Below the pieces are notes generated by a model. It was not told the DNA's origin. It was given only the letters and a program-made list of their open reading frames with translations, and ran no database searches. From contig SDNX01000005.1 of the NCBI GenBank assembly GCA_004524545.1, forward strand, positions 1 to 54,115: DNA of 54,115 nucleotides. The letters are read 5' to 3'. This document shows, piece after piece, positions 1 through 54,115 of the stretch. A program made the translations under genes and the position numbers. This DNA comes from Promethearchaeota archaeon (GTDB lineage Archaea; Asgardarchaeota; Lokiarchaeia; Sigyniarchaeales; Promethearchaeaceae). Positions within the stretch are counted from its first letter, which is position 1. The number at the start of each line of letters is the position of its first letter.

Positions 1-821
1 TGTTTGAAAATATATTAATTTTACCTCTTGCAGTGACTCAAACAATTTCACGTAAAAAAAAACATCCACATATACTCAAAATGGCAATCAAGGAACATTG
101 GTGGAGGTTTTTAATCGTTGGCTTTGTGTTTGCAGGTGCTCAAATAATGTTTTTTTTGGGATTTGATATTTCAGGTGATTCTGCTGCTATTTCGGGGTCT
201 ATTGCTATGAAATCATCCATAATATTTACATTGATTATAGGATGGATATTCTTGAAAGAGAAAGCCAGCCCTATCCAATTGATTTTTACTGGTATAATTT
301 TCATTGGGTTATTTTATACATTGACCTTGGGTACATTTAATCCAGGTAATATTAATTATGGAACTCTAATTTTGTTTCTAATGCCCTTATTGTGGACGAT
401 CGGCCATTCTGTATCCAAAAAACCTTTGCAACAAGGAGTTATCACCCCAGCTCAAGTCATTTATATACGTACTCTTATCAGCACTGTGATTTTGGTTATT
501 TTCACATTCGTTACAAATCCTTTCAGTGATATTTCCCTATTTTTTAATTGGACTAATATTCTGTTTATGTTTTTAATAGCATTATCCTATGCTGTTGGTC
601 ATTTGGGGTGGTATATGTCTATCAAAAACATCGATCTAGCTTTATCTTCTGCGATACAAGCCCCACAGCCAATTCTTACTAGTTTTTTTGCTTGGTGGAT
701 CTTGAATGAACCTGTCAAGATATATCATTATGTCGGATTGAGTCTAATTTTTCTGTCTATTCTCATTATTTTGTTCGACAAACAGCGCCTATCCAATCGT
801 ATGGATAACAAAACCATATAA
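1..821 (+). CDS. EamA/DMT-family drug/metabolite transporter, 5' end truncated by window edge
   Basis: Multi-TM protein with EamA-like repeats. The frame is open to base 3, so the annotated GTG at 33 is probably internal. Confidence 0.75.
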   Translation, partial: FENILILPLAVTQTISRKKKHPHILKMAIKEHWWRFLIVGFVFAGAQIMFFLGFDISGDSAAISGSIAMKSSIIFTLIIGWIFLKEKASPIQLIFTGIIFIGLFYTLTLGTFNPGNINYGTLILFLMPLLWTIGHSVSKKPLQQGVITPAQVIYIRTLISTVILVIFTFVTNPFSDISLFFNWTNILFMFLIALSYAVGHLGWYMSIKNIDLALSSAIQAPQPILTSFFAWWILNEPVKIYHYVGLSLIFLSILIILFDKQRLSNRMDNKTI

Positions 822-845
822 GGTCAGTTATAGTAATCATCCAAT

Positions 846-2225
846 ATGACCGAAGACAAAGACAATATATTATTTACAAAAAAAGATGAAAAACCGAAAG
901 TGCGATCAAAGGTGGGACAGTGGTTTGTGGACCTTTGGAAGAAAACTCTGTTATTTCTGAATGCTCAATTCACGGGGATTTTCGAAAAGGGTAAAATTTT
1001 CTTCACTTTGATTTTTTTCGTAGTAACTATCGTGATTGCGTTATTCTCATTTGGTGGATATGGCGCCTCATTTGGTGTGAAAAACGCTGTAAACATCATA
1101 AGCTTTTCAGTGGTGCTTGGATTTCTATTTTTAATGATTTGTACCTTCATCCCTGCATTATCTAAACATTTATTTGAAGAAGAAGGATCCTTTACCAAAA
1201 TTATAATATCCGTAATCACATTCATATTGAGTTTTATTATAGTTTTAATTTGGGCATTGTTTGGAGAAGAGGAAGTAACAATAGTTTTTCTCAGGTTTTC
1301 TCAATTACTTCCATATTTCTTTATACTCGTATTTCTTGGCGTGAATATTTTACAAATTCATTTCCTTAAAGATGGTATAAGCACAATTGCAAATAAAGCA
1401 GAAGACCGTATGATTGTTCAGCAAATTGATACTAAGAAAAAAAATATTGCTGCAATTCCCTTCCTAATCTTAAGCTTAATACTACCTCTATTACTGCATT
1501 TCTTTACAGTCTGGATATTTTGGGCTGATGCAAATTCTCCAGAAACTATTGCAGCAGATCCAGAAGCTCCAGCTAAATATATTGCATGGGTAGTTATCAT
1601 AGGTATCTTATATCTGGGAATGGATGTTTGGCAAGTCTATCTATTCATTAGAAGTAAAAAATACAGTTCAGTCAATGTGTACAGTAGTTTGTTATATATG
1701 TTCATTTCTTTAATCATTTGGTTCCGAACATATGGATTTATCACTTCTTTTCTTAAAGAAATATCCACAATAGGCACCATCTTTGTAAATGCGTTGGGTA
1801 ATATTCTATTAGTCATTCTGACTGCTGTATTTATATTGCGTATGATAGCTAAGGAAGTGAAGGAAACTAAAAAAATGAATGTTAATGCAATCCCATTCTT
1901 AGTTTTTGCGTTAGTCTTGATGTATGTGGCAGGTCAAGTAGTATTAATCCTCGGTTCTGTTACAACAACCAAACAAGTGGATATAGTAAACAATTCTATT
2001 TTGTTAGTATCCAGTGTTGTGTATTACATCTGGTATTCTCAATACATACTACAACGAATGAATTATATTAAACGCACACGTTATACAATTAAGGAAATAA
2101 AAGGCGTAATAACTGAATTTGCCGAGAATCTAAAAGAAACTGCTCCTTCTGAATCAGAAAAAATCAATAGTGCTTTAGAAACTATTTTAATTAAGCATAA
2201 AATCGAAGAAAAAGACATATCGTAA
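846..2225 (+). CDS. Multi-pass membrane protein of unknown function (459 aa)
   Basis: Long ORF with about 10 hydrophobic segments and charged ends. Confidence 0.7.
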   Translation: MTEDKDNILFTKKDEKPKVRSKVGQWFVDLWKKTLLFLNAQFTGIFEKGKIFFTLIFFVVTIVIALFSFGGYGASFGVKNAVNIISFSVVLGFLFLMICTFIPALSKHLFEEEGSFTKIIISVITFILSFIIVLIWALFGEEEVTIVFLRFSQLLPYFFILVFLGVNILQIHFLKDGISTIANKAEDRMIVQQIDTKKKNIAAIPFLILSLILPLLLHFFTVWIFWADANSPETIAADPEAPAKYIAWVVIIGILYLGMDVWQVYLFIRSKKYSSVNVYSSLLYMFISLIIWFRTYGFITSFLKEISTIGTIFVNALGNILLVILTAVFILRMIAKEVKETKKMNVNAIPFLVFALVLMYVAGQVVLILGSVTTTKQVDIVNNSILLVSSVVYYIWYSQYILQRMNYIKRTRYTIKEIKGVITEFAENLKETAPSESEKINSALETILIKHKIEEKDIS

Positions 2226-2332
2226 TATTTTTCTTAACCATTTTTTTCAATAAATCCTGGTAAGGTTTGTATGGTTGCTAGATGACAGAAAATATTTAAT
2301 AAAAATAGTGGGTAGTAGGTAGTAGGTTCTCT

Positions 2333-3976
2333 ATGTTTCACGTAAAATCAGACCCGAATTTTAAGAAAAATTACTTTAAAAAAACCAAAAGTGTCTGTCC
2401 CGAATGTTTAACAACAATTGATGCCGAAATATATGAAGAAGATGGCAAAATATTCATTCGGAAATCATGCAAGGAACATGGAAATTACAAAGACATTCTA
2501 TCATCCAATGCAGATTACTATAGATGGACGCATTGGAAAGGTGACACATGGGGTTGGGAGAAAGATGGCAATCCAAATCCCCCGGATGTGGAATGTAAGG
2601 ATGAACGGGGATGTCCTTGGAATTGTGGGTTATGCTCAGAACATAAGAGCGCATGCACTCTCGTCATAATAGAAATCACGAACCGATGCAATCTGTCATG
2701 CAATTTTTGTTTTGCGAACGTAGAGAAAACTGGGATGCTCATTGAGCCTTCCTTAGAAGAAATTGGACGAATAATGGATCATTTTCGCAATAAACCAATT
2801 CCTGCAACGGCAATTATGTTTTCTGGAGGAGAACCTACAATTCGTTCTGATTTTGTTGAAATTGTAAAGATGGCTAAAGATAAGGGATTTAAAGAAATTC
2901 TTGCTGCAACCAATGGATATGGTTTTCAAAAAATTGATGGTGAACAGTATGCCAATGTATGTAGAGAAAATGGATTAGACACTCTTTACTTGTCATTCGA
3001 TGGAATCCATGAAGAAACTTGGAAAACAACCAGAGGAGTACCTCTCAAAGAATATAAAGAACGAGTATTAGAAAATTGCCGAAAAGCGGGTCTTGATTCA
3101 ATAGTTCTGGTATCTACCGTAGCACGAACTGTGAATGAGATTGAAATAGGCAATATTTTACAATATGCAATAGATAATATCGATTTGGTTCGCGGTATTG
3201 TGTTTCAACCTATTTCTTTGTGTGGTCGAGTATCTCACGAGGAAGTAAATACACTTCGAATTACAAATGCAGACGTCTTGAAAGCTATTGAAAAACAGAC
3301 TAAAGGCGCATTGAAAGTAGATCGAGATTGGTATCCTCTCTCGACTATTGTGGAATTCGGACGTGCTATAGCTTGGTTGGGGAATCAAGAACCCATTGAA
3401 ATTACATGTCATCCCGACTGTGGTTTTTCCACATATCTGGTGATGGATCCTGACGAAAACAAAATGATTTCTATCTTGGAATACATGGATCCTATGGCCG
3501 TGATTGACTTTGCAACCAAATTCTGGGCAAAACTCAAGGATCGTAAAGCGCCCACGTTTTTTTCCAACATTGCGGGGGACAGTTGGAAAAAATTAGCACG
3601 TACTTTGGATGATGGTCTAGCATGGTTGGATAAACAACAGTTAAAAGCACGTTTTGCTCTTGGTATACTCCCTTATATCAAGAAAACGGGAAAACAAATG
3701 GAGATATTCACCAAAATGATATTAACAGGCAACTGGGATAATGTTTCATCTTTTGCATATGGATCTCTTCTCATCGGTTCCATGCACTTTCAAGATGCCT
3801 ATAATTTTGATATAGAAAGGGTAAAAAGATGTGTTGTTCATTTTGGGATCTCAATGCCCGATAAAACCGTAGCAGAAGTACCTTTCTGTGCTATGAATAT
3901 TTTTCACCGTGAAAACATTGAGAAACAAATTGCAGTACCTTATAAGAAAAAAACAATTGGAGATGATTTAGAATGA
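2333..3976 (+). CDS. Radical SAM protein, tetraether lipid synthase (Tes)/MJ0619-like
   Basis: CNLSCNFC radical SAM motif, MFSGGEPTIR, N-terminal CPEC...CKEHG and GCPWNCGLCSEHK cysteine motifs typical of the Tes/MJ0619 group. Confidence 0.8.
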   Translation: MFHVKSDPNFKKNYFKKTKSVCPECLTTIDAEIYEEDGKIFIRKSCKEHGNYKDILSSNADYYRWTHWKGDTWGWEKDGNPNPPDVECKDERGCPWNCGLCSEHKSACTLVIIEITNRCNLSCNFCFANVEKTGMLIEPSLEEIGRIMDHFRNKPIPATAIMFSGGEPTIRSDFVEIVKMAKDKGFKEILAATNGYGFQKIDGEQYANVCRENGLDTLYLSFDGIHEETWKTTRGVPLKEYKERVLENCRKAGLDSIVLVSTVARTVNEIEIGNILQYAIDNIDLVRGIVFQPISLCGRVSHEEVNTLRITNADVLKAIEKQTKGALKVDRDWYPLSTIVEFGRAIAWLGNQEPIEITCHPDCGFSTYLVMDPDENKMISILEYMDPMAVIDFATKFWAKLKDRKAPTFFSNIAGDSWKKLARTLDDGLAWLDKQQLKARFALGILPYIKKTGKQMEIFTKMILTGNWDNVSSFAYGSLLIGSMHFQDAYNFDIERVKRCVVHFGISMPDKTVAEVPFCAMNIFHRENIEKQIAVPYKKKTIGDDLE

Positions 3977-4224
3977 GTAATAAAAACTTAGAATCTACGG
4001 AATTGCGACAAGATACAACAATGAAACAAACGGAGGCTTTAAAAACACGCATCAAATTCTTCCAAGAACAACAATCCAGCAAAGTTCCGGGGATCTTTCT
4101 CGATATTGTTTCTAAAGGTGTAATGTTCGTAGCAAATGTGGGGAAAAAAATTGCGAAAGTCATCCCGGAAGAAACCCAGAAAAAAGGATTAGAGATATAT
4201 CAGAAAATAATTTTATCTTTTTGA
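3973..4224 (+). CDS. Small hypothetical protein, translationally coupled to the radical SAM gene
   Basis: 83 aa ORF; ATGA overlap with the upstream stop codon. Confidence 0.55.
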   Translation: MSNKNLESTELRQDTTMKQTEALKTRIKFFQEQQSSKVPGIFLDIVSKGVMFVANVGKKIAKVIPEETQKKGLEIYQKIILSF

Positions 4225-4226
4225 TT

Positions 4227-5096
4227 TCACTCGTATGTAATCTTTGTACCCACATAGCAAGTTTTGATTTTATCTGACCCGAACTTTTCTTTTAAGATAT
4301 CTATGGTTTTGGTCTGTTTCAGCAGCTTTGAAGGTAATTTATCCGTGCAATGGTTGATATAAAGAATGGGGTCATCAAATTCTTCTACGAATCTATTTCC
4401 TGTTTTCACGACATCGTCTTCTGAGTACCGAACCATATGGGTTCCTCCAATTATTGCTAAAATTGGCTTACTTGAAAGCTTTTTAACCGTTTTCAAGATG
4501 TTTAATATCCCGGCGTGAGCGCACCCTGTGATAACTATTTGACCTTGAGCAGTATCAATGATTACACTTATATCGTCTCTCATAGGGTCAATTTCATATT
4601 TCCCATTTACTATATGTTTAGCTAAAGGTTCAGTACCGTCTCGTTCCGTTCTATCGGTAATTTCTCCGGTTGTTTTCACATATGCATTGATTGAGAATGG
4701 TTCCTTTGAAAATGTGAAATTGAGTTTATCCTCTTGTTCCGTAGACAATGGGGGGAACCCCATCGGTTTTGTAATAAACAAAATTTTTAGTTTCTTATCT
4801 TCCCGCACTAAAGGATGTGCTATTACGTGTAAGGGTTCAGTTGTAGTTCTAGCATCTAAGAAGCCAGGTAATCCACCTGTATGATCATCATGCCCGTGGG
4901 TGAGAATCAGATGAGTTATTTCGTTGGGATCAATATTTAAAATTTTCATATTGTGTAGTAATGTAGGTCCATCCGCCCCTGTATCAATTAAAATTTGGTC
5001 ATTACCTGCCTTAATAAAAAAACTCTGTCCGTGTTTACCGATGAAATCGGTTCCCGGCATCGGTAAATTACTGTAAACATTAATGATTTCAATCAT
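4227..5096 (-). CDS. MBL-fold metallohydrolase
   Basis: LILTHGHDDHTGG, GCAHAGILN and IGGTHM motifs; resembles the RFA-P synthase-related MBL subfamily. Confidence 0.85.
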   Translation of the reverse strand: MIEIINVYSNLPMPGTDFIGKHGQSFFIKAGNDQILIDTGADGPTLLHNMKILNIDPNEITHLILTHGHDDHTGGLPGFLDARTTTEPLHVIAHPLVREDKKLKILFITKPMGFPPLSTEQEDKLNFTFSKEPFSINAYVKTTGEITDRTERDGTEPLAKHIVNGKYEIDPMRDDISVIIDTAQGQIVITGCAHAGILNILKTVKKLSSKPILAIIGGTHMVRYSEDDVVKTGNRFVEEFDDPILYINHCTDKLPSKLLKQTKTIDILKEKFGSDKIKTCYVGTKITYE

Positions 5097-5143
5097 GGAG
5101 ATTGTATCTATCTGTCCCTATTTAAATTATATGCCACTTTGTT

Positions 5144-6187
5144 TCAATTTTCGAGTAATCCCTCTTCTGGTTGAATCAGATCCAAAATATCAACCAACAT
5201 GTCCAAAATATCATAAAATCGATATAAAATAATGGAAAGGGGTGCCTTATGCGGATGTACTTTGAATTCTTGAATGTATTTTTGGAGATCTCGAGGGAAT
5301 TCTTGGATTAATTTTGGTGCTTGTTTATATCCCGTCTTAACAAAAACATCAAAAGTTTTCTTATGGGCATCTCGTACTTGCTGAGAAACTGTGACTAAAT
5401 AATCTAAAATTGAATCGTTTTCGTTATTCATCGCATAAGATTTGTCTAATAACTCCGCAACCAGATTCTGGAATTCGATCAGATGTTCACAAATCAAAAC
5501 ACAATTATCTCCAATGTGCTCTAGTAAATGCACGAATAAACGGTAATCCATGATTCGGAGCGAATTGAGATCTTGCTGGTTACGAAGAGAGGGATCTTGT
5601 ATTAACGCTCGTAACTGACGAACCACTAGTAGATAGGTTCGATTAACTTTTAAATCCAATCCTTGAATACGACGGAGTTCTTCAATAACAGGACCGTTTC
5701 TGGTGTGCTTTGGGTTTAAAATATTTGCAATATCGTTTAACATCTGCTGGGTGGTATTGAATATATAATGAATGAGCTTGTAAGGGCCCATTTTTTCAAA
5801 AGATGCAATAATCTCAAATGTTATCTCATTTTTACCCTCATGCATAATCTCCGCACCAGGATATTTCCTACTAGCTAATTCAATTTGCTTCATTTCGTTT
5901 GTGGAAAAACCAGTTGCATTATCTGTTTTTATCACGATTTTCTCATAGCCTAGTAAGTATGCACGGGTAATATCACGTGACAATGTATCGGAAGTGATAA
6001 TTTCCATAATGGTGGGTTTTTTTTCTATATCTTTAGATTCTGGGAATGAAATTATTAGATCCCCTGAATCTAGCTCTCGAATTTCTAAATTTGCACCTTT
6101 CTGAACTCCCGCATTAATCACCCAACTGCGAGGTAAATTCAAGGAAAAAGTCTTCTTTCCCACCCGTTGAAGTTTTCGATAATACAC
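5144..6187 (-). CDS. AbrB/SpoVT domain + PhoU-like regulator
   Basis: N-terminal RKLQRVGKKTFSLNLPRSWV AbrB-like motif followed by a PhoU-like helical domain; archaeal fusion. Confidence 0.85.
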   Translation of the reverse strand: MYYRKLQRVGKKTFSLNLPRSWVINAGVQKGANLEIRELDSGDLIISFPESKDIEKKPTIMEIITSDTLSRDITRAYLLGYEKIVIKTDNATGFSTNEMKQIELASRKYPGAEIMHEGKNEITFEIIASFEKMGPYKLIHYIFNTTQQMLNDIANILNPKHTRNGPVIEELRRIQGLDLKVNRTYLLVVRQLRALIQDPSLRNQQDLNSLRIMDYRLFVHLLEHIGDNCVLICEHLIEFQNLVAELLDKSYAMNNENDSILDYLVTVSQQVRDAHKKTFDVFVKTGYKQAPKLIQEFPRDLQKYIQEFKVHPHKAPLSIILYRFYDILDMLVDILDLIQPEEGLLEN

Positions 6188-6282
6188 CTAATACACCTAA
6201 ATCTCATTTTTCGAATGAACTGTAAAACAACAAGCAATATATAATGAAATAGCACATATCCATATAATATTGGTGGTTTACC

Positions 6283-7071
6283 GTGGGAGTACTCAAAGAA
6301 CTCAAACTTAAGGATCTGGTTACACTTCTTGGAACTTCCTGTGGGATCATGTCGATTATTCTGACAATCGATGGGAGATATCTTTGGGCAGCGGCAGCAT
6401 TCATCTATTTTTCAATGGTCTTTGATTTGCTAGATGGTATAGTTGCAAAACGGATGAACCAAGCCAATGAGTTGGGTAAAATCCTAGATTCTATGAGCGA
6501 TTTGCTATGTTTCGGAATTGCTCCGGCGGTCTTGATGTACAGAGCATATACTGGGGGGGGTGCATTTCCTCCATTTGCATTGATGCTATTTTGTGCGATA
6601 TTCATTATTGGAGCTATTTTAAGATTAACATGGTTTAGTATCAGTGAGAATAAAGGATATGAGGGTGTGACAACACCAGTTACATCGTCTTTAATTCTTA
6701 CTTTATTTTTCATTGATACCTTTTATGGATATTTTCCAGATTCTGGATCTCTTTTGGGAGAGATTATGAAGTATATAATACCAATATGTATGTTAATTCT
6801 TCCATATCTAAATGTAAGTCGTTTTTTTGTGTATGGGGAGGGTGTACGTGCCAGAGAAAATAAGAGAATCACCTTTTTCTTGTTTTTAATTATGGGATTC
6901 GGCTTAATTTCGTCAATTCTCACATTTTTTAACCATGAAATTACTGGACTATACATATATGTTCTGTGTGTTTCAATTGCAGTAATGCTTTTCTTCTATC
7001 TTGGAATTGGTATATTAAACTACATTAAAAGAAAAAAAGAAATGACTAAAAGTAATTGCATAATTGATTAA
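6283..7071 (+). CDS. CDP-alcohol phosphatidyltransferase (archaetidylserine/phosphatidylserine synthase-like)
   Basis: DLLDGIVAKRMNQANELGKILDSMSD matches the CDP-OH-P signature; multiple TMs; GTG start. The stop codon lies in the TIR of repeat copy A. Confidence 0.8.
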   Translation: MGVLKELKLKDLVTLLGTSCGIMSIILTIDGRYLWAAAAFIYFSMVFDLLDGIVAKRMNQANELGKILDSMSDLLCFGIAPAVLMYRAYTGGGAFPPFALMLFCAIFIIGAILRLTWFSISENKGYEGVTTPVTSSLILTLFFIDTFYGYFPDSGSLLGEIMKYIIPICMLILPYLNVSRFFVYGEGVRARENKRITFFLFLIMGFGLISSILTFFNHEITGLYIYVLCVSIAVMLFFYLGIGILNYIKRKKEMTKSNCIID

Positions 7072-7298
7072 TCAATATGTATCTAAGCCCTTAAAGGCTG
7101 GATTGTCAATAACACCATGTATTTTTCACGTATTTCTACGACCAACGTCAATAACCGCATTTTTGGAAAAACTCATATAGACCATAGGGTTTAGGCACTC
7201 CTACGCTAAAAAGCACCTTTCTATCTCTTTCAGAAAGGCTTTTTAGCGTAGTGCTATGAGAAATAGGCTATTCCAAAGAGTAGGGTAGATCTTGATTA
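7069..7298 (+). mobile_element. MITE-like element copy A (230 bp)
   Basis: TAATCAATATGT...AGATCTTGATTA TIRs, internal hairpin CTACGCTAAAAAGCACCTTTCT/AGAAAGGCTTTTTAGCGTAG; homologous to copies B and C. Confidence 0.75.
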
Positions 7299-7520
7299 CT
7301 AAATAGTGAGATTTTTTATGTTTTTATGTTTTTTTATGTAGAATGTAGACTCAACAAACCAAAAAATTTTATTTTTTCTGCTGAATTTTTAGGTGAATAG
7401 ATAATTACTTTCATTCACTATTTATCTAATCAAATAGATACTAAGATTGGACTCCCCATGGTTTTTAAGCATAATTTTTCTCTAGGATCATGAAATAAAA
7501 TTTTTGGGAGGACAAAAAAA

Positions 7521-8258
7521 TTGGATCAACCACCTTTACGAATAATGTTTGAAATTTTATTCGGAGAATTTTCAATTAATACATTGAACTATTATGTGAT
7601 AATTCAATTGAGTATATTTATTATTCTCATGATTGTGGCTTATTTATTATATCCAAGAAAGAATAGATATTCAATAATGAGGTGTACTATATCGTTTCTC
7701 GGTTCTCCTGATAGTATTCGAAATCCAAGGGGTTGGTATTTCTTTAGCATCGCTCTAATCTGGAAAATGTTGACAGATATACCGTTGATACTCTATATGT
7801 TTCGTCATATCAACCGATTTTCAATTTTTGCAGCGTATCTTGCTATATTGCTGTACGGGATAAGTGTTCTCTCAGGGATCATTGTCGGATTATTCCCTGA
7901 CAAGGAAAAAAATCATACGAATGGAAATTTCTTCAAAGATTTACGAATAGGAATGGTACATAATGTTGCCGCAGTTTTATCTTTGGGTGCATCCATGTTA
8001 GCAAACTTGATAATCGGAATATTTTACATAGTCAATCCATACACAAGATCATTTTCACAGTGGATACCTCCACTTGTTATCTACATCGTTGCAGTAATCG
8101 GATTATTCTGGTCACAGATCAAATGGCAAGGGAAATTAAAGAGAAATAAGAAACTAAATCCTTGGCCAGGTAAAGGTTTATACTCCTTACCTTTGTGGGA
8201 ATGGACGGTTTTCTTAGCATTAGAAGTATTCATCTATTGGAATGTATTAATTATCTAA
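7521..8258 (+). CDS. Six-TM membrane protein (DUF998/Frag1-like appearance), paralog 1
   Basis: Clear paralogy with 8658..9386 (YPRKNRYSIM..SFLGS...RNPRGWYFFSIALIW). Confidence 0.65.
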   Translation: MDQPPLRIMFEILFGEFSINTLNYYVIIQLSIFIILMIVAYLLYPRKNRYSIMRCTISFLGSPDSIRNPRGWYFFSIALIWKMLTDIPLILYMFRHINRFSIFAAYLAILLYGISVLSGIIVGLFPDKEKNHTNGNFFKDLRIGMVHNVAAVLSLGASMLANLIIGIFYIVNPYTRSFSQWIPPLVIYIVAVIGLFWSQIKWQGKLKRNKKLNPWPGKGLYSLPLWEWTVFLALEVFIYWNVLII

Positions 8259-8275
8259 CTCTAGAGTGGAATCAA

Positions 8276-8636
8276 GTGCTATTCATCATAACCGGAGCAT
8301 CAAGAGCAGGAAAGTCCTCTCTCGTTCCTGAATTAAATAAATAACTGACTAAAAATTATTCTATTGTGGATTTTGATGTATTGGGTGACCCCTTTGATGG
8401 TGCCGAAGTTTGGAAAGACGATCATCTGCAAAGAGCAGAGAAAAATAAGATAGATGAAACGTAATGCTCCTTTAGACCTTATTGATGATGAGGAAGAGTT
8501 GGATTCCTTTCCTCATTGGATAAAAAAGTTCGTATCATCTTATCATCTTATTGATACAACTTACTACAGCATCTCAGAAATTTCGGTTGATGTGTTCAAT
8601 ATAATCCATGCTGTCTCCTTTAGAATACCTTATTAG
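8276..8636 (+). pseudogene. Degraded P-loop kinase-like gene
   Basis: VLFIITGASRAGKSSLVPELNK*LTKNYSIVDFDVLGDPFDGAEVW... in one frame with internal stops, then a frame change into ORF 8454..8636 (WIKKF...HLIDTTYYS). Confidence 0.65.
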
Positions 8637-8657
8637 CAAGCATTCTAATGGAGAATT

Positions 8658-9386
8658 ATGGCTGGGTTCTGGCAAATTTTTATTGGTAACTTCACCTATA
8701 CTCAACTTTTAATTTACGTAATTGTTCAAATCTGCGTATTTCTTATTTTATTGGGTTTGGCAAGAATCACTTATCCTAAGAAGAATAAATACAGCATTAT
8801 GACTCATACAATGAGTTTTCTTGGATCTAAAGAGGAATTTCGCAATCCTAAAGGCTGGTTCTTCTTCAGCATTGCCATAATCTGGATAACACTAGCTGAT
8901 GTTCCTCTTAATATTTACATATTCAGGCATTTATTGACTTTCTCACCATTTTTTGCTTGGATTATGATAATCTCGGGTGGTATTTCTACAATTACTGGGA
9001 TATTGGTATCAGTTTTTACCGATAAAGACACTGATCGAGATTTATCAGGGGGAGATTTCATCCAAGACCTAAAATCAGGACGTTTACATAATATAACCGC
9101 AGTAATAACATTTGCAACATTTATTTTCGCAAACTTAACTGTGGGAATGGCGTATATGTTTCATCCAAAACAACTTCCCGTGTATGATTGGTTACCACCT
9201 TTGTTAATATTTTGTGTGGTTTTAATAGGCTTTTTCCTGTTTAATGCGTTATGGCAGAAGAAATGTAAAAAAAATGATACACTGGAGACATTTCCGGGAG
9301 AAGGAATATATTCATTTCCACTTTGGGAGTGGCTGCTCTTCACTAGTCTGTATATATTTCTTTTCTGGAATGTTTTCATAATATAA
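8658..9386 (+). CDS. Six-TM membrane protein, paralog 2 of 7521..8258
   Basis: YPKKNKYSIM..SFLGS...RNPKGWFFFSIAIIW and PLWEW C-terminus shared with paralog 1. Confidence 0.65.
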   Translation: MAGFWQIFIGNFTYTQLLIYVIVQICVFLILLGLARITYPKKNKYSIMTHTMSFLGSKEEFRNPKGWFFFSIAIIWITLADVPLNIYIFRHLLTFSPFFAWIMIISGGISTITGILVSVFTDKDTDRDLSGGDFIQDLKSGRLHNITAVITFATFIFANLTVGMAYMFHPKQLPVYDWLPPLLIFCVVLIGFFLFNALWQKKCKKNDTLETFPGEGIYSFPLWEWLLFTSLYIFLFWNVFII

Positions 9387-9544
9387 TTACCCTTGATTCT
9401 GTGGAGAGACTTTCTACTAAAACGGCATTTACTTTGGAATATTTTTAACAAAGGTTTTGCTAACCCAATTATATATGAAATTTTTCCCCACATCATATTA
9501 TTAGCTAGTTCGAACCAAATTTTTATTTAAAAGTTGGGATATTT

Positions 9545-10129
9545 ATGAAAATTGAAGATATAACTGAAACAATCGAAAAAGCATTAGGGGATATAGTATC
9601 CATTCCTCCTAACACTCGTATGTTATTTCATGCTTCTGCAAATGGAAATCGAGAAAATACTAATTATATTTTCATCCTTGAGATGTTTGACGAAAATGAA
9701 TACACTAAAATTAAGGAAGAACACCTTCGCTTAGATGATCCAGATCATATTGCAAGTGAGATGTTCTACAATAAGAAAAAAATAAAATCAGGTGATTATG
9801 CTGTGATTTTAGATTCATTATATCATGGTAATCACGATATTGAATTCACTAAAGCAGTTAAACTACTTTTCAATATGTCACATTGGCTGAATAGAAATTA
9901 TATCGTCACGGAGAATTTTAAATATAATATCTCCCCAAAAACTAATGGAACTGTATTCTATTCTTTTAAGACTGGAAAGAGACAAGAATTTCAACTGGTT
10001 TTCTTCCTTGATAGACTAGCAGATGGGGGACTCGTAATGGATATGGCAGATCATGATTTTGTCGCACCTATAAAAAATCAAACCTCAAACGAACAGGAAG
10101 AAGAACCTCCATACGTGATCTCTTCTTAG
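9545..10129 (+). CDS. Hypothetical protein (194 aa)
   Basis: ORF with good coding character; no recognised family. Confidence 0.55.
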   Translation: MKIEDITETIEKALGDIVSIPPNTRMLFHASANGNRENTNYIFILEMFDENEYTKIKEEHLRLDDPDHIASEMFYNKKKIKSGDYAVILDSLYHGNHDIEFTKAVKLLFNMSHWLNRNYIVTENFKYNISPKTNGTVFYSFKTGKRQEFQLVFFLDRLADGGLVMDMADHDFVAPIKNQTSNEQEEEPPYVISS

Positions 10130-10256
10130 AAACATTACTTTTTCTTTGAACTCGAGCATATCATCTAGATATTATTATTATTAAAAATCACATTATTTTA
10201 ATAGAAAAATCTCAGACTTTGGTACTACAACCATAAAATACAGATGGACAAAGAAA

Positions 10257-11000
10257 ATGGCATTACAATTTTTACAATTATTAGGCTTTATATTTGAAGG
10301 CATTGGGCTAATTTCTGGAATCATAATTGCCACAGTCGTATTGAAAAAAGATTCGAAATATGTCGGGAATCGATTAATGGCAGCTGCAATGATCCTTTTA
10401 GGTGTTTATATGGGTTCAATATTATCATACGATATTTTGTATCCGATATTTCCAACCCAAGATTGGATTGTTCAAGGATTGTATCGAATATGCGTAATTG
10501 CATTGTTCTTTGGTACAATGTTTCTATTCTTCACTATAAGGGTGATGTGTCTATCTAGCGCTTGGCTAACCAAGAGAAATACTATACCGTATGCAATAAT
10601 TATTTTAGTATATAGTATTACGATATGGTTCATAGATTTCCTAGAGATACTCCCTGGAGACCAAGTAAATACTCAGACAAAAATCATGATCCCGTTATAT
10701 ATATTAATCGCAGGAGTTGCTTATTTTATTATATTCTCGATGATAGGGCTGTACAGATTTGGGATAAGGAAATCAGAAGGACTGAAGAGAATGAAAATGG
10801 TCATATTCTTCTCTGGATTGGCTGTTTCAATGCTTGCTATTGTAATTAATGTATTAAGTAATATTTTGGCAGACCCATTAGGAGTTTTGGATGTTTTATT
10901 CTTCGGAACTCTCGCAATTGCGATGGTCGTCATGACTTTCGGATTTGTAGGAAGACAAGCTGATCCTCAAAAGGAGATGCAGATTGATATGCACGATTGA
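10257..11000 (+). CDS. Multi-TM membrane protein, unknown (about 7 TM)
   Basis: Hydrophobic periodicity; no recognised family. Confidence 0.55.
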   Translation: MALQFLQLLGFIFEGIGLISGIIIATVVLKKDSKYVGNRLMAAAMILLGVYMGSILSYDILYPIFPTQDWIVQGLYRICVIALFFGTMFLFFTIRVMCLSSAWLTKRNTIPYAIIILVYSITIWFIDFLEILPGDQVNTQTKIMIPLYILIAGVAYFIIFSMIGLYRFGIRKSEGLKRMKMVIFFSGLAVSMLAIVINVLSNILADPLGVLDVLFFGTLAIAMVVMTFGFVGRQADPQKEMQIDMHD

Positions 11001-11025
11001 ATTTTGTTTATCACTTATTTTTGAA

Positions 11026-11265
11026 TAATCAAGATCTACCCTACTCTTTGGAATATCCTATTTCTCATAGCACTACGCTAAAAAGCCTTTCTGAGTGGGA
11101 TAGAAAGGTGCTTTTTATCGTAGGAGCACCTAATACCCATGGTAACCTAAAAGGTCGGTTGATTTTACGTTGGATGTTGTCGTTGACGTTCGATGTAAAA
11201 ATACGTTAAAAACAAGTGGTTTACGTTACCAACGGAGCCTTAAGAACTCAGAAAGATGTTGATTA
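11026..11265 (-). mobile_element. MITE-like element copy B (240 bp), inverted relative to A
   Basis: TAATCAAGATCTACCCTACTCTTTGGAATAT...AGATGTTGATTA; reverse complement is near-identical to copy A at one end and to copy C at the other. Confidence 0.75.
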
Positions 11266-11281
11266 ATTAAAACCAATTTGA

Positions 11282-12049
11282 TCACAGATTATCTAACGAA
11301 AAGTCAATATCATCACGTTTTTTTATGTATTCTGCAGGATTTCCAAAGTAAATGGAATCAGATTCCAATATTTGAAAAGGTAGAGTAAAAGATCCTGCTC
11401 CAATAATTGTTCCAGTTTTCACATGAGTCCCTGGAAGCAATGTAGATTTTGCTCCAATTATTGCATTTTCATCGATATATATCGTTTTAATAATGAGTTT
11501 ATCTTCTTCCAGCAAACACGATAAAATTGCGCTGCTATGCCCAATTATCACATTTTTTTCGATGTCTACGAACTCAGGGGTGATCCATACATCCCAATTG
11601 ATACCATACTTGCCAATTTTCACTCCAAAAGCCAAATAATATAACTGTCTACGAAACCATGGGAATGGGGTAGATGAAATCACATAGGATGGAAATAATC
11701 GCGCATAATTTCGCAAGTAATAGTATTTGAAATCTCGATTGGTTAATCTTCTGGGAAATATTCCCTCGCGTGGGGCATGAAATAATTTTAAAAGAAATAG
11801 ATGAATTTTCATTATTCCCACAGCGGATAGGACAAGAATATAATACATTACAAGAAGATCTAAAGGAATGAGTAATATTGATACCACCAAAGGCATTCTT
11901 AGCCATAACCAACCGAATCCAAGTTCTAAAAATACTGAGGGGATCAGAGAAATCCAGATATGAAGAAGGTAAAAGATGAAGTATCTCTTCCGTAGTGTTT
12001 CATGGATGTACATCGGATGCGACATTTTAAGGGAGGTTGGAGATGACAT
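11282..12049 (-). CDS. Membrane-anchored left-handed beta-helix (hexapeptide) acyltransferase-like protein
   Basis: Hexapeptide repeats (VDIEKNVIIGHSS, IYIDENAIIGAKSTLLPGTHVKTGTIIGAGS) and terminal FGNPAEYIKKR. Confidence 0.7.
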   Translation of the reverse strand: MSSPTSLKMSHPMYIHETLRKRYFIFYLLHIWISLIPSVFLELGFGWLWLRMPLVVSILLIPLDLLVMYYILVLSAVGIMKIHLFLLKLFHAPREGIFPRRLTNRDFKYYYLRNYARLFPSYVISSTPFPWFRRQLYYLAFGVKIGKYGINWDVWITPEFVDIEKNVIIGHSSAILSCLLEEDKLIIKTIYIDENAIIGAKSTLLPGTHVKTGTIIGAGSFTLPFQILESDSIYFGNPAEYIKKRDDIDFSLDNL

Positions 12050-12879
12050 TAGTTTTCTTTCTCCTCTATCTTCTCTTTTTGAGAAACAGTACTCGAATCT
12101 GAGTCAGTGTTAATAATAAGTTTTTGAGGTATACTTTTTGTCGCAGGATTTCCCAAGTGAATCACCCCCCCCTCCAGATGCTGCCCTATATACGAGGAAC
12201 AACCAGCTCCTAATATTCCTTCCTCCCCTAATATGGTTCCTGGAGCTACTACTGCTTCTGCCCCCACAATCGAATTATCTTTAAGAACAGTACGCAGTTG
12301 CACAAATTTATCCTGAAATATTGCATGAGACATGATATTGGAATTCATTGAGGTCATTACTGATTTGCCGAATTCTACCAGTTCTATATCGATTACCGAA
12401 TCATACAGACAAACATAACTACCCACTTTATTTCCAAGCATGGAATAAACGACATAGTCTACCCATGGGATGGGTAAAGCTCTAGCTAGCCATAAAGCAA
12501 AGTATGATGCCCAATAACGGCGTTTATAAAATCTGAATTCCGCACTATCGAGTGAGAAGACACCTTGTTGGATTGGATGTATCCACTTCAGTATCTTGAT
12601 AATTATCCATGTTAATACTGCGATAGAAAAGGTGAATAACCACAGATTTCCATAAATCCCAAAGGGCATAAATAGTAACAGTATCCAGCCATTAAAATTG
12701 TTGTTTTGAATTGCATCCACAATTGGTTTCATTATGGGGTAATTCACTGCCATAACAACTAGTACTCCAAATATGAATTGGAAGAGAATAATTAACGAAT
12801 TTTTATCTGAATAAATATTTGAAGTTGTGACTGGTATTTTGTTTTGAATAATATCATCCTTATTACTACTAGAACTCAT
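12049..12879 (-). CDS. Membrane-anchored left-handed beta-helix protein, paralog of 11282..12049
   Basis: NSIVGAEAVVAPGTILGEEGILGAGCS...HLGNPATKSIP; overlaps the next gene by ATGA-type coupling. Confidence 0.7.
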   Translation of the reverse strand: MSSSSNKDDIIQNKIPVTTSNIYSDKNSLIILFQFIFGVLVVMAVNYPIMKPIVDAIQNNNFNGWILLLFMPFGIYGNLWLFTFSIAVLTWIIIKILKWIHPIQQGVFSLDSAEFRFYKRRYWASYFALWLARALPIPWVDYVVYSMLGNKVGSYVCLYDSVIDIELVEFGKSVMTSMNSNIMSHAIFQDKFVQLRTVLKDNSIVGAEAVVAPGTILGEEGILGAGCSSYIGQHLEGGVIHLGNPATKSIPQKLIINTDSDSSTVSQKEKIEEKEN

Positions 12880-12900
12880 TGAATTTGACCTTCATTCATT

Positions 12901-13779
12901 CTAACTACGAATTTTCTCGAATTTATATTTTAATATCCCCCAAATGATTAATCCCACAATTGTAAAAATAATGACTAACAAATATGTAGGAATAATTGGA
13001 TAAAATAGTGCGAAACTAATATTATAAAACACATGCACACTCATTACTACGAATAAATTCTCGGTTATAAAATATACAGAAGTTAACAAAATTCCAATTC
13101 CAAATAGGAGTAATAAAGTTAATGCCATTGATGCCCCATGGAATCCTTGTTTAATTAAGGTAGGAATATGTAAGAGAGAAAATAAGAAATTAGAAACAAT
13201 TGCACCATTTATTATCCCCCATGTTGAATTCTGCATTAATTTTGTGAACTTTTTAGTCATTTGGATAAATATAAACCCTCGAAAGAAGACTTCTTCTAAC
13301 AAAACATTACCAAATATTTGTCCCAATAAATCCCCAACATCCCAGGTCAATCCTGGAGTGCTAGAATACAACCAATACGGATACCATATTAAGGGTTGCT
13401 GTGCTGCCACATTGATGATAAGTAGTAGGATGTTCAACAGTAAGTAGAACCCAAAGAATGTAATTATTCCTACAGGTATTTTACTTCCCTTTAATCCTAT
13501 ATTTCTTGGTTTTTCTTTACCAATTACACAGATTAATAGAATAATTACGATTAAAAACAGCAATAAGCTCGCAACCAATGTTGTATTAATTATGCCTTCT
13601 GTTGCATAATCAATTGGAGATAACCAGCCTTTCGGATACACTAAAGACATAAGAAAAATGATTATCGCTATATCCAAGAGATAGCTACCTATTACAAAGA
13701 TCCAAGACTTTTCTTGTTGCGGTTCCACGATATTCTCATAAAACTGCTTAAACATGATTTCAATTTTGATACGAAACAT
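12901..13779 (-). CDS. CPBP (CAAX/Abi) family intramembrane metalloprotease
   Basis: LLEEVFFRGFIF (EExxxR) and FSLLHIPT motifs in a multi-TM protein. Confidence 0.8.
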   Translation of the reverse strand: MFRIKIEIMFKQFYENIVEPQQEKSWIFVIGSYLLDIAIIIFLMSLVYPKGWLSPIDYATEGIINTTLVASLLLFLIVIILLICVIGKEKPRNIGLKGSKIPVGIITFFGFYLLLNILLLIINVAAQQPLIWYPYWLYSSTPGLTWDVGDLLGQIFGNVLLEEVFFRGFIFIQMTKKFTKLMQNSTWGIINGAIVSNFLFSLLHIPTLIKQGFHGASMALTLLLLFGIGILLTSVYFITENLFVVMSVHVFYNISFALFYPIIPTYLLVIIFTIVGLIIWGILKYKFEKIRS

Positions 13780-13850
13780 AAGAGTCTTTTGTTGAGAAAA
13801 CTAGTACTTTGTTTCACAGCGTTATACCAAGAATAAAAAAAAAATATAAA

Positions 13851-14645
13851 TTAAAACTCATACCCGCATTTGCGGCATTGATTTTTCTTACTGTAAATTG
13901 GTATGTGTCCCACATACGATAATACTTTCGTTTTATCTTCCACTTGTTTTACATCGACTGCGCCGCACATTGGACAAGTGACTCTTTCTTCACCAATATC
14001 ACCTAGTTCAGGAACAGGGGCTTCGTAATTTTTCAATTTACCTTCTAACTCTTCCATAGACAAACTTTTTTCAGAGACTCTAGCTTGTAATTCATTTACT
14101 TTTGCTTTTGATTCTGCTAATTGCGGTTCAATCTGATCCAATCTCGCTTTCAGATTATCCAATGTTGAATTCTTTGCTGTTAACTCCGCATTTAAATCAT
14201 CTATTTTTTTCAAAAATTCAGCGTTTTTCTGAGTTAAATCCCGGATTTCATTAGCTTTTTCATTGAGATATTTAATCTGTTCTTGGGCTGCTTCTAAATC
14301 TGATGTTAAAGTTTGTTTTTCCCCTTCAGCGGATTGAACCTTTCCCATGAAATTCTCAACACTTGCTTTCATCTGAGCATATTCTTTTTCGAGTGCATCT
14401 TTCTCTTGAAGCGTGATCTCTAATTGATTTCTTACACTTGCAGCTTCCTGTAAATCAGCATCTAACTCTTGAATTTTCATACTTGCTGTGTTGAATTGTT
14501 TCTTAACATCTTCTAAATCTGTTCGGGTTTCGTGGAGGTTCGCTTCTAATTCAGCAATTTTCGCTCTTTGGTCGAGTAGGAATTGACCTTCAACTTTGTA
14601 CGGCTTATCGGGCTTACTTTCTATTTTTTCCCATTCTAAAGACAT
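13851..14645 (-). CDS. Coiled-coil protein with C-terminal zinc ribbon
   Basis: Long heptad region followed by CPMCGAVDV...CRKCGYEF. Confidence 0.7.
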   Translation of the reverse strand: MSLEWEKIESKPDKPYKVEGQFLLDQRAKIAELEANLHETRTDLEDVKKQFNTASMKIQELDADLQEAASVRNQLEITLQEKDALEKEYAQMKASVENFMGKVQSAEGEKQTLTSDLEAAQEQIKYLNEKANEIRDLTQKNAEFLKKIDDLNAELTAKNSTLDNLKARLDQIEPQLAESKAKVNELQARVSEKSLSMEELEGKLKNYEAPVPELGDIGEERVTCPMCGAVDVKQVEDKTKVLSYVGHIPIYSKKNQCRKCGYEF

Positions 14646-14854
14646 TTTAAGTGCACCTTTTGACTTTTACTATTTCCACTTGTGGTTTTAGTACTAATGG
14701 TTAGATCAACGTAAATGGTTTATCTACTGAACCGATCGATATCTGATCCATTTTCATTGATTTGATCAAGTTGATCTTAATATCGCTTGAAGTTTTAATT
14801 TTATGAGTAGAGATAATTACATAAACGACCAGCCTGGTCTCTTATTACTCAGTT

Positions 14855-15106
14855 CTAATCAAAAAATATAGGATAGTGTTTCTCTAAACGTTCCAAATTA
14901 TATCTCAGAAAAGTAATGACTTCAGGATTTTCTGTTTCCACGCTGGAGATAATATAGTCTAAGAATTCCAACCCGCGAATGATATCCTCCTCTGTCATGG
15001 AGTCATTTTTATCTCCAAATTGCATGTCAAACTCTTCAATAATCCATTTGATTCTCAGTTTTTCATCTTGTATTATTTCATAGTCATAATCAATCTTTAC
15101 TTCCAT
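14855..15106 (-). CDS. Small hypothetical protein (83 aa)
   Basis: Acidic small ORF in an otherwise unoccupied region. Confidence 0.45.
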   Translation of the reverse strand: MEVKIDYDYEIIQDEKLRIKWIIEEFDMQFGDKNDSMTEEDIIRGLEFLDYIISSVETENPEVITFLRYNLERLEKHYPIFFD

Positions 15107-15299
15107 TGGAGAATCACCGAATACCTTTCGTAAACATTCATTATTTTTAATGATCTTTGGGTCTTTCTCCTATTAAAGCTTTTTTGAGTCTGGTGTTTAA
15201 ATTCCTAAAATTAAACGAATTTTCAACTATCATATGATAGATTTAATCTATTACTAAGAAGAAGTAGAATACGAGGGGAAAATTACAAAAAGGTACATA

Positions 15300-16670
15300 T
15301 TATTCCGCGGGTTTGTGCCCAATTCTTCTTCTGATTTCTTTGAATTGATCCATAGAACCTGCAGCTGCGGGATTTTCGGGATCAATCTTATCCATGAAAA
15401 ATTTCGCTTTATCGTAAGCTTCATCCACAAAATCCAATCGTTCTAATAATTCGATAAATTGTATCTGATAATCAACATCTACCAATTTATCTGCATATTT
15501 ATCAAGAGAATTTTTCACAAGCGTTAATTCTTCTTTTGAAATACGTTTTCCTTGGATAGGAGTTAATGTGTGAATAAGATGCTTGAAACTGTCCATAATT
15601 GCATACATTTCACCTGCATCGTATTTGTCAATAACTTCCACGCACTTGGTAATGAACTCATCTGCTTTTTCTGGTTTTCCCATTATAAAACTAGTGTAGG
15701 CGAGCTGATTAAGGCAGATTTGATAGAGATATGAACTCTGAATTTCATCGATTATTTCTCTTTGGCAGAAATCGATAAGTTGGGGCTGATTGAATTGCTC
15801 TACAATATGGCACAAGAAAAAAATTATGGTTTGACGTAATCGGGAGTCGTTCATTCGATGGTTTTTGATAAAAGAAGTCAATATGTAAATCACAATATTC
15901 ATAGCTTCCCCAACTAACGGTGGATTTTCTGCAAATTTATAAAATGCAGATTCCAACGCATCTTGAATTTTTCCTTGATCTTCAAGCTCGAAGTGGAAAT
16001 ATCGTGGAAAATCGGGTTCTGGACCTTCCTTCTTCTTTTTTTCTCGTTTACCCTTTTTCCCTTTAACTTTAGGTTCAATTTTCTTCCTTACCAATCTTAA
16101 TTTTGGGATATCTTCTTCATTAATCATGTAAAACGCAAGTTCATGACCCTCAAGGACGAGTGCAAAATTCTGTTGTGGATGAACCTTATCCCGAAGTTCT
16201 TTGGGGAGAGTCAATCCACCACTTTTAGTAGGTTTTATCAACCAACATTCATCTTGAGGAATTACATGACCAGTTATGATAGGTGGTTTTTCTATGGCAG
16301 GTTCTTGCTGTGATGCCGCATTTTCCTCTCCACCTAAGTCTTCTGGAGAAATAGTAGGTGTTTTAGGTTCATCGGTTGAGGGGGCTTCAATTTTTCTTGG
16401 ATTTTCTTCAGAAGACAGATCCACCGCAGTGATTTCGTCAGATGGAAAGTCATATTTCTCAAATTCATCATCCTGAGGAGTTTCAAGCGCTTCTTTTTCT
16501 TCTTCGACTATTTCTATAGGTTCAGCATCTGTATCATATTTCTCATCGTCGTGTTCTTCAGTGACTTCTTCAATGATACTCTCCAGCTCCTTGATTTCTT
16601 CCGGATCTAACTCTTCATCCTCATCCGAAATCTTGACAATTTCAACGTGATCCTTCTCTTCTTCTGACAT
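15300..16670 (-). CDS. Acidic N-terminal protein with central AbrB-like domain and helical C-terminus
   Basis: ECWLIKPTKSGGLTLPKELRDKV resembles AbrB; very acidic N-terminus; K/R-rich linker. Confidence 0.65.
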   Translation of the reverse strand: MSEEEKDHVEIVKISDEDEELDPEEIKELESIIEEVTEEHDDEKYDTDAEPIEIVEEEKEALETPQDDEFEKYDFPSDEITAVDLSSEENPRKIEAPSTDEPKTPTISPEDLGGEENAASQQEPAIEKPPIITGHVIPQDECWLIKPTKSGGLTLPKELRDKVHPQQNFALVLEGHELAFYMINEEDIPKLRLVRKKIEPKVKGKKGKREKKKKEGPEPDFPRYFHFELEDQGKIQDALESAFYKFAENPPLVGEAMNIVIYILTSFIKNHRMNDSRLRQTIIFFLCHIVEQFNQPQLIDFCQREIIDEIQSSYLYQICLNQLAYTSFIMGKPEKADEFITKCVEVIDKYDAGEMYAIMDSFKHLIHTLTPIQGKRISKEELTLVKNSLDKYADKLVDVDYQIQFIELLERLDFVDEAYDKAKFFMDKIDPENPAAAGSMDQFKEIRRRIGHKPAE

Positions 16671-16823
16671 AAAAAAATCGCACCAAACGAGTCTTATTAT
16701 ATAATATCCCGAATTTCCTAAATATTACATTCTCAGTTTGGTTTTAGGATGTTGGTATAAGTTAAAAAACTGGCTGAAATATGCAATGAATGACATTCTG
16801 TTCTCAAGGAGAGTATCTTCCAA

Positions 16824-18089
16824 GTGGGATTAAATCAAAATATTAAAAAAATGAATCACAATGTCAGATTGACATTTCTTTTCAGTATATTTCAAAATTT
16901 AGGAAATGGAATTTGGAGTGGAAATATTCTTAGTGTATATATATTCTTCTTTGCTGATGAATCAAACACATTATTGGGGTGGACAGCAGGTGTAATGGGA
17001 ATTGCAATGACAATGGTAGTTTTGCCAGCCGGGTACTTTGCTGACAAATTTAGGCGTGATCTCATATTGAAAATAGCAGCAACTCTTGGTTTCGCGAGTT
17101 TACTTGTACTTATATTTTGGAATAGTCTTTTAGGAATTTTCATCAGTTTAGGTCTCTGGGGTTTATATCAAGGATTCACTCGACCCTCTTTAGAATCTAT
17201 ATTTGCAGATTCTACAATATCAGGAAACCGTTCTAGAATTTACAGTTGGTTGCATTTAATAAGACAAGTCTCTGGAGCAATTGGACCATTTATAAATGTC
17301 ATTCTTTTTCTTATTTTAGGCGACGAATGGAATTTGACCACACTAAAAATTGTCATGATAATTGGTATGGGTATTACGATGGTTTCTTTAGGATTAATGT
17401 TTCGATTTAGCGATAATCGTTCTCTAGGAGACACTAGCGAATCCTTAAAAATTACTGATGTAGTGGAGGATCACGAGGAATATCATGAACAAAAGAGACA
17501 GAACCGACTTATTTTCGGTATTTTGATCATTAGTGGCTTGATTATTGGCATCGGTGCAGGAATGACAATTAAATACTTCAGTATTTTCTTTATTGAGCAA
17601 TATTCTCTGCAACCAATAGGAGTTCAGTTAATTATGGGAACTCTTGCGATCATTACAGGCTTGGCGGGATTGATTTCTCAACGATTATCTAAAAGACAAG
17701 GAAGAGTCCAGATGATATTTGTGTTTGAACTTGCAGCGACGATTTGTCTATTTATCATCGCTCTCTATCCTCCACTATGGGTATTGATTCCAATATTTAT
17801 TTTGCGTGGGAGTTTGATGAATGGTGCGGAACCTTTGAGTAGATCTATTCTAATGGATATTATCCCTAAGAAAAGGCGCGGAATAGTGAATTCTATTCAA
17901 ACTATTAGTTGGGGTTTGTTATGGAATGCTTCTGCAGTGTTTGGAGGGTATTTAGTTGGAAATGAACGGCCTTTTAACTTTCGTTTGAATTTCATTGTGA
18001 CTGGGTGCATATATGTAATCGGTGTGTCTCTGTTGATATTCATCTTTAGAAAAGTTCGAGAAGAAAAAAAAAATGAAAATAACACCTGA
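16824..18089 (+). CDS. MFS transporter
   Basis: 12-TM pattern; GYFADKFRRDL loop 2-3 motif. Confidence 0.8.
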   Translation: MGLNQNIKKMNHNVRLTFLFSIFQNLGNGIWSGNILSVYIFFFADESNTLLGWTAGVMGIAMTMVVLPAGYFADKFRRDLILKIAATLGFASLLVLIFWNSLLGIFISLGLWGLYQGFTRPSLESIFADSTISGNRSRIYSWLHLIRQVSGAIGPFINVILFLILGDEWNLTTLKIVMIIGMGITMVSLGLMFRFSDNRSLGDTSESLKITDVVEDHEEYHEQKRQNRLIFGILIISGLIIGIGAGMTIKYFSIFFIEQYSLQPIGVQLIMGTLAIITGLAGLISQRLSKRQGRVQMIFVFELAATICLFIIALYPPLWVLIPIFILRGSLMNGAEPLSRSILMDIIPKKRRGIVNSIQTISWGLLWNASAVFGGYLVGNERPFNFRLNFIVTGCIYVIGVSLLIFIFRKVREEKKNENNT

Positions 18090-18094
18090 TTTTT

Positions 18095-19447
18095 CTACTT
18101 GGCTATTTCGGGTTCCTCTACTCTCTTCTTGAGTATGTTCTCGACATCTTGGATGTCTTTACGAATATTTCTGAACATTGGTATCCAAAGGATGAATCCG
18201 GCAATATTTATCACGCTTGCTAATATAAACGCAAGCTGATAACTACCTAACCATAGATACAATAATCCTCCAATCCACGGACCGATACCTGCACCAACCG
18301 CATCAACAAGATTCGCTACACTCAACATCGTTCCTCTATGTTCAGGTAGATTGACATCCATAATTGTACTATACCAATTTGGTCCAATGAACGAATCGAT
18401 GAAAAAGAATAATCCAACCATAATTATCGATATGAGAAACATACTATTACCCAAAACTTCCCCCATTGTAGGAGTTCCAGTAAAATTGAACTGAATTAGT
18501 ACGAATGCAATGAGGAAAGGTACCTCAAAAATCATCGCGAACATGGATATACCAACCCGTGCTCTTTTGTCCTTTTTGAACCATCGGTCTCCAATAATTC
18601 CTCCTACGATAGATCCTACTAAGGAAAATGCTGAAGCAATTAGGAATAAAGTAGATGCAACATCTTTTGGGACCCCTCGCTCTTCAACAAGCCAAGTGAT
18701 CGCCCAAGCTGCAATGATTCCCCCTGGAATATTGTCAATGAAGTTGATGATGAGGAAAAAATTCGATTTTCTTGTATAAATGTATTTCAAATCATTCATC
18801 TTAATTTTGTAGGAGTATTCTAATCCCTCCTGCAATTTCGATTCTAATATCTCTTCTTTTGCACCTCTCTTGGGATTATTTAAGAAAATCACAGAAACCG
18901 CAGCGACTATGTTGATAATTCCAATGAGGATAAAGGGTGTTCTCCAGTTTCCTGCTTCACCATAATTCCCCGAAATAATTGTTCCTAAAGCCCCTCCAAG
19001 AGTGAGTGCAACACCAAAAACTGAAAACACTCTAGAACGAGCAGTTGCTTTAAACATGTCTGTTATTATTGAATACGCAACAGGCACTACCACACCTATC
19101 CCTACTCCCGTTAAAATTTTAAATAACAGTAACTGTTCATAACTCTGTGCATAGCCCACAAAGAGAGAGGAGATAGAGTAGTAAATACTGCCTCCGAACA
19201 ACAACCATTTTCTATTCACTCGATCATTAAGGAAGCCAAAAATTACAGTGCATATAGCAGCCGTTATCATAAATAGAGTAGAGATTAACCCTACTTCGGG
19301 CTCAGTTTTTCCAAATTCCAACATAATTAGATTGTAGTTTGGGGGTAAAAGGGCTCGATCCATGAAATTAAAGACAGAAATAAATAAGATAATGAAAATT
19401 GAAACGATATTCGTGAGTTTTTGATTTTTTCGTAGTGACATACACAC
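18095..19447 (-). CDS. MFS transporter (spinster/sugar-phosphate-like)
   Basis: GFLNDRVNRKW and GGIIGDRWFKKD MFS motifs; 12 TM. Confidence 0.8.
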   Translation of the reverse strand: MCMSLRKNQKLTNIVSIFIILFISVFNFMDRALLPPNYNLIMLEFGKTEPEVGLISTLFMITAAICTVIFGFLNDRVNRKWLLFGGSIYYSISSLFVGYAQSYEQLLLFKILTGVGIGVVVPVAYSIITDMFKATARSRVFSVFGVALTLGGALGTIISGNYGEAGNWRTPFILIGIINIVAAVSVIFLNNPKRGAKEEILESKLQEGLEYSYKIKMNDLKYIYTRKSNFFLIINFIDNIPGGIIAAWAITWLVEERGVPKDVASTLFLIASAFSLVGSIVGGIIGDRWFKKDKRARVGISMFAMIFEVPFLIAFVLIQFNFTGTPTMGEVLGNSMFLISIIMVGLFFFIDSFIGPNWYSTIMDVNLPEHRGTMLSVANLVDAVGAGIGPWIGGLLYLWLGSYQLAFILASVINIAGFILWIPMFRNIRKDIQDVENILKKRVEEPEIAK

Positions 19448-19526
19448 AAGTCTCTTTTGGATTAAATAAAGGTTTCAATCTTAGATAAATAGGTGATGTT
19501 ATATTTTTCAAATCCCTACTGCTCAT

Positions 19527-19727
19527 ATGCCTACTTGTCCGGAATGTACAGGTTCTATGGAATATAATCCGAAAATTCGAAAATACGTCTGCCAAGCATG
19601 TGGACTAGCCTTGAATAAAAATGAAATAGAAGATGAATGGGAAAACAGACACTATAGAGAATCGGATGAAGATAAACGGGAGAGAGAAAGACAAGAATAT
19701 AAGGATTGGTACTTTAAAAAGAAATAA
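19527..19727 (+). CDS. Small zinc-ribbon protein (66 aa)
   Basis: MPTCPECTGSMEYNPKIRKYVCQACG: TFIIB-type zinc ribbon; overlaps the downstream HAD gene by one base. Confidence 0.65.
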   Translation: MPTCPECTGSMEYNPKIRKYVCQACGLALNKNEIEDEWENRHYRESDEDKRERERQEYKDWYFKKK

Positions 19728-20395
19728 TGAAAAAGTACTCTACCATAATTTTCGACTTAGATGGAACGATAACCGATCCTGTAGAAGGAATTATTAATTC
19801 CGTGCGTCATGCTTTGATGAAATTTGATATCGAAGAACCGGATTCAGAGAAGTTGAAGAGGTTTATAGGTCCACCATTGAATAAATCTTTTGAAAATCAT
19901 TATGGTTTTCCCACTGAGAAAGCTAAACAAGCGGTTGATTTTTATCGGGAATATTATGCTGAAAAAGGAATTTATGAACTTCAAATCTATGCAGGGATAA
20001 TTGAAGTGCTGTCTCTTCTTTCCGCGAAAAAATGTCGACTCTTTGTAGGAACATCTAAACCCACTAATTATGCAAAGAAATTACTCAAACACTTTGAAAT
20101 TGATCATTTTTTTGAAGAAATTGTGGGATCTAATATGGATTTAACTCGAGTCAAAAAGAATGAAATTCTTGAATATATTTTAAACAAACATGAATTGATT
20201 TCCAAAGAAGATGTTTTGATGGTGGGGGATACACAATACGACATTGAAGGAGCTAATTATTGCGGAATTCATTCCTTATATGTTGAGTATGGTTATGGAG
20301 ATTTGCTGGAAGTGATGAGACATAATCCCACTTATTCAATTAAAACAACAAATGAGCTATACTCCTTCTTTGATATCATGCTTGAAGAATGCTAG
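19727..20395 (+). CDS. HAD-superfamily hydrolase (phosphoglycolate phosphatase-like)
   Basis: FDLDGTITDP, VGTSKPTNYA, MVGDTQYDIEGA motifs. Confidence 0.85.
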   Translation: MKKYSTIIFDLDGTITDPVEGIINSVRHALMKFDIEEPDSEKLKRFIGPPLNKSFENHYGFPTEKAKQAVDFYREYYAEKGIYELQIYAGIIEVLSLLSAKKCRLFVGTSKPTNYAKKLLKHFEIDHFFEEIVGSNMDLTRVKKNEILEYILNKHELISKEDVLMVGDTQYDIEGANYCGIHSLYVEYGYGDLLEVMRHNPTYSIKTTNELYSFFDIMLEEC

Positions 20396-20666
20396 ATTTC
20401 TCCGTACATTTTCCGATTCACCGTCCCAATTATCTTGATTGCCATTTTACGAGACATTATTTTAGACATTAAAAATCCGATAATTTTATTTAATCCATAC
20501 TGAATATGAAAATGCAGGTGTACCATATGTACTATGATCTAACACAATAATTTGTTCAATGTCGAAAAGATAGCAGATGAAAATAAAATTGAAGATGAAA
20601 AAGGCAATAAGAATAATATCAATTATCTTCATCGTTTTCGGTCGGTTTTGATAGGTATATTTTCAC

Positions 20667-21584
20667 TCATAATTTTTTCCTCTTGACGATTCGTGGAATA
20701 AAAGCAGGCGTTTTTGCCATATATTCCTTATATGCTTCTTTTTTCGAGAGTTGATATTTGTCCATAACTGGAATACTATACGTGAGGAAGAGGATTGCTA
20801 TTGCAATTGGACCTATAATTACCCACCAAGATGAATATGTGGTCCCTAAACCGAAGAAATACATTCCGAACCAAAATGTCACTTCTCCAAAGTAATTGGG
20901 GTGCCTAGAGCGACTCCATAATCCTTGGTTCATAATTTGTCCTTTATCTGTACGATTTTTAACAAATCGATGAAGTTGAGCATCTGCAATTCCTTCGATA
21001 AAGACAGCCCCAACAGCGATTATGAATCCAATAATATCAAATACAGTAATCAATGATGAATTTGCCGTTGATAAGGAATAACTCATTGAGAGAGATCCAA
21101 GGAACACCATGATAGTTGGGAAGACTTGGATTCCAAATAGGTTGATAATGAAGAACCATTTTCCTGATTTCTTACGGAAGTTACGATATCTCCAATCCTC
21201 ATAATCCAATCCCGTGAACCAGCGAGTCCAATTCCATGTCAATCTTAAACTCCATAATGCTACAACTCCAAAAATAATCCATAATTTCAGTGGGACTTGA
21301 GATACTGAATTGAAAGACTGCGCTAACCAGAAAAGGGCCAAGAATGGTGGAGCCACTGACCAATACGGGTCATATAAAGACGCATTTTTCCAAATACATG
21401 ACCAAAAATACACATAAAGTGTCGCTACAATATCGATAATTAATAATTCCCATACAGGAGGAATTGAATCAATCCAAACATACAATGCATAACTCAGTAA
21501 TATAGCTGTAATATAAATAATTGAAATTAATCCAAGTCCAAACGATTTAGATTTAATCAAAGACATAGTTAAGTAAAATATCAA
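20667..21584 (-). CDS. DUF1295 family (steroid 5-alpha-reductase C-terminal/ICMT-like) membrane protein
   Basis: LWSRSRHPNYFGEVTFWFGMYF signature and C-terminal YKEYMAKTPAFIPR. Confidence 0.85.
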   Translation of the reverse strand: MIFYLTMSLIKSKSFGLGLISIIYITAILLSYALYVWIDSIPPVWELLIIDIVATLYVYFWSCIWKNASLYDPYWSVAPPFLALFWLAQSFNSVSQVPLKLWIIFGVVALWSLRLTWNWTRWFTGLDYEDWRYRNFRKKSGKWFFIINLFGIQVFPTIMVFLGSLSMSYSLSTANSSLITVFDIIGFIIAVGAVFIEGIADAQLHRFVKNRTDKGQIMNQGLWSRSRHPNYFGEVTFWFGMYFFGLGTTYSSWWVIIGPIAIAILFLTYSIPVMDKYQLSKKEAYKEYMAKTPAFIPRIVKRKKL

Positions 21585-21655
21585 TTGGATTATTTAAAAA
21601 GGCTCCTTTCAGTCGTTAGTTAAACACATTTAAAGAAAAATAATCTATAGGAAAG

Positions 21656-22031
21656 CTAACTTTCATTGGCATTTTCTATCTTATCAATCAATTCAGGTGA
21701 GGTAAACGATTTATAGCTCTTTTTTTTTCTTTTACCTTTCTTTGTAAATTTATCTACAAAAAAGAAGAGTGGGATACTCCCAAGTATAATATATCCAACT
21801 AAGGGCATAAGAATCACTAATGATCGAGTTTCTGGAGATTCTCCAGTGATCAAACATAACTCTTTCTGCATATTCATTATATCTATGATCTATTTCACAG
21901 ACAATAATGATCCCTTGAACACTTGGCCAAGATGTTGTATCTCTCTGCTTAGTTAAAATTTTAAATACCCCAATCGGGAGAATTGTAAAAATAAGGGCAA
22001 AACAAACACAAACCTTAATCCAAAATTGCAA
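21656..22031 (-). pseudogene. Frameshifted, internally deleted DUF3592-like membrane protein
   Basis: Two overlapping ORFs in different frames (22031->21750 and 21877->21656). The first has SWPSVQGIIIVCEI and the second ESPETRSLVI + TM, matching the N- and C-parts of one small membrane family. Confidence 0.5.
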
Positions 22032-22241
22032 TTCATTTTTCTTATATCATTTCTTTAACTTAGTACTTCTGATTTCGACATTATAGAATTAATTTATAAC
22101 TCTTTAGATTGATGGGATTGGGGGGGTTATAGGTCAATTTTTTCTATTATTTGTTGAAAAACTAAGTAATAGGAAGATTTTTGTAGGTATTCAAAGAAGA
22201 ATAATTGTTAACTACTAATTGAACAAAGAGGCGGTTGTACA

Positions 22242-23093
22242 GTGGATTTCAAACCAGAATCAGATGTTGCAGTGAAAGAAAGAAAGGCAGACGATTTTCT
22301 TGAGGTAGCTCGTTCTTTAGCTCTGAATAACCGCGTAGACGAATCCCTTTATTATTATCGAGAAAGTATGAGATTATTTGAAGAACTTGGATTCAAACAT
22401 CGATTAAATAGGCTAATTTGGGAACTCGAAAAAGTTCTAACTGGTGAAATTAAAAACCTAAATTATCTACAATATGAAGCATTCCAAGAATATGACAACG
22501 TACGAAGGGATCTCATTTTAGAAAAACTCCACGATTATGAATCTGGAAAAAATTGGGTTGAAAAACGAGAAGAATTGCTTAATAAAACCTTATCTGAGGC
22601 AAAAAAATATGCAGATGCCGAGAAATATTCAAAAGCTAAACTGTTTTACGGACGAGCTCTGAAATTCCTCAGAGACTTGGGATGGCATAAAGAAATTGAA
22701 ACAATTCAAAACGAAATAAAATTACTCTCTGAAAAAGAGTATGTGCGAGATGAACGGTTACGAATCGAGCAAGAGCTAGCAGAACAAAAGAAGAAAGAAA
22801 GAGAAAAGTATTTTGAAACCGAAAAACAGAAATTTGAGGAAGCTGAACGGCAGAAAGCATACATTCCACCGGAACCTGACCCTCAAGAAGAAGCACTGAA
22901 AAAGAAAGTACAAATTGCCGAAATGAATAAAAAGAAAGCGGAAGACGCAGAAAAGGCAGGAAATTATCGTCTTGCTCTGAACCGCTATGAATATCTGCTC
23001 AATTTGTACATTGAATTAAATTATGACCCTATTCAACGAGAGAGAATAAAGCAAAAAATCGGGGAAATGAAAGACAAAATCATGTTTAAATAA
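22242..23093 (+). CDS. Helical/TPR-like protein (283 aa)
   Basis: Repeated A..L...G....AL..Y...L..Y-type helices at both ends flanking a charged coiled coil. Confidence 0.6.
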   Translation: MDFKPESDVAVKERKADDFLEVARSLALNNRVDESLYYYRESMRLFEELGFKHRLNRLIWELEKVLTGEIKNLNYLQYEAFQEYDNVRRDLILEKLHDYESGKNWVEKREELLNKTLSEAKKYADAEKYSKAKLFYGRALKFLRDLGWHKEIETIQNEIKLLSEKEYVRDERLRIEQELAEQKKKEREKYFETEKQKFEEAERQKAYIPPEPDPQEEALKKKVQIAEMNKKKAEDAEKAGNYRLALNRYEYLLNLYIELNYDPIQRERIKQKIGEMKDKIMFK

Positions 23094-23225
23094 TCTGTTT
23101 ACGTTTTTTTTCGACATTGTGAAATCCTTTGGATGATAGTACATTCTCTCAAAAGAAAGAAAGGGAAAAAAGCAACGAGGGATTTATAAATTTCGAAAAT
23201 GATAATAAAGTGGTGAAACTTACTC

Positions 23226-23564
23226 ATGTCAAATTTTAGTATATTATTGAGTACGACAGATGAAATACCCGGATTTCGTATTACGGAATATAAAGGCTTA
23301 GTTTTTGGAATTACAGTGCGTTCCCGAGGAATGGGTGGGGACTGCGCTGCAGGATGTCAATCTTGTGCAGGAGGAGAGGTGTCTGCGTACACAAGTGTTG
23401 TTTTAGATTCACGAAATGAAGCCTTGAACCGTATGGTGGCTGATGCACAGACTCGTGGTGCTAATGCAATTGTTGGAATTAGGATTGATAATGATCAACT
23501 AGGTCAGGGAGCAAACACGGGCGTAGTTGCAATGGGAACGGCAGTTGTTGTCACAAACATGTGA
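23226..23564 (+). CDS. YbjQ/UPF0145 family protein, copy 1
   Basis: TTDEIPGFRITEYKGLVFGITVRSRG...NEALNRMVADAQTRGANAIVGIRID. Confidence 0.85.
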   Translation: MSNFSILLSTTDEIPGFRITEYKGLVFGITVRSRGMGGDCAAGCQSCAGGEVSAYTSVVLDSRNEALNRMVADAQTRGANAIVGIRIDNDQLGQGANTGVVAMGTAVVVTNM

Positions 23565-23581
23565 GATAGGAGGAGATTCAA

Positions 23582-23950
23582 CTGGCGCAACAAAATATAA
23601 TCCTCGCAACAACAAAAAAAATCCCTGGATATAAAATTATAGAATACCGGGGATTGGTGATGGGAGTAACGGTTAGGTCCCGTGGATATTTTGGTGCTTG
23701 GTGCGCATCGTTTCAAACATGTGCAGGCGGCGAGATTTCACAATATACTGCTCAACTTCTCGAAACTCGAAATGAAGCGTTGAACCGTATGGTGGCTGAT
23801 GCATATGCACGTGGTGCCAACGCAATCATCGGTATAAAATTCGATAATGATGAGTTGGGTTCGAAAAAAGCTTCCAGTAATTCAAATATGACGATCGCGA
23901 ATAATGCGACCATTGCTGTTGGTACCGCTGTAATCGTTCAAAAGCTATAA
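23582..23950 (+). CDS. YbjQ/UPF0145 family protein, copy 2 (probable CTG start)
   Basis: LAQQNIILATTKKIPGYKIIEYRGLVMGVTVRSRG aligns residue for residue with copy 1 from position 1; GGAGGAG just upstream. Confidence 0.75.
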   Translation: MAQQNIILATTKKIPGYKIIEYRGLVMGVTVRSRGYFGAWCASFQTCAGGEISQYTAQLLETRNEALNRMVADAYARGANAIIGIKFDNDELGSKKASSNSNMTIANNATIAVGTAVIVQKL

Positions 23951-23993
23951 TTCTTTAATTCTCTTTTTTTTCCTTATCCAGTGGTTTCTACTG

Positions 23994-24659
23994 ATGCGAC
24001 TCAAATTAAAACAACGACTTTTACTATGGAAAAAACGGATTTCGTTATCCTACTGGTATAAACATTCCCATCACCCGTTATGTGAGCGATATGATGATCA
24101 CATTTTCAAAATTCCGTTAAAAAATAAGACTCTATATATATGTCAGGGTTGTTCTCTTACAGCTTTAGGATGGTTAATAGGTGTTCTAATTACAATTTTT
24201 TCTTTTGTCCCCTTCGTTGAGTATGTATGGTATCACTTATTGATTGCTTTGGGGTTTCTTTTGCTACCTATTTTGCTCGTAGAAATATTGAATGTATCGA
24301 ATAGGCAGATTAAACGGTTTATTCGTTTACTTGGTGGTTTGGGACTAGGTTTTTTCGCTACCATCGCAATTGATTTTAAATCTGTTGGATATTTTATCCT
24401 ATCTATCGGGATTGTTATTCCCTCGTATGTTGTATTTCTTATCATACGTAAACAGAAACATAAAAATAAGGATATATGTGAAGGTTGTAGTGAATTAGAA
24501 GAATTACAAAAGGGACAAATTAAATATTGTTCGGGATTAAAAGAGAAAATGATTGCAGAAAAGAAGTACTCTGATTTTGCTTCGGATTTATTGCAGGAAG
24601 ATATTCGAAAAAGTTATTCCCAGAGATATAAACCAGAATCGGATGAAATTAATAAATAA
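23994..24659 (+). CDS. DUF2085-like membrane protein with cysteine motifs
   Basis: HHPLCERYDDH...LYICQGCSLTALGWLIG plus 4 TMs and C-terminal CEGCSELEEL. Confidence 0.55.
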   Translation: MRLKLKQRLLLWKKRISLSYWYKHSHHPLCERYDDHIFKIPLKNKTLYICQGCSLTALGWLIGVLITIFSFVPFVEYVWYHLLIALGFLLLPILLVEILNVSNRQIKRFIRLLGGLGLGFFATIAIDFKSVGYFILSIGIVIPSYVVFLIIRKQKHKNKDICEGCSELEELQKGQIKYCSGLKEKMIAEKKYSDFASDLLQEDIRKSYSQRYKPESDEINK

Positions 24660-24671
24660 AGTTGAAATTCG

Positions 24672-27047
24672 TTACGATTTTTCTAATATTTTTGCTACAG
24701 TATCCGTTACGGTTTTAAATTTCATTCCCAGCATCATAGATCCCTCAAATTTGAGTTCCTTTGTCATATATGCCGTAGCTGCATTAACCGTTCCTGCAAA
24801 AATACCACTCGCTATAGATGGGTCCATCCAAACGGTTACATTGGGATCATTTACTTTCTTTTCACCCGCAGAAAACTTCCCATTATCGATATGGATGTAG
24901 TAATCTTTGTCATCTCCGACAGATATTTGAAAGAGGACTTTAGTTTTCTTGTTTTTCTTATGAATCTTTGCATCCTCATTACAAATCTGCACTAACATGT
25001 CTAAGTACTCCGGGATGTCATAGTTTGTGAATGAACCTCTCTTCATTTTTATTTTCATCATGGATTTCAGGTCGCGGTCTTCACTTTCTTCAATATCTCC
25101 GAACATTAGGTTTGCACTGGGGAATTCGATGATTTTTCCCAGTTCATATCCCTCTTTAATGGAATCGAGAATATTTCTCGGATAAACCTCTTTACAGTCT
25201 CCAATTTTGTACATATTCTCAATTTTTCCTTGAGCTATTTCTTCTGCGTCTGTAGATGGTTTCGTTGACGTTAAAATGAGTTCGTCAAATACCAATGTCG
25301 ATTTTTGACCGTTTTGAACTAAAGAGAGTGACCCCTCCGTAATATCCTCAAGCTTTGTGTCTACTATGATCTTAATATTCTTATCTTCTTCAATTGTAGG
25401 CAATATTTCTCTGGCAACCAGTGAGTACATATCGGTTCCAAGGCGTTTCTTCTCAGTAATTAACGTCACGTTCTTATTTTGATGAGATAAATATTCAGCA
25501 ACCTCAATACCGATTGTATCTCCCCCGAGCACCACGATCCGATCTGCTACGGGGATTTGCCCCTCAAAAATATCACTATATACACTATAATTGCATTCAC
25601 TAAGTTTTATTTTATCCTCTACGGTCGGAGATATTCCTGTAGCTAACACAAGCGCATCGGGTTTGTATTGTTGAAGAATACGTTCAGAAAATTCCGTGTT
25701 CAAACGAATCTCGATGTTAAGTTCCTCTAAAATATAATTGTAATAGTCAAAGAAATAATTCACCTCTTTTTTCATGGGTGCAGCGCTTGCGTGTCGCAAT
25801 GATCCCCCGATCTTGGCATTTTTTTCGATTAAGATCACTTCATGACCACGGAGTGTTGCTGTACGTGAAAATTCTAATCCAGCAGGACCACTTCCTACGA
25901 CAAGAATTTTCATCTTGTTCTCAGTTGGGATAAGATCGTTATCTGAACCGAGAAGATTGGGATTAACCGCACAAAGAACCTGTTGTTCTGTCATAATTTG
26001 GTTAAGGCACGTATTGCAACCAATACAAGTTCGAATTGAATTTACTTTTCCTTCTTTGATTTTATTGGGAAAATCATGATCTGCAATGACCGCTCTCCCA
26101 ATAGAGAGGAGATCTATCTTTTCATCTTGTAGAATTTTTTCCGCAATTTCAGCAGTATTTATTCTTCCAACAACCGCTACCACGGTTTTATTCAAAGCCT
26201 CTTTGATCTTTTGAGCATTTGAAACAAAATGTCCTTTTGGATAATTCATATACGCGACTACAGGAAATCTAGGACTATCAAACACCCCACCAGTAATGTT
26301 GAGTAAATCGATTCCTGCATCTTCTAGAATCTTAGCAATTTTCACAGTGTCATCTATCTTTAACCCATCAGCGATGTAATCTTCACCATTTAATCGATAA
26401 CCAATAATAAAATCGCTACCACATTTTTTTCTCACCTCTTTTGCTACTTCAACTGCTAATCTGGTTCGATTTTCAAAGGATTGAGGACCGTATTCATCGT
26501 CCCTTTTGTTCGTTCTAAGAGAAAAGAATTGATTAAGCAAGTATCCATGACCTGCATGTATTTCTACTCCGTCAAAGCCTGCTTTTCTTGCTCGTAAACA
26601 TGCTTTTCCATATTCCCTGACCATCTTTTTAATTTCATCCTTAGTTAAAGGTCGTGGGGTTTCACCAGACATCTCAAAAGGAACTGCGGATGGACCAACT
26701 CCTTGTAATCCGATCATAAATGAGGTAGATTGCGCACCAGCATGGTAAATCTGAAGTAAGGTACGTGTTCCATGCTTATTGAGAGCCTTAACAAGCTTCC
26801 TGAATTTTGGGATGCGCTTGTTACTATCAATTCCAAGCATTTTTGAGGTTCCTGCACCTACTGGGTCAAAATAGGCACCTTCTACTATAATTAATCCAAC
26901 TCCCCCCTTTGCTCGTAATTCGTAGTAGTTTATTAAAATATCGGGAAGATCACCTTCAGAGTTACCATATCCCGTATCCATCCCGGGCATTATAATTCGG
27001 TTTTTTAAGACAGTTTTATTGAGTGTAAACGGTTCAAATAGTTTCAT
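24672..27047 (-). CDS. NADH:flavin oxidoreductase (Old Yellow Enzyme / 2,4-dienoyl-CoA reductase-like) with FAD/NAD domain and C-terminal SCP2 domain
   Basis: MKLFEPFTLNKTVLKNRIIM; CIGCNTCLNQIM...C Fe-S motif; VVGSGPAGLEFSR; SCP2-like C-terminus (VTVWMDPSIASGIFAGTVNAATAYMTKELKFEGSM). Start moved to the internal Met. Confidence 0.85.
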   Translation of the reverse strand: MKLFEPFTLNKTVLKNRIIMPGMDTGYGNSEGDLPDILINYYELRAKGGVGLIIVEGAYFDPVGAGTSKMLGIDSNKRIPKFRKLVKALNKHGTRTLLQIYHAGAQSTSFMIGLQGVGPSAVPFEMSGETPRPLTKDEIKKMVREYGKACLRARKAGFDGVEIHAGHGYLLNQFFSLRTNKRDDEYGPQSFENRTRLAVEVAKEVRKKCGSDFIIGYRLNGEDYIADGLKIDDTVKIAKILEDAGIDLLNITGGVFDSPRFPVVAYMNYPKGHFVSNAQKIKEALNKTVVAVVGRINTAEIAEKILQDEKIDLLSIGRAVIADHDFPNKIKEGKVNSIRTCIGCNTCLNQIMTEQQVLCAVNPNLLGSDNDLIPTENKMKILVVGSGPAGLEFSRTATLRGHEVILIEKNAKIGGSLRHASAAPMKKEVNYFFDYYNYILEELNIEIRLNTEFSERILQQYKPDALVLATGISPTVEDKIKLSECNYSVYSDIFEGQIPVADRIVVLGGDTIGIEVAEYLSHQNKNVTLITEKKRLGTDMYSLVAREILPTIEEDKNIKIIVDTKLEDITEGSLSLVQNGQKSTLVFDELILTSTKPSTDAEEIAQGKIENMYKIGDCKEVYPRNILDSIKEGYELGKIIEFPSANLMFGDIEESEDRDLKSMMKIKMKRGSFTNYDIPEYLDMLVQICNEDAKIHKKNKKTKVLFQISVGDDKDYYIHIDNGKFSAGEKKVNDPNVTVWMDPSIASGIFAGTVNAATAYMTKELKFEGSMMLGMKFKTVTDTVAKILEKS

Positions 27048-27137
27048 TTTGCACCATACTCCTGATACAACAAAAAAACAAAACAAGTTTAATAAACATA
27101 TTTCTTGTTACAGCGACATAGGGATAAATAATTCTTG

Positions 27138-28295
27138 TTAATATTTCCCGAATTCATAGGCAGCATCAAACATGGCAACAATATTTTCGGGTGGGACTTC
27201 TGCTGTAATATTATGGATATTCGCTGCCACATACCCTCCTTTGGGTTTCAAGCATTGAAAATTTTTCCTGACCTGGTTTCGAATGTTTTCAGGTGTTCCA
27301 AATGGTAGCATATTTTGTGTATCGCACATTCCTCCCCAGAAAACAATCCCATCTCCAAATCTCATTTTTAAGCTGCAAGGTTCCATGTCTTCTGCAGAAA
27401 TTTGTACTGGATTATAGATATTAAAACCGATATCAATGAAATAAGGTAGTAATTTTGGGGTTGACCCGCAACAGTGGTAATTTATTTTTACAGGAGCTAT
27501 TTTTTTAATATGGTCAACTAGTTGTTTTTCTATTGGGGCAATCAGAGCTCCATAGGTTTTTGGATTGAAAAACGGTCCATGTTGTTCAGCAAGATCCCCA
27601 TTCACACATACAACATTCACAAAATCCCCGATTTCTTTCAGAAGACCGCTATTATACTCTTTCCAATACTTTAAGAGGTGCTGCATTGTTGTTAGAATCA
27701 TTTCAGGTTGTTTATGGAGCAATGTTACTGCTTTGACAAAGCCAAAAAGGAATGTTGTATATTCGAAAATACAGCCCGAAGGAGGGGTCACTAATCCATA
27801 CGGAGTTTCTGCAAGACTCTTTGCTGCTTCTCGTAACCCTCTGAAATTGGACGGGTCACTCCCATCAGGCCAATCGTGATTTTCTATCTCGGAGGTGTGG
27901 GTAAAATCTTTGAATGGATGAATAATGGGGTCATAGTAAAGATGACTTTCAATAGGTTTATCCGCGAAATTCCCCCAGAATACACCGAATTGGTCATAAA
28001 CTCCAACATACTTGTCTACATATTCTGGTTCCATGTCTTTAATCTTAATCATGTTGTGTTTCGGTCGAATATACCTGGTGTCAATGTGAAATCGCTGAAG
28101 CACTTCCTCACAAGGGTCTACAATTTGTTGTATGAAGTCTGCATATCTGGGATTTGGATCTTCGATACCCAAATAATCTACTAAATTCCTATAGGCAATC
28201 TTGTGGATCCCGGATTGGTTTCCACCTAAATCGATCGGAACTCTATCGGGTTCTTGATGATTTAAAGAGGTGAGCAATCTTTCTCGTGAGTTCAT
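27138..28295 (-). CDS. Uroporphyrinogen decarboxylase-family (corrinoid/CoM methyltransferase-like) protein
   Basis: MNSRERLLTSLNHQEPDRVPIDLGG N-terminus, INYHCCGSTPKLLPYFIDIG, WGGMCDTQ. Confidence 0.85.
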   Translation of the reverse strand: MNSRERLLTSLNHQEPDRVPIDLGGNQSGIHKIAYRNLVDYLGIEDPNPRYADFIQQIVDPCEEVLQRFHIDTRYIRPKHNMIKIKDMEPEYVDKYVGVYDQFGVFWGNFADKPIESHLYYDPIIHPFKDFTHTSEIENHDWPDGSDPSNFRGLREAAKSLAETPYGLVTPPSGCIFEYTTFLFGFVKAVTLLHKQPEMILTTMQHLLKYWKEYNSGLLKEIGDFVNVVCVNGDLAEQHGPFFNPKTYGALIAPIEKQLVDHIKKIAPVKINYHCCGSTPKLLPYFIDIGFNIYNPVQISAEDMEPCSLKMRFGDGIVFWGGMCDTQNMLPFGTPENIRNQVRKNFQCLKPKGGYVAANIHNITAEVPPENIVAMFDAAYEFGKY

Positions 28296-28451
28296 GATTT
28301 CTATCAGCTTCTTATCTGGTAATAATTCAATCGTATAGATAAACTATCTAATAATCTATCTAATAAATCGGTTGTCGACAAAACTACTCGAAGAAAGAAA
28401 TTTAACTTACCTATCAAACTATAAATTAACATTTTGTGGCGATTATGAGCT

Positions 28452-29663
28452 ATGAGTTCTCACAAAAAAAATCCGTTCTATGCTGGCACAACTGTTTTCA
28501 AAGATGCGAAGTCATTAGATCAAGGTTGGACTCCCGATTATTCCAAAGAAAATGAAACCCTACCTTGCAGAGATGAAGAGATCCAATCCTTGACAGCATT
28601 ATACAAACCCGTGATTATAGAAGGAGGGAGTGTAGGATTAAACTCTATGATTATCGGTCGAGGTGGGGTTGGAAAGACAGTCACTGCAAAATACTTTGGG
28701 CGAATGTTTCGTGATGCATTGTATGGTAAAGATATTGATATTGTCGCGGAGTATATTGATTGCAATGAACATTCCACCCGAAATTCGATTTTACGTGAAG
28801 TATTAAAAAAATTCAAAATTAGCACTGGTCGAGGATACTCCGATCCTGAACTGATGAAACAACTGATTGGGTATATGCGAATGAATAATGCATACTTGTT
28901 CCTTATTCTTGATGAAGTACATAAACTTCCGCACGATGATTTACTCTCATTTTTGAATGCATCCATTACCTTTGGGAGTGGAAATGTGAATATGAGTATC
29001 ATTTGTATATCTCGATCACAAGATTGGTTACGATATAGCACGGAAAGATTGACAAGTAGAATACAGAAAACTTATAATTTCCGCCCGTATTCCCAACCTG
29101 AATGTTTTGAGATTTTAAAGTTTCGAAGTCGACTTGCATTCCACCCCGAAACATTTTCGGAGGATGTTATAGATTTAATTTCTGATTTTGCAGCAAAAAA
29201 TAAAAATATTCGAAATGGGATCGAGATTATGCGACAAGTAGCCATTCATTTAGATGAAAAAGGGTTGACTGAAGCAACCCCTGAGATGGTTAGAAGAGCT
29301 GGTGGGAATGCAATCTCAAATTATGATACGGATCTACTCAATTTTTTGAAAAGTGAACATGAGTTTTTAGTATTACTTTCAATCGCTCGATACTTCCGAA
29401 CCCGTCCAAAATCCTATATTACTACGACTGAAATCAATGATGAATATCTAGTACTGTGTGAAGAATATAAAATGGAACCATTGAAATTTGCCACTCTAAA
29501 ACGCTATATAGTGGGTCTAGAGAAACTCGATTTACTAACTAAGAAGTTTGCACTTCCAGAAGGTAAAGAAAGGGGTAGAGAAAGCAGATATGCATTAATG
29601 GGGTTCTCTGCTGAAGTCTTAGAGGATCAACTCACAAAAATGATGGATAACGTATTTAAATAA
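28452..29663 (+). CDS. Orc1/Cdc6-family AAA+ ATPase
   Basis: GRGGVGKT Walker A, LFLILDEVHK Walker B, C-terminal winged-helix-like region; N-terminal PCRDEEIQSL. Confidence 0.7.
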   Translation: MSSHKKNPFYAGTTVFKDAKSLDQGWTPDYSKENETLPCRDEEIQSLTALYKPVIIEGGSVGLNSMIIGRGGVGKTVTAKYFGRMFRDALYGKDIDIVAEYIDCNEHSTRNSILREVLKKFKISTGRGYSDPELMKQLIGYMRMNNAYLFLILDEVHKLPHDDLLSFLNASITFGSGNVNMSIICISRSQDWLRYSTERLTSRIQKTYNFRPYSQPECFEILKFRSRLAFHPETFSEDVIDLISDFAAKNKNIRNGIEIMRQVAIHLDEKGLTEATPEMVRRAGGNAISNYDTDLLNFLKSEHEFLVLLSIARYFRTRPKSYITTTEINDEYLVLCEEYKMEPLKFATLKRYIVGLEKLDLLTKKFALPEGKERGRESRYALMGFSAEVLEDQLTKMMDNVFK

Positions 29664-29687
29664 GTCGTTTTGTTTCCTTTTTTATTT

Positions 29688-30758
29688 TTATTTTTCTACA
29701 CTATTTTCCGTGTTTTCTTGATATTTCGGCTCAGAGTTCGGTGTTTTTTCTATTTCTGTTGACTCTTCTTTTGGATTGTTCCCTTCTTCAGTTTGCACTA
29801 CCTTATCCAATTCTAATTGAAAAATCTCTTGTCGTTCTTCTATTTGGGAAATTCTATCTTCAAGAATTCGTGCAGTGGTCACTAAATTATCAAATTTATT
29901 TCCAATATCCAAAATATCTTCACGCATCTGGCTGAATTGCGTCAGTAACCAATCAATTGTAGCTCCTGAACGTACGGGGGTGTGAAACCACATGATTAAG
30001 TTTTGGATGAGCTGTTTATTATCAAGTGAGGTCAATCCAAATAATGGGTTTGAACTAAACATATCAACATCTCCAAATGCAGCAATTCGTCCTTGCCCAT
30101 AAATCGAAATGCTGACGACAGGGACATGCACATCTGAATTTTTCACCCATTTACTATTAATCTCATCATACACCTCCACCCAGGTATCTTCACCGGAGAG
30201 ACAAACATCCATAGATCCTTTTGCTTTAACTGTACGAATCGTCGAGCAACCGCCTACCATGACTTTTTTTACATTTTTTGTAATTGCATGATCCACAATA
30301 TCGGTGATCAATACAATGCTATTGGTTTCGGTGTTTGTTTTAGAACGTAAGGTTGTATTTTCGAAATAAAGACCGAATTGCTTCATTAAATCATTTAGAT
30401 TTGTCTTCTGGAGAACCCCTACTTCACTCATGACCAGAAGATTTCCTCCTGAACTAACCCAATCCACTATAGTTCCGATCTCTTGAGAAACAAAATAGGA
30501 TTCCACAGGACAACCAATTACAAGAAGATCTATATTTTGCAATATATCTTGAGTGATTCTGCTTTGATGATTAAAACCTATAACACATTCCATAGATTTG
30601 AGAAGATTTCTAAATGGATGATACTCATTATCTTCTAAATTTATGATTTCATTATGTGCATAATCAAATAAGATCCGCAAGTTCTTTGCTTTCGGCATGC
30701 TTGGTTGACTTCTCCAAATATTTTTACTAAAAGTTTGATGAAAACTCAATAACATCAA
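29688..30758 (-). CDS. GATase-1-like/DUF4350-GIFT-type domain protein with C-terminal coiled coil
   Basis: LRILFDYAHNEI...DLLVIGCPVESYFVSQEIGTIVDWVSSGGNLLVMSEVG; acidic coiled-coil tail. Confidence 0.6.
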   Translation of the reverse strand: MMLLSFHQTFSKNIWRSQPSMPKAKNLRILFDYAHNEIINLEDNEYHPFRNLLKSMECVIGFNHQSRITQDILQNIDLLVIGCPVESYFVSQEIGTIVDWVSSGGNLLVMSEVGVLQKTNLNDLMKQFGLYFENTTLRSKTNTETNSIVLITDIVDHAITKNVKKVMVGGCSTIRTVKAKGSMDVCLSGEDTWVEVYDEINSKWVKNSDVHVPVVSISIYGQGRIAAFGDVDMFSSNPLFGLTSLDNKQLIQNLIMWFHTPVRSGATIDWLLTQFSQMREDILDIGNKFDNLVTTARILEDRISQIEERQEIFQLELDKVVQTEEGNNPKEESTEIEKTPNSEPKYQENTENSVEK

Positions 30759-30898
30759 AATAAAAGCCCTATTTAACTTTAAGGGTAATTTTTACTCATT
30801 TATTCGATTTTTAGAAACTTTTGAATAATATTTCAAAGCTTTATTAATTTCCAAATAGATATGGAGATAACAAATTTGTCTTAGTAGAAGATGATTTT

Positions 30899-33541
30899 AT
30901 GGGAAAAATCGATAAAAAAATTCTGATCAATGTTATCATCGTTGGAGTCGTTACGGCGGGGATTGTAACTGCATTCTCTATACCTCTTGGGGTGATTCCA
31001 GCTTTGGGAAACATTTTATTTCCGGGAAAAGGGATATGGAAAATCCCAGGTGAAGTACCTGAGTATGAGGAACTTGAAGTATTCAATTTAGAAAATGATG
31101 TCACTGTGATTCGTGATAATTGGGGCGTTCCACATATTTATGCAAAAAGTGAAGCTGATTTAGCCTTTGCATTAGGATATGTTCATGCACAAGACAGGTT
31201 CTTCCAGATGGATATGGGTCGCAGGGAAGTTCAAGGACGGCTTGCAGAAGTACTTGCTGATTTTGCTCCTGGTGTCGAGGAGTATGATAAGTTCAATCTT
31301 GCGCTTGGAATGAAATATTGGAGTGAAAAAACTGCAGAATATGCTATGGAACTTCAAGATAACGGAACCATTGACTTTATGGATGACTGGGTAAAATATG
31401 CTGATGGAGTAAATTATTACCTTAATACTCATAAAAATGAGAAACCCTTAGAATATTATTTACTTGGATTCAATCCGGAGCCATGGGATATTGTAGACTC
31501 ATTTTCTTACACTGCCTTCATGAGTTCAATGTTGATTTTACAATTTTCGGACTTAAGCAGATATTCCGAGTATATGGCATTTGAGGCTGCGGGATATGAA
31601 GAATGGTATGCAGAAAAATATAACAACATTCATTATGGACAGAGACCGATTGTTCCAGAATATGGGGATTATAGTTCTCCTCCTGTTCCTCCAAGTACCC
31701 CAGTGGAGGTTCCAGAAGAAAATTTTGAACTAGCACTAGGATTCACGGAATTCCTGAATGCTATTGGTGATCTACCTTATCAAAAGGATCTTTTAACTAG
31801 GGAATTTACTCACGGATCGAACAATTGGGTAGTAGATGGAACAAAAACAACAACTGGAAAACCAATTCTGGCTAATGATATGCATCTTGCATGGAATTCT
31901 CCAGGAATTTGGTATGAAGCCCACCTCGTCTGTGAAAATACAGGGTTGAATACATATGGATTTACAGTAGCAGGAGTTCCTATCCCTATTGTGGCACATA
32001 ATGCTCATATCGCTTGGGGTTTTACAAATGCTGGAATGGATGTAATGGACTTTTACTTTTATGATACAATAAATGATACCCATTACGTTTATGATGGAAC
32101 TCCAACTGCCTTTACTACGATAGACTACGAGGTAAAAATAAAAGGGAAAGAACCTGAACAATTTACGTTAAGAGAGACTGTTCATGGTCCAGTAGTTAGT
32201 GACTTGACTTATGGAGGATTCTCCGCAGAAGACTTTGGACTTGAAAATGGAGTACTGGCTACGCAATGGACTTTATATAATGTGACTAACACTTTCCGAG
32301 CACTATATGGATTTAATCACGCTACGAACCTTGCAGAGTTTGATGAAGCAAGTAAATTCTTCGATGTTCCTGGTCAAAATATAGTCTATGCAGATGTGGA
32401 TGGGAATATCCAAATTCGTCCAACTGCACGAGTTCCAATTAGAGATGACACTGGTATCGATCCTTGGAATACAGGCAACGGTACAATGCCTTACAATGGT
32501 AGTGCTGGTCAAGGAGATTGGATAGGATTTGTTCCATTCGAAGATCTACCCGTCTCAACCAATCCCTCTCAAAATTATCTGGTATCTGCCAATCAAGTTA
32601 GCGTTGGTCCAGATTATGCAGTAACCAAAGGATATCATCTTCAACCATATGGATACGCTGATGGTTACCGAGCTCGTAGAATTAATGAAGCCTTGGAGGC
32701 TAAAGGTCCCGGAACAATCGATATTGATTTCATGAAAGATCTACACTTCGATGTTGTTGATACATCTGCTGCAGCTTTCACACCGGTAATTTTGGCCGAA
32801 TTGGATAACGCTTATCCTTCTAAATCAACCGAAATCCAAGAAATTTACGACATTTTGGATGGATGGGATTATGAAATGGATAAAGATGAAGTTGCACCTA
32901 CTATTTTCCGCGCTTGGAGGGATTATATGTACCAAGCAACCTATGGGGATGAAAGTAGTGAATATGGAATTTCTGCTTATCCAGATCTTAACCTCTTGGA
33001 GTATATTGTCTATGAAAATGCGACATCCCACTGGTTTGACGATGTAACGACCACACCTAAAGTTGAAAACCTAACGGATTGTGTCGTGAAAGCTGTGGAT
33101 TATGCTTTGGATTATTTAACCGATGTCTACGATTCCGCAGATCCAACAACATGGAGATGGGGTGAAATCCATAAGGGGGCAGCTCCTGATTTGTTAGGGA
33201 TAGGGGTTGGCTATGTTGGTCCATTCGAATTATCTGGTTCGGGTTATACGGTGACTCCATCGGGAATCAGTATGAGAACTTACTATACTTCGACTTCTGA
33301 TTTTCGACCTTCCACACACGGAGCTTCACAACGTTATATTGTAGATTTAAGCAACATGAACAACTCAATAAGCGTAATCCCTAGTGGGCAACGAGCAATT
33401 CAAAGTTCTCGTCATTACAGTGATCAATTAATTGAACTTTTTCTTCAAGGATTGTATCATGAACAATGGTTCACTAATATTCCGAGCAATTTTCCAACTA
33501 CTGCAGTCGAATCAGAGATCTACTTTGTAGGAGGTCACTAA
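30899..33541 (+). CDS. Penicillin-acylase family Ntn hydrolase with N-terminal signal/anchor
   Basis: RDNWGVPHIYAKSEADLAFALGYVHAQDRFFQMD; HGSNNWVVDGTKTTTGKPILANDMHL autocleavage region; N-terminal TM. Confidence 0.9.
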   Translation: MGKIDKKILINVIIVGVVTAGIVTAFSIPLGVIPALGNILFPGKGIWKIPGEVPEYEELEVFNLENDVTVIRDNWGVPHIYAKSEADLAFALGYVHAQDRFFQMDMGRREVQGRLAEVLADFAPGVEEYDKFNLALGMKYWSEKTAEYAMELQDNGTIDFMDDWVKYADGVNYYLNTHKNEKPLEYYLLGFNPEPWDIVDSFSYTAFMSSMLILQFSDLSRYSEYMAFEAAGYEEWYAEKYNNIHYGQRPIVPEYGDYSSPPVPPSTPVEVPEENFELALGFTEFLNAIGDLPYQKDLLTREFTHGSNNWVVDGTKTTTGKPILANDMHLAWNSPGIWYEAHLVCENTGLNTYGFTVAGVPIPIVAHNAHIAWGFTNAGMDVMDFYFYDTINDTHYVYDGTPTAFTTIDYEVKIKGKEPEQFTLRETVHGPVVSDLTYGGFSAEDFGLENGVLATQWTLYNVTNTFRALYGFNHATNLAEFDEASKFFDVPGQNIVYADVDGNIQIRPTARVPIRDDTGIDPWNTGNGTMPYNGSAGQGDWIGFVPFEDLPVSTNPSQNYLVSANQVSVGPDYAVTKGYHLQPYGYADGYRARRINEALEAKGPGTIDIDFMKDLHFDVVDTSAAAFTPVILAELDNAYPSKSTEIQEIYDILDGWDYEMDKDEVAPTIFRAWRDYMYQATYGDESSEYGISAYPDLNLLEYIVYENATSHWFDDVTTTPKVENLTDCVVKAVDYALDYLTDVYDSADPTTWRWGEIHKGAAPDLLGIGVGYVGPFELSGSGYTVTPSGISMRTYYTSTSDFRPSTHGASQRYIVDLSNMNNSISVIPSGQRAIQSSRHYSDQLIELFLQGLYHEQWFTNIPSNFPTTAVESEIYFVGGH

Positions 33542-33543
33542 AC

Positions 33544-33927
33544 ATGGATAAAAAGCAATTAATATTATTCTTGTCGGGAATTGCACTTTCAGCAATTCTT
33601 GCATGGATTCTTTCCATAACTGGAATCTGGCAATTGGTTATTATTGCTGGGTTTGCTGCAGGAGTTCTTAACTACTCAATGGGTTGGGGATGTTTAAGTG
33701 GTGGAGTCGGAGTTTTCATTGGATGGGGAGGTATCGTGCTCAATGGAATCATCAACAATAATCCTGCAGCTCTACTTGATGCGTTTGGAAGCATAATGGG
33801 ATTAACTGGAATCGCGTGGGTGTTTTATATTCTCATTGTAATGTTCGGTTTTCTTTTCGGGGTCCTCGGTGGGGCATTAGGCGGAGGGATTATTCGTCTG
33901 ATTGTTCCAAAAACGCGAGAAAAATAA
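33544..33927 (+). CDS. Small multi-TM membrane protein
   Basis: Hydrophobic ORF two bases after the acylase stop; likely co-transcribed. Confidence 0.6.
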   Translation: MDKKQLILFLSGIALSAILAWILSITGIWQLVIIAGFAAGVLNYSMGWGCLSGGVGVFIGWGGIVLNGIINNNPAALLDAFGSIMGLTGIAWVFYILIVMFGFLFGVLGGALGGGIIRLIVPKTREK

Positions 33928-33987
33928 ATTCATTCCTATTTTTTTATCCTTATTTTCACATCAAATATGCTTCAAATTCAGAGGGTC

Positions 33988-34956
33988 TTATTTCCAATTC
34001 GCTTTTAACACTCGTAACCAATTTTCATGTGCTATTTTCTTAATATCTTGGTTACTATATCCATTTTCAAATAAGTATGCGAACAAATCGGGATATTTAA
34101 TACAATCCTTTACACAATCAGGCATTATTGCTCCATCAAAATCCGATCCCATTGCTACCGTATTGATGTCTGATATTGAAACAATATGGTCTATATGACG
34201 TTTTATAATATCAAATCCCAACTTTGAATCATGTTTTCCCGGTTTTATTGGATTTAGAAAAATCCCCCCAAAATTTATTCCAATTGTTCCGTGAGTTTCT
34301 TGGATGGCTTTAATCTGGTCATCTTTCAAATTTCTTCGATGTGCAGATACAGAATAGGCATTAGAATGTGTCGCATATACTGGTTTTTTTGTATTTTCGA
34401 TGACATCCCAGAAAGATGGAACGTTCAAATGACTTACATCGACTCCAATTCCCAGAGATTGGGCTTTTTTGACCAGGTTTACTCCTAATTCTGTTAACCC
34501 TCGTGTTTTTTCACTACCGAACATTCTCGCACCAGTTCCAAATTTGTTTGTGTCGAACCATGTGAGGCTTAAAGAACGCAAGCCCAATTTGTAATAATAA
34601 TCAAGCATAGTAAATCGTTTATCGATGCCACCTGCACCTTCAAAATGGAGAACTACTCCAATTTTGCCATTTTTTTTTGCATTTATAAAATCATCGATCT
34701 TTTTGATATGCATCATTTGGTTTCGGTCATCTTGAACAACAGAGAGCCAAATCTTAGTTCTTTTTTTTATCATTCCTCTATTGAAACAAGGCCATACAGC
34801 AAAAAAACCCGCTTGAAAATTACCTTCTCTCATACGTGGGAGATCAATTTGACCCTTATCTGATCGTTCATGAAAAGAACGCCTTTGCATACGGCTAGCT
34901 AACATCATATCGTTATGTCCATCAAGGACCCAGAAATCGTCTTGACTCATAATCAT
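33988..34956 (-). CDS. Membrane dipeptidase (peptidase M19)
   Basis: DGHNDMMLA, GVDVSHLN, ATHSNAYSVSAHRRNL, MGSDFDGA motifs. Confidence 0.9.
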   Translation of the reverse strand: MIMSQDDFWVLDGHNDMMLASRMQRRSFHERSDKGQIDLPRMREGNFQAGFFAVWPCFNRGMIKKRTKIWLSVVQDDRNQMMHIKKIDDFINAKKNGKIGVVLHFEGAGGIDKRFTMLDYYYKLGLRSLSLTWFDTNKFGTGARMFGSEKTRGLTELGVNLVKKAQSLGIGVDVSHLNVPSFWDVIENTKKPVYATHSNAYSVSAHRRNLKDDQIKAIQETHGTIGINFGGIFLNPIKPGKHDSKLGFDIIKRHIDHIVSISDINTVAMGSDFDGAIMPDCVKDCIKYPDLFAYLFENGYSNQDIKKIAHENWLRVLKANWK

Positions 34957-34981
34957 ACCCTATATAAAGAAAGGAAAAAAT

Positions 34982-35578
34982 CTAGTAGTCTTCATCCATT
35001 TTCTTGAAAAAAGCTCGAGGATGATCACAAGATGGGCATATTTTAGGCGGTTCCTTTGCGAAATGCCAATATCCGCATTCCATACACAACCACCACACCT
35101 TTCCGTCTTTCTTAAAGAAACTAGCTTTTTCCAATTGTTCCAAGAGCATTTTGTATCGTGTTTCATGATGTTCTTCCGCTGTAGCAATTGCTAAAATTTG
35201 GGTAGCTAGTTCTGGAAAATTTTCTTCTTATGCAATTTTAGCTATCGCGGGATACATTTCGGAATTTTCATGATGTTCTCCTGCTATCGCTTGCTTCAAA
35301 TTCTCAATTGTGGTGCCTCGGACTACAGGGACAGCAACTTTATCTAGTTCCAACATATCGGTTTTTTCACCAATTTTTGCAAAAACCTTTTGGATCATTC
35401 GGAAATAATTTTTTCCGTGGGTTTTTTCATGGTCCGCTGTTTCAAGGAATATCGCCATAATTTGTTCGTATCCTTCTTTCCCAGCAATCTTAGCATATTC
35501 TGTATATCGCATACGTGCCTGAGATTCACCAACATAGGCTTGTGCGAGTGCTTCTACTAATCGATTCATTTTTTTCAC
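34982..35578 (-). pseudogene. Rubrerythrin with in-frame TAA (nonsense codon at 35228-35230)
   Basis: Continuous frame: ...EHHENSEMYPAIAKIA*EENFPELATQILAIATAEEHHETRYKMLLEQLEKASFFKKDGKVWWLCMECGYWHFAKEPPKICPSCDHPRAFFKKMDEDY*. Confidence 0.9.
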
Positions 35579-35782
35579 TACTTTAGACTATTCCTATCTC
35601 TATAAAAAAGTTAGTTCCTAACGAGAAATGAATGGAACAATATTCTACTAACTTAACGGTTTGTTTAAGTAATCATCTAGTGTTTTATTGCTATTACAAG
35701 CAATAAAAAAAAGGAAAAATCTTGCAAATGCAAGCGAGTTACTTTTAAATAGTATCTGATTAAAGTATGAACTGAATTCGGT

Positions 35783-36655
35783 ATGTGCGATCATTGTCTT
35801 AAACATGGCACCGCGGGTAAGTGGTATCTGAATGCGGAAAATTATAGTAAGGAACTGGCTGAAGAACTAAATCTGAAGGAGTTTTTCTTAGAGCAATATA
35901 AGAATTTCGAAGCAATGCAAGTTCGGAAGATTGCTGGTTTAGATGGTGTTGGTTTAGGATACAAAATCAAGATGCCGATAATTGGACGCATTACAAAACA
36001 TTTTGCGGAGAAAATGCTTCATTCACAGAAACCTAAACACAATCCCTTTCGCGCAGAAGGTCACATTGGGCAAGTAATACCACTTCATGATGCGACCTCT
36101 ATATTAGAACACTGTGTGGACGAGGATAGTATAATTTTGAAATACTGTATGTGTCGTTTTATGCATCAAAATGTTAAGGAAGCATGCTGCATTAATTTTG
36201 GAATCATGAGTGAAGTTATTGATAAACTTCCACGCTTTAAACCTGAAAAAGATAAATTTCATATATCAAAAGACGAAGCGATTGCAAAATTCAAATCCTT
36301 CCATGAAAAGGGTTACATTGGTACAATATGGTACGGGATGTATCCCTATATCTCAAATCTTTGTGCGTGTGCAACTCCAGCTTGTGCTGGCATTCGTCCC
36401 CGTGTTGAATTCGATATTAAAACGGTTTTTAAGGCGGAATATGTTGCGCAAATAGATCCAGATAATTGTCAAGGATGCAAATCATGCATTAATGCATGTA
36501 AATTCGATGCGATTCACTTCAATGAGAAGGAAAAGGTCTCTGAAGTCGATCTTCAAAAATGCTATGGATGTGGAGTTTGTATCCAGCGATGCAAATTCGA
36601 TGCATTAATTCTTCGAGACAGGAAAGCAATTCCAGAAATAGCTTTAGAATATTAA
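35783..36655 (+). CDS. 4Fe-4S dicluster ferredoxin-domain protein
   Basis: DPDNCQGCKSCINACKFDAI and DLQKCYGCGVCIQRCKFDAL plus conserved N-terminal MCDHC and CACATPACAG. Confidence 0.8.
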   Translation: MCDHCLKHGTAGKWYLNAENYSKELAEELNLKEFFLEQYKNFEAMQVRKIAGLDGVGLGYKIKMPIIGRITKHFAEKMLHSQKPKHNPFRAEGHIGQVIPLHDATSILEHCVDEDSIILKYCMCRFMHQNVKEACCINFGIMSEVIDKLPRFKPEKDKFHISKDEAIAKFKSFHEKGYIGTIWYGMYPYISNLCACATPACAGIRPRVEFDIKTVFKAEYVAQIDPDNCQGCKSCINACKFDAIHFNEKEKVSEVDLQKCYGCGVCIQRCKFDALILRDRKAIPEIALEY

Positions 36656-36669
36656 ATTTGGTGCATTAA

Positions 36670-36927
36670 ATGGGTAGAACAAAAATTAAGATTGATTACT
36701 CCAAATGTGGAGATAAAAGTAGCGTAGATCCTCGAGAATGCGGTAAATGCCTAAAAAATTGTGACCCAGCTATTTTTCTTCTTCACGAATCCTTAGATTT
36801 TGAAAAGGAAAATGACCCCTATGATCCGCAAATCTGGCGTGTTACACCTGTTTATCTTTCCTTATGTACACGTTGTATGAAATGTGTGGAAATCTGCCCT
36901 GAAAAAGCAATTACGGTTAAATGGTGA
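36670..36927 (+). CDS. Ferredoxin-like protein
   Basis: CGKCLKNCDP and CTRCMKCVEICP. Confidence 0.8.
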   Translation: MGRTKIKIDYSKCGDKSSVDPRECGKCLKNCDPAIFLLHESLDFEKENDPYDPQIWRVTPVYLSLCTRCMKCVEICPEKAITVKW

Positions 36928-36934
36928 ACCATGA

Positions 36935-37945
36935 ATGAGAGAAAAAACGATTGATCTAGGAAATTGCCTAGTAATTGGCGGTTCAGGAATGCTGGGAATG
37001 CAATTAGTCAAGCAATTAAGACAACAAGGATATCCAGTTACATCTCTAGACTTAGACCCAATGCAATTCGATGGTGCAATCCCTATAATCGGCGATATTC
37101 GTAATATTTCCGACATCGAAAAAGCCTGCGAAGGAATTGATACCATATTCCAGACAGCCAGTATTATTTGGGACCCTAAGTTAGCCGATTCGGTATACTA
37201 TGATACAAATGTGAAAGGTAACCAAAATGTTATAGATGTCTGCAAAAAACTCCGAATTCCTCGATTGATATATACTTCGACTCTGGATGTGCTTGTAGAT
37301 GGGTACAAACCTATTTCAGATGGAAATGATGAGATGTCTTATCCATCCAAGATGCCAAAAGATCCTTATTCCCGAACGAAAATTTTAGCGGAGAAAGCCG
37401 TATTAGAAGCGAACAATCCGAAAGAAGGACTATTCACATGTTCCTTACGACCGGTTGGAATCTATGGTCCGGGAGATAAATATCATATTGGTAACCTCGT
37501 TACAATGGCAAGAAATAATCTGAAAGTGAAATTAGGAAATGGTTCCGCTCGATTCAGTTTCGTCTATGTAGAAAATGTAGCTCATGCACATATTGAGGCT
37601 GCAAAACAATTGCATGATGAATCTCGAGTTCCAGGAAACGCTTATATTATTTCGGATTCGACCCCACCTTCGAATTTCTTCCTTTTTCTAAATGAATATT
37701 TGAAGGCATTTTCGCTTCCTCCTTTAACAAAGTCGATTCCAGGAGGATTAGCATTTGGAATTGCGGGAATCGCAGAAATTTTTGCGCCCAAAGCAAAATT
37801 CAATAGGTTTTCTGTAGCCCAGACTTGTAGAGACCACGTTTTTATAGGAACTAAAGCAGAAACAGACTTTGGGTACACTCCTATTGTCTCACAAGAAGAA
37901 GCTTTCACTCGCACGGTAGATTGGTTCAAAAAAAATTGGATATGA
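36935..37945 (+). CDS. NAD-dependent epimerase / 3-beta-hydroxysteroid dehydrogenase-like SDR
   Basis: LVIGGSGMLGMQLVKQL Rossmann motif; YTSTLDVLVDG, YSRTKILAEKAV (YxxxK). Confidence 0.85.
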   Translation: MREKTIDLGNCLVIGGSGMLGMQLVKQLRQQGYPVTSLDLDPMQFDGAIPIIGDIRNISDIEKACEGIDTIFQTASIIWDPKLADSVYYDTNVKGNQNVIDVCKKLRIPRLIYTSTLDVLVDGYKPISDGNDEMSYPSKMPKDPYSRTKILAEKAVLEANNPKEGLFTCSLRPVGIYGPGDKYHIGNLVTMARNNLKVKLGNGSARFSFVYVENVAHAHIEAAKQLHDESRVPGNAYIISDSTPPSNFFLFLNEYLKAFSLPPLTKSIPGGLAFGIAGIAEIFAPKAKFNRFSVAQTCRDHVFIGTKAETDFGYTPIVSQEEAFTRTVDWFKKNWI

Positions 37946-37982
37946 TATTTTCTTGTAAACTTATTTATCTACATACATATAG

Positions 37983-38229
37983 GTTCAAGAACACGGGGTA
38001 GGAATCTTCCAGTTGGACTACGTTCCCGTACTTCTTACTTACCTATTCTACATCTGTTCGGGGTATTTAAACAAATCATCATGTGTTACTAATCGTGCTA
38101 CGTATCCATCGTGATATTGGATCGTGATTTATCGTAAAATTTTCGATTTTACACGTTTGATACCGTTTCACGATGGGTTTAAATTGAAGGAATGGTTTGT
38201 ATGATCCATTCAACAGAATAAGTGTTGAC
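37983..38229 (+). repeat. Structured repeat family R2, copy 1
   Basis: About 240 bp homologous to 42558..42893 in the same orientation, with nested inverted repeats. Confidence 0.7.
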
Positions 38230-38319
38230 GGGGTAAATTCCAGATCACTAACGAATAGATTACAAGAAATGGAAGATATTGGCATTCTCAATTCCAATAG
38301 GATGAAAAATTTATTTTAA
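38188..38319 (+). pseudogene. Relic of an HTH regulator C-terminal part
   Basis: RNGLYDPFNRISVDGVNSRSLTNRLQEMEDIGILNSNRMKNLF*; resembles the recognition-helix/wing region of HxlR-like HTH proteins; stop immediately upstream. Confidence 0.4.
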
Positions 38320-38427
38320 TTTTTAATTGAATTCCCATAAATACAATTTTTAACTTCTACTCATTTTCACCCATGAAACGACATACACACATAAATAAAT
38401 TAGGATATTTTTCTTTATCTATATATA

Positions 38428-38823
38428 ATGGGACTCTCAAAAACTGATCAACAATTATTAGATACATTTCTGCAAGAAATTTTGCTTGATCAGAGAATAA
38501 TTGGCGTATTCCGTTTTGGTAGTTCGGTTACTAATAACTCCTATAATGATATTGATATAGCTTTAATTACAGAGCCCATTTTTTCCTCTCAAGCCAAGTT
38601 TGACATGAAACTACAATCTCCTGATAGGATTGATGTTTCCTTTTTGGAAGATTTCCCTTTAGATATTGCTAAAAATGTGATTAAAGGATCTCTAATTGTG
38701 AACAGGAATAAAGACAGAGTTTTTGATATCGTTGTTGATATTATTAAAAGATGGGAGGACTTCAAACCAATGTGGGACCTCTATGTGGATGTGTCAATAA
38801 ATGGCTTTGGAGAGAATCGTTAG
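38428..38823 (+). CDS. MNT-type nucleotidyltransferase (HEPN/MNT toxin-antitoxin partner)
   Basis: FRFGSSVTNNSYNDIDIALI and RIDVSFLED. Confidence 0.8.
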   Translation: MGLSKTDQQLLDTFLQEILLDQRIIGVFRFGSSVTNNSYNDIDIALITEPIFSSQAKFDMKLQSPDRIDVSFLEDFPLDIAKNVIKGSLIVNRNKDRVFDIVVDIIKRWEDFKPMWDLYVDVSINGFGENR

Positions 38824-39205
38824 ACGAATAGATATATTGGTTGCAAGCTTACGCAAAATTGAGAAGTGGCTTCCCGATACAAAAGAAGAATTTGAACTAA
38901 ATGAAATTATGCAAGCCGCTATCGAAAGGAGTTTACAAGTCTCTATAGAAGCAATTCTTGATATTTGCATACAACTTGTGAAATTATTAGAATTAGGTAC
39001 TCCGAATTCTCCTGAAAATGTAATTCAATTGCTGAAACCACACTTATCCTCTATTAAAACTATAGAAGAATTGAAAAAACTCAGAAATGTTTTAGTTCAT
39101 CAATATTCTGATATTGAAATCACACTAGTTTATAATTACGCAAAAAGTTTCATCAACGACGGGACAAAATTAGTTGGAGAATTTAAAGATTTACTAAAAA
39201 AATGA
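38801..39205 (+). CDS. HepT-like HEPN-domain (DUF86) RNase toxin
   Basis: RNVLVHQY = Rx4HxY motif; overlaps MNT gene by 23 bp. Confidence 0.8.
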   Translation: MALERIVRRIDILVASLRKIEKWLPDTKEEFELNEIMQAAIERSLQVSIEAILDICIQLVKLLELGTPNSPENVIQLLKPHLSSIKTIEELKKLRNVLVHQYSDIEITLVYNYAKSFINDGTKLVGEFKDLLKK

Positions 39206-39628
39206 TCTCTATTAATCAAATTATCTGTTCTTGTTTTGGATTTCGGAAGACCTCTACTGGAAGTTCCCACTCCGCTCTTTAGTTGAAATGTCATGAATCC
39301 TGTGGCAGCTCCTATAGATCCCTCTTCAACCCGATCAGAACAATTTGCATTCTTTATGGCTTCAAATACATGTTTTATACGTGACATGACGACCTTGAAT
39401 ATCATTCAAGTAGGAATCATTACATTCGGTTACTAAAGCTGATAAAATTGCTGATATTCCTGTACGAATGGGACCTTTTCTTGGTTTTAAAATGCCTGAT
39501 CCAGAAATTATGGTGCTATGACCCACTTTTAACCCGTTTACGTCCATAATGGAATTAGTTGGTCCCGGTTGAAAGTTTCCACATTCCCATCCTTTAGTGC
39601 GAATAAAGTCTTTAGATGATTTGATCAT
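39205..39628 (-). pseudogene. P1/S58 (DmpA-like) peptidase pseudogene
   Basis: NSIMDVNGLKVGHSTII...RTGISAIL then VTECNDSYLNDIQGRHV in one frame and IKHVFEAIKN...VEEGSIGAATGFMTFQLKSGVGTSSR in another; the middle is missing. Confidence 0.75.
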
Positions 39629-39723
39629 GCTTGCATTAGGGTAGGGAAGAAAAATTAATAGGGGTTTGGATCACCCCAAAAAAACTAGAATCATAGTCTA
39701 TATTCAATTTTCAATACAATTGT

Positions 39724-41013
39724 TCAGGGAAGTTTAAAATCACCATCTAATGCTTTTGAAACCTTAGTGAACAACCATATGCATTGCACAAACAGGAACG
39801 CAATACTTGCTGAAAGAATCCATAGCAATTTCACTCCAACAAGATTCTCTAAAGTTCCAGACAAAATGATGCCCAAAGGAGAAATTAAGCCCGATATTGA
39901 AATTAAGATGGAAAATATTCGTCCTTGGTATTCCTGAGGAATTTTTTGTTGCATTGAGGTTATAATAGTGGAGTTCAAAATAGGAAAGGTTAAACCTGCA
40001 ATAAACAATCCACTACTCATTAAGGGATACATTCCCGATGGACTGAAACTTAATATTAAATATCCAATAAACTGAAGAGTTAAGAGGAAATACGTGAGTC
40101 TTGTTTTATTTTTCCACTCTTTCTTTAAGGTGCTGATAAGGGATCCTAGCAGTAAACCTACTTTTAAAGCTCCCATTAAGATAGCCAACTCGTCTTCTGT
40201 GCCTTGATTGGTCACATTGACATAATAGGGGAGGAGAGTGTTGAAAGGCATAATAAAGAGATTTAGGATAGATGCAGTAAAGAGCAATATCATGAACGGT
40301 CGATTGCTTGATAATAGATCGAATCCGGCCTTTATTTTAGAGAAATAATCCCGTATTCCCTTTTTTTGCTTGGATTTTGGTTGGGATTCTAATTTCGGAA
40401 TAGAAAGAAATAACAAGGGAATCAAGGCAAAGACGAATGTTATTAAATCTACGAATAAGATTTGGTAGAACGTAAAGAATTTCAGTAATAATGCAGCAAA
40501 TGCGGGTCCTGCGATGGCTACTATACTTGATAACAAATAATCGATTCCATTTAATCGAGATAATCTATCTTTAGGGACCATTGAGGAAACAATGGCGGCT
40601 TTTGAAGGAGATTGAACCGTCTGAAACACTGAACGCAGAGCTAATATGATGAAAAACAAGGTGTAATTCATAAAATTAAACATTAATCCTGCAATTATGA
40701 TTGTAGTTACCGCTGCTTGAAGCAGATCTGAATAGATGATGATTTTTTGTCGATCAAATTTATCCGCTAATACTCCCATAAATGGACTTAATATGATTTG
40801 TGGTAAGAATCCCAGAAATGCAGCAAAAGAAAGGTACATACTGCTTTGAGTTTCGGTGGTTATCCACCAAATCATGGTAAATTGCACTATTGAGGAACCA
40901 AGTAAGGATAAGATTTGTCCAATCCATATGACAATGTATTGACGAAATGTTTTTATCGTGGGTACTTGGGACGGTTTTAATGTTTTAGAGAGTTGTGAAG
41001 TCATGCTATACAC
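39724..41013 (-). CDS. MFS efflux transporter
   Basis: GVLADKFDRQKIIIYSD loop motif, 12 TM, SPFMGVLADKFDRQ. Confidence 0.85.
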   Translation of the reverse strand: MYSMTSQLSKTLKPSQVPTIKTFRQYIVIWIGQILSLLGSSIVQFTMIWWITTETQSSMYLSFAAFLGFLPQIILSPFMGVLADKFDRQKIIIYSDLLQAAVTTIIIAGLMFNFMNYTLFFIILALRSVFQTVQSPSKAAIVSSMVPKDRLSRLNGIDYLLSSIVAIAGPAFAALLLKFFTFYQILFVDLITFVFALIPLLFLSIPKLESQPKSKQKKGIRDYFSKIKAGFDLLSSNRPFMILLFTASILNLFIMPFNTLLPYYVNVTNQGTEDELAILMGALKVGLLLGSLISTLKKEWKNKTRLTYFLLTLQFIGYLILSFSPSGMYPLMSSGLFIAGLTFPILNSTIITSMQQKIPQEYQGRIFSILISISGLISPLGIILSGTLENLVGVKLLWILSASIAFLFVQCIWLFTKVSKALDGDFKLP

Positions 41014-41119
41014 GTTTTTTAGTTTTTGGGATATTTTGACTGTCTTTTTTGGAAATGTATTAGTGCTGTTGTTTTATTTATAAAAATGGGTTGATTTTTA
41101 GTAGTTTTTATTTTCTTTG

Positions 41120-41320
41120 ATTTTGTTTTCGTATTTTCGAATTGTATCCATCATGTAATCGTTCATGTATTGTTACCTCCGTTTTCGATTATTGGTTGGG
41201 TTACGAATTCGGGATTATCGATATTTTCGAAACCATGATCTAATGTAGGCTAATTTCATATATAAATATTTCGGAAAGTTGACTTTTTACGAATTCGATA
41301 TTCTTCCGAAAATATAAATA
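41120..41320. promoter_or_regulatory. Candidate operator region between divergent MFS gene and HTH regulator
   Basis: Repeated TTTTCGAA-like words and an inverted repeat TATTTCGGAA (41267-) / TTCCGAAAATA (41304-). Confidence 0.4.
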
Positions 41321-41343
41321 CCTAACTAGCCATATTATGATAT

Positions 41344-42090
41344 GTGAGAACAATGTCTGGACGGAATCGTGAAGAAACTCGAAAAAAACTCTGGAAAATG
41401 ATACAAAATAAAGCTAAGGTTCAGATATTCAATGCATTTGAGATGTATGGGCGTATGTCATTAACAGAACTAGCAGAACGGCTAAATAAAAGCAAAAGCA
41501 CCATACATTCACATCTAAAATTTTTAATAAAGGATCTGGGTATTATCAAAAAAGAACGAGTACCATTAGAGTCTAATCCCAATGTTTATGAGAATTATTA
41601 TGAATTCTCGGATAATGCAAATGAAATTTTTCGAGAAATCGATATGGAATTTAAACCATTTACAAAATTCTCAAGTGAAGAAGTTGAAGAGCTGATTAAC
41701 CCAGCAATTTCGATGAACAAATTAATCAAGTCATATTTCGAAACTCAAATTCGTTTTTTTGAAGCTATTCGAGAGTCGGGTTTCGATGATGAAGCAGTGA
41801 ACCATTTCAACAAGATGATCTCCTGGGTGGAAGATAAAAACGGCAAACCTATATTGTTATCCCGGAACACAAATTCGACTAATTTCTTATCGGAGCGAGA
41901 ATACTTCAAAGAGATGAGAAGAATCTTCCAAATTGAACAATTAAAGGATATAGATTTTGATGCATTGTTCAAAGAACAAGAAAAAGAGTCTGAAATCGGT
42001 AATCCTATGCTAATTATCAAAGCCACAATGCCATATGGGTTCATTCTGGAGTATTTAAATAAACAGAAGAAAAAGGCCTACCGAGTATAA
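41344..42090 (+). CDS. ArsR/winged-HTH transcriptional regulator
   Basis: MYGRMSLTELAERLNKSKSTIHSHLKFLIKDLGIIKKER. Confidence 0.8.
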   Translation: MRTMSGRNREETRKKLWKMIQNKAKVQIFNAFEMYGRMSLTELAERLNKSKSTIHSHLKFLIKDLGIIKKERVPLESNPNVYENYYEFSDNANEIFREIDMEFKPFTKFSSEEVEELINPAISMNKLIKSYFETQIRFFEAIRESGFDDEAVNHFNKMISWVEDKNGKPILLSRNTNSTNFLSEREYFKEMRRIFQIEQLKDIDFDALFKEQEKESEIGNPMLIIKATMPYGFILEYLNKQKKKAYRV

Positions 42091-42145
42091 TTGCATTTAT
42101 TTTCTGAATGACCAAATTAAATCAAGTTTATTTCTATGGCATTTC

Positions 42146-42427
42146 ATGGCACAGAAAAATTGGTTATATCCTCCCGAGGGATTGGGAGTAGATGAGACTT
42201 TTGCATTAATGGAGAAATCCGCCCGAATGGTAATAAATAAGGATAAGGAATATCCAACCCAAAAATTCAGAGGCTTTGGTTCAATAGGAAAAGCAGTCTA
42301 TTTTAATAGGATTTTTCCATTCAGATTTGCTAGATTGTTTAAAGCGAGAAAAGGGCAGATTTTAGGAGGAGCAGTCAGCCGAGTAGGTATACTGTTGATT
42401 AGTCAACATCTATTCCGTGATATCTAA
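42146..42427 (+). CDS. Small hypothetical protein (93 aa), possibly a fragment
   Basis: ORF only. Confidence 0.35.
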   Translation: MAQKNWLYPPEGLGVDETFALMEKSARMVINKDKEYPTQKFRGFGSIGKAVYFNRIFPFRFARLFKARKGQILGGAVSRVGILLISQHLFRDI

Positions 42428-42438
42428 ATTTTCCCTTT

Positions 42439-42532
42439 CTATCCTAACGGAGGTATATAGTACGAAGTGCCATCCATTTGGTGTACCATTCTATCCTAAC
42501 GGATAGGTTACGCATCTATCCTATCGGATAGA
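42439..42532. repeat. Three copies of CTATCCTAACGG-type short repeats, two of them palindromic
   Basis: CTATCCTAACGGAGG (42439), CTATCCTAACGGATAG (42491-42506), CTATCCTATCGGATAG (42517-42532). Confidence 0.65.
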
Positions 42533-42557
42533 ATGCCTCATGCTACGCATTCGGCGT

Positions 42558-42893
42558 GTTCAAGAACACCGATAGGGATCTTTCAATTGGACGACGTTCC
42601 CGCACTTCTTACTTACCTATTCTACATCTGTTCGGGTCATGATGTGTTACCCCTCCACTTTCATCCAAGAACCCCCTATCCTACCATCCGAACTACCAAA
42701 CCCGAACTACGAACTTAACCTTATACAATCTGTTCGGCGTATTTAAACAAATCACGATGTGTTACCTATCCATCGGGATATTGGATCGTAATTTATCGTA
42801 AAATTTTCGATTTTACACGTTTGACCCTGTTTCACGATGGTTTTAAATTGAAGGAATGGTATGGATGATCAATTCAGCAGAATAGATGTTGAC
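42558..42893 (+). repeat. Structured repeat family R2, copy 2 with internal partial duplication
   Basis: Homologous to 37983..38229; an extra segment of roughly 90-100 bp lies between two ATCTGTTCGG...GATGTGTTAC copies. Confidence 0.7.
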
Positions 42894-42895
42894 TA

Positions 42896-43036
42896 ATGAA
42901 AAATTTGAGAGAGTGGTATGAATCAAGCACCTTTGAATTAATGACAGATGAAGAAGCAAAAGAAATGAATAAAGCAGTGAGTGAATTTCGAGCGAATTTT
43001 CGTCCTAATGAGGTAAATTTAGATGATTCTAGTTGA
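42896..43036 (+). CDS. Small VapB-like antitoxin (46 aa)
   Basis: MKNLREWYESSTFELMTDEEAKEMNKAVSEFRANFRPNEVNLDDSS*; immediately upstream of and overlapping a PIN-type start MILVD. Confidence 0.55.
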   Translation: MKNLREWYESSTFELMTDEEAKEMNKAVSEFRANFRPNEVNLDDSS

Positions 43037-43653
43037 TAACCAGTTACATCGTTGATTTGATTAATCAATATCTATCTGAGTTCTTAAGGCTCCGTTACCC
43101 AAATTATCCATGTAATTTTAACGTATTTTAGCATATAACGTCAATAACGCTATTTTTCCAAAATTCTACCCAACTTATAGGGTTTAGGTGCACCTACGCT
43201 AAAAAAACCTTTTAACGCACTTATGAAAGGCTTTTTAGCGTATTTTTACCTTAGAAAGGAGTAGGATGGTTTTTGATTAGGAAAAAAGTCAAAATCGACT
43301 CAGAATTGGATGAGGAGATCCTTTTTATAACTGAAATTACTGTATATGAACTATATTTTGGATTATTTAGCAACAATATACTCAATAAAGATCCAGAAAA
43401 GTTGCAAAAAAGAATAGATACTCTCTCAAAAATATTAAGCAAATTCCAAATTTTACCATTTAGTAGAGATGAGTCAATCCAATCTGCTAAAATATTAGGA
43501 CAGCTAAAATTAGACAGAAAAACAATTGAATTTCGTGATGGGATGATAGCTGGTAGTAGATTTGCAAATGGAATTACTAAAATCCTGACTCGAAATGCAG
43601 ACCATTTCGATCGAATCCCAGGAATTCAAACAATTACATATGAGCTTCATTAG
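43023..43653 (+). pseudogene. VapC-like PIN-domain toxin interrupted by MITE-like element C
   Basis: MILVDNQLHR at 43023 (overlapping antitoxin stop), element at 43062-43279, then ...DEEILFITEITVYELYFGLF...RDGMIAGSRFANGITKILTRNADHFDRIPGI. Confidence 0.65.
43062..43279 (+). mobile_element. MITE-like element copy C (218 bp)
   Basis: TAATCAATATCTATCTGAGTTCTTAAGGCTCCGTTA...TACGCTAAAAA...CTTTTTAGCGTA...TTGATTA. Confidence 0.75.
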
Positions 43654-43676
43654 GGATCACAATATAAAAAAAGGCA

Positions 43677-45122
43677 TCAGATTATTATCTTATTTTCACT
43701 AAGAATTTTCTCTTGTTTTCCTTCTTTATCTGCAATTTTGATATCTTTTAAATGAATAGTTGTAGATTTGAATTCATTTCCCCGTTCAAGCCGTTCAAAC
43801 GATTCTTTTTTGGAAAGTGAAAATCGGTTAAAATCAAAATTACTGAGTTTTTTCGCTGTATCATTACGAAATTCCATATTCCACTTGAACTCGTCCAAGT
43901 AAAGTAGAACCCCATCCAGTAGGTTTTCTTTTTTGACATCCGTAGTGAAGTAACTGTCTTGAACTTTAATCGGAATCGGACGCCCCCATTCTTGTAATTC
44001 ATCTACTAAAATGAGTAAAAACCCTAATGGGCGCTTTTCAAATGAATGATCAGACAAATGATCTTTAAAACTGTGCAGAGCAATTGCTTGTGCCACTAAA
44101 ACATATGCTCGATTCTCATCATTCTTCTTAATTACTTCGGGTGTTCCTAATCCATTCAATAAACACAAAGCGGATAATACACCGTGATCAAATTCAAATT
44201 GTTCAGAATACCGATATTCAGGATGTCCTGCTTGTTGCTGAAGGAAAGTTTGATATTGCGAAACTTGTCGGGTTTTTGGTCCCACTCCTGTTCGAAATAG
44301 ATCACGTGCTTTATCAGACATTCCTTGTTCAAGAATTTGCATATAATCCTCGAGGTTACCTTTCCAAGATAATCCTATTTGTAAAGGTTGAATCTCTAAA
44401 TCAAGAGTTGGATAGCACTTTAAGACTTGATTCAGTAGAGAGTAATTCACTGCGGTAGTCATTTTGCCCAAAGGGTAACCAATGTCATGGAGAAGTCCGA
44501 TTAACCACCATAATTTCTCCCGGATAAAAGTTTCATCCAGTTCAATCTTATCGGCAATAACTTTACTTAATTTTCCTTGTCCTAAATCTTGGGATAACAA
44601 GAAATCACCAAGCACTGCAACACGTAATGCATGTTCGGTGTGATCTCGGTAGTATTTTTGAACACTGGTGCTATAAAGAAATGCTTCAAGATCGGGTAAC
44701 GCTTTTATTAAGTAGAGTAATCCGGTTTCTTCAATTCCTTTTTCTTTGGAAACATCATATAAAGCACCTGAGAGACTTTTTTTCTTCCCAGTAATAAAAT
44801 CAAGGTCAAATAAATCATCCTCTTTTATTGTATCTCCAATTTGCTTCTTAATATAATTCCCCATTAGTGCGCCGAATTTTGAAAACATTCCCCCAAGACC
44901 GAGTTTCGATAATTCCTCTTTTGCTTCCAATAAATTATTTTCAACTTCATCTAATGAAGTTACTATCTCATTTTTGCCATGTCGTCCCAATTGTTTAGGA
45001 TCTACGTTTTCTAAAGATTTTGAGAGGACATTTTTCAAACTAGAAATCCAACTGCTAAAACTGGTGCTCTGTTTCGAAATTCGGTTTAAAATCCACTCAT
45101 CGTTGATATTGTAATTAGACAT
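43677..45122 (-). CDS. HD-domain protein (481 aa)
   Basis: RDHTEHALRVAVLGDFLL...LLHDIGYPLG HD signature. Confidence 0.65.
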   Translation of the reverse strand: MSNYNINDEWILNRISKQSTSFSSWISSLKNVLSKSLENVDPKQLGRHGKNEIVTSLDEVENNLLEAKEELSKLGLGGMFSKFGALMGNYIKKQIGDTIKEDDLFDLDFITGKKKSLSGALYDVSKEKGIEETGLLYLIKALPDLEAFLYSTSVQKYYRDHTEHALRVAVLGDFLLSQDLGQGKLSKVIADKIELDETFIREKLWWLIGLLHDIGYPLGKMTTAVNYSLLNQVLKCYPTLDLEIQPLQIGLSWKGNLEDYMQILEQGMSDKARDLFRTGVGPKTRQVSQYQTFLQQQAGHPEYRYSEQFEFDHGVLSALCLLNGLGTPEVIKKNDENRAYVLVAQAIALHSFKDHLSDHSFEKRPLGFLLILVDELQEWGRPIPIKVQDSYFTTDVKKENLLDGVLLYLDEFKWNMEFRNDTAKKLSNFDFNRFSLSKKESFERLERGNEFKSTTIHLKDIKIADKEGKQEKILSENKIII

Positions 45123-45188
45123 TTAGTTCATGTTAGAATGGATATGATCCTCAATAAGAATATCAGATAAAATGAAAGGGAAAAAAGA

Positions 45189-45785
45189 TCACAAAAAGTC
45201 TCTCTTAAACATATTCATTGTTCGTTCTCGACCCACCGTGGATTCGTGCATATGTCCAGCAAGAACTTGAAAATCATCTGTAATGTTTTTGTTTCGCATA
45301 ATCTTCACTCGAATAGAATTCATCAATTTTGTGTAATCTCCACCCTCAAAGTCAGTTCTCCCAATTGAACCAGCAAATAATGTATCTCCCGTAAAAATAA
45401 TCTTGTTTTCATAACTCGCTAATAAAATTCCTCCCGGAGAATGCCCTGGAGAATCCAATACATGTAATTTTTCGGAACCTATTTCAATTACATCGGGTTC
45501 TTGGATATACTTAACTTTTTGAAATCCTATTAATTTATGTTCATCGGGGTGATACATGATAGGGATATTGAAGTGATCTCGTAATTTTTCTGTTCCTCCG
45601 GTATGGTCAGGATGTCCATGTGTATTTATTAATGCAATCGGTTTGAGATCTTTATTCTCAATCCGTCGGATGATTGCGAGCGGTTCTCCCCCTGCATCTA
45701 TAATTACAACCTCTTTCGTTTTCTCGTCTCCAAATATATAACAATTTGTCTGCATCCAATTGCATACCATAGATTCCAATATCAT
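45189..45785 (-). CDS. MBL-fold hydrolase (glyoxalase II-like)
   Basis: NTHGHPDHTGG, DSPGHSPGG, FTGDTLFAGSIGRTD; start moved to MILESMVCNW. Confidence 0.85.
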   Translation of the reverse strand: MILESMVCNWMQTNCYIFGDEKTKEVVIIDAGGEPLAIIRRIENKDLKPIALINTHGHPDHTGGTEKLRDHFNIPIMYHPDEHKLIGFQKVKYIQEPDVIEIGSEKLHVLDSPGHSPGGILLASYENKIIFTGDTLFAGSIGRTDFEGGDYTKLMNSIRVKIMRNKNITDDFQVLAGHMHESTVGRERTMNMFKRDFL

Positions 45786-45922
45786 TTTGCCAATTTTCCC
45801 TAATTCAATTGTGTTTTTAAAATTCTGAGAACTATTTAGAATTTCACATTTAATAATTAAGCAAATTTTCAATACATTCGAATCGAAATTGTAGTACAAA
45901 ATTGAAAGTTATAATTAGCTAA

Positions 45923-47557
45923 TTGAGTAAATATACTTCTATGAATCGTAAAAAGATGATAACCCTAATCATCACGTGGAGCATTTTTGTGGGTTGTGTA
46001 GTATGTATTAATTTTTTACCAATTGGGGTCGCAAAATCTCTCAATAATCACACAATAACTGGTGATGGGATCAAAATTTATTACGATCTATTTGCACCGA
46101 AAGGAGATTCCTCCTTAAAAAATGGCATAATTCTAGGTCATGGAGTGATGGTAAATAAGCAATTTATGAGGTCGATTGCATTAGATCTAGCTCAAAATGG
46201 CTTTGTAGTCGCCGCTTTTGATTTCAGAGGACACGGACGAAGTGGGGGAACTCTTCTTAGAGAAAATATTACGCTTGATATCCTAGCAATTAAAAATATT
46301 TTTGCGCTCCGAGGAGATATAAATATGTCTAACCTTGGATATTTAGGGTATTCCATGGGGGGTGGGGCAGGGTATCAACTTCTATCCAGTGATCCTGACT
46401 TTCGGGCTATGGTTAGTCTAGCTTCAAGTGGTTCTAGTCCACAAGATCCTCCTAATTTATTGATCTTACAAGGAAAAATTGATGAGGTAGTAGAATATGA
46501 TCATGTTTTACAATATATTTCCAACCGTACAGGAATCGCTACAGAAAATATAGAACCAGGCATAACTTATGGCTCTATTTCTGATGGAAATGCTACAAAA
46601 TTAATACTCTCTAACACAGATCATCTTCTTGCTCCATATAGTCGCAATAACATCCTCGAAACTCGAAAATGGTTTCTCCAAACGCTAGAAAATGAGAATA
46701 ATTCTCCTACTGAAATGACAAGTCATACACTACTAATCCTTTTTGTTGTGATTGGAACATGTAGTGGTATTGTAGCATTTATCTTCTCGGCAGAGTTTAT
46801 CATAAAGAAATTATCTACTCAAAAGTCTGATTATGAAGACATTTCAGCCCTTGTTGAAAAAATCGATCGGAATGAATTGCGTAAAAAAGTTTTGCGAAGA
46901 TATTGGTATACGGTATTGCCCTTATCGATTCCATGTGTGATTGTTGGAGCACTTTCGCTGGTTCTACCCATTTTTTACACCTCCTTAATTATCATATTAC
47001 TTTCGGGATCTGCAGCTGCGAGCACATTTTACTTATGGTATCTTTTGAAAAAAGAAGGGATACGATTTGAACGATTCCTTAAAAATGAATTCCGAAGAAC
47101 TTCCATTGTTAATATCGCCATTGGCATTGGGCTGGGTTTAGCATTATATGCAGTTTTAGGGTTAACAATTGGCTATATATTTGGAATCGTGCCAGGAATC
47201 TCAAAATGGGGGTGGGCAGCGCTTTATTGGATTTTCATGTTTTTAATAATGTTTACGAATACCTTATTCTTTAGAACAGTATATGGAACTCCCAATACAA
47301 CTTTTTCCGGTAAATTTAAAGAGTTAGGGTTAGTGACAGCAATGAATTTTGTACCTATTACCATAATCATATTGATTTCCGTAGGTATATTCAGAAGTTG
47401 GTTCAATATCCAATTCTTAATACCAATATTTCCTCAGATTATCCTTATAAATGCTGTAGCAATTAAAATCTATTCCGTAAACAAGGATGTTGTGCTTTCT
47501 TCCTTAGTAAATAGTGTAATGTTGACTATATTCACAATCGCATTGAGTTTCCTATGA
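45923..47557 (+). CDS. Alpha/beta hydrolase fused to a C-terminal multi-TM domain
   Basis: GHGVMVNKQFMRSIA, FDFRGHGRSGG, GYSMGG; N-terminal TM plus about 6 C-terminal TMs. Confidence 0.75.
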   Translation: MSKYTSMNRKKMITLIITWSIFVGCVVCINFLPIGVAKSLNNHTITGDGIKIYYDLFAPKGDSSLKNGIILGHGVMVNKQFMRSIALDLAQNGFVVAAFDFRGHGRSGGTLLRENITLDILAIKNIFALRGDINMSNLGYLGYSMGGGAGYQLLSSDPDFRAMVSLASSGSSPQDPPNLLILQGKIDEVVEYDHVLQYISNRTGIATENIEPGITYGSISDGNATKLILSNTDHLLAPYSRNNILETRKWFLQTLENENNSPTEMTSHTLLILFVVIGTCSGIVAFIFSAEFIIKKLSTQKSDYEDISALVEKIDRNELRKKVLRRYWYTVLPLSIPCVIVGALSLVLPIFYTSLIIILLSGSAAASTFYLWYLLKKEGIRFERFLKNEFRRTSIVNIAIGIGLGLALYAVLGLTIGYIFGIVPGISKWGWAALYWIFMFLIMFTNTLFFRTVYGTPNTTFSGKFKELGLVTAMNFVPITIIILISVGIFRSWFNIQFLIPIFPQIILINAVAIKIYSVNKDVVLSSLVNSVMLTIFTIALSFL

Positions 47558-47573
47558 CATTAAGGATAGAAAT

Positions 47574-48341
47574 TCAGAAATCATTTGTCAAGAAAGTCAG
47601 CGTATGAGTGATAAATGCATCCAAGTGTTCTCCCTTGAAATCATGTGGTGCTCCTTCCACCATTTTCAAAATATGATTGTTATCTTTAGGCATTATATAA
47701 AAGGCTTTTTCAGAATACTCCGGTTTTACTGTTTTATCTTTAGTACCTTGAATAATTAAAAAGGGGATGGAAAACTTTCGTAAGTATTGGTCCACATCAA
47801 AATTTAATACATAATCAACAAAGGACAGTTCAAATAATAATGGTGGTCCTGCACCAGTTTGTTTCATTTTTATAGTTTTTTTCAATAATCGTTTTGGAGC
47901 AATATTTGCGATGAATTTCTGAAACGGAGAAATGGAGTCTTTCAAATAAAATCCTGGAGCCCAAAATACTGCAAAATCTCTATCAGGAATTTGGGCACAT
48001 AATGACACTAACCCCCCCATACTTAATCCTATCGTGCCAATTTTTTTGTAATTTTGTTGTTTTGCCCAATTCCATACATCTTCGAGATCCGTTACCATTA
48101 CTGGGAGTTGTATAGGGACCCGTTCATTTTCTCCATATCCAGAGAAGTCAAACAAAAGGGTATCATATTCTATTTCAGCTAATCTTTCTGCCATTGCTAG
48201 AAACCTTCCATGTTCATAACGATCTCCAAATCCTCCATGGCAAATAATAGTCAAATTTTCATTTCCTTGATTAAACCATGATGCATGGAGTTCATACCCC
48301 GACGGTTTTATTATTTTAAGATATTGCTCTGTCACTGTCAA
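47574..48341 (-). CDS. Alpha/beta hydrolase
   Basis: CHGGFGDRYEHGRFLAMA, FDFSGYGENE, GLSMGG, IQGTKDKTV, GAPHDFKGEHLD. Confidence 0.85.
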   Translation of the reverse strand: MTVTEQYLKIIKPSGYELHASWFNQGNENLTIICHGGFGDRYEHGRFLAMAERLAEIEYDTLLFDFSGYGENERVPIQLPVMVTDLEDVWNWAKQQNYKKIGTIGLSMGGLVSLCAQIPDRDFAVFWAPGFYLKDSISPFQKFIANIAPKRLLKKTIKMKQTGAGPPLLFELSFVDYVLNFDVDQYLRKFSIPFLIIQGTKDKTVKPEYSEKAFYIMPKDNNHILKMVEGAPHDFKGEHLDAFITHTLTFLTNDF

Positions 48342-48538
48342 TTTACCCCTTTTTGATTCGAAAAATCACATTAGTTGGTATTTTATATTGATATTTATAG
48401 GTTGTTCTTCAAAAATGTTAAAGACTGCAGAATGTAGGAATCTATCACATTTATATGTTGGAATGATCTAAAAGAATACGAATTCACAGAATATTTTCGA
48501 TGAAACTGGTTAAAGTGTCATAACTGGATTCTCAATAG

Positions 48539-49585
48539 GTGGGTTTAATGGATAAAAAACTTAGATTAACAATTATACTTGGATTTGTTGTAGTTATTGC
48601 AGTTCCCTCATTTATTTCGCTGGGATATGTCATTAAAAACACTGGAATTTTTGATATAGAAAGAATGATTAATGAATCGGATAATATAGAACTTGTACCT
48701 ACTCCTAATTCTAATATTTCTGTTGAATATTCAATCCTCGAAAGTAAAAATACAGAGAGTTTTCATTATGATTTCGAGTTCCTATTTAACATCATCCATG
48801 GAATCGAACCAAATTTCACCTATCATGATCAAATATACAATGAAACTCAATTATATTTAACCATTAAAGCAAATCATGGATTAGAATTTTTTACGTTCTT
48901 TTCTGTGCTGAATATGACGAAATTTCAAGAAGACAATTCTCAAATAATAGTGCAAAAAGTCATGGATTCCTCCCAAAGATTCGAAAACTTGAATTTTAAA
49001 ATCGAATACGATAGCCTGTCAATAAATGGATCAATAACGATTATCGGAGGCGCAAAAGTATTAACTTTCAGGGAAGCTCCCATCACAGCAGAAGATATTT
49101 CCCAATATTCGGGTATCATGCATTTTTGGATAAATGAGAATAGTTATAATCTAAGTTATACAATTACATCAAATTTTCTCATGACATATACTTTGAATTC
49201 TTTCGTTACGGACAATCCTAAATTACAAATGGGGAATATCCAAATTATAGGATGGAATGGAACAAGAGGATCAGGAGTTGCCTCAATAGGATTTCCATGT
49301 ACACCTTGGGCATCACCCGGTTACTATTCAACCGAAAAAAATACAACATTTTCGCTGCAATATCCGTATATTATTTTTGAATTTAATGTAGGGGTAAATT
49401 ACGGGAGCGTTGATGTCAGATATGAAATCATTCCACTTTCGGAGATTAAAGATGAAAGAATTATGAAATTACGTAATACTCTCTTAATTACAACGGGATC
49501 GACTCTACTACTGTATTTAATTGTGATATCGTGTATGATTAATCAAGAACGAAAATATGATATATTTTGGTATAGTAGGAAGTAA
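48539..49585 (+). CDS. Membrane-anchored extracytoplasmic protein, unknown (TM at both ends)
   Basis: N- and C-terminal TMs with a long N-glycosylation-rich (NxS/T) middle. Confidence 0.6.
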   Translation: MGLMDKKLRLTIILGFVVVIAVPSFISLGYVIKNTGIFDIERMINESDNIELVPTPNSNISVEYSILESKNTESFHYDFEFLFNIIHGIEPNFTYHDQIYNETQLYLTIKANHGLEFFTFFSVLNMTKFQEDNSQIIVQKVMDSSQRFENLNFKIEYDSLSINGSITIIGGAKVLTFREAPITAEDISQYSGIMHFWINENSYNLSYTITSNFLMTYTLNSFVTDNPKLQMGNIQIIGWNGTRGSGVASIGFPCTPWASPGYYSTEKNTTFSLQYPYIIFEFNVGVNYGSVDVRYEIIPLSEIKDERIMKLRNTLLITTGSTLLLYLIVISCMINQERKYDIFWYSRK

Positions 49586-49716
49586 TTTAGATGATGAGTT
49601 ATTCATAACTTCTAGATTCTCAAGAAATTTCATTAATGCAATGTTTCATCAAAAACTTAAAGTTACACGAATAAAAAGCACAGCAAAACACAGTTCTTAT
49701 TTGCATACCTTCTTCT

Positions 49717-50487
49717 CTATATTTTATTTAGGGTATCGTTCAAAAAATTCAGTGAATGCAATATGTATTCATCTAAGTGATTCCCTCTGAAGTCGTGAGG
49801 AGCCCCTTTTACCATTTTTAAAAAGTTATTTTTGCCTTGAGGAAGCAAGGAATATGCTCTAATGGAAGATTTTGGATTTACTACGATATCTCTGGTTCCT
49901 TGAATAATTAGGGTGGGGGTAGAAAAACGCTGCAAATGTTCCTCTATGTTCATTTCTAAAAGTTCATGAACAAAGGAGATTCTAAACAAAATTTTGGGAG
50001 GTTTTCCACTTGTTGGCATTTTTAGGGTAATCTTTGCATGTTTTGGTAGAATTTTAGCTAGAAATCTCAAGAAAGGAGAGATAAAGTCCTTAGGATGAAA
50101 TGCAGGAGACCAAAAAATTGCTAGTTTCCTACCTGGTGCTGGAGTAACTAAAGAGATCAACCCCCCTAAACTAAGCCCAATTGTGCTTATAGTCGTATAA
50201 TTTTGCTGGCTAGCCCATTCCCATACTGCTTTAAAATCTTCTATCATGGAGGAAGTTTGAAATGGTACTCGTTCGTTCTCCCCAGATCCCGTGAAATCGA
50301 ACAGTAGCACATCATAATTATTTTCTGTCAGGCTTTTTGTAACATAAAGAAACCTGTTGTGGCTTTCAAACTTATCTCCCATGGCACCATGACAGATTAT
50401 AATAAGATTGCTGTTTCCTCCTTTGAATAAAGAGGCATGAAGTTCATATCCTGATGGTTTTGTTATTATAAATAATTGTGGAATCAA
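49717..50487 (-). CDS. Alpha/beta hydrolase, paralog of 47574..48341
   Basis: CHGAMGDKFESHNRFLYV, FDFTGSGENERVPFQ, GLSLGG, IQGTRDIVV, GAPHDFRGNHLDEY. Confidence 0.85.
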   Translation of the reverse strand: MIPQLFIITKPSGYELHASLFKGGNSNLIIICHGAMGDKFESHNRFLYVTKSLTENNYDVLLFDFTGSGENERVPFQTSSMIEDFKAVWEWASQQNYTTISTIGLSLGGLISLVTPAPGRKLAIFWSPAFHPKDFISPFLRFLAKILPKHAKITLKMPTSGKPPKILFRISFVHELLEMNIEEHLQRFSTPTLIIQGTRDIVVNPKSSIRAYSLLPQGKNNFLKMVKGAPHDFRGNHLDEYILHSLNFLNDTLNKI

Positions 50488-50581
50488 AGTTAACGCCTTT
50501 TATTTTTCATCCGTAAAGAAAAAGAAAAATATAGCGTTCACTGGTACATAAAAAAATAGAGTAAGATTGCACTTGCTTGAT

Positions 50582-51763
50582 TTAAGATAAACCTGCATCA
50601 AGATCAGGGGTGTATTTGATTCCTTTCCATTCGGTTGTTTTTTTGAATTTAATTTCCAATACAGAAAATATCATTGCTAAAATAAACACGAATTCTAGGA
50701 ATGGAAGAAGTAAGTATGTAAGATAGTAGTGCCGTCCTTTCTTATTCCAATAATGTGCAAATACCAACAAGTGCAGAATATATATTCCACTAGTTATTAA
50801 GAAGAATAACCGGGTTTCATGGCGAACTGATAGCAAAATCGCAAAAGGTGTAAGGATAACCCAAAGTACGAACAACGTGGATAGTATTATTTTCTTGGGT
50901 GAAGTTATTCTTGTACCTGCGTAGAGAACCTTTTTTATTCCTGTCCAGCACATTCTGGGAGAATCTGGATACATTCTCGATGCGACAAGTTGGTGATTTT
51001 CCAAGTAATACAGACAATTCAATTTTGTTTTTATACATCTGGCTATTGCATAATCCTCGACTACACTGCCCTTAATGCTCTCGTGCCCTCCAAACTCAAC
51101 ATACGCTTTCCGAGTGAAAAGCATATATTGTCCCGAAGCTAAGAAACTATCCTGATTTTCACGATTATTCACTCTTTTCGATCCTCCAGAACTAACATGG
51201 GACATGAAGTAGTAGATTGGAAGTATTGATTCCCAGTATTTTGACATTTTTTGATAGGGAAGAAGGGTCAATAATCCTGCATTGGTTTCTCTACTTATGC
51301 AAACTAATTTCCTTAATGATTCGGGTTTGTGCTCTGTATCAGCATCTGTAAAAAGTAATATATCTCCTTTCGCAGCTTGATACCCAAGATGACAAGCCCA
51401 GCTTTTCCCAATCCATCCTTCAGGTAATCCCTCACTCACAATAATATTTTTTGGTTCGAGATATTCCTGTGCCACCGAAACGGTCTTATCTGTTGACCCA
51501 CCATCAATTAATATGATTTCATAATGTGGATAATTTAAAGATTTAAGTGATTTTAAGCATTTTCCAATATTATTCTCTTCATTATAGGCTGGAACGATAA
51601 TCGAGACAAATGGAATATCATGTTTCTTTGCTAATTCCTCAAAATCAAATCCGTTGGAGTCGTATCCAAAAGATATCTTTCCATAATAAAACAATATTGT
51701 TATTTCTACAGAGAAGTAAAGTGTTGCGAGAATACTTAGGATTGTTATATCCACATAGCTCAC
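50582..51763 (-). CDS. Family 2 glycosyltransferase, membrane-anchored
   Basis: FVSIIVPAYNEENNIGKCLKSL, LIDGGSTDKT, FTDADTEHKPES; N- and C-terminal TMs. Confidence 0.9.
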   Translation of the reverse strand: MSYVDITILSILATLYFSVEITILFYYGKISFGYDSNGFDFEELAKKHDIPFVSIIVPAYNEENNIGKCLKSLKSLNYPHYEIILIDGGSTDKTVSVAQEYLEPKNIIVSEGLPEGWIGKSWACHLGYQAAKGDILLFTDADTEHKPESLRKLVCISRETNAGLLTLLPYQKMSKYWESILPIYYFMSHVSSGGSKRVNNRENQDSFLASGQYMLFTRKAYVEFGGHESIKGSVVEDYAIARCIKTKLNCLYYLENHQLVASRMYPDSPRMCWTGIKKVLYAGTRITSPKKIILSTLFVLWVILTPFAILLSVRHETRLFFLITSGIYILHLLVFAHYWNKKGRHYYLTYLLLPFLEFVFILAMIFSVLEIKFKKTTEWKGIKYTPDLDAGLS

Positions 51764-51947
51764 CTAATATAACGTGTTCAGTGGGAAATCATAAAATTTC
51801 CTTTATTTTTTAATATCTGACCTTATCAGATATTTTTAGATATTTTTATTAAAAGAGAGTGTTATTTATATAACTATTGATTTGAATTTGTTTTATATTA
51901 AACACTGTTCATTAAAGGTTGTCACTATTTAAATCAAATCATCGGAT

Positions 51948-52775
51948 ATGAGAATCATGGGAAAGGAAAAATATTGCACAATTAAGAACTTTTCACCGAC
52001 TCGCAGAATAATGGGAGATTATTATGAGGTTGCAGGTGAGAATCATCGTGTGTTGGGATTAGTTGAGCTCGATATTACAGACGGAAGAAAACGAATCAGT
52101 GAGCTTAAAAAAGAAGGAAAAAAAATTAGTCTCACAAGCTGGATCGCAAAATGTGTTGGGCAAGCAGTATCTGAAGATAAACGATTTAACACTTTTTTAA
52201 TAGGAAAACGAAAAACTGTTACCTTTGATGAAGTAGATTGCTCAGTAATGATCGAACTTACTAGAAAAGATAACAAAAAAGTACCATATAACCATTGTGT
52301 TCGTAATATTGACAAAAAAAGCATAGCTGAGATAAATAAAGAAATTTTGGGCATTCAAACTAAGAAGTTAGAAGAAAATGAGCAGCTAGATAAGGATTCC
52401 AAAGGGAATAATCCTAGACTATTAATGTTGATTCCCACATTCATTCGAAGGATGGCTATGCGTCGTATGTTAAAAAATCCTTTCTATGTAAAAAAAATAA
52501 TGGGAACTATCGGAATATCGACTCTAGGTGAAGTTTTCAAAGGGTTTACAGGATGGCCCGTTGGTTTTGGAGACAAGACATTGAATGTAAATCTTGGAGG
52601 AATTGTAAAGAGAGTAATAGAAACCGAGAATGGATTTGAAAGTCGAGAAATCTATAACATGACATTCCTATTCGATCACTCGCTAGTAGATGGGGCACCT
52701 TGCGCAGCTTTCGTGGCTCGTGTCGGCCAATTACTAAAGGAAGCATATGGTCTTCAGGATATCAATAAAGTGTAG
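51948..52775 (+). CDS. Stand-alone 2-oxoacid dehydrogenase E2-type (CAT-fold) acyltransferase domain
   Basis: FLFDHSLVDGAPCAAFV (HxxxDG) at C-terminus; no lipoyl domain. Confidence 0.75.
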   Translation: MRIMGKEKYCTIKNFSPTRRIMGDYYEVAGENHRVLGLVELDITDGRKRISELKKEGKKISLTSWIAKCVGQAVSEDKRFNTFLIGKRKTVTFDEVDCSVMIELTRKDNKKVPYNHCVRNIDKKSIAEINKEILGIQTKKLEENEQLDKDSKGNNPRLLMLIPTFIRRMAMRRMLKNPFYVKKIMGTIGISTLGEVFKGFTGWPVGFGDKTLNVNLGGIVKRVIETENGFESREIYNMTFLFDHSLVDGAPCAAFVARVGQLLKEAYGLQDINKV

Positions 52776-52810
52776 TAATTTCTAACACAAATTAAAAAAT
52801 GGTTTGATCT

Positions 52811-53626
52811 ATGAAGTCTTGTACAATACCAAACGGTGAGAAATTATATTGCATTGATCGATTATCTGCTATCGATTCCTATAATGAAATATTCAATGAT
52901 CGAATCTACGACAATTTTGGCTTAGAGGTAAAAGATGGGGATGTAATTTTTGACGTTGGTGCAAATGTCGGAGTGTTTTCACAGTATATTTCACAACAAG
53001 CAAATGATCTTACAATCTACGCATTTGAACCAGTACCAGCAATATATAAAGTTCAGAAAAAAAATCTCGAATCCATTAAAAGTACACAAAAAGTCCATGC
53101 GTTTAATATTGGGTTGGGAGCGGAAGAATCAAATGTTGAAATTAATTACTATCCTCGCGCAACAACACTTTCTGCAATAGAACCTGTCGATTTTGAATTG
53201 GAACAGAAAAGGACTATCGAAAACTGGGAGGAAATGAAAAAAATCACACCTATTGCGAAATTCATTCCAAAATTTCTAAGAAAAACGTTCACAAAATTAG
53301 CCCATCGATACGTTTTCAAGGAACAGAAAGTTCCGATTAAAGTGCGAACGTTATCAGACGTAATTAACGAGAATAATATAGGAACTATAGATTTTCTGAA
53401 AATTGATGCTGAAAATTATGAATGGCAAGTTTTACAAGGCTTAAATGACTCTGGTTGGAATTTGATTCACCAAATAGCAATGGAAGTGCATACGAATGCA
53501 CAAGGGCGTGAAAATCTATTAGAAGAGATCACAACTCTTCTGAAAAGTAAAGGTTTTGTAGTTCATCAAGTCAAGGATGGGAAATTCGCGGTCACAGGCG
53601 TATATTTACTTTATGCGAAGAGGTAG
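52811..53626 (+). CDS. FkbM-family methyltransferase
   Basis: VIFDVGANVGVFSQYIS, YAFEPVPAIY, IDFLKIDAENYEWQVLQGL. Confidence 0.85.
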   Translation: MKSCTIPNGEKLYCIDRLSAIDSYNEIFNDRIYDNFGLEVKDGDVIFDVGANVGVFSQYISQQANDLTIYAFEPVPAIYKVQKKNLESIKSTQKVHAFNIGLGAEESNVEINYYPRATTLSAIEPVDFELEQKRTIENWEEMKKITPIAKFIPKFLRKTFTKLAHRYVFKEQKVPIKVRTLSDVINENNIGTIDFLKIDAENYEWQVLQGLNDSGWNLIHQIAMEVHTNAQGRENLLEEITTLLKSKGFVVHQVKDGKFAVTGVYLLYAKR

Positions 53627-53938
53627 AAGTTCAACCTTTATTACTCTCTTTACTGTAAAAATCCAAAAACCTATGAAAAAAAGTTGAAATACAACACCTT
53701 TTTTCTTAAATGGGATAAATTTCACAACTTTCTGATTACTCCACGAATTTTTTGTATGCATAAAAAATAGTACCGGACCTTTTCCAGTTAGTCTATAATG
53801 CAGTTTACCTGTTGATACTTCCATAATTTCTCCTGTCTCCATTACTTTCATCACGGATCTTTTCCACAATAAATAACTTATTATTATTAGAATGGTGAAT
53901 ACTGCTAACACAAGCAATACAATGAAAATTACTCGCAT
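53606..53938 (-). pseudogene. Truncated alpha/beta hydrolase N-terminal fragment with signal anchor
   Basis: TGKLHYRLTGKGPVLFFMH is an alpha/beta hydrolase start; the remaining catalytic domain is absent and the ORF overlaps the FkbM gene tail. Confidence 0.45.
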
Positions 53939-54115
53939 ATATGAACGAGTGACGATGAATTATTAAGCCTTATGGGTATTTTTTTCTGATTGAGTTATAG
54001 ATGGTTAGAAAGTGGATGTTATGGATATCCTATGGGCAAGTGTGATGCTAAAGCTTTATTGTCTTACCGAAAAATGATCCAAATTTTGACACACGGATTC
54101 GAAACAGAGATAAAA

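What the first reader, a model, noticed from the sequence alone, without database searches (positions are those of the whole stretch)
7069..7298. New MITE-like family: three 218-240 bp non-coding elements with shared TIRs
Copies at 7069-7298 (+), 11026-11265 (-) and 43062-43279 (+) share a start TAATCAA[T/C]ATCT.TCTGAGTTCTTAAGGCTCCGTT (degraded in A). They also share a central CTACGCTAAAAAGCACCTTTCT...AGAAAGGCTTTTTAGCGTAG. Copies A and B share an almost identical end, TGCTATGAGAAATAGGNTATTCCAAAGAGTAGGGTAGATCTTGATTA. The ends are imperfect inverted repeats: TAATCAAyATCT against the complement of AGATCTTGATTA. They can be read as TA|ATCAA...TTGAT|TA, as expected for IS630/Tc1-mariner-type TA target duplication. 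No copy encodes a protein. A non-autonomous transposable element of this structure is the simplest explanation. Assignment to a transposase superfamily is inference.
Basis: partly seen in the sequence, partly recalled or inferred. Interest (0 to 1): 0.85.

Follow-up and report, generated by a model that had tools for sequence, protein, structure and literature searches.

The report
Lokiarchaeal MITE family with covarying hairpin
Three short non-coding repeats in this Lokiarchaeota genome are copies of a small mobile DNA element that inserts into TA-centred sites and carries a conserved hairpin; its close relatives are scattered through this genus only, and the enzyme that moves them was not found.

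Summary
Copies A, B and C are 72-77% identical over 186-243 bp (83-174 bits; best hit in 40 shuffled windows 32 bits). Homology stops at the proposed ends, and no copy has a protein-coding gene. The genome has 8 copies; a sister species of the same genus (Candidatus Lokiarchaeota archaeon Zod_Metabat.1044) has 2 full-length ones. The family belongs to a larger set of non-coding elements (about 120-735 bp) sharing the terminal repeat TARTCAAYATCTATYC; 79 other genomes of the order show no enrichment. One further element (42400-42895) lies in the window. The MITE reading is well supported: terminal inverted repeats, a palindromic target around TA, neighbours sharing one TA, and positions occupied in one species and empty in the other. 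Assignment to IS630/Tc1-mariner is not supported: no IS630-type (DDE_3) transposase, no rve transposase, and no DDE_Tnp_1 gene with these ends was found in either genome. The central hairpin occurs in otherwise different subfamilies and its base pairs covary, so the fold, not only the sequence, is kept. RNA versus single-stranded DNA is undecided. New member of a known kind.

The parts
7069..7298 (+). Copy A, full element, TA to TA (230 bp)
   Evidence: BLASTN to own-genome and sister-genome copies stops at these ends
7201..7251 (+). Copy A central hairpin CTACGCTAAAAAG...CTTTTTAGCGTAG
   Evidence: fold z = -7.7; covariance model 90.7 bits for 7187-7251
11026..11265 (-). Copy B, full element (240 bp), between two convergent genes
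   Evidence: flanking ORFs 10257-11000 (+) and 11282-12049 (-)
11073..11123 (-). Copy B central hairpin
   Evidence: fold z = -5.0; covariance model 87.3 bits for 11073-11137
43062..43279 (+). Copy C, element with shortened right part (218 bp); appears to lie in the 5' part of a PIN-domain reading frame
43194..43243 (+). Copy C central hairpin
   Evidence: fold z = -5.1; covariance model 78.2 bits for 43180-43243
42400..42895 (.). Second, longer element (496 bp) of the same superfamily, perfect 16-bp TIRs, other internal sequence
   Evidence: TIR pattern exact at both ends; similar stretches in many G001 places
37999..38229 (+). Truncated relative of the 42400-42895 element
   Evidence: direct repeats 63-92% identical to 42573-42893, many partial matches in G001
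43273..43653 (+). Remainder of a PIN-domain (VapC-like) gene, apparently interrupted near its 5' end by copy C
   Evidence: Pfam PIN positions 25-118 of 120 only, E 2.4e-9

Best explanation
A, B and C are old copies of a non-autonomous DNA transposable element (MITE). An enzyme encoded elsewhere, not found in either genome, recognises the terminal repeats TARTCAAYATCTATYC with asymmetric subterminal sequences, excises or copies the element, and joins it into a TA at the centre of a palindromic, T-rich target (about TTTRAYTARTYAAA). TA ends up on both sides (inferred 2-bp target duplication). Because that target resembles the element's own tips, elements often insert directly next to each other and share one TA. 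A hairpin in the middle has been kept by compensatory changes across otherwise different subfamilies, so it probably serves the element's mobility or its transcript. Shown: multiple copies, exact ends, target preference, shared TA, presence/absence between species, hairpin covariation. Inferred: the transposition chemistry, TA duplication at each site, the role of the hairpin. The enzyme is unidentified.
For: Eight copies in the own genome, two full-length in the sister genome, none in 59 other relatives. TIR pattern: 28 exact hits in G001 and 5 in G000 against 0 and 1 for the reversed control; no enrichment in 79 other genomes of the order. Homology ends at the TIRs. Outward flanks of 53 exact TIR ends: T at -5 in 91%, at -4 in 89%, pyrimidine at -1 in 85%; TT at -5/-4 in 40 of 51 against 12% background. 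Neighbouring elements share one TA: G001 C27:107597-107598, C35:16186-16187, C30:1192-1193, C6:401115-401116. Copy F (L007) is absent at the orthologous convergent gene pair in G001; A, B and C have no counterpart at their G001 positions either. Hairpin stem: 93% of cells paired, 12 double-change cells against 2.7 expected, 0 of 1000 shuffles (similar).
Against: No coding element with these TIRs was found. Transposase domains DDE_3 and rve are absent; DDE_Tnp_1 is present once per genome but without the TIRs. Both genomes are fragmented MAGs, so the autonomous copy may be missing from the assemblies. The one orthologous empty site does not preserve the TA in G001, so the duplication is not proven at a single site. 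Copies are about 68-84% identical, so recent movement is not shown.
Confidence: 0.85

Rival explanations
1. The elements are dispersed genes for a structured non-coding RNA (or a ssDNA hairpin) with a cellular function; the TIRs are only the closing stem of the RNA, and spread is incidental.
For: Terminal, central and small subterminal stems fold together; central stem covaries; G-U exceeds A-C in the stem, 14 to 5.
Against: No strand preference in folding energy (24 hairpins, p = 0.82; whole elements p = 0.48 and 0.63). No Rfam match. Positions differ between sister species, and TIR tips match target flanks, which a resident RNA gene does not explain.
Confidence: 0.08
2. MITEs of an IS630/Tc1-mariner element, as the first reader proposed (a more specific form of the best explanation).
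For: TA-centred palindromic target and TIRs; RUP is a known precedent of a MITE attributed to IS630-Spn1 with TA targets (PMC2229807).
Against: No DDE_3 (IS630) domain in G000 or G001 although the search recovers it in control genomes. Some other TIR elements also give 2-bp duplications (general knowledge).
Confidence: 0.2
3. Moved by a conservative recombinase with a 2-bp TA core (serine recombinase, IS607-like, or IS110-like guided by a structured RNA encoded in the element).
For: Element tips and target flanks form one palindrome TTGAYTARTCAA around TA; insertion at own ends sharing one TA; conserved structured interior.
Confidence: 0.1
4. Copies arose by segmental duplication of larger regions.
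For: Three copies lie in one 54-kb window.
Against: Flanks are unrelated; alignments end at the TIR ends; other copies are on five other contigs.
Confidence: 0.01

Closest known systems
ERIC / RUP / Correia (NEMIS) MITEs of bacteria (PMC2229807, PMC10969869)
   Same: 100-250 bp class, intergenic, TA at both ends, TIRs that can close a long stem-loop, dispersed copies, often near gene ends
   Different: No sequence relation found; here the TIR is shared by several subfamilies of 120-735 bp with different interiors, and a separate central hairpin module covaries; host is a Lokiarchaeota genus
SM1-SM4 MITEs of Sulfolobus solfataricus (cited in PMC10969869)
   Same: Archaeal, non-autonomous, several families in one genome
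   Different: Those are linked to resident IS elements (own knowledge); here no partner IS was found
IS630/Tc1-mariner-derived MITEs
   Same: TIRs and TA-centred palindromic target
   Different: No IS630 transposase domain in either genome; strong preference for a target like the element's own tips
IS30 family
   Same: From general knowledge: 2-bp target duplications, palindromic targets, insertion next to own ends
   Different: No rve-domain transposase in either genome; elements here are non-coding
CIR repeats of Caulobacter/Brucella (PMC2229807)
   Same: Conserved RNA secondary structure with arms among copies
   Different: CIRs lack TIRs; these have 16-bp TIRs and a TA-centred target

Membership tests
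Prokaryotic MITE | short, non-coding, multi-copy, mainly intergenic | tested here: met
   218-241 bp, 8 copies in G000; C appears to be inside a PIN gene
Prokaryotic MITE | terminal inverted repeats | tested here: met
   TAATCAA...TTGATTA; superfamily TIR TARTCAAYATCTATYC
Prokaryotic MITE | short target duplication | tested here: inconclusive
   TA on both sides and shared TA between neighbours; single-TA empty site not preserved in the one ortholog
Prokaryotic MITE | insertion polymorphism between related genomes | tested here: met
   copy F empty in G001; A, B, C without counterpart
Prokaryotic MITE | autonomous partner with the same ends (mobilisation in trans) | tested here: inconclusive
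   none found, but both genomes are incomplete and fragmented
IS630/Tc1-mariner MITE | TA target | tested here: met
IS630/Tc1-mariner MITE | IS630-type transposase with matching TIRs | tested here: not met
   no DDE_3 in G000 or G001
IS30-derived | rve-domain transposase with matching TIRs | tested here: not met
   no rve match
IS5/IS427-derived | DDE_Tnp_1 transposase with matching TIRs | tested here: not met
   one gene each, no such TIRs around
IS200/IS605-derived | no TIRs, no target duplication, one-sided target | tested here: not met
   TIRs and the same flank preference at both ends
IS110/IS607-like | corresponding recombinase gene | not tested
Described structured RNA (Rfam) | match to a covariance model | tested here: not met
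   nothing at gathering level in the window; weak matches elsewhere are below thresholds
Structured RNA in general | covarying base pairs | tested here: met
   central stem; cannot tell RNA from ssDNA
Structured RNA in general | transcription | not testable with these tools
   no RNA-seq available

The most novel reading that the evidence does not exclude
The covarying hairpin and structured interior are a working part of the mobility system: an RNA or single-stranded DNA fold that a recombinase, so far undescribed in Asgard archaea, needs to choose the TTGAYTARTCAA target around a 2-bp TA core. Many non-coding subfamilies with different interiors would use this one machinery.
Probability: 0.12. 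Interest if true: 0.8.

Novelty: new member of a known kind. Interest (0 to 1): 0.48.

Why it matters
MITEs of Asgard archaea were not found described in the searched library. This genus carries several dozen elements with one terminal repeat, a strong palindromic target preference and a shared covarying hairpin, but no detectable transposase. It offers a defined end sequence with which to hunt for the enzyme, marks where assemblies of these genomes break, and shows such elements flanking or interrupting genes in a lineage close to the origin of eukaryotes.

Tried and rejected
Autonomous partner: TIRs with an ORF nearby were checked. The ORFs after L053:10167 and L065:6243 look like ordinary genes (the first a cobalamin adenosyltransferase); the 1968-bp span L075:724-2691 reads as two elements around ordinary ORFs. 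Two DDE_Tnp_1 loci lack the TIRs. The reverse transcriptase at L017:7673-9304 lies 5 kb away from the elements, with no sign of a link. RNA strand test by folding energy: no preference overall; a subgroup of two-loop hairpins favours the forward strand, but that is post hoc. Subterminal hairpin after the TIR: suggestive in the A/B/C family (GAGTT/GGCTC, AGCC/GGCT, AGGTT/AGCCT) but weak over all left ends (mean helix 5.45 against 4.91 shuffled). Rfam: nothing. Phage and plasmid collections: no match. The viral contig scan failed five times for technical reasons, so viral carriers are untested. Segmental duplication rejected. IS605-type one-sided target considered because several left flanks read TTGAT; rejected because both ends show the same preference.

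Full report
Observation. The three copies are real and correctly placed. They are 72-77% identical to each other, with 83-174 bits against at most 32 bits in 40 dinucleotide-shuffled windows. Each is bounded by TAATCAA...TTGATTA, contains no protein-coding gene of note, and carries a central hairpin folding 5.0-7.7 standard deviations better than shuffled sequence.

Copies elsewhere. The own genome (154 contigs, 76% complete) holds eight copies: A, B, C, and those on contigs C44, C144, C40 (cut by the contig end), C89 and C82. In 60 relatives only G001, of the same genus, has matches; two are full-length (C2:282698-282926 and C16:280372-280611). G001's contig lengths identify it as Candidatus Lokiarchaeota archaeon Zod_Metabat.1044. 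Alignments between copies end at the TIR ends, so flanks are unrelated.

A larger group. In G001, left halves of the family are joined to other interiors. The end sequence TARTCAANATCTATYY has 28 exact hits in G001 and 5 in G000, against 0 and 1 for the reversed control; with a slightly looser pattern and one mismatch, 101 and 20 against 20 and 6. The pattern TARTCAAYATCTATYC has 24 exact hits in G001, 2 in G000 and only three scattered single hits in the other 79 genomes of the order. Paired ends define elements of about 120-735 bp. Subfamilies share end stretches of 70-90 bp and internal blocks in different combinations, so the group is mosaic. One such element lies in the window at 42400-42895, just left of copy C.

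Target and junctions. The sequence outside 53 exact ends, chosen by the inside sequence only, is strongly non-random: T at -5 (91%), T at -4 (89%), pyrimidine at -1 (85%), A at -2 (58%), G at -3 (42%). TT at -5/-4 occurs in 40 of 51 ends against 12% background. Flank and tip together form the palindrome TTGAYTARTCAA around TA. Neighbouring elements repeatedly share a single TA (G001 C27:107597-107598; C35:16186-16187; C30:1192-1193 with a weaker second end; C6:401115-401116, where the second element is confirmed by its own hairpin). This fits insertion into a TA with TA left on both sides; it does not fit elements that own both TAs.

Presence and absence. Copy F (L007:1501-1728) sits between two convergent genes; its joined flanks align in one piece with G001:C5:77988-78839, which has no element there. 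A few bases at the junction differ (TTAG-TAATAAAAAA against TTAG-AAAAAA), so the TA itself is not visible in G001. At the G001 positions matching A, B and C there is no element either, although other indels have occurred there. For copy G the G001 site holds a different sequence.

Structure. A covariance model of the central hairpin from eight copies finds 46 matches in 51 loci, including mirror reads of the palindrome. It has 13 matches in G000, 29 in G001 and none in 59 other relatives. On 32 forward reads, 93% of basal-stem cells are paired; 12 cells carry changes on both sides against 2.7 in shuffles (0 of 1000 shuffles reach it). The separate counting tool, which includes mirror reads, agrees: 15 against 3.9, 0 of 500. 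One pair shows A-U, U-A, C-G and U-G. The alignment was fitted to the structure and the rows are related, so the exact numbers lean towards the structure; slid controls stay below 50% paired. Folding energies of the two strands do not differ (p = 0.82), and G-U against A-C (14 to 5) is only suggestive, so RNA and ssDNA remain open.

Enzyme. Searches of both genomes gave no DDE_3 (IS630) and no rve (IS30, IS3 and others). One DDE_Tnp_1 gene in each genome is not flanked by these ends. All three profile searches recovered their family in control genomes. No coding element with the TIRs was found. The assemblies are incomplete and break at these repeats (G000 C40; G001 C18, C35), so a missing autonomous copy cannot be excluded.

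Context. Copy A starts at the stop codon of a CDP-alcohol phosphatidyltransferase gene. B, F and G lie between convergent genes. C appears to lie in the 5' part of a PIN-domain gene: the ORF to its right matches Pfam PIN only from position 25.

Literature. Bacterial MITEs such as ERIC, RUP and Correia elements are small, have TIRs, TA at the ends, target duplications and stable stem-loops, and RUP has been attributed to IS630-Spn1 (PMC2229807). Archaeal MITEs are known from Sulfolobus, Halobacterium, Haloquadratum and others (PMC10969869). No paper in the searched library joins Asgard with miniature inverted-repeat elements.

Verdict. A real, previously undescribed (as far as searched) MITE family, part of a genus-restricted superfamily with a strong palindromic TA target and a covarying hairpin module. 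Mobilisation in trans by a recombinase acting at TA is likely; the enzyme family is open.

Noticed in passing
42897-43653: Copy C appears to lie inside a PIN-domain (VapC-like) toxin-antitoxin-type gene; the 42400-42895 element ends directly before the start codon of the small ORF upstream (42897-43036).
   Followed up: partly
G000 C40 (L005), G001 C18 (L064) and C35 end (L068): Assembly contigs begin or end inside these elements, so the repeats break the assemblies.
   Followed up: partly
L073:1-70 and L074:12607-12676: G001 contigs C9 and C24 overlap at their ends and together are syntenic with the left part of the window.
   Followed up: no
L097:1734-2999 (-), G000 C33: Open 422-codon frame with a DDE_Tnp_1 domain, the only such match found in the genome; no TIRs of this group around it.
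   Followed up: partly
L017:7673-9304, G001 C6: Reverse transcriptase gene (RVT_1) 5 kb from two abutting elements; kind not determined.
   Followed up: no
L065, L059, L052, L058 and window 42400-42895: The longer subfamily carries on one strand a conserved motif like AAAGCCGAATGCGTAGCATGAGGC with a GA/GA internal loop; in L017 its outer stem is changed to AGGC/GCCT.
   Followed up: partly
window 23401-23504 and 23757-23860: 104-bp direct repeat (76%), not compared with this finding.
   Followed up: no
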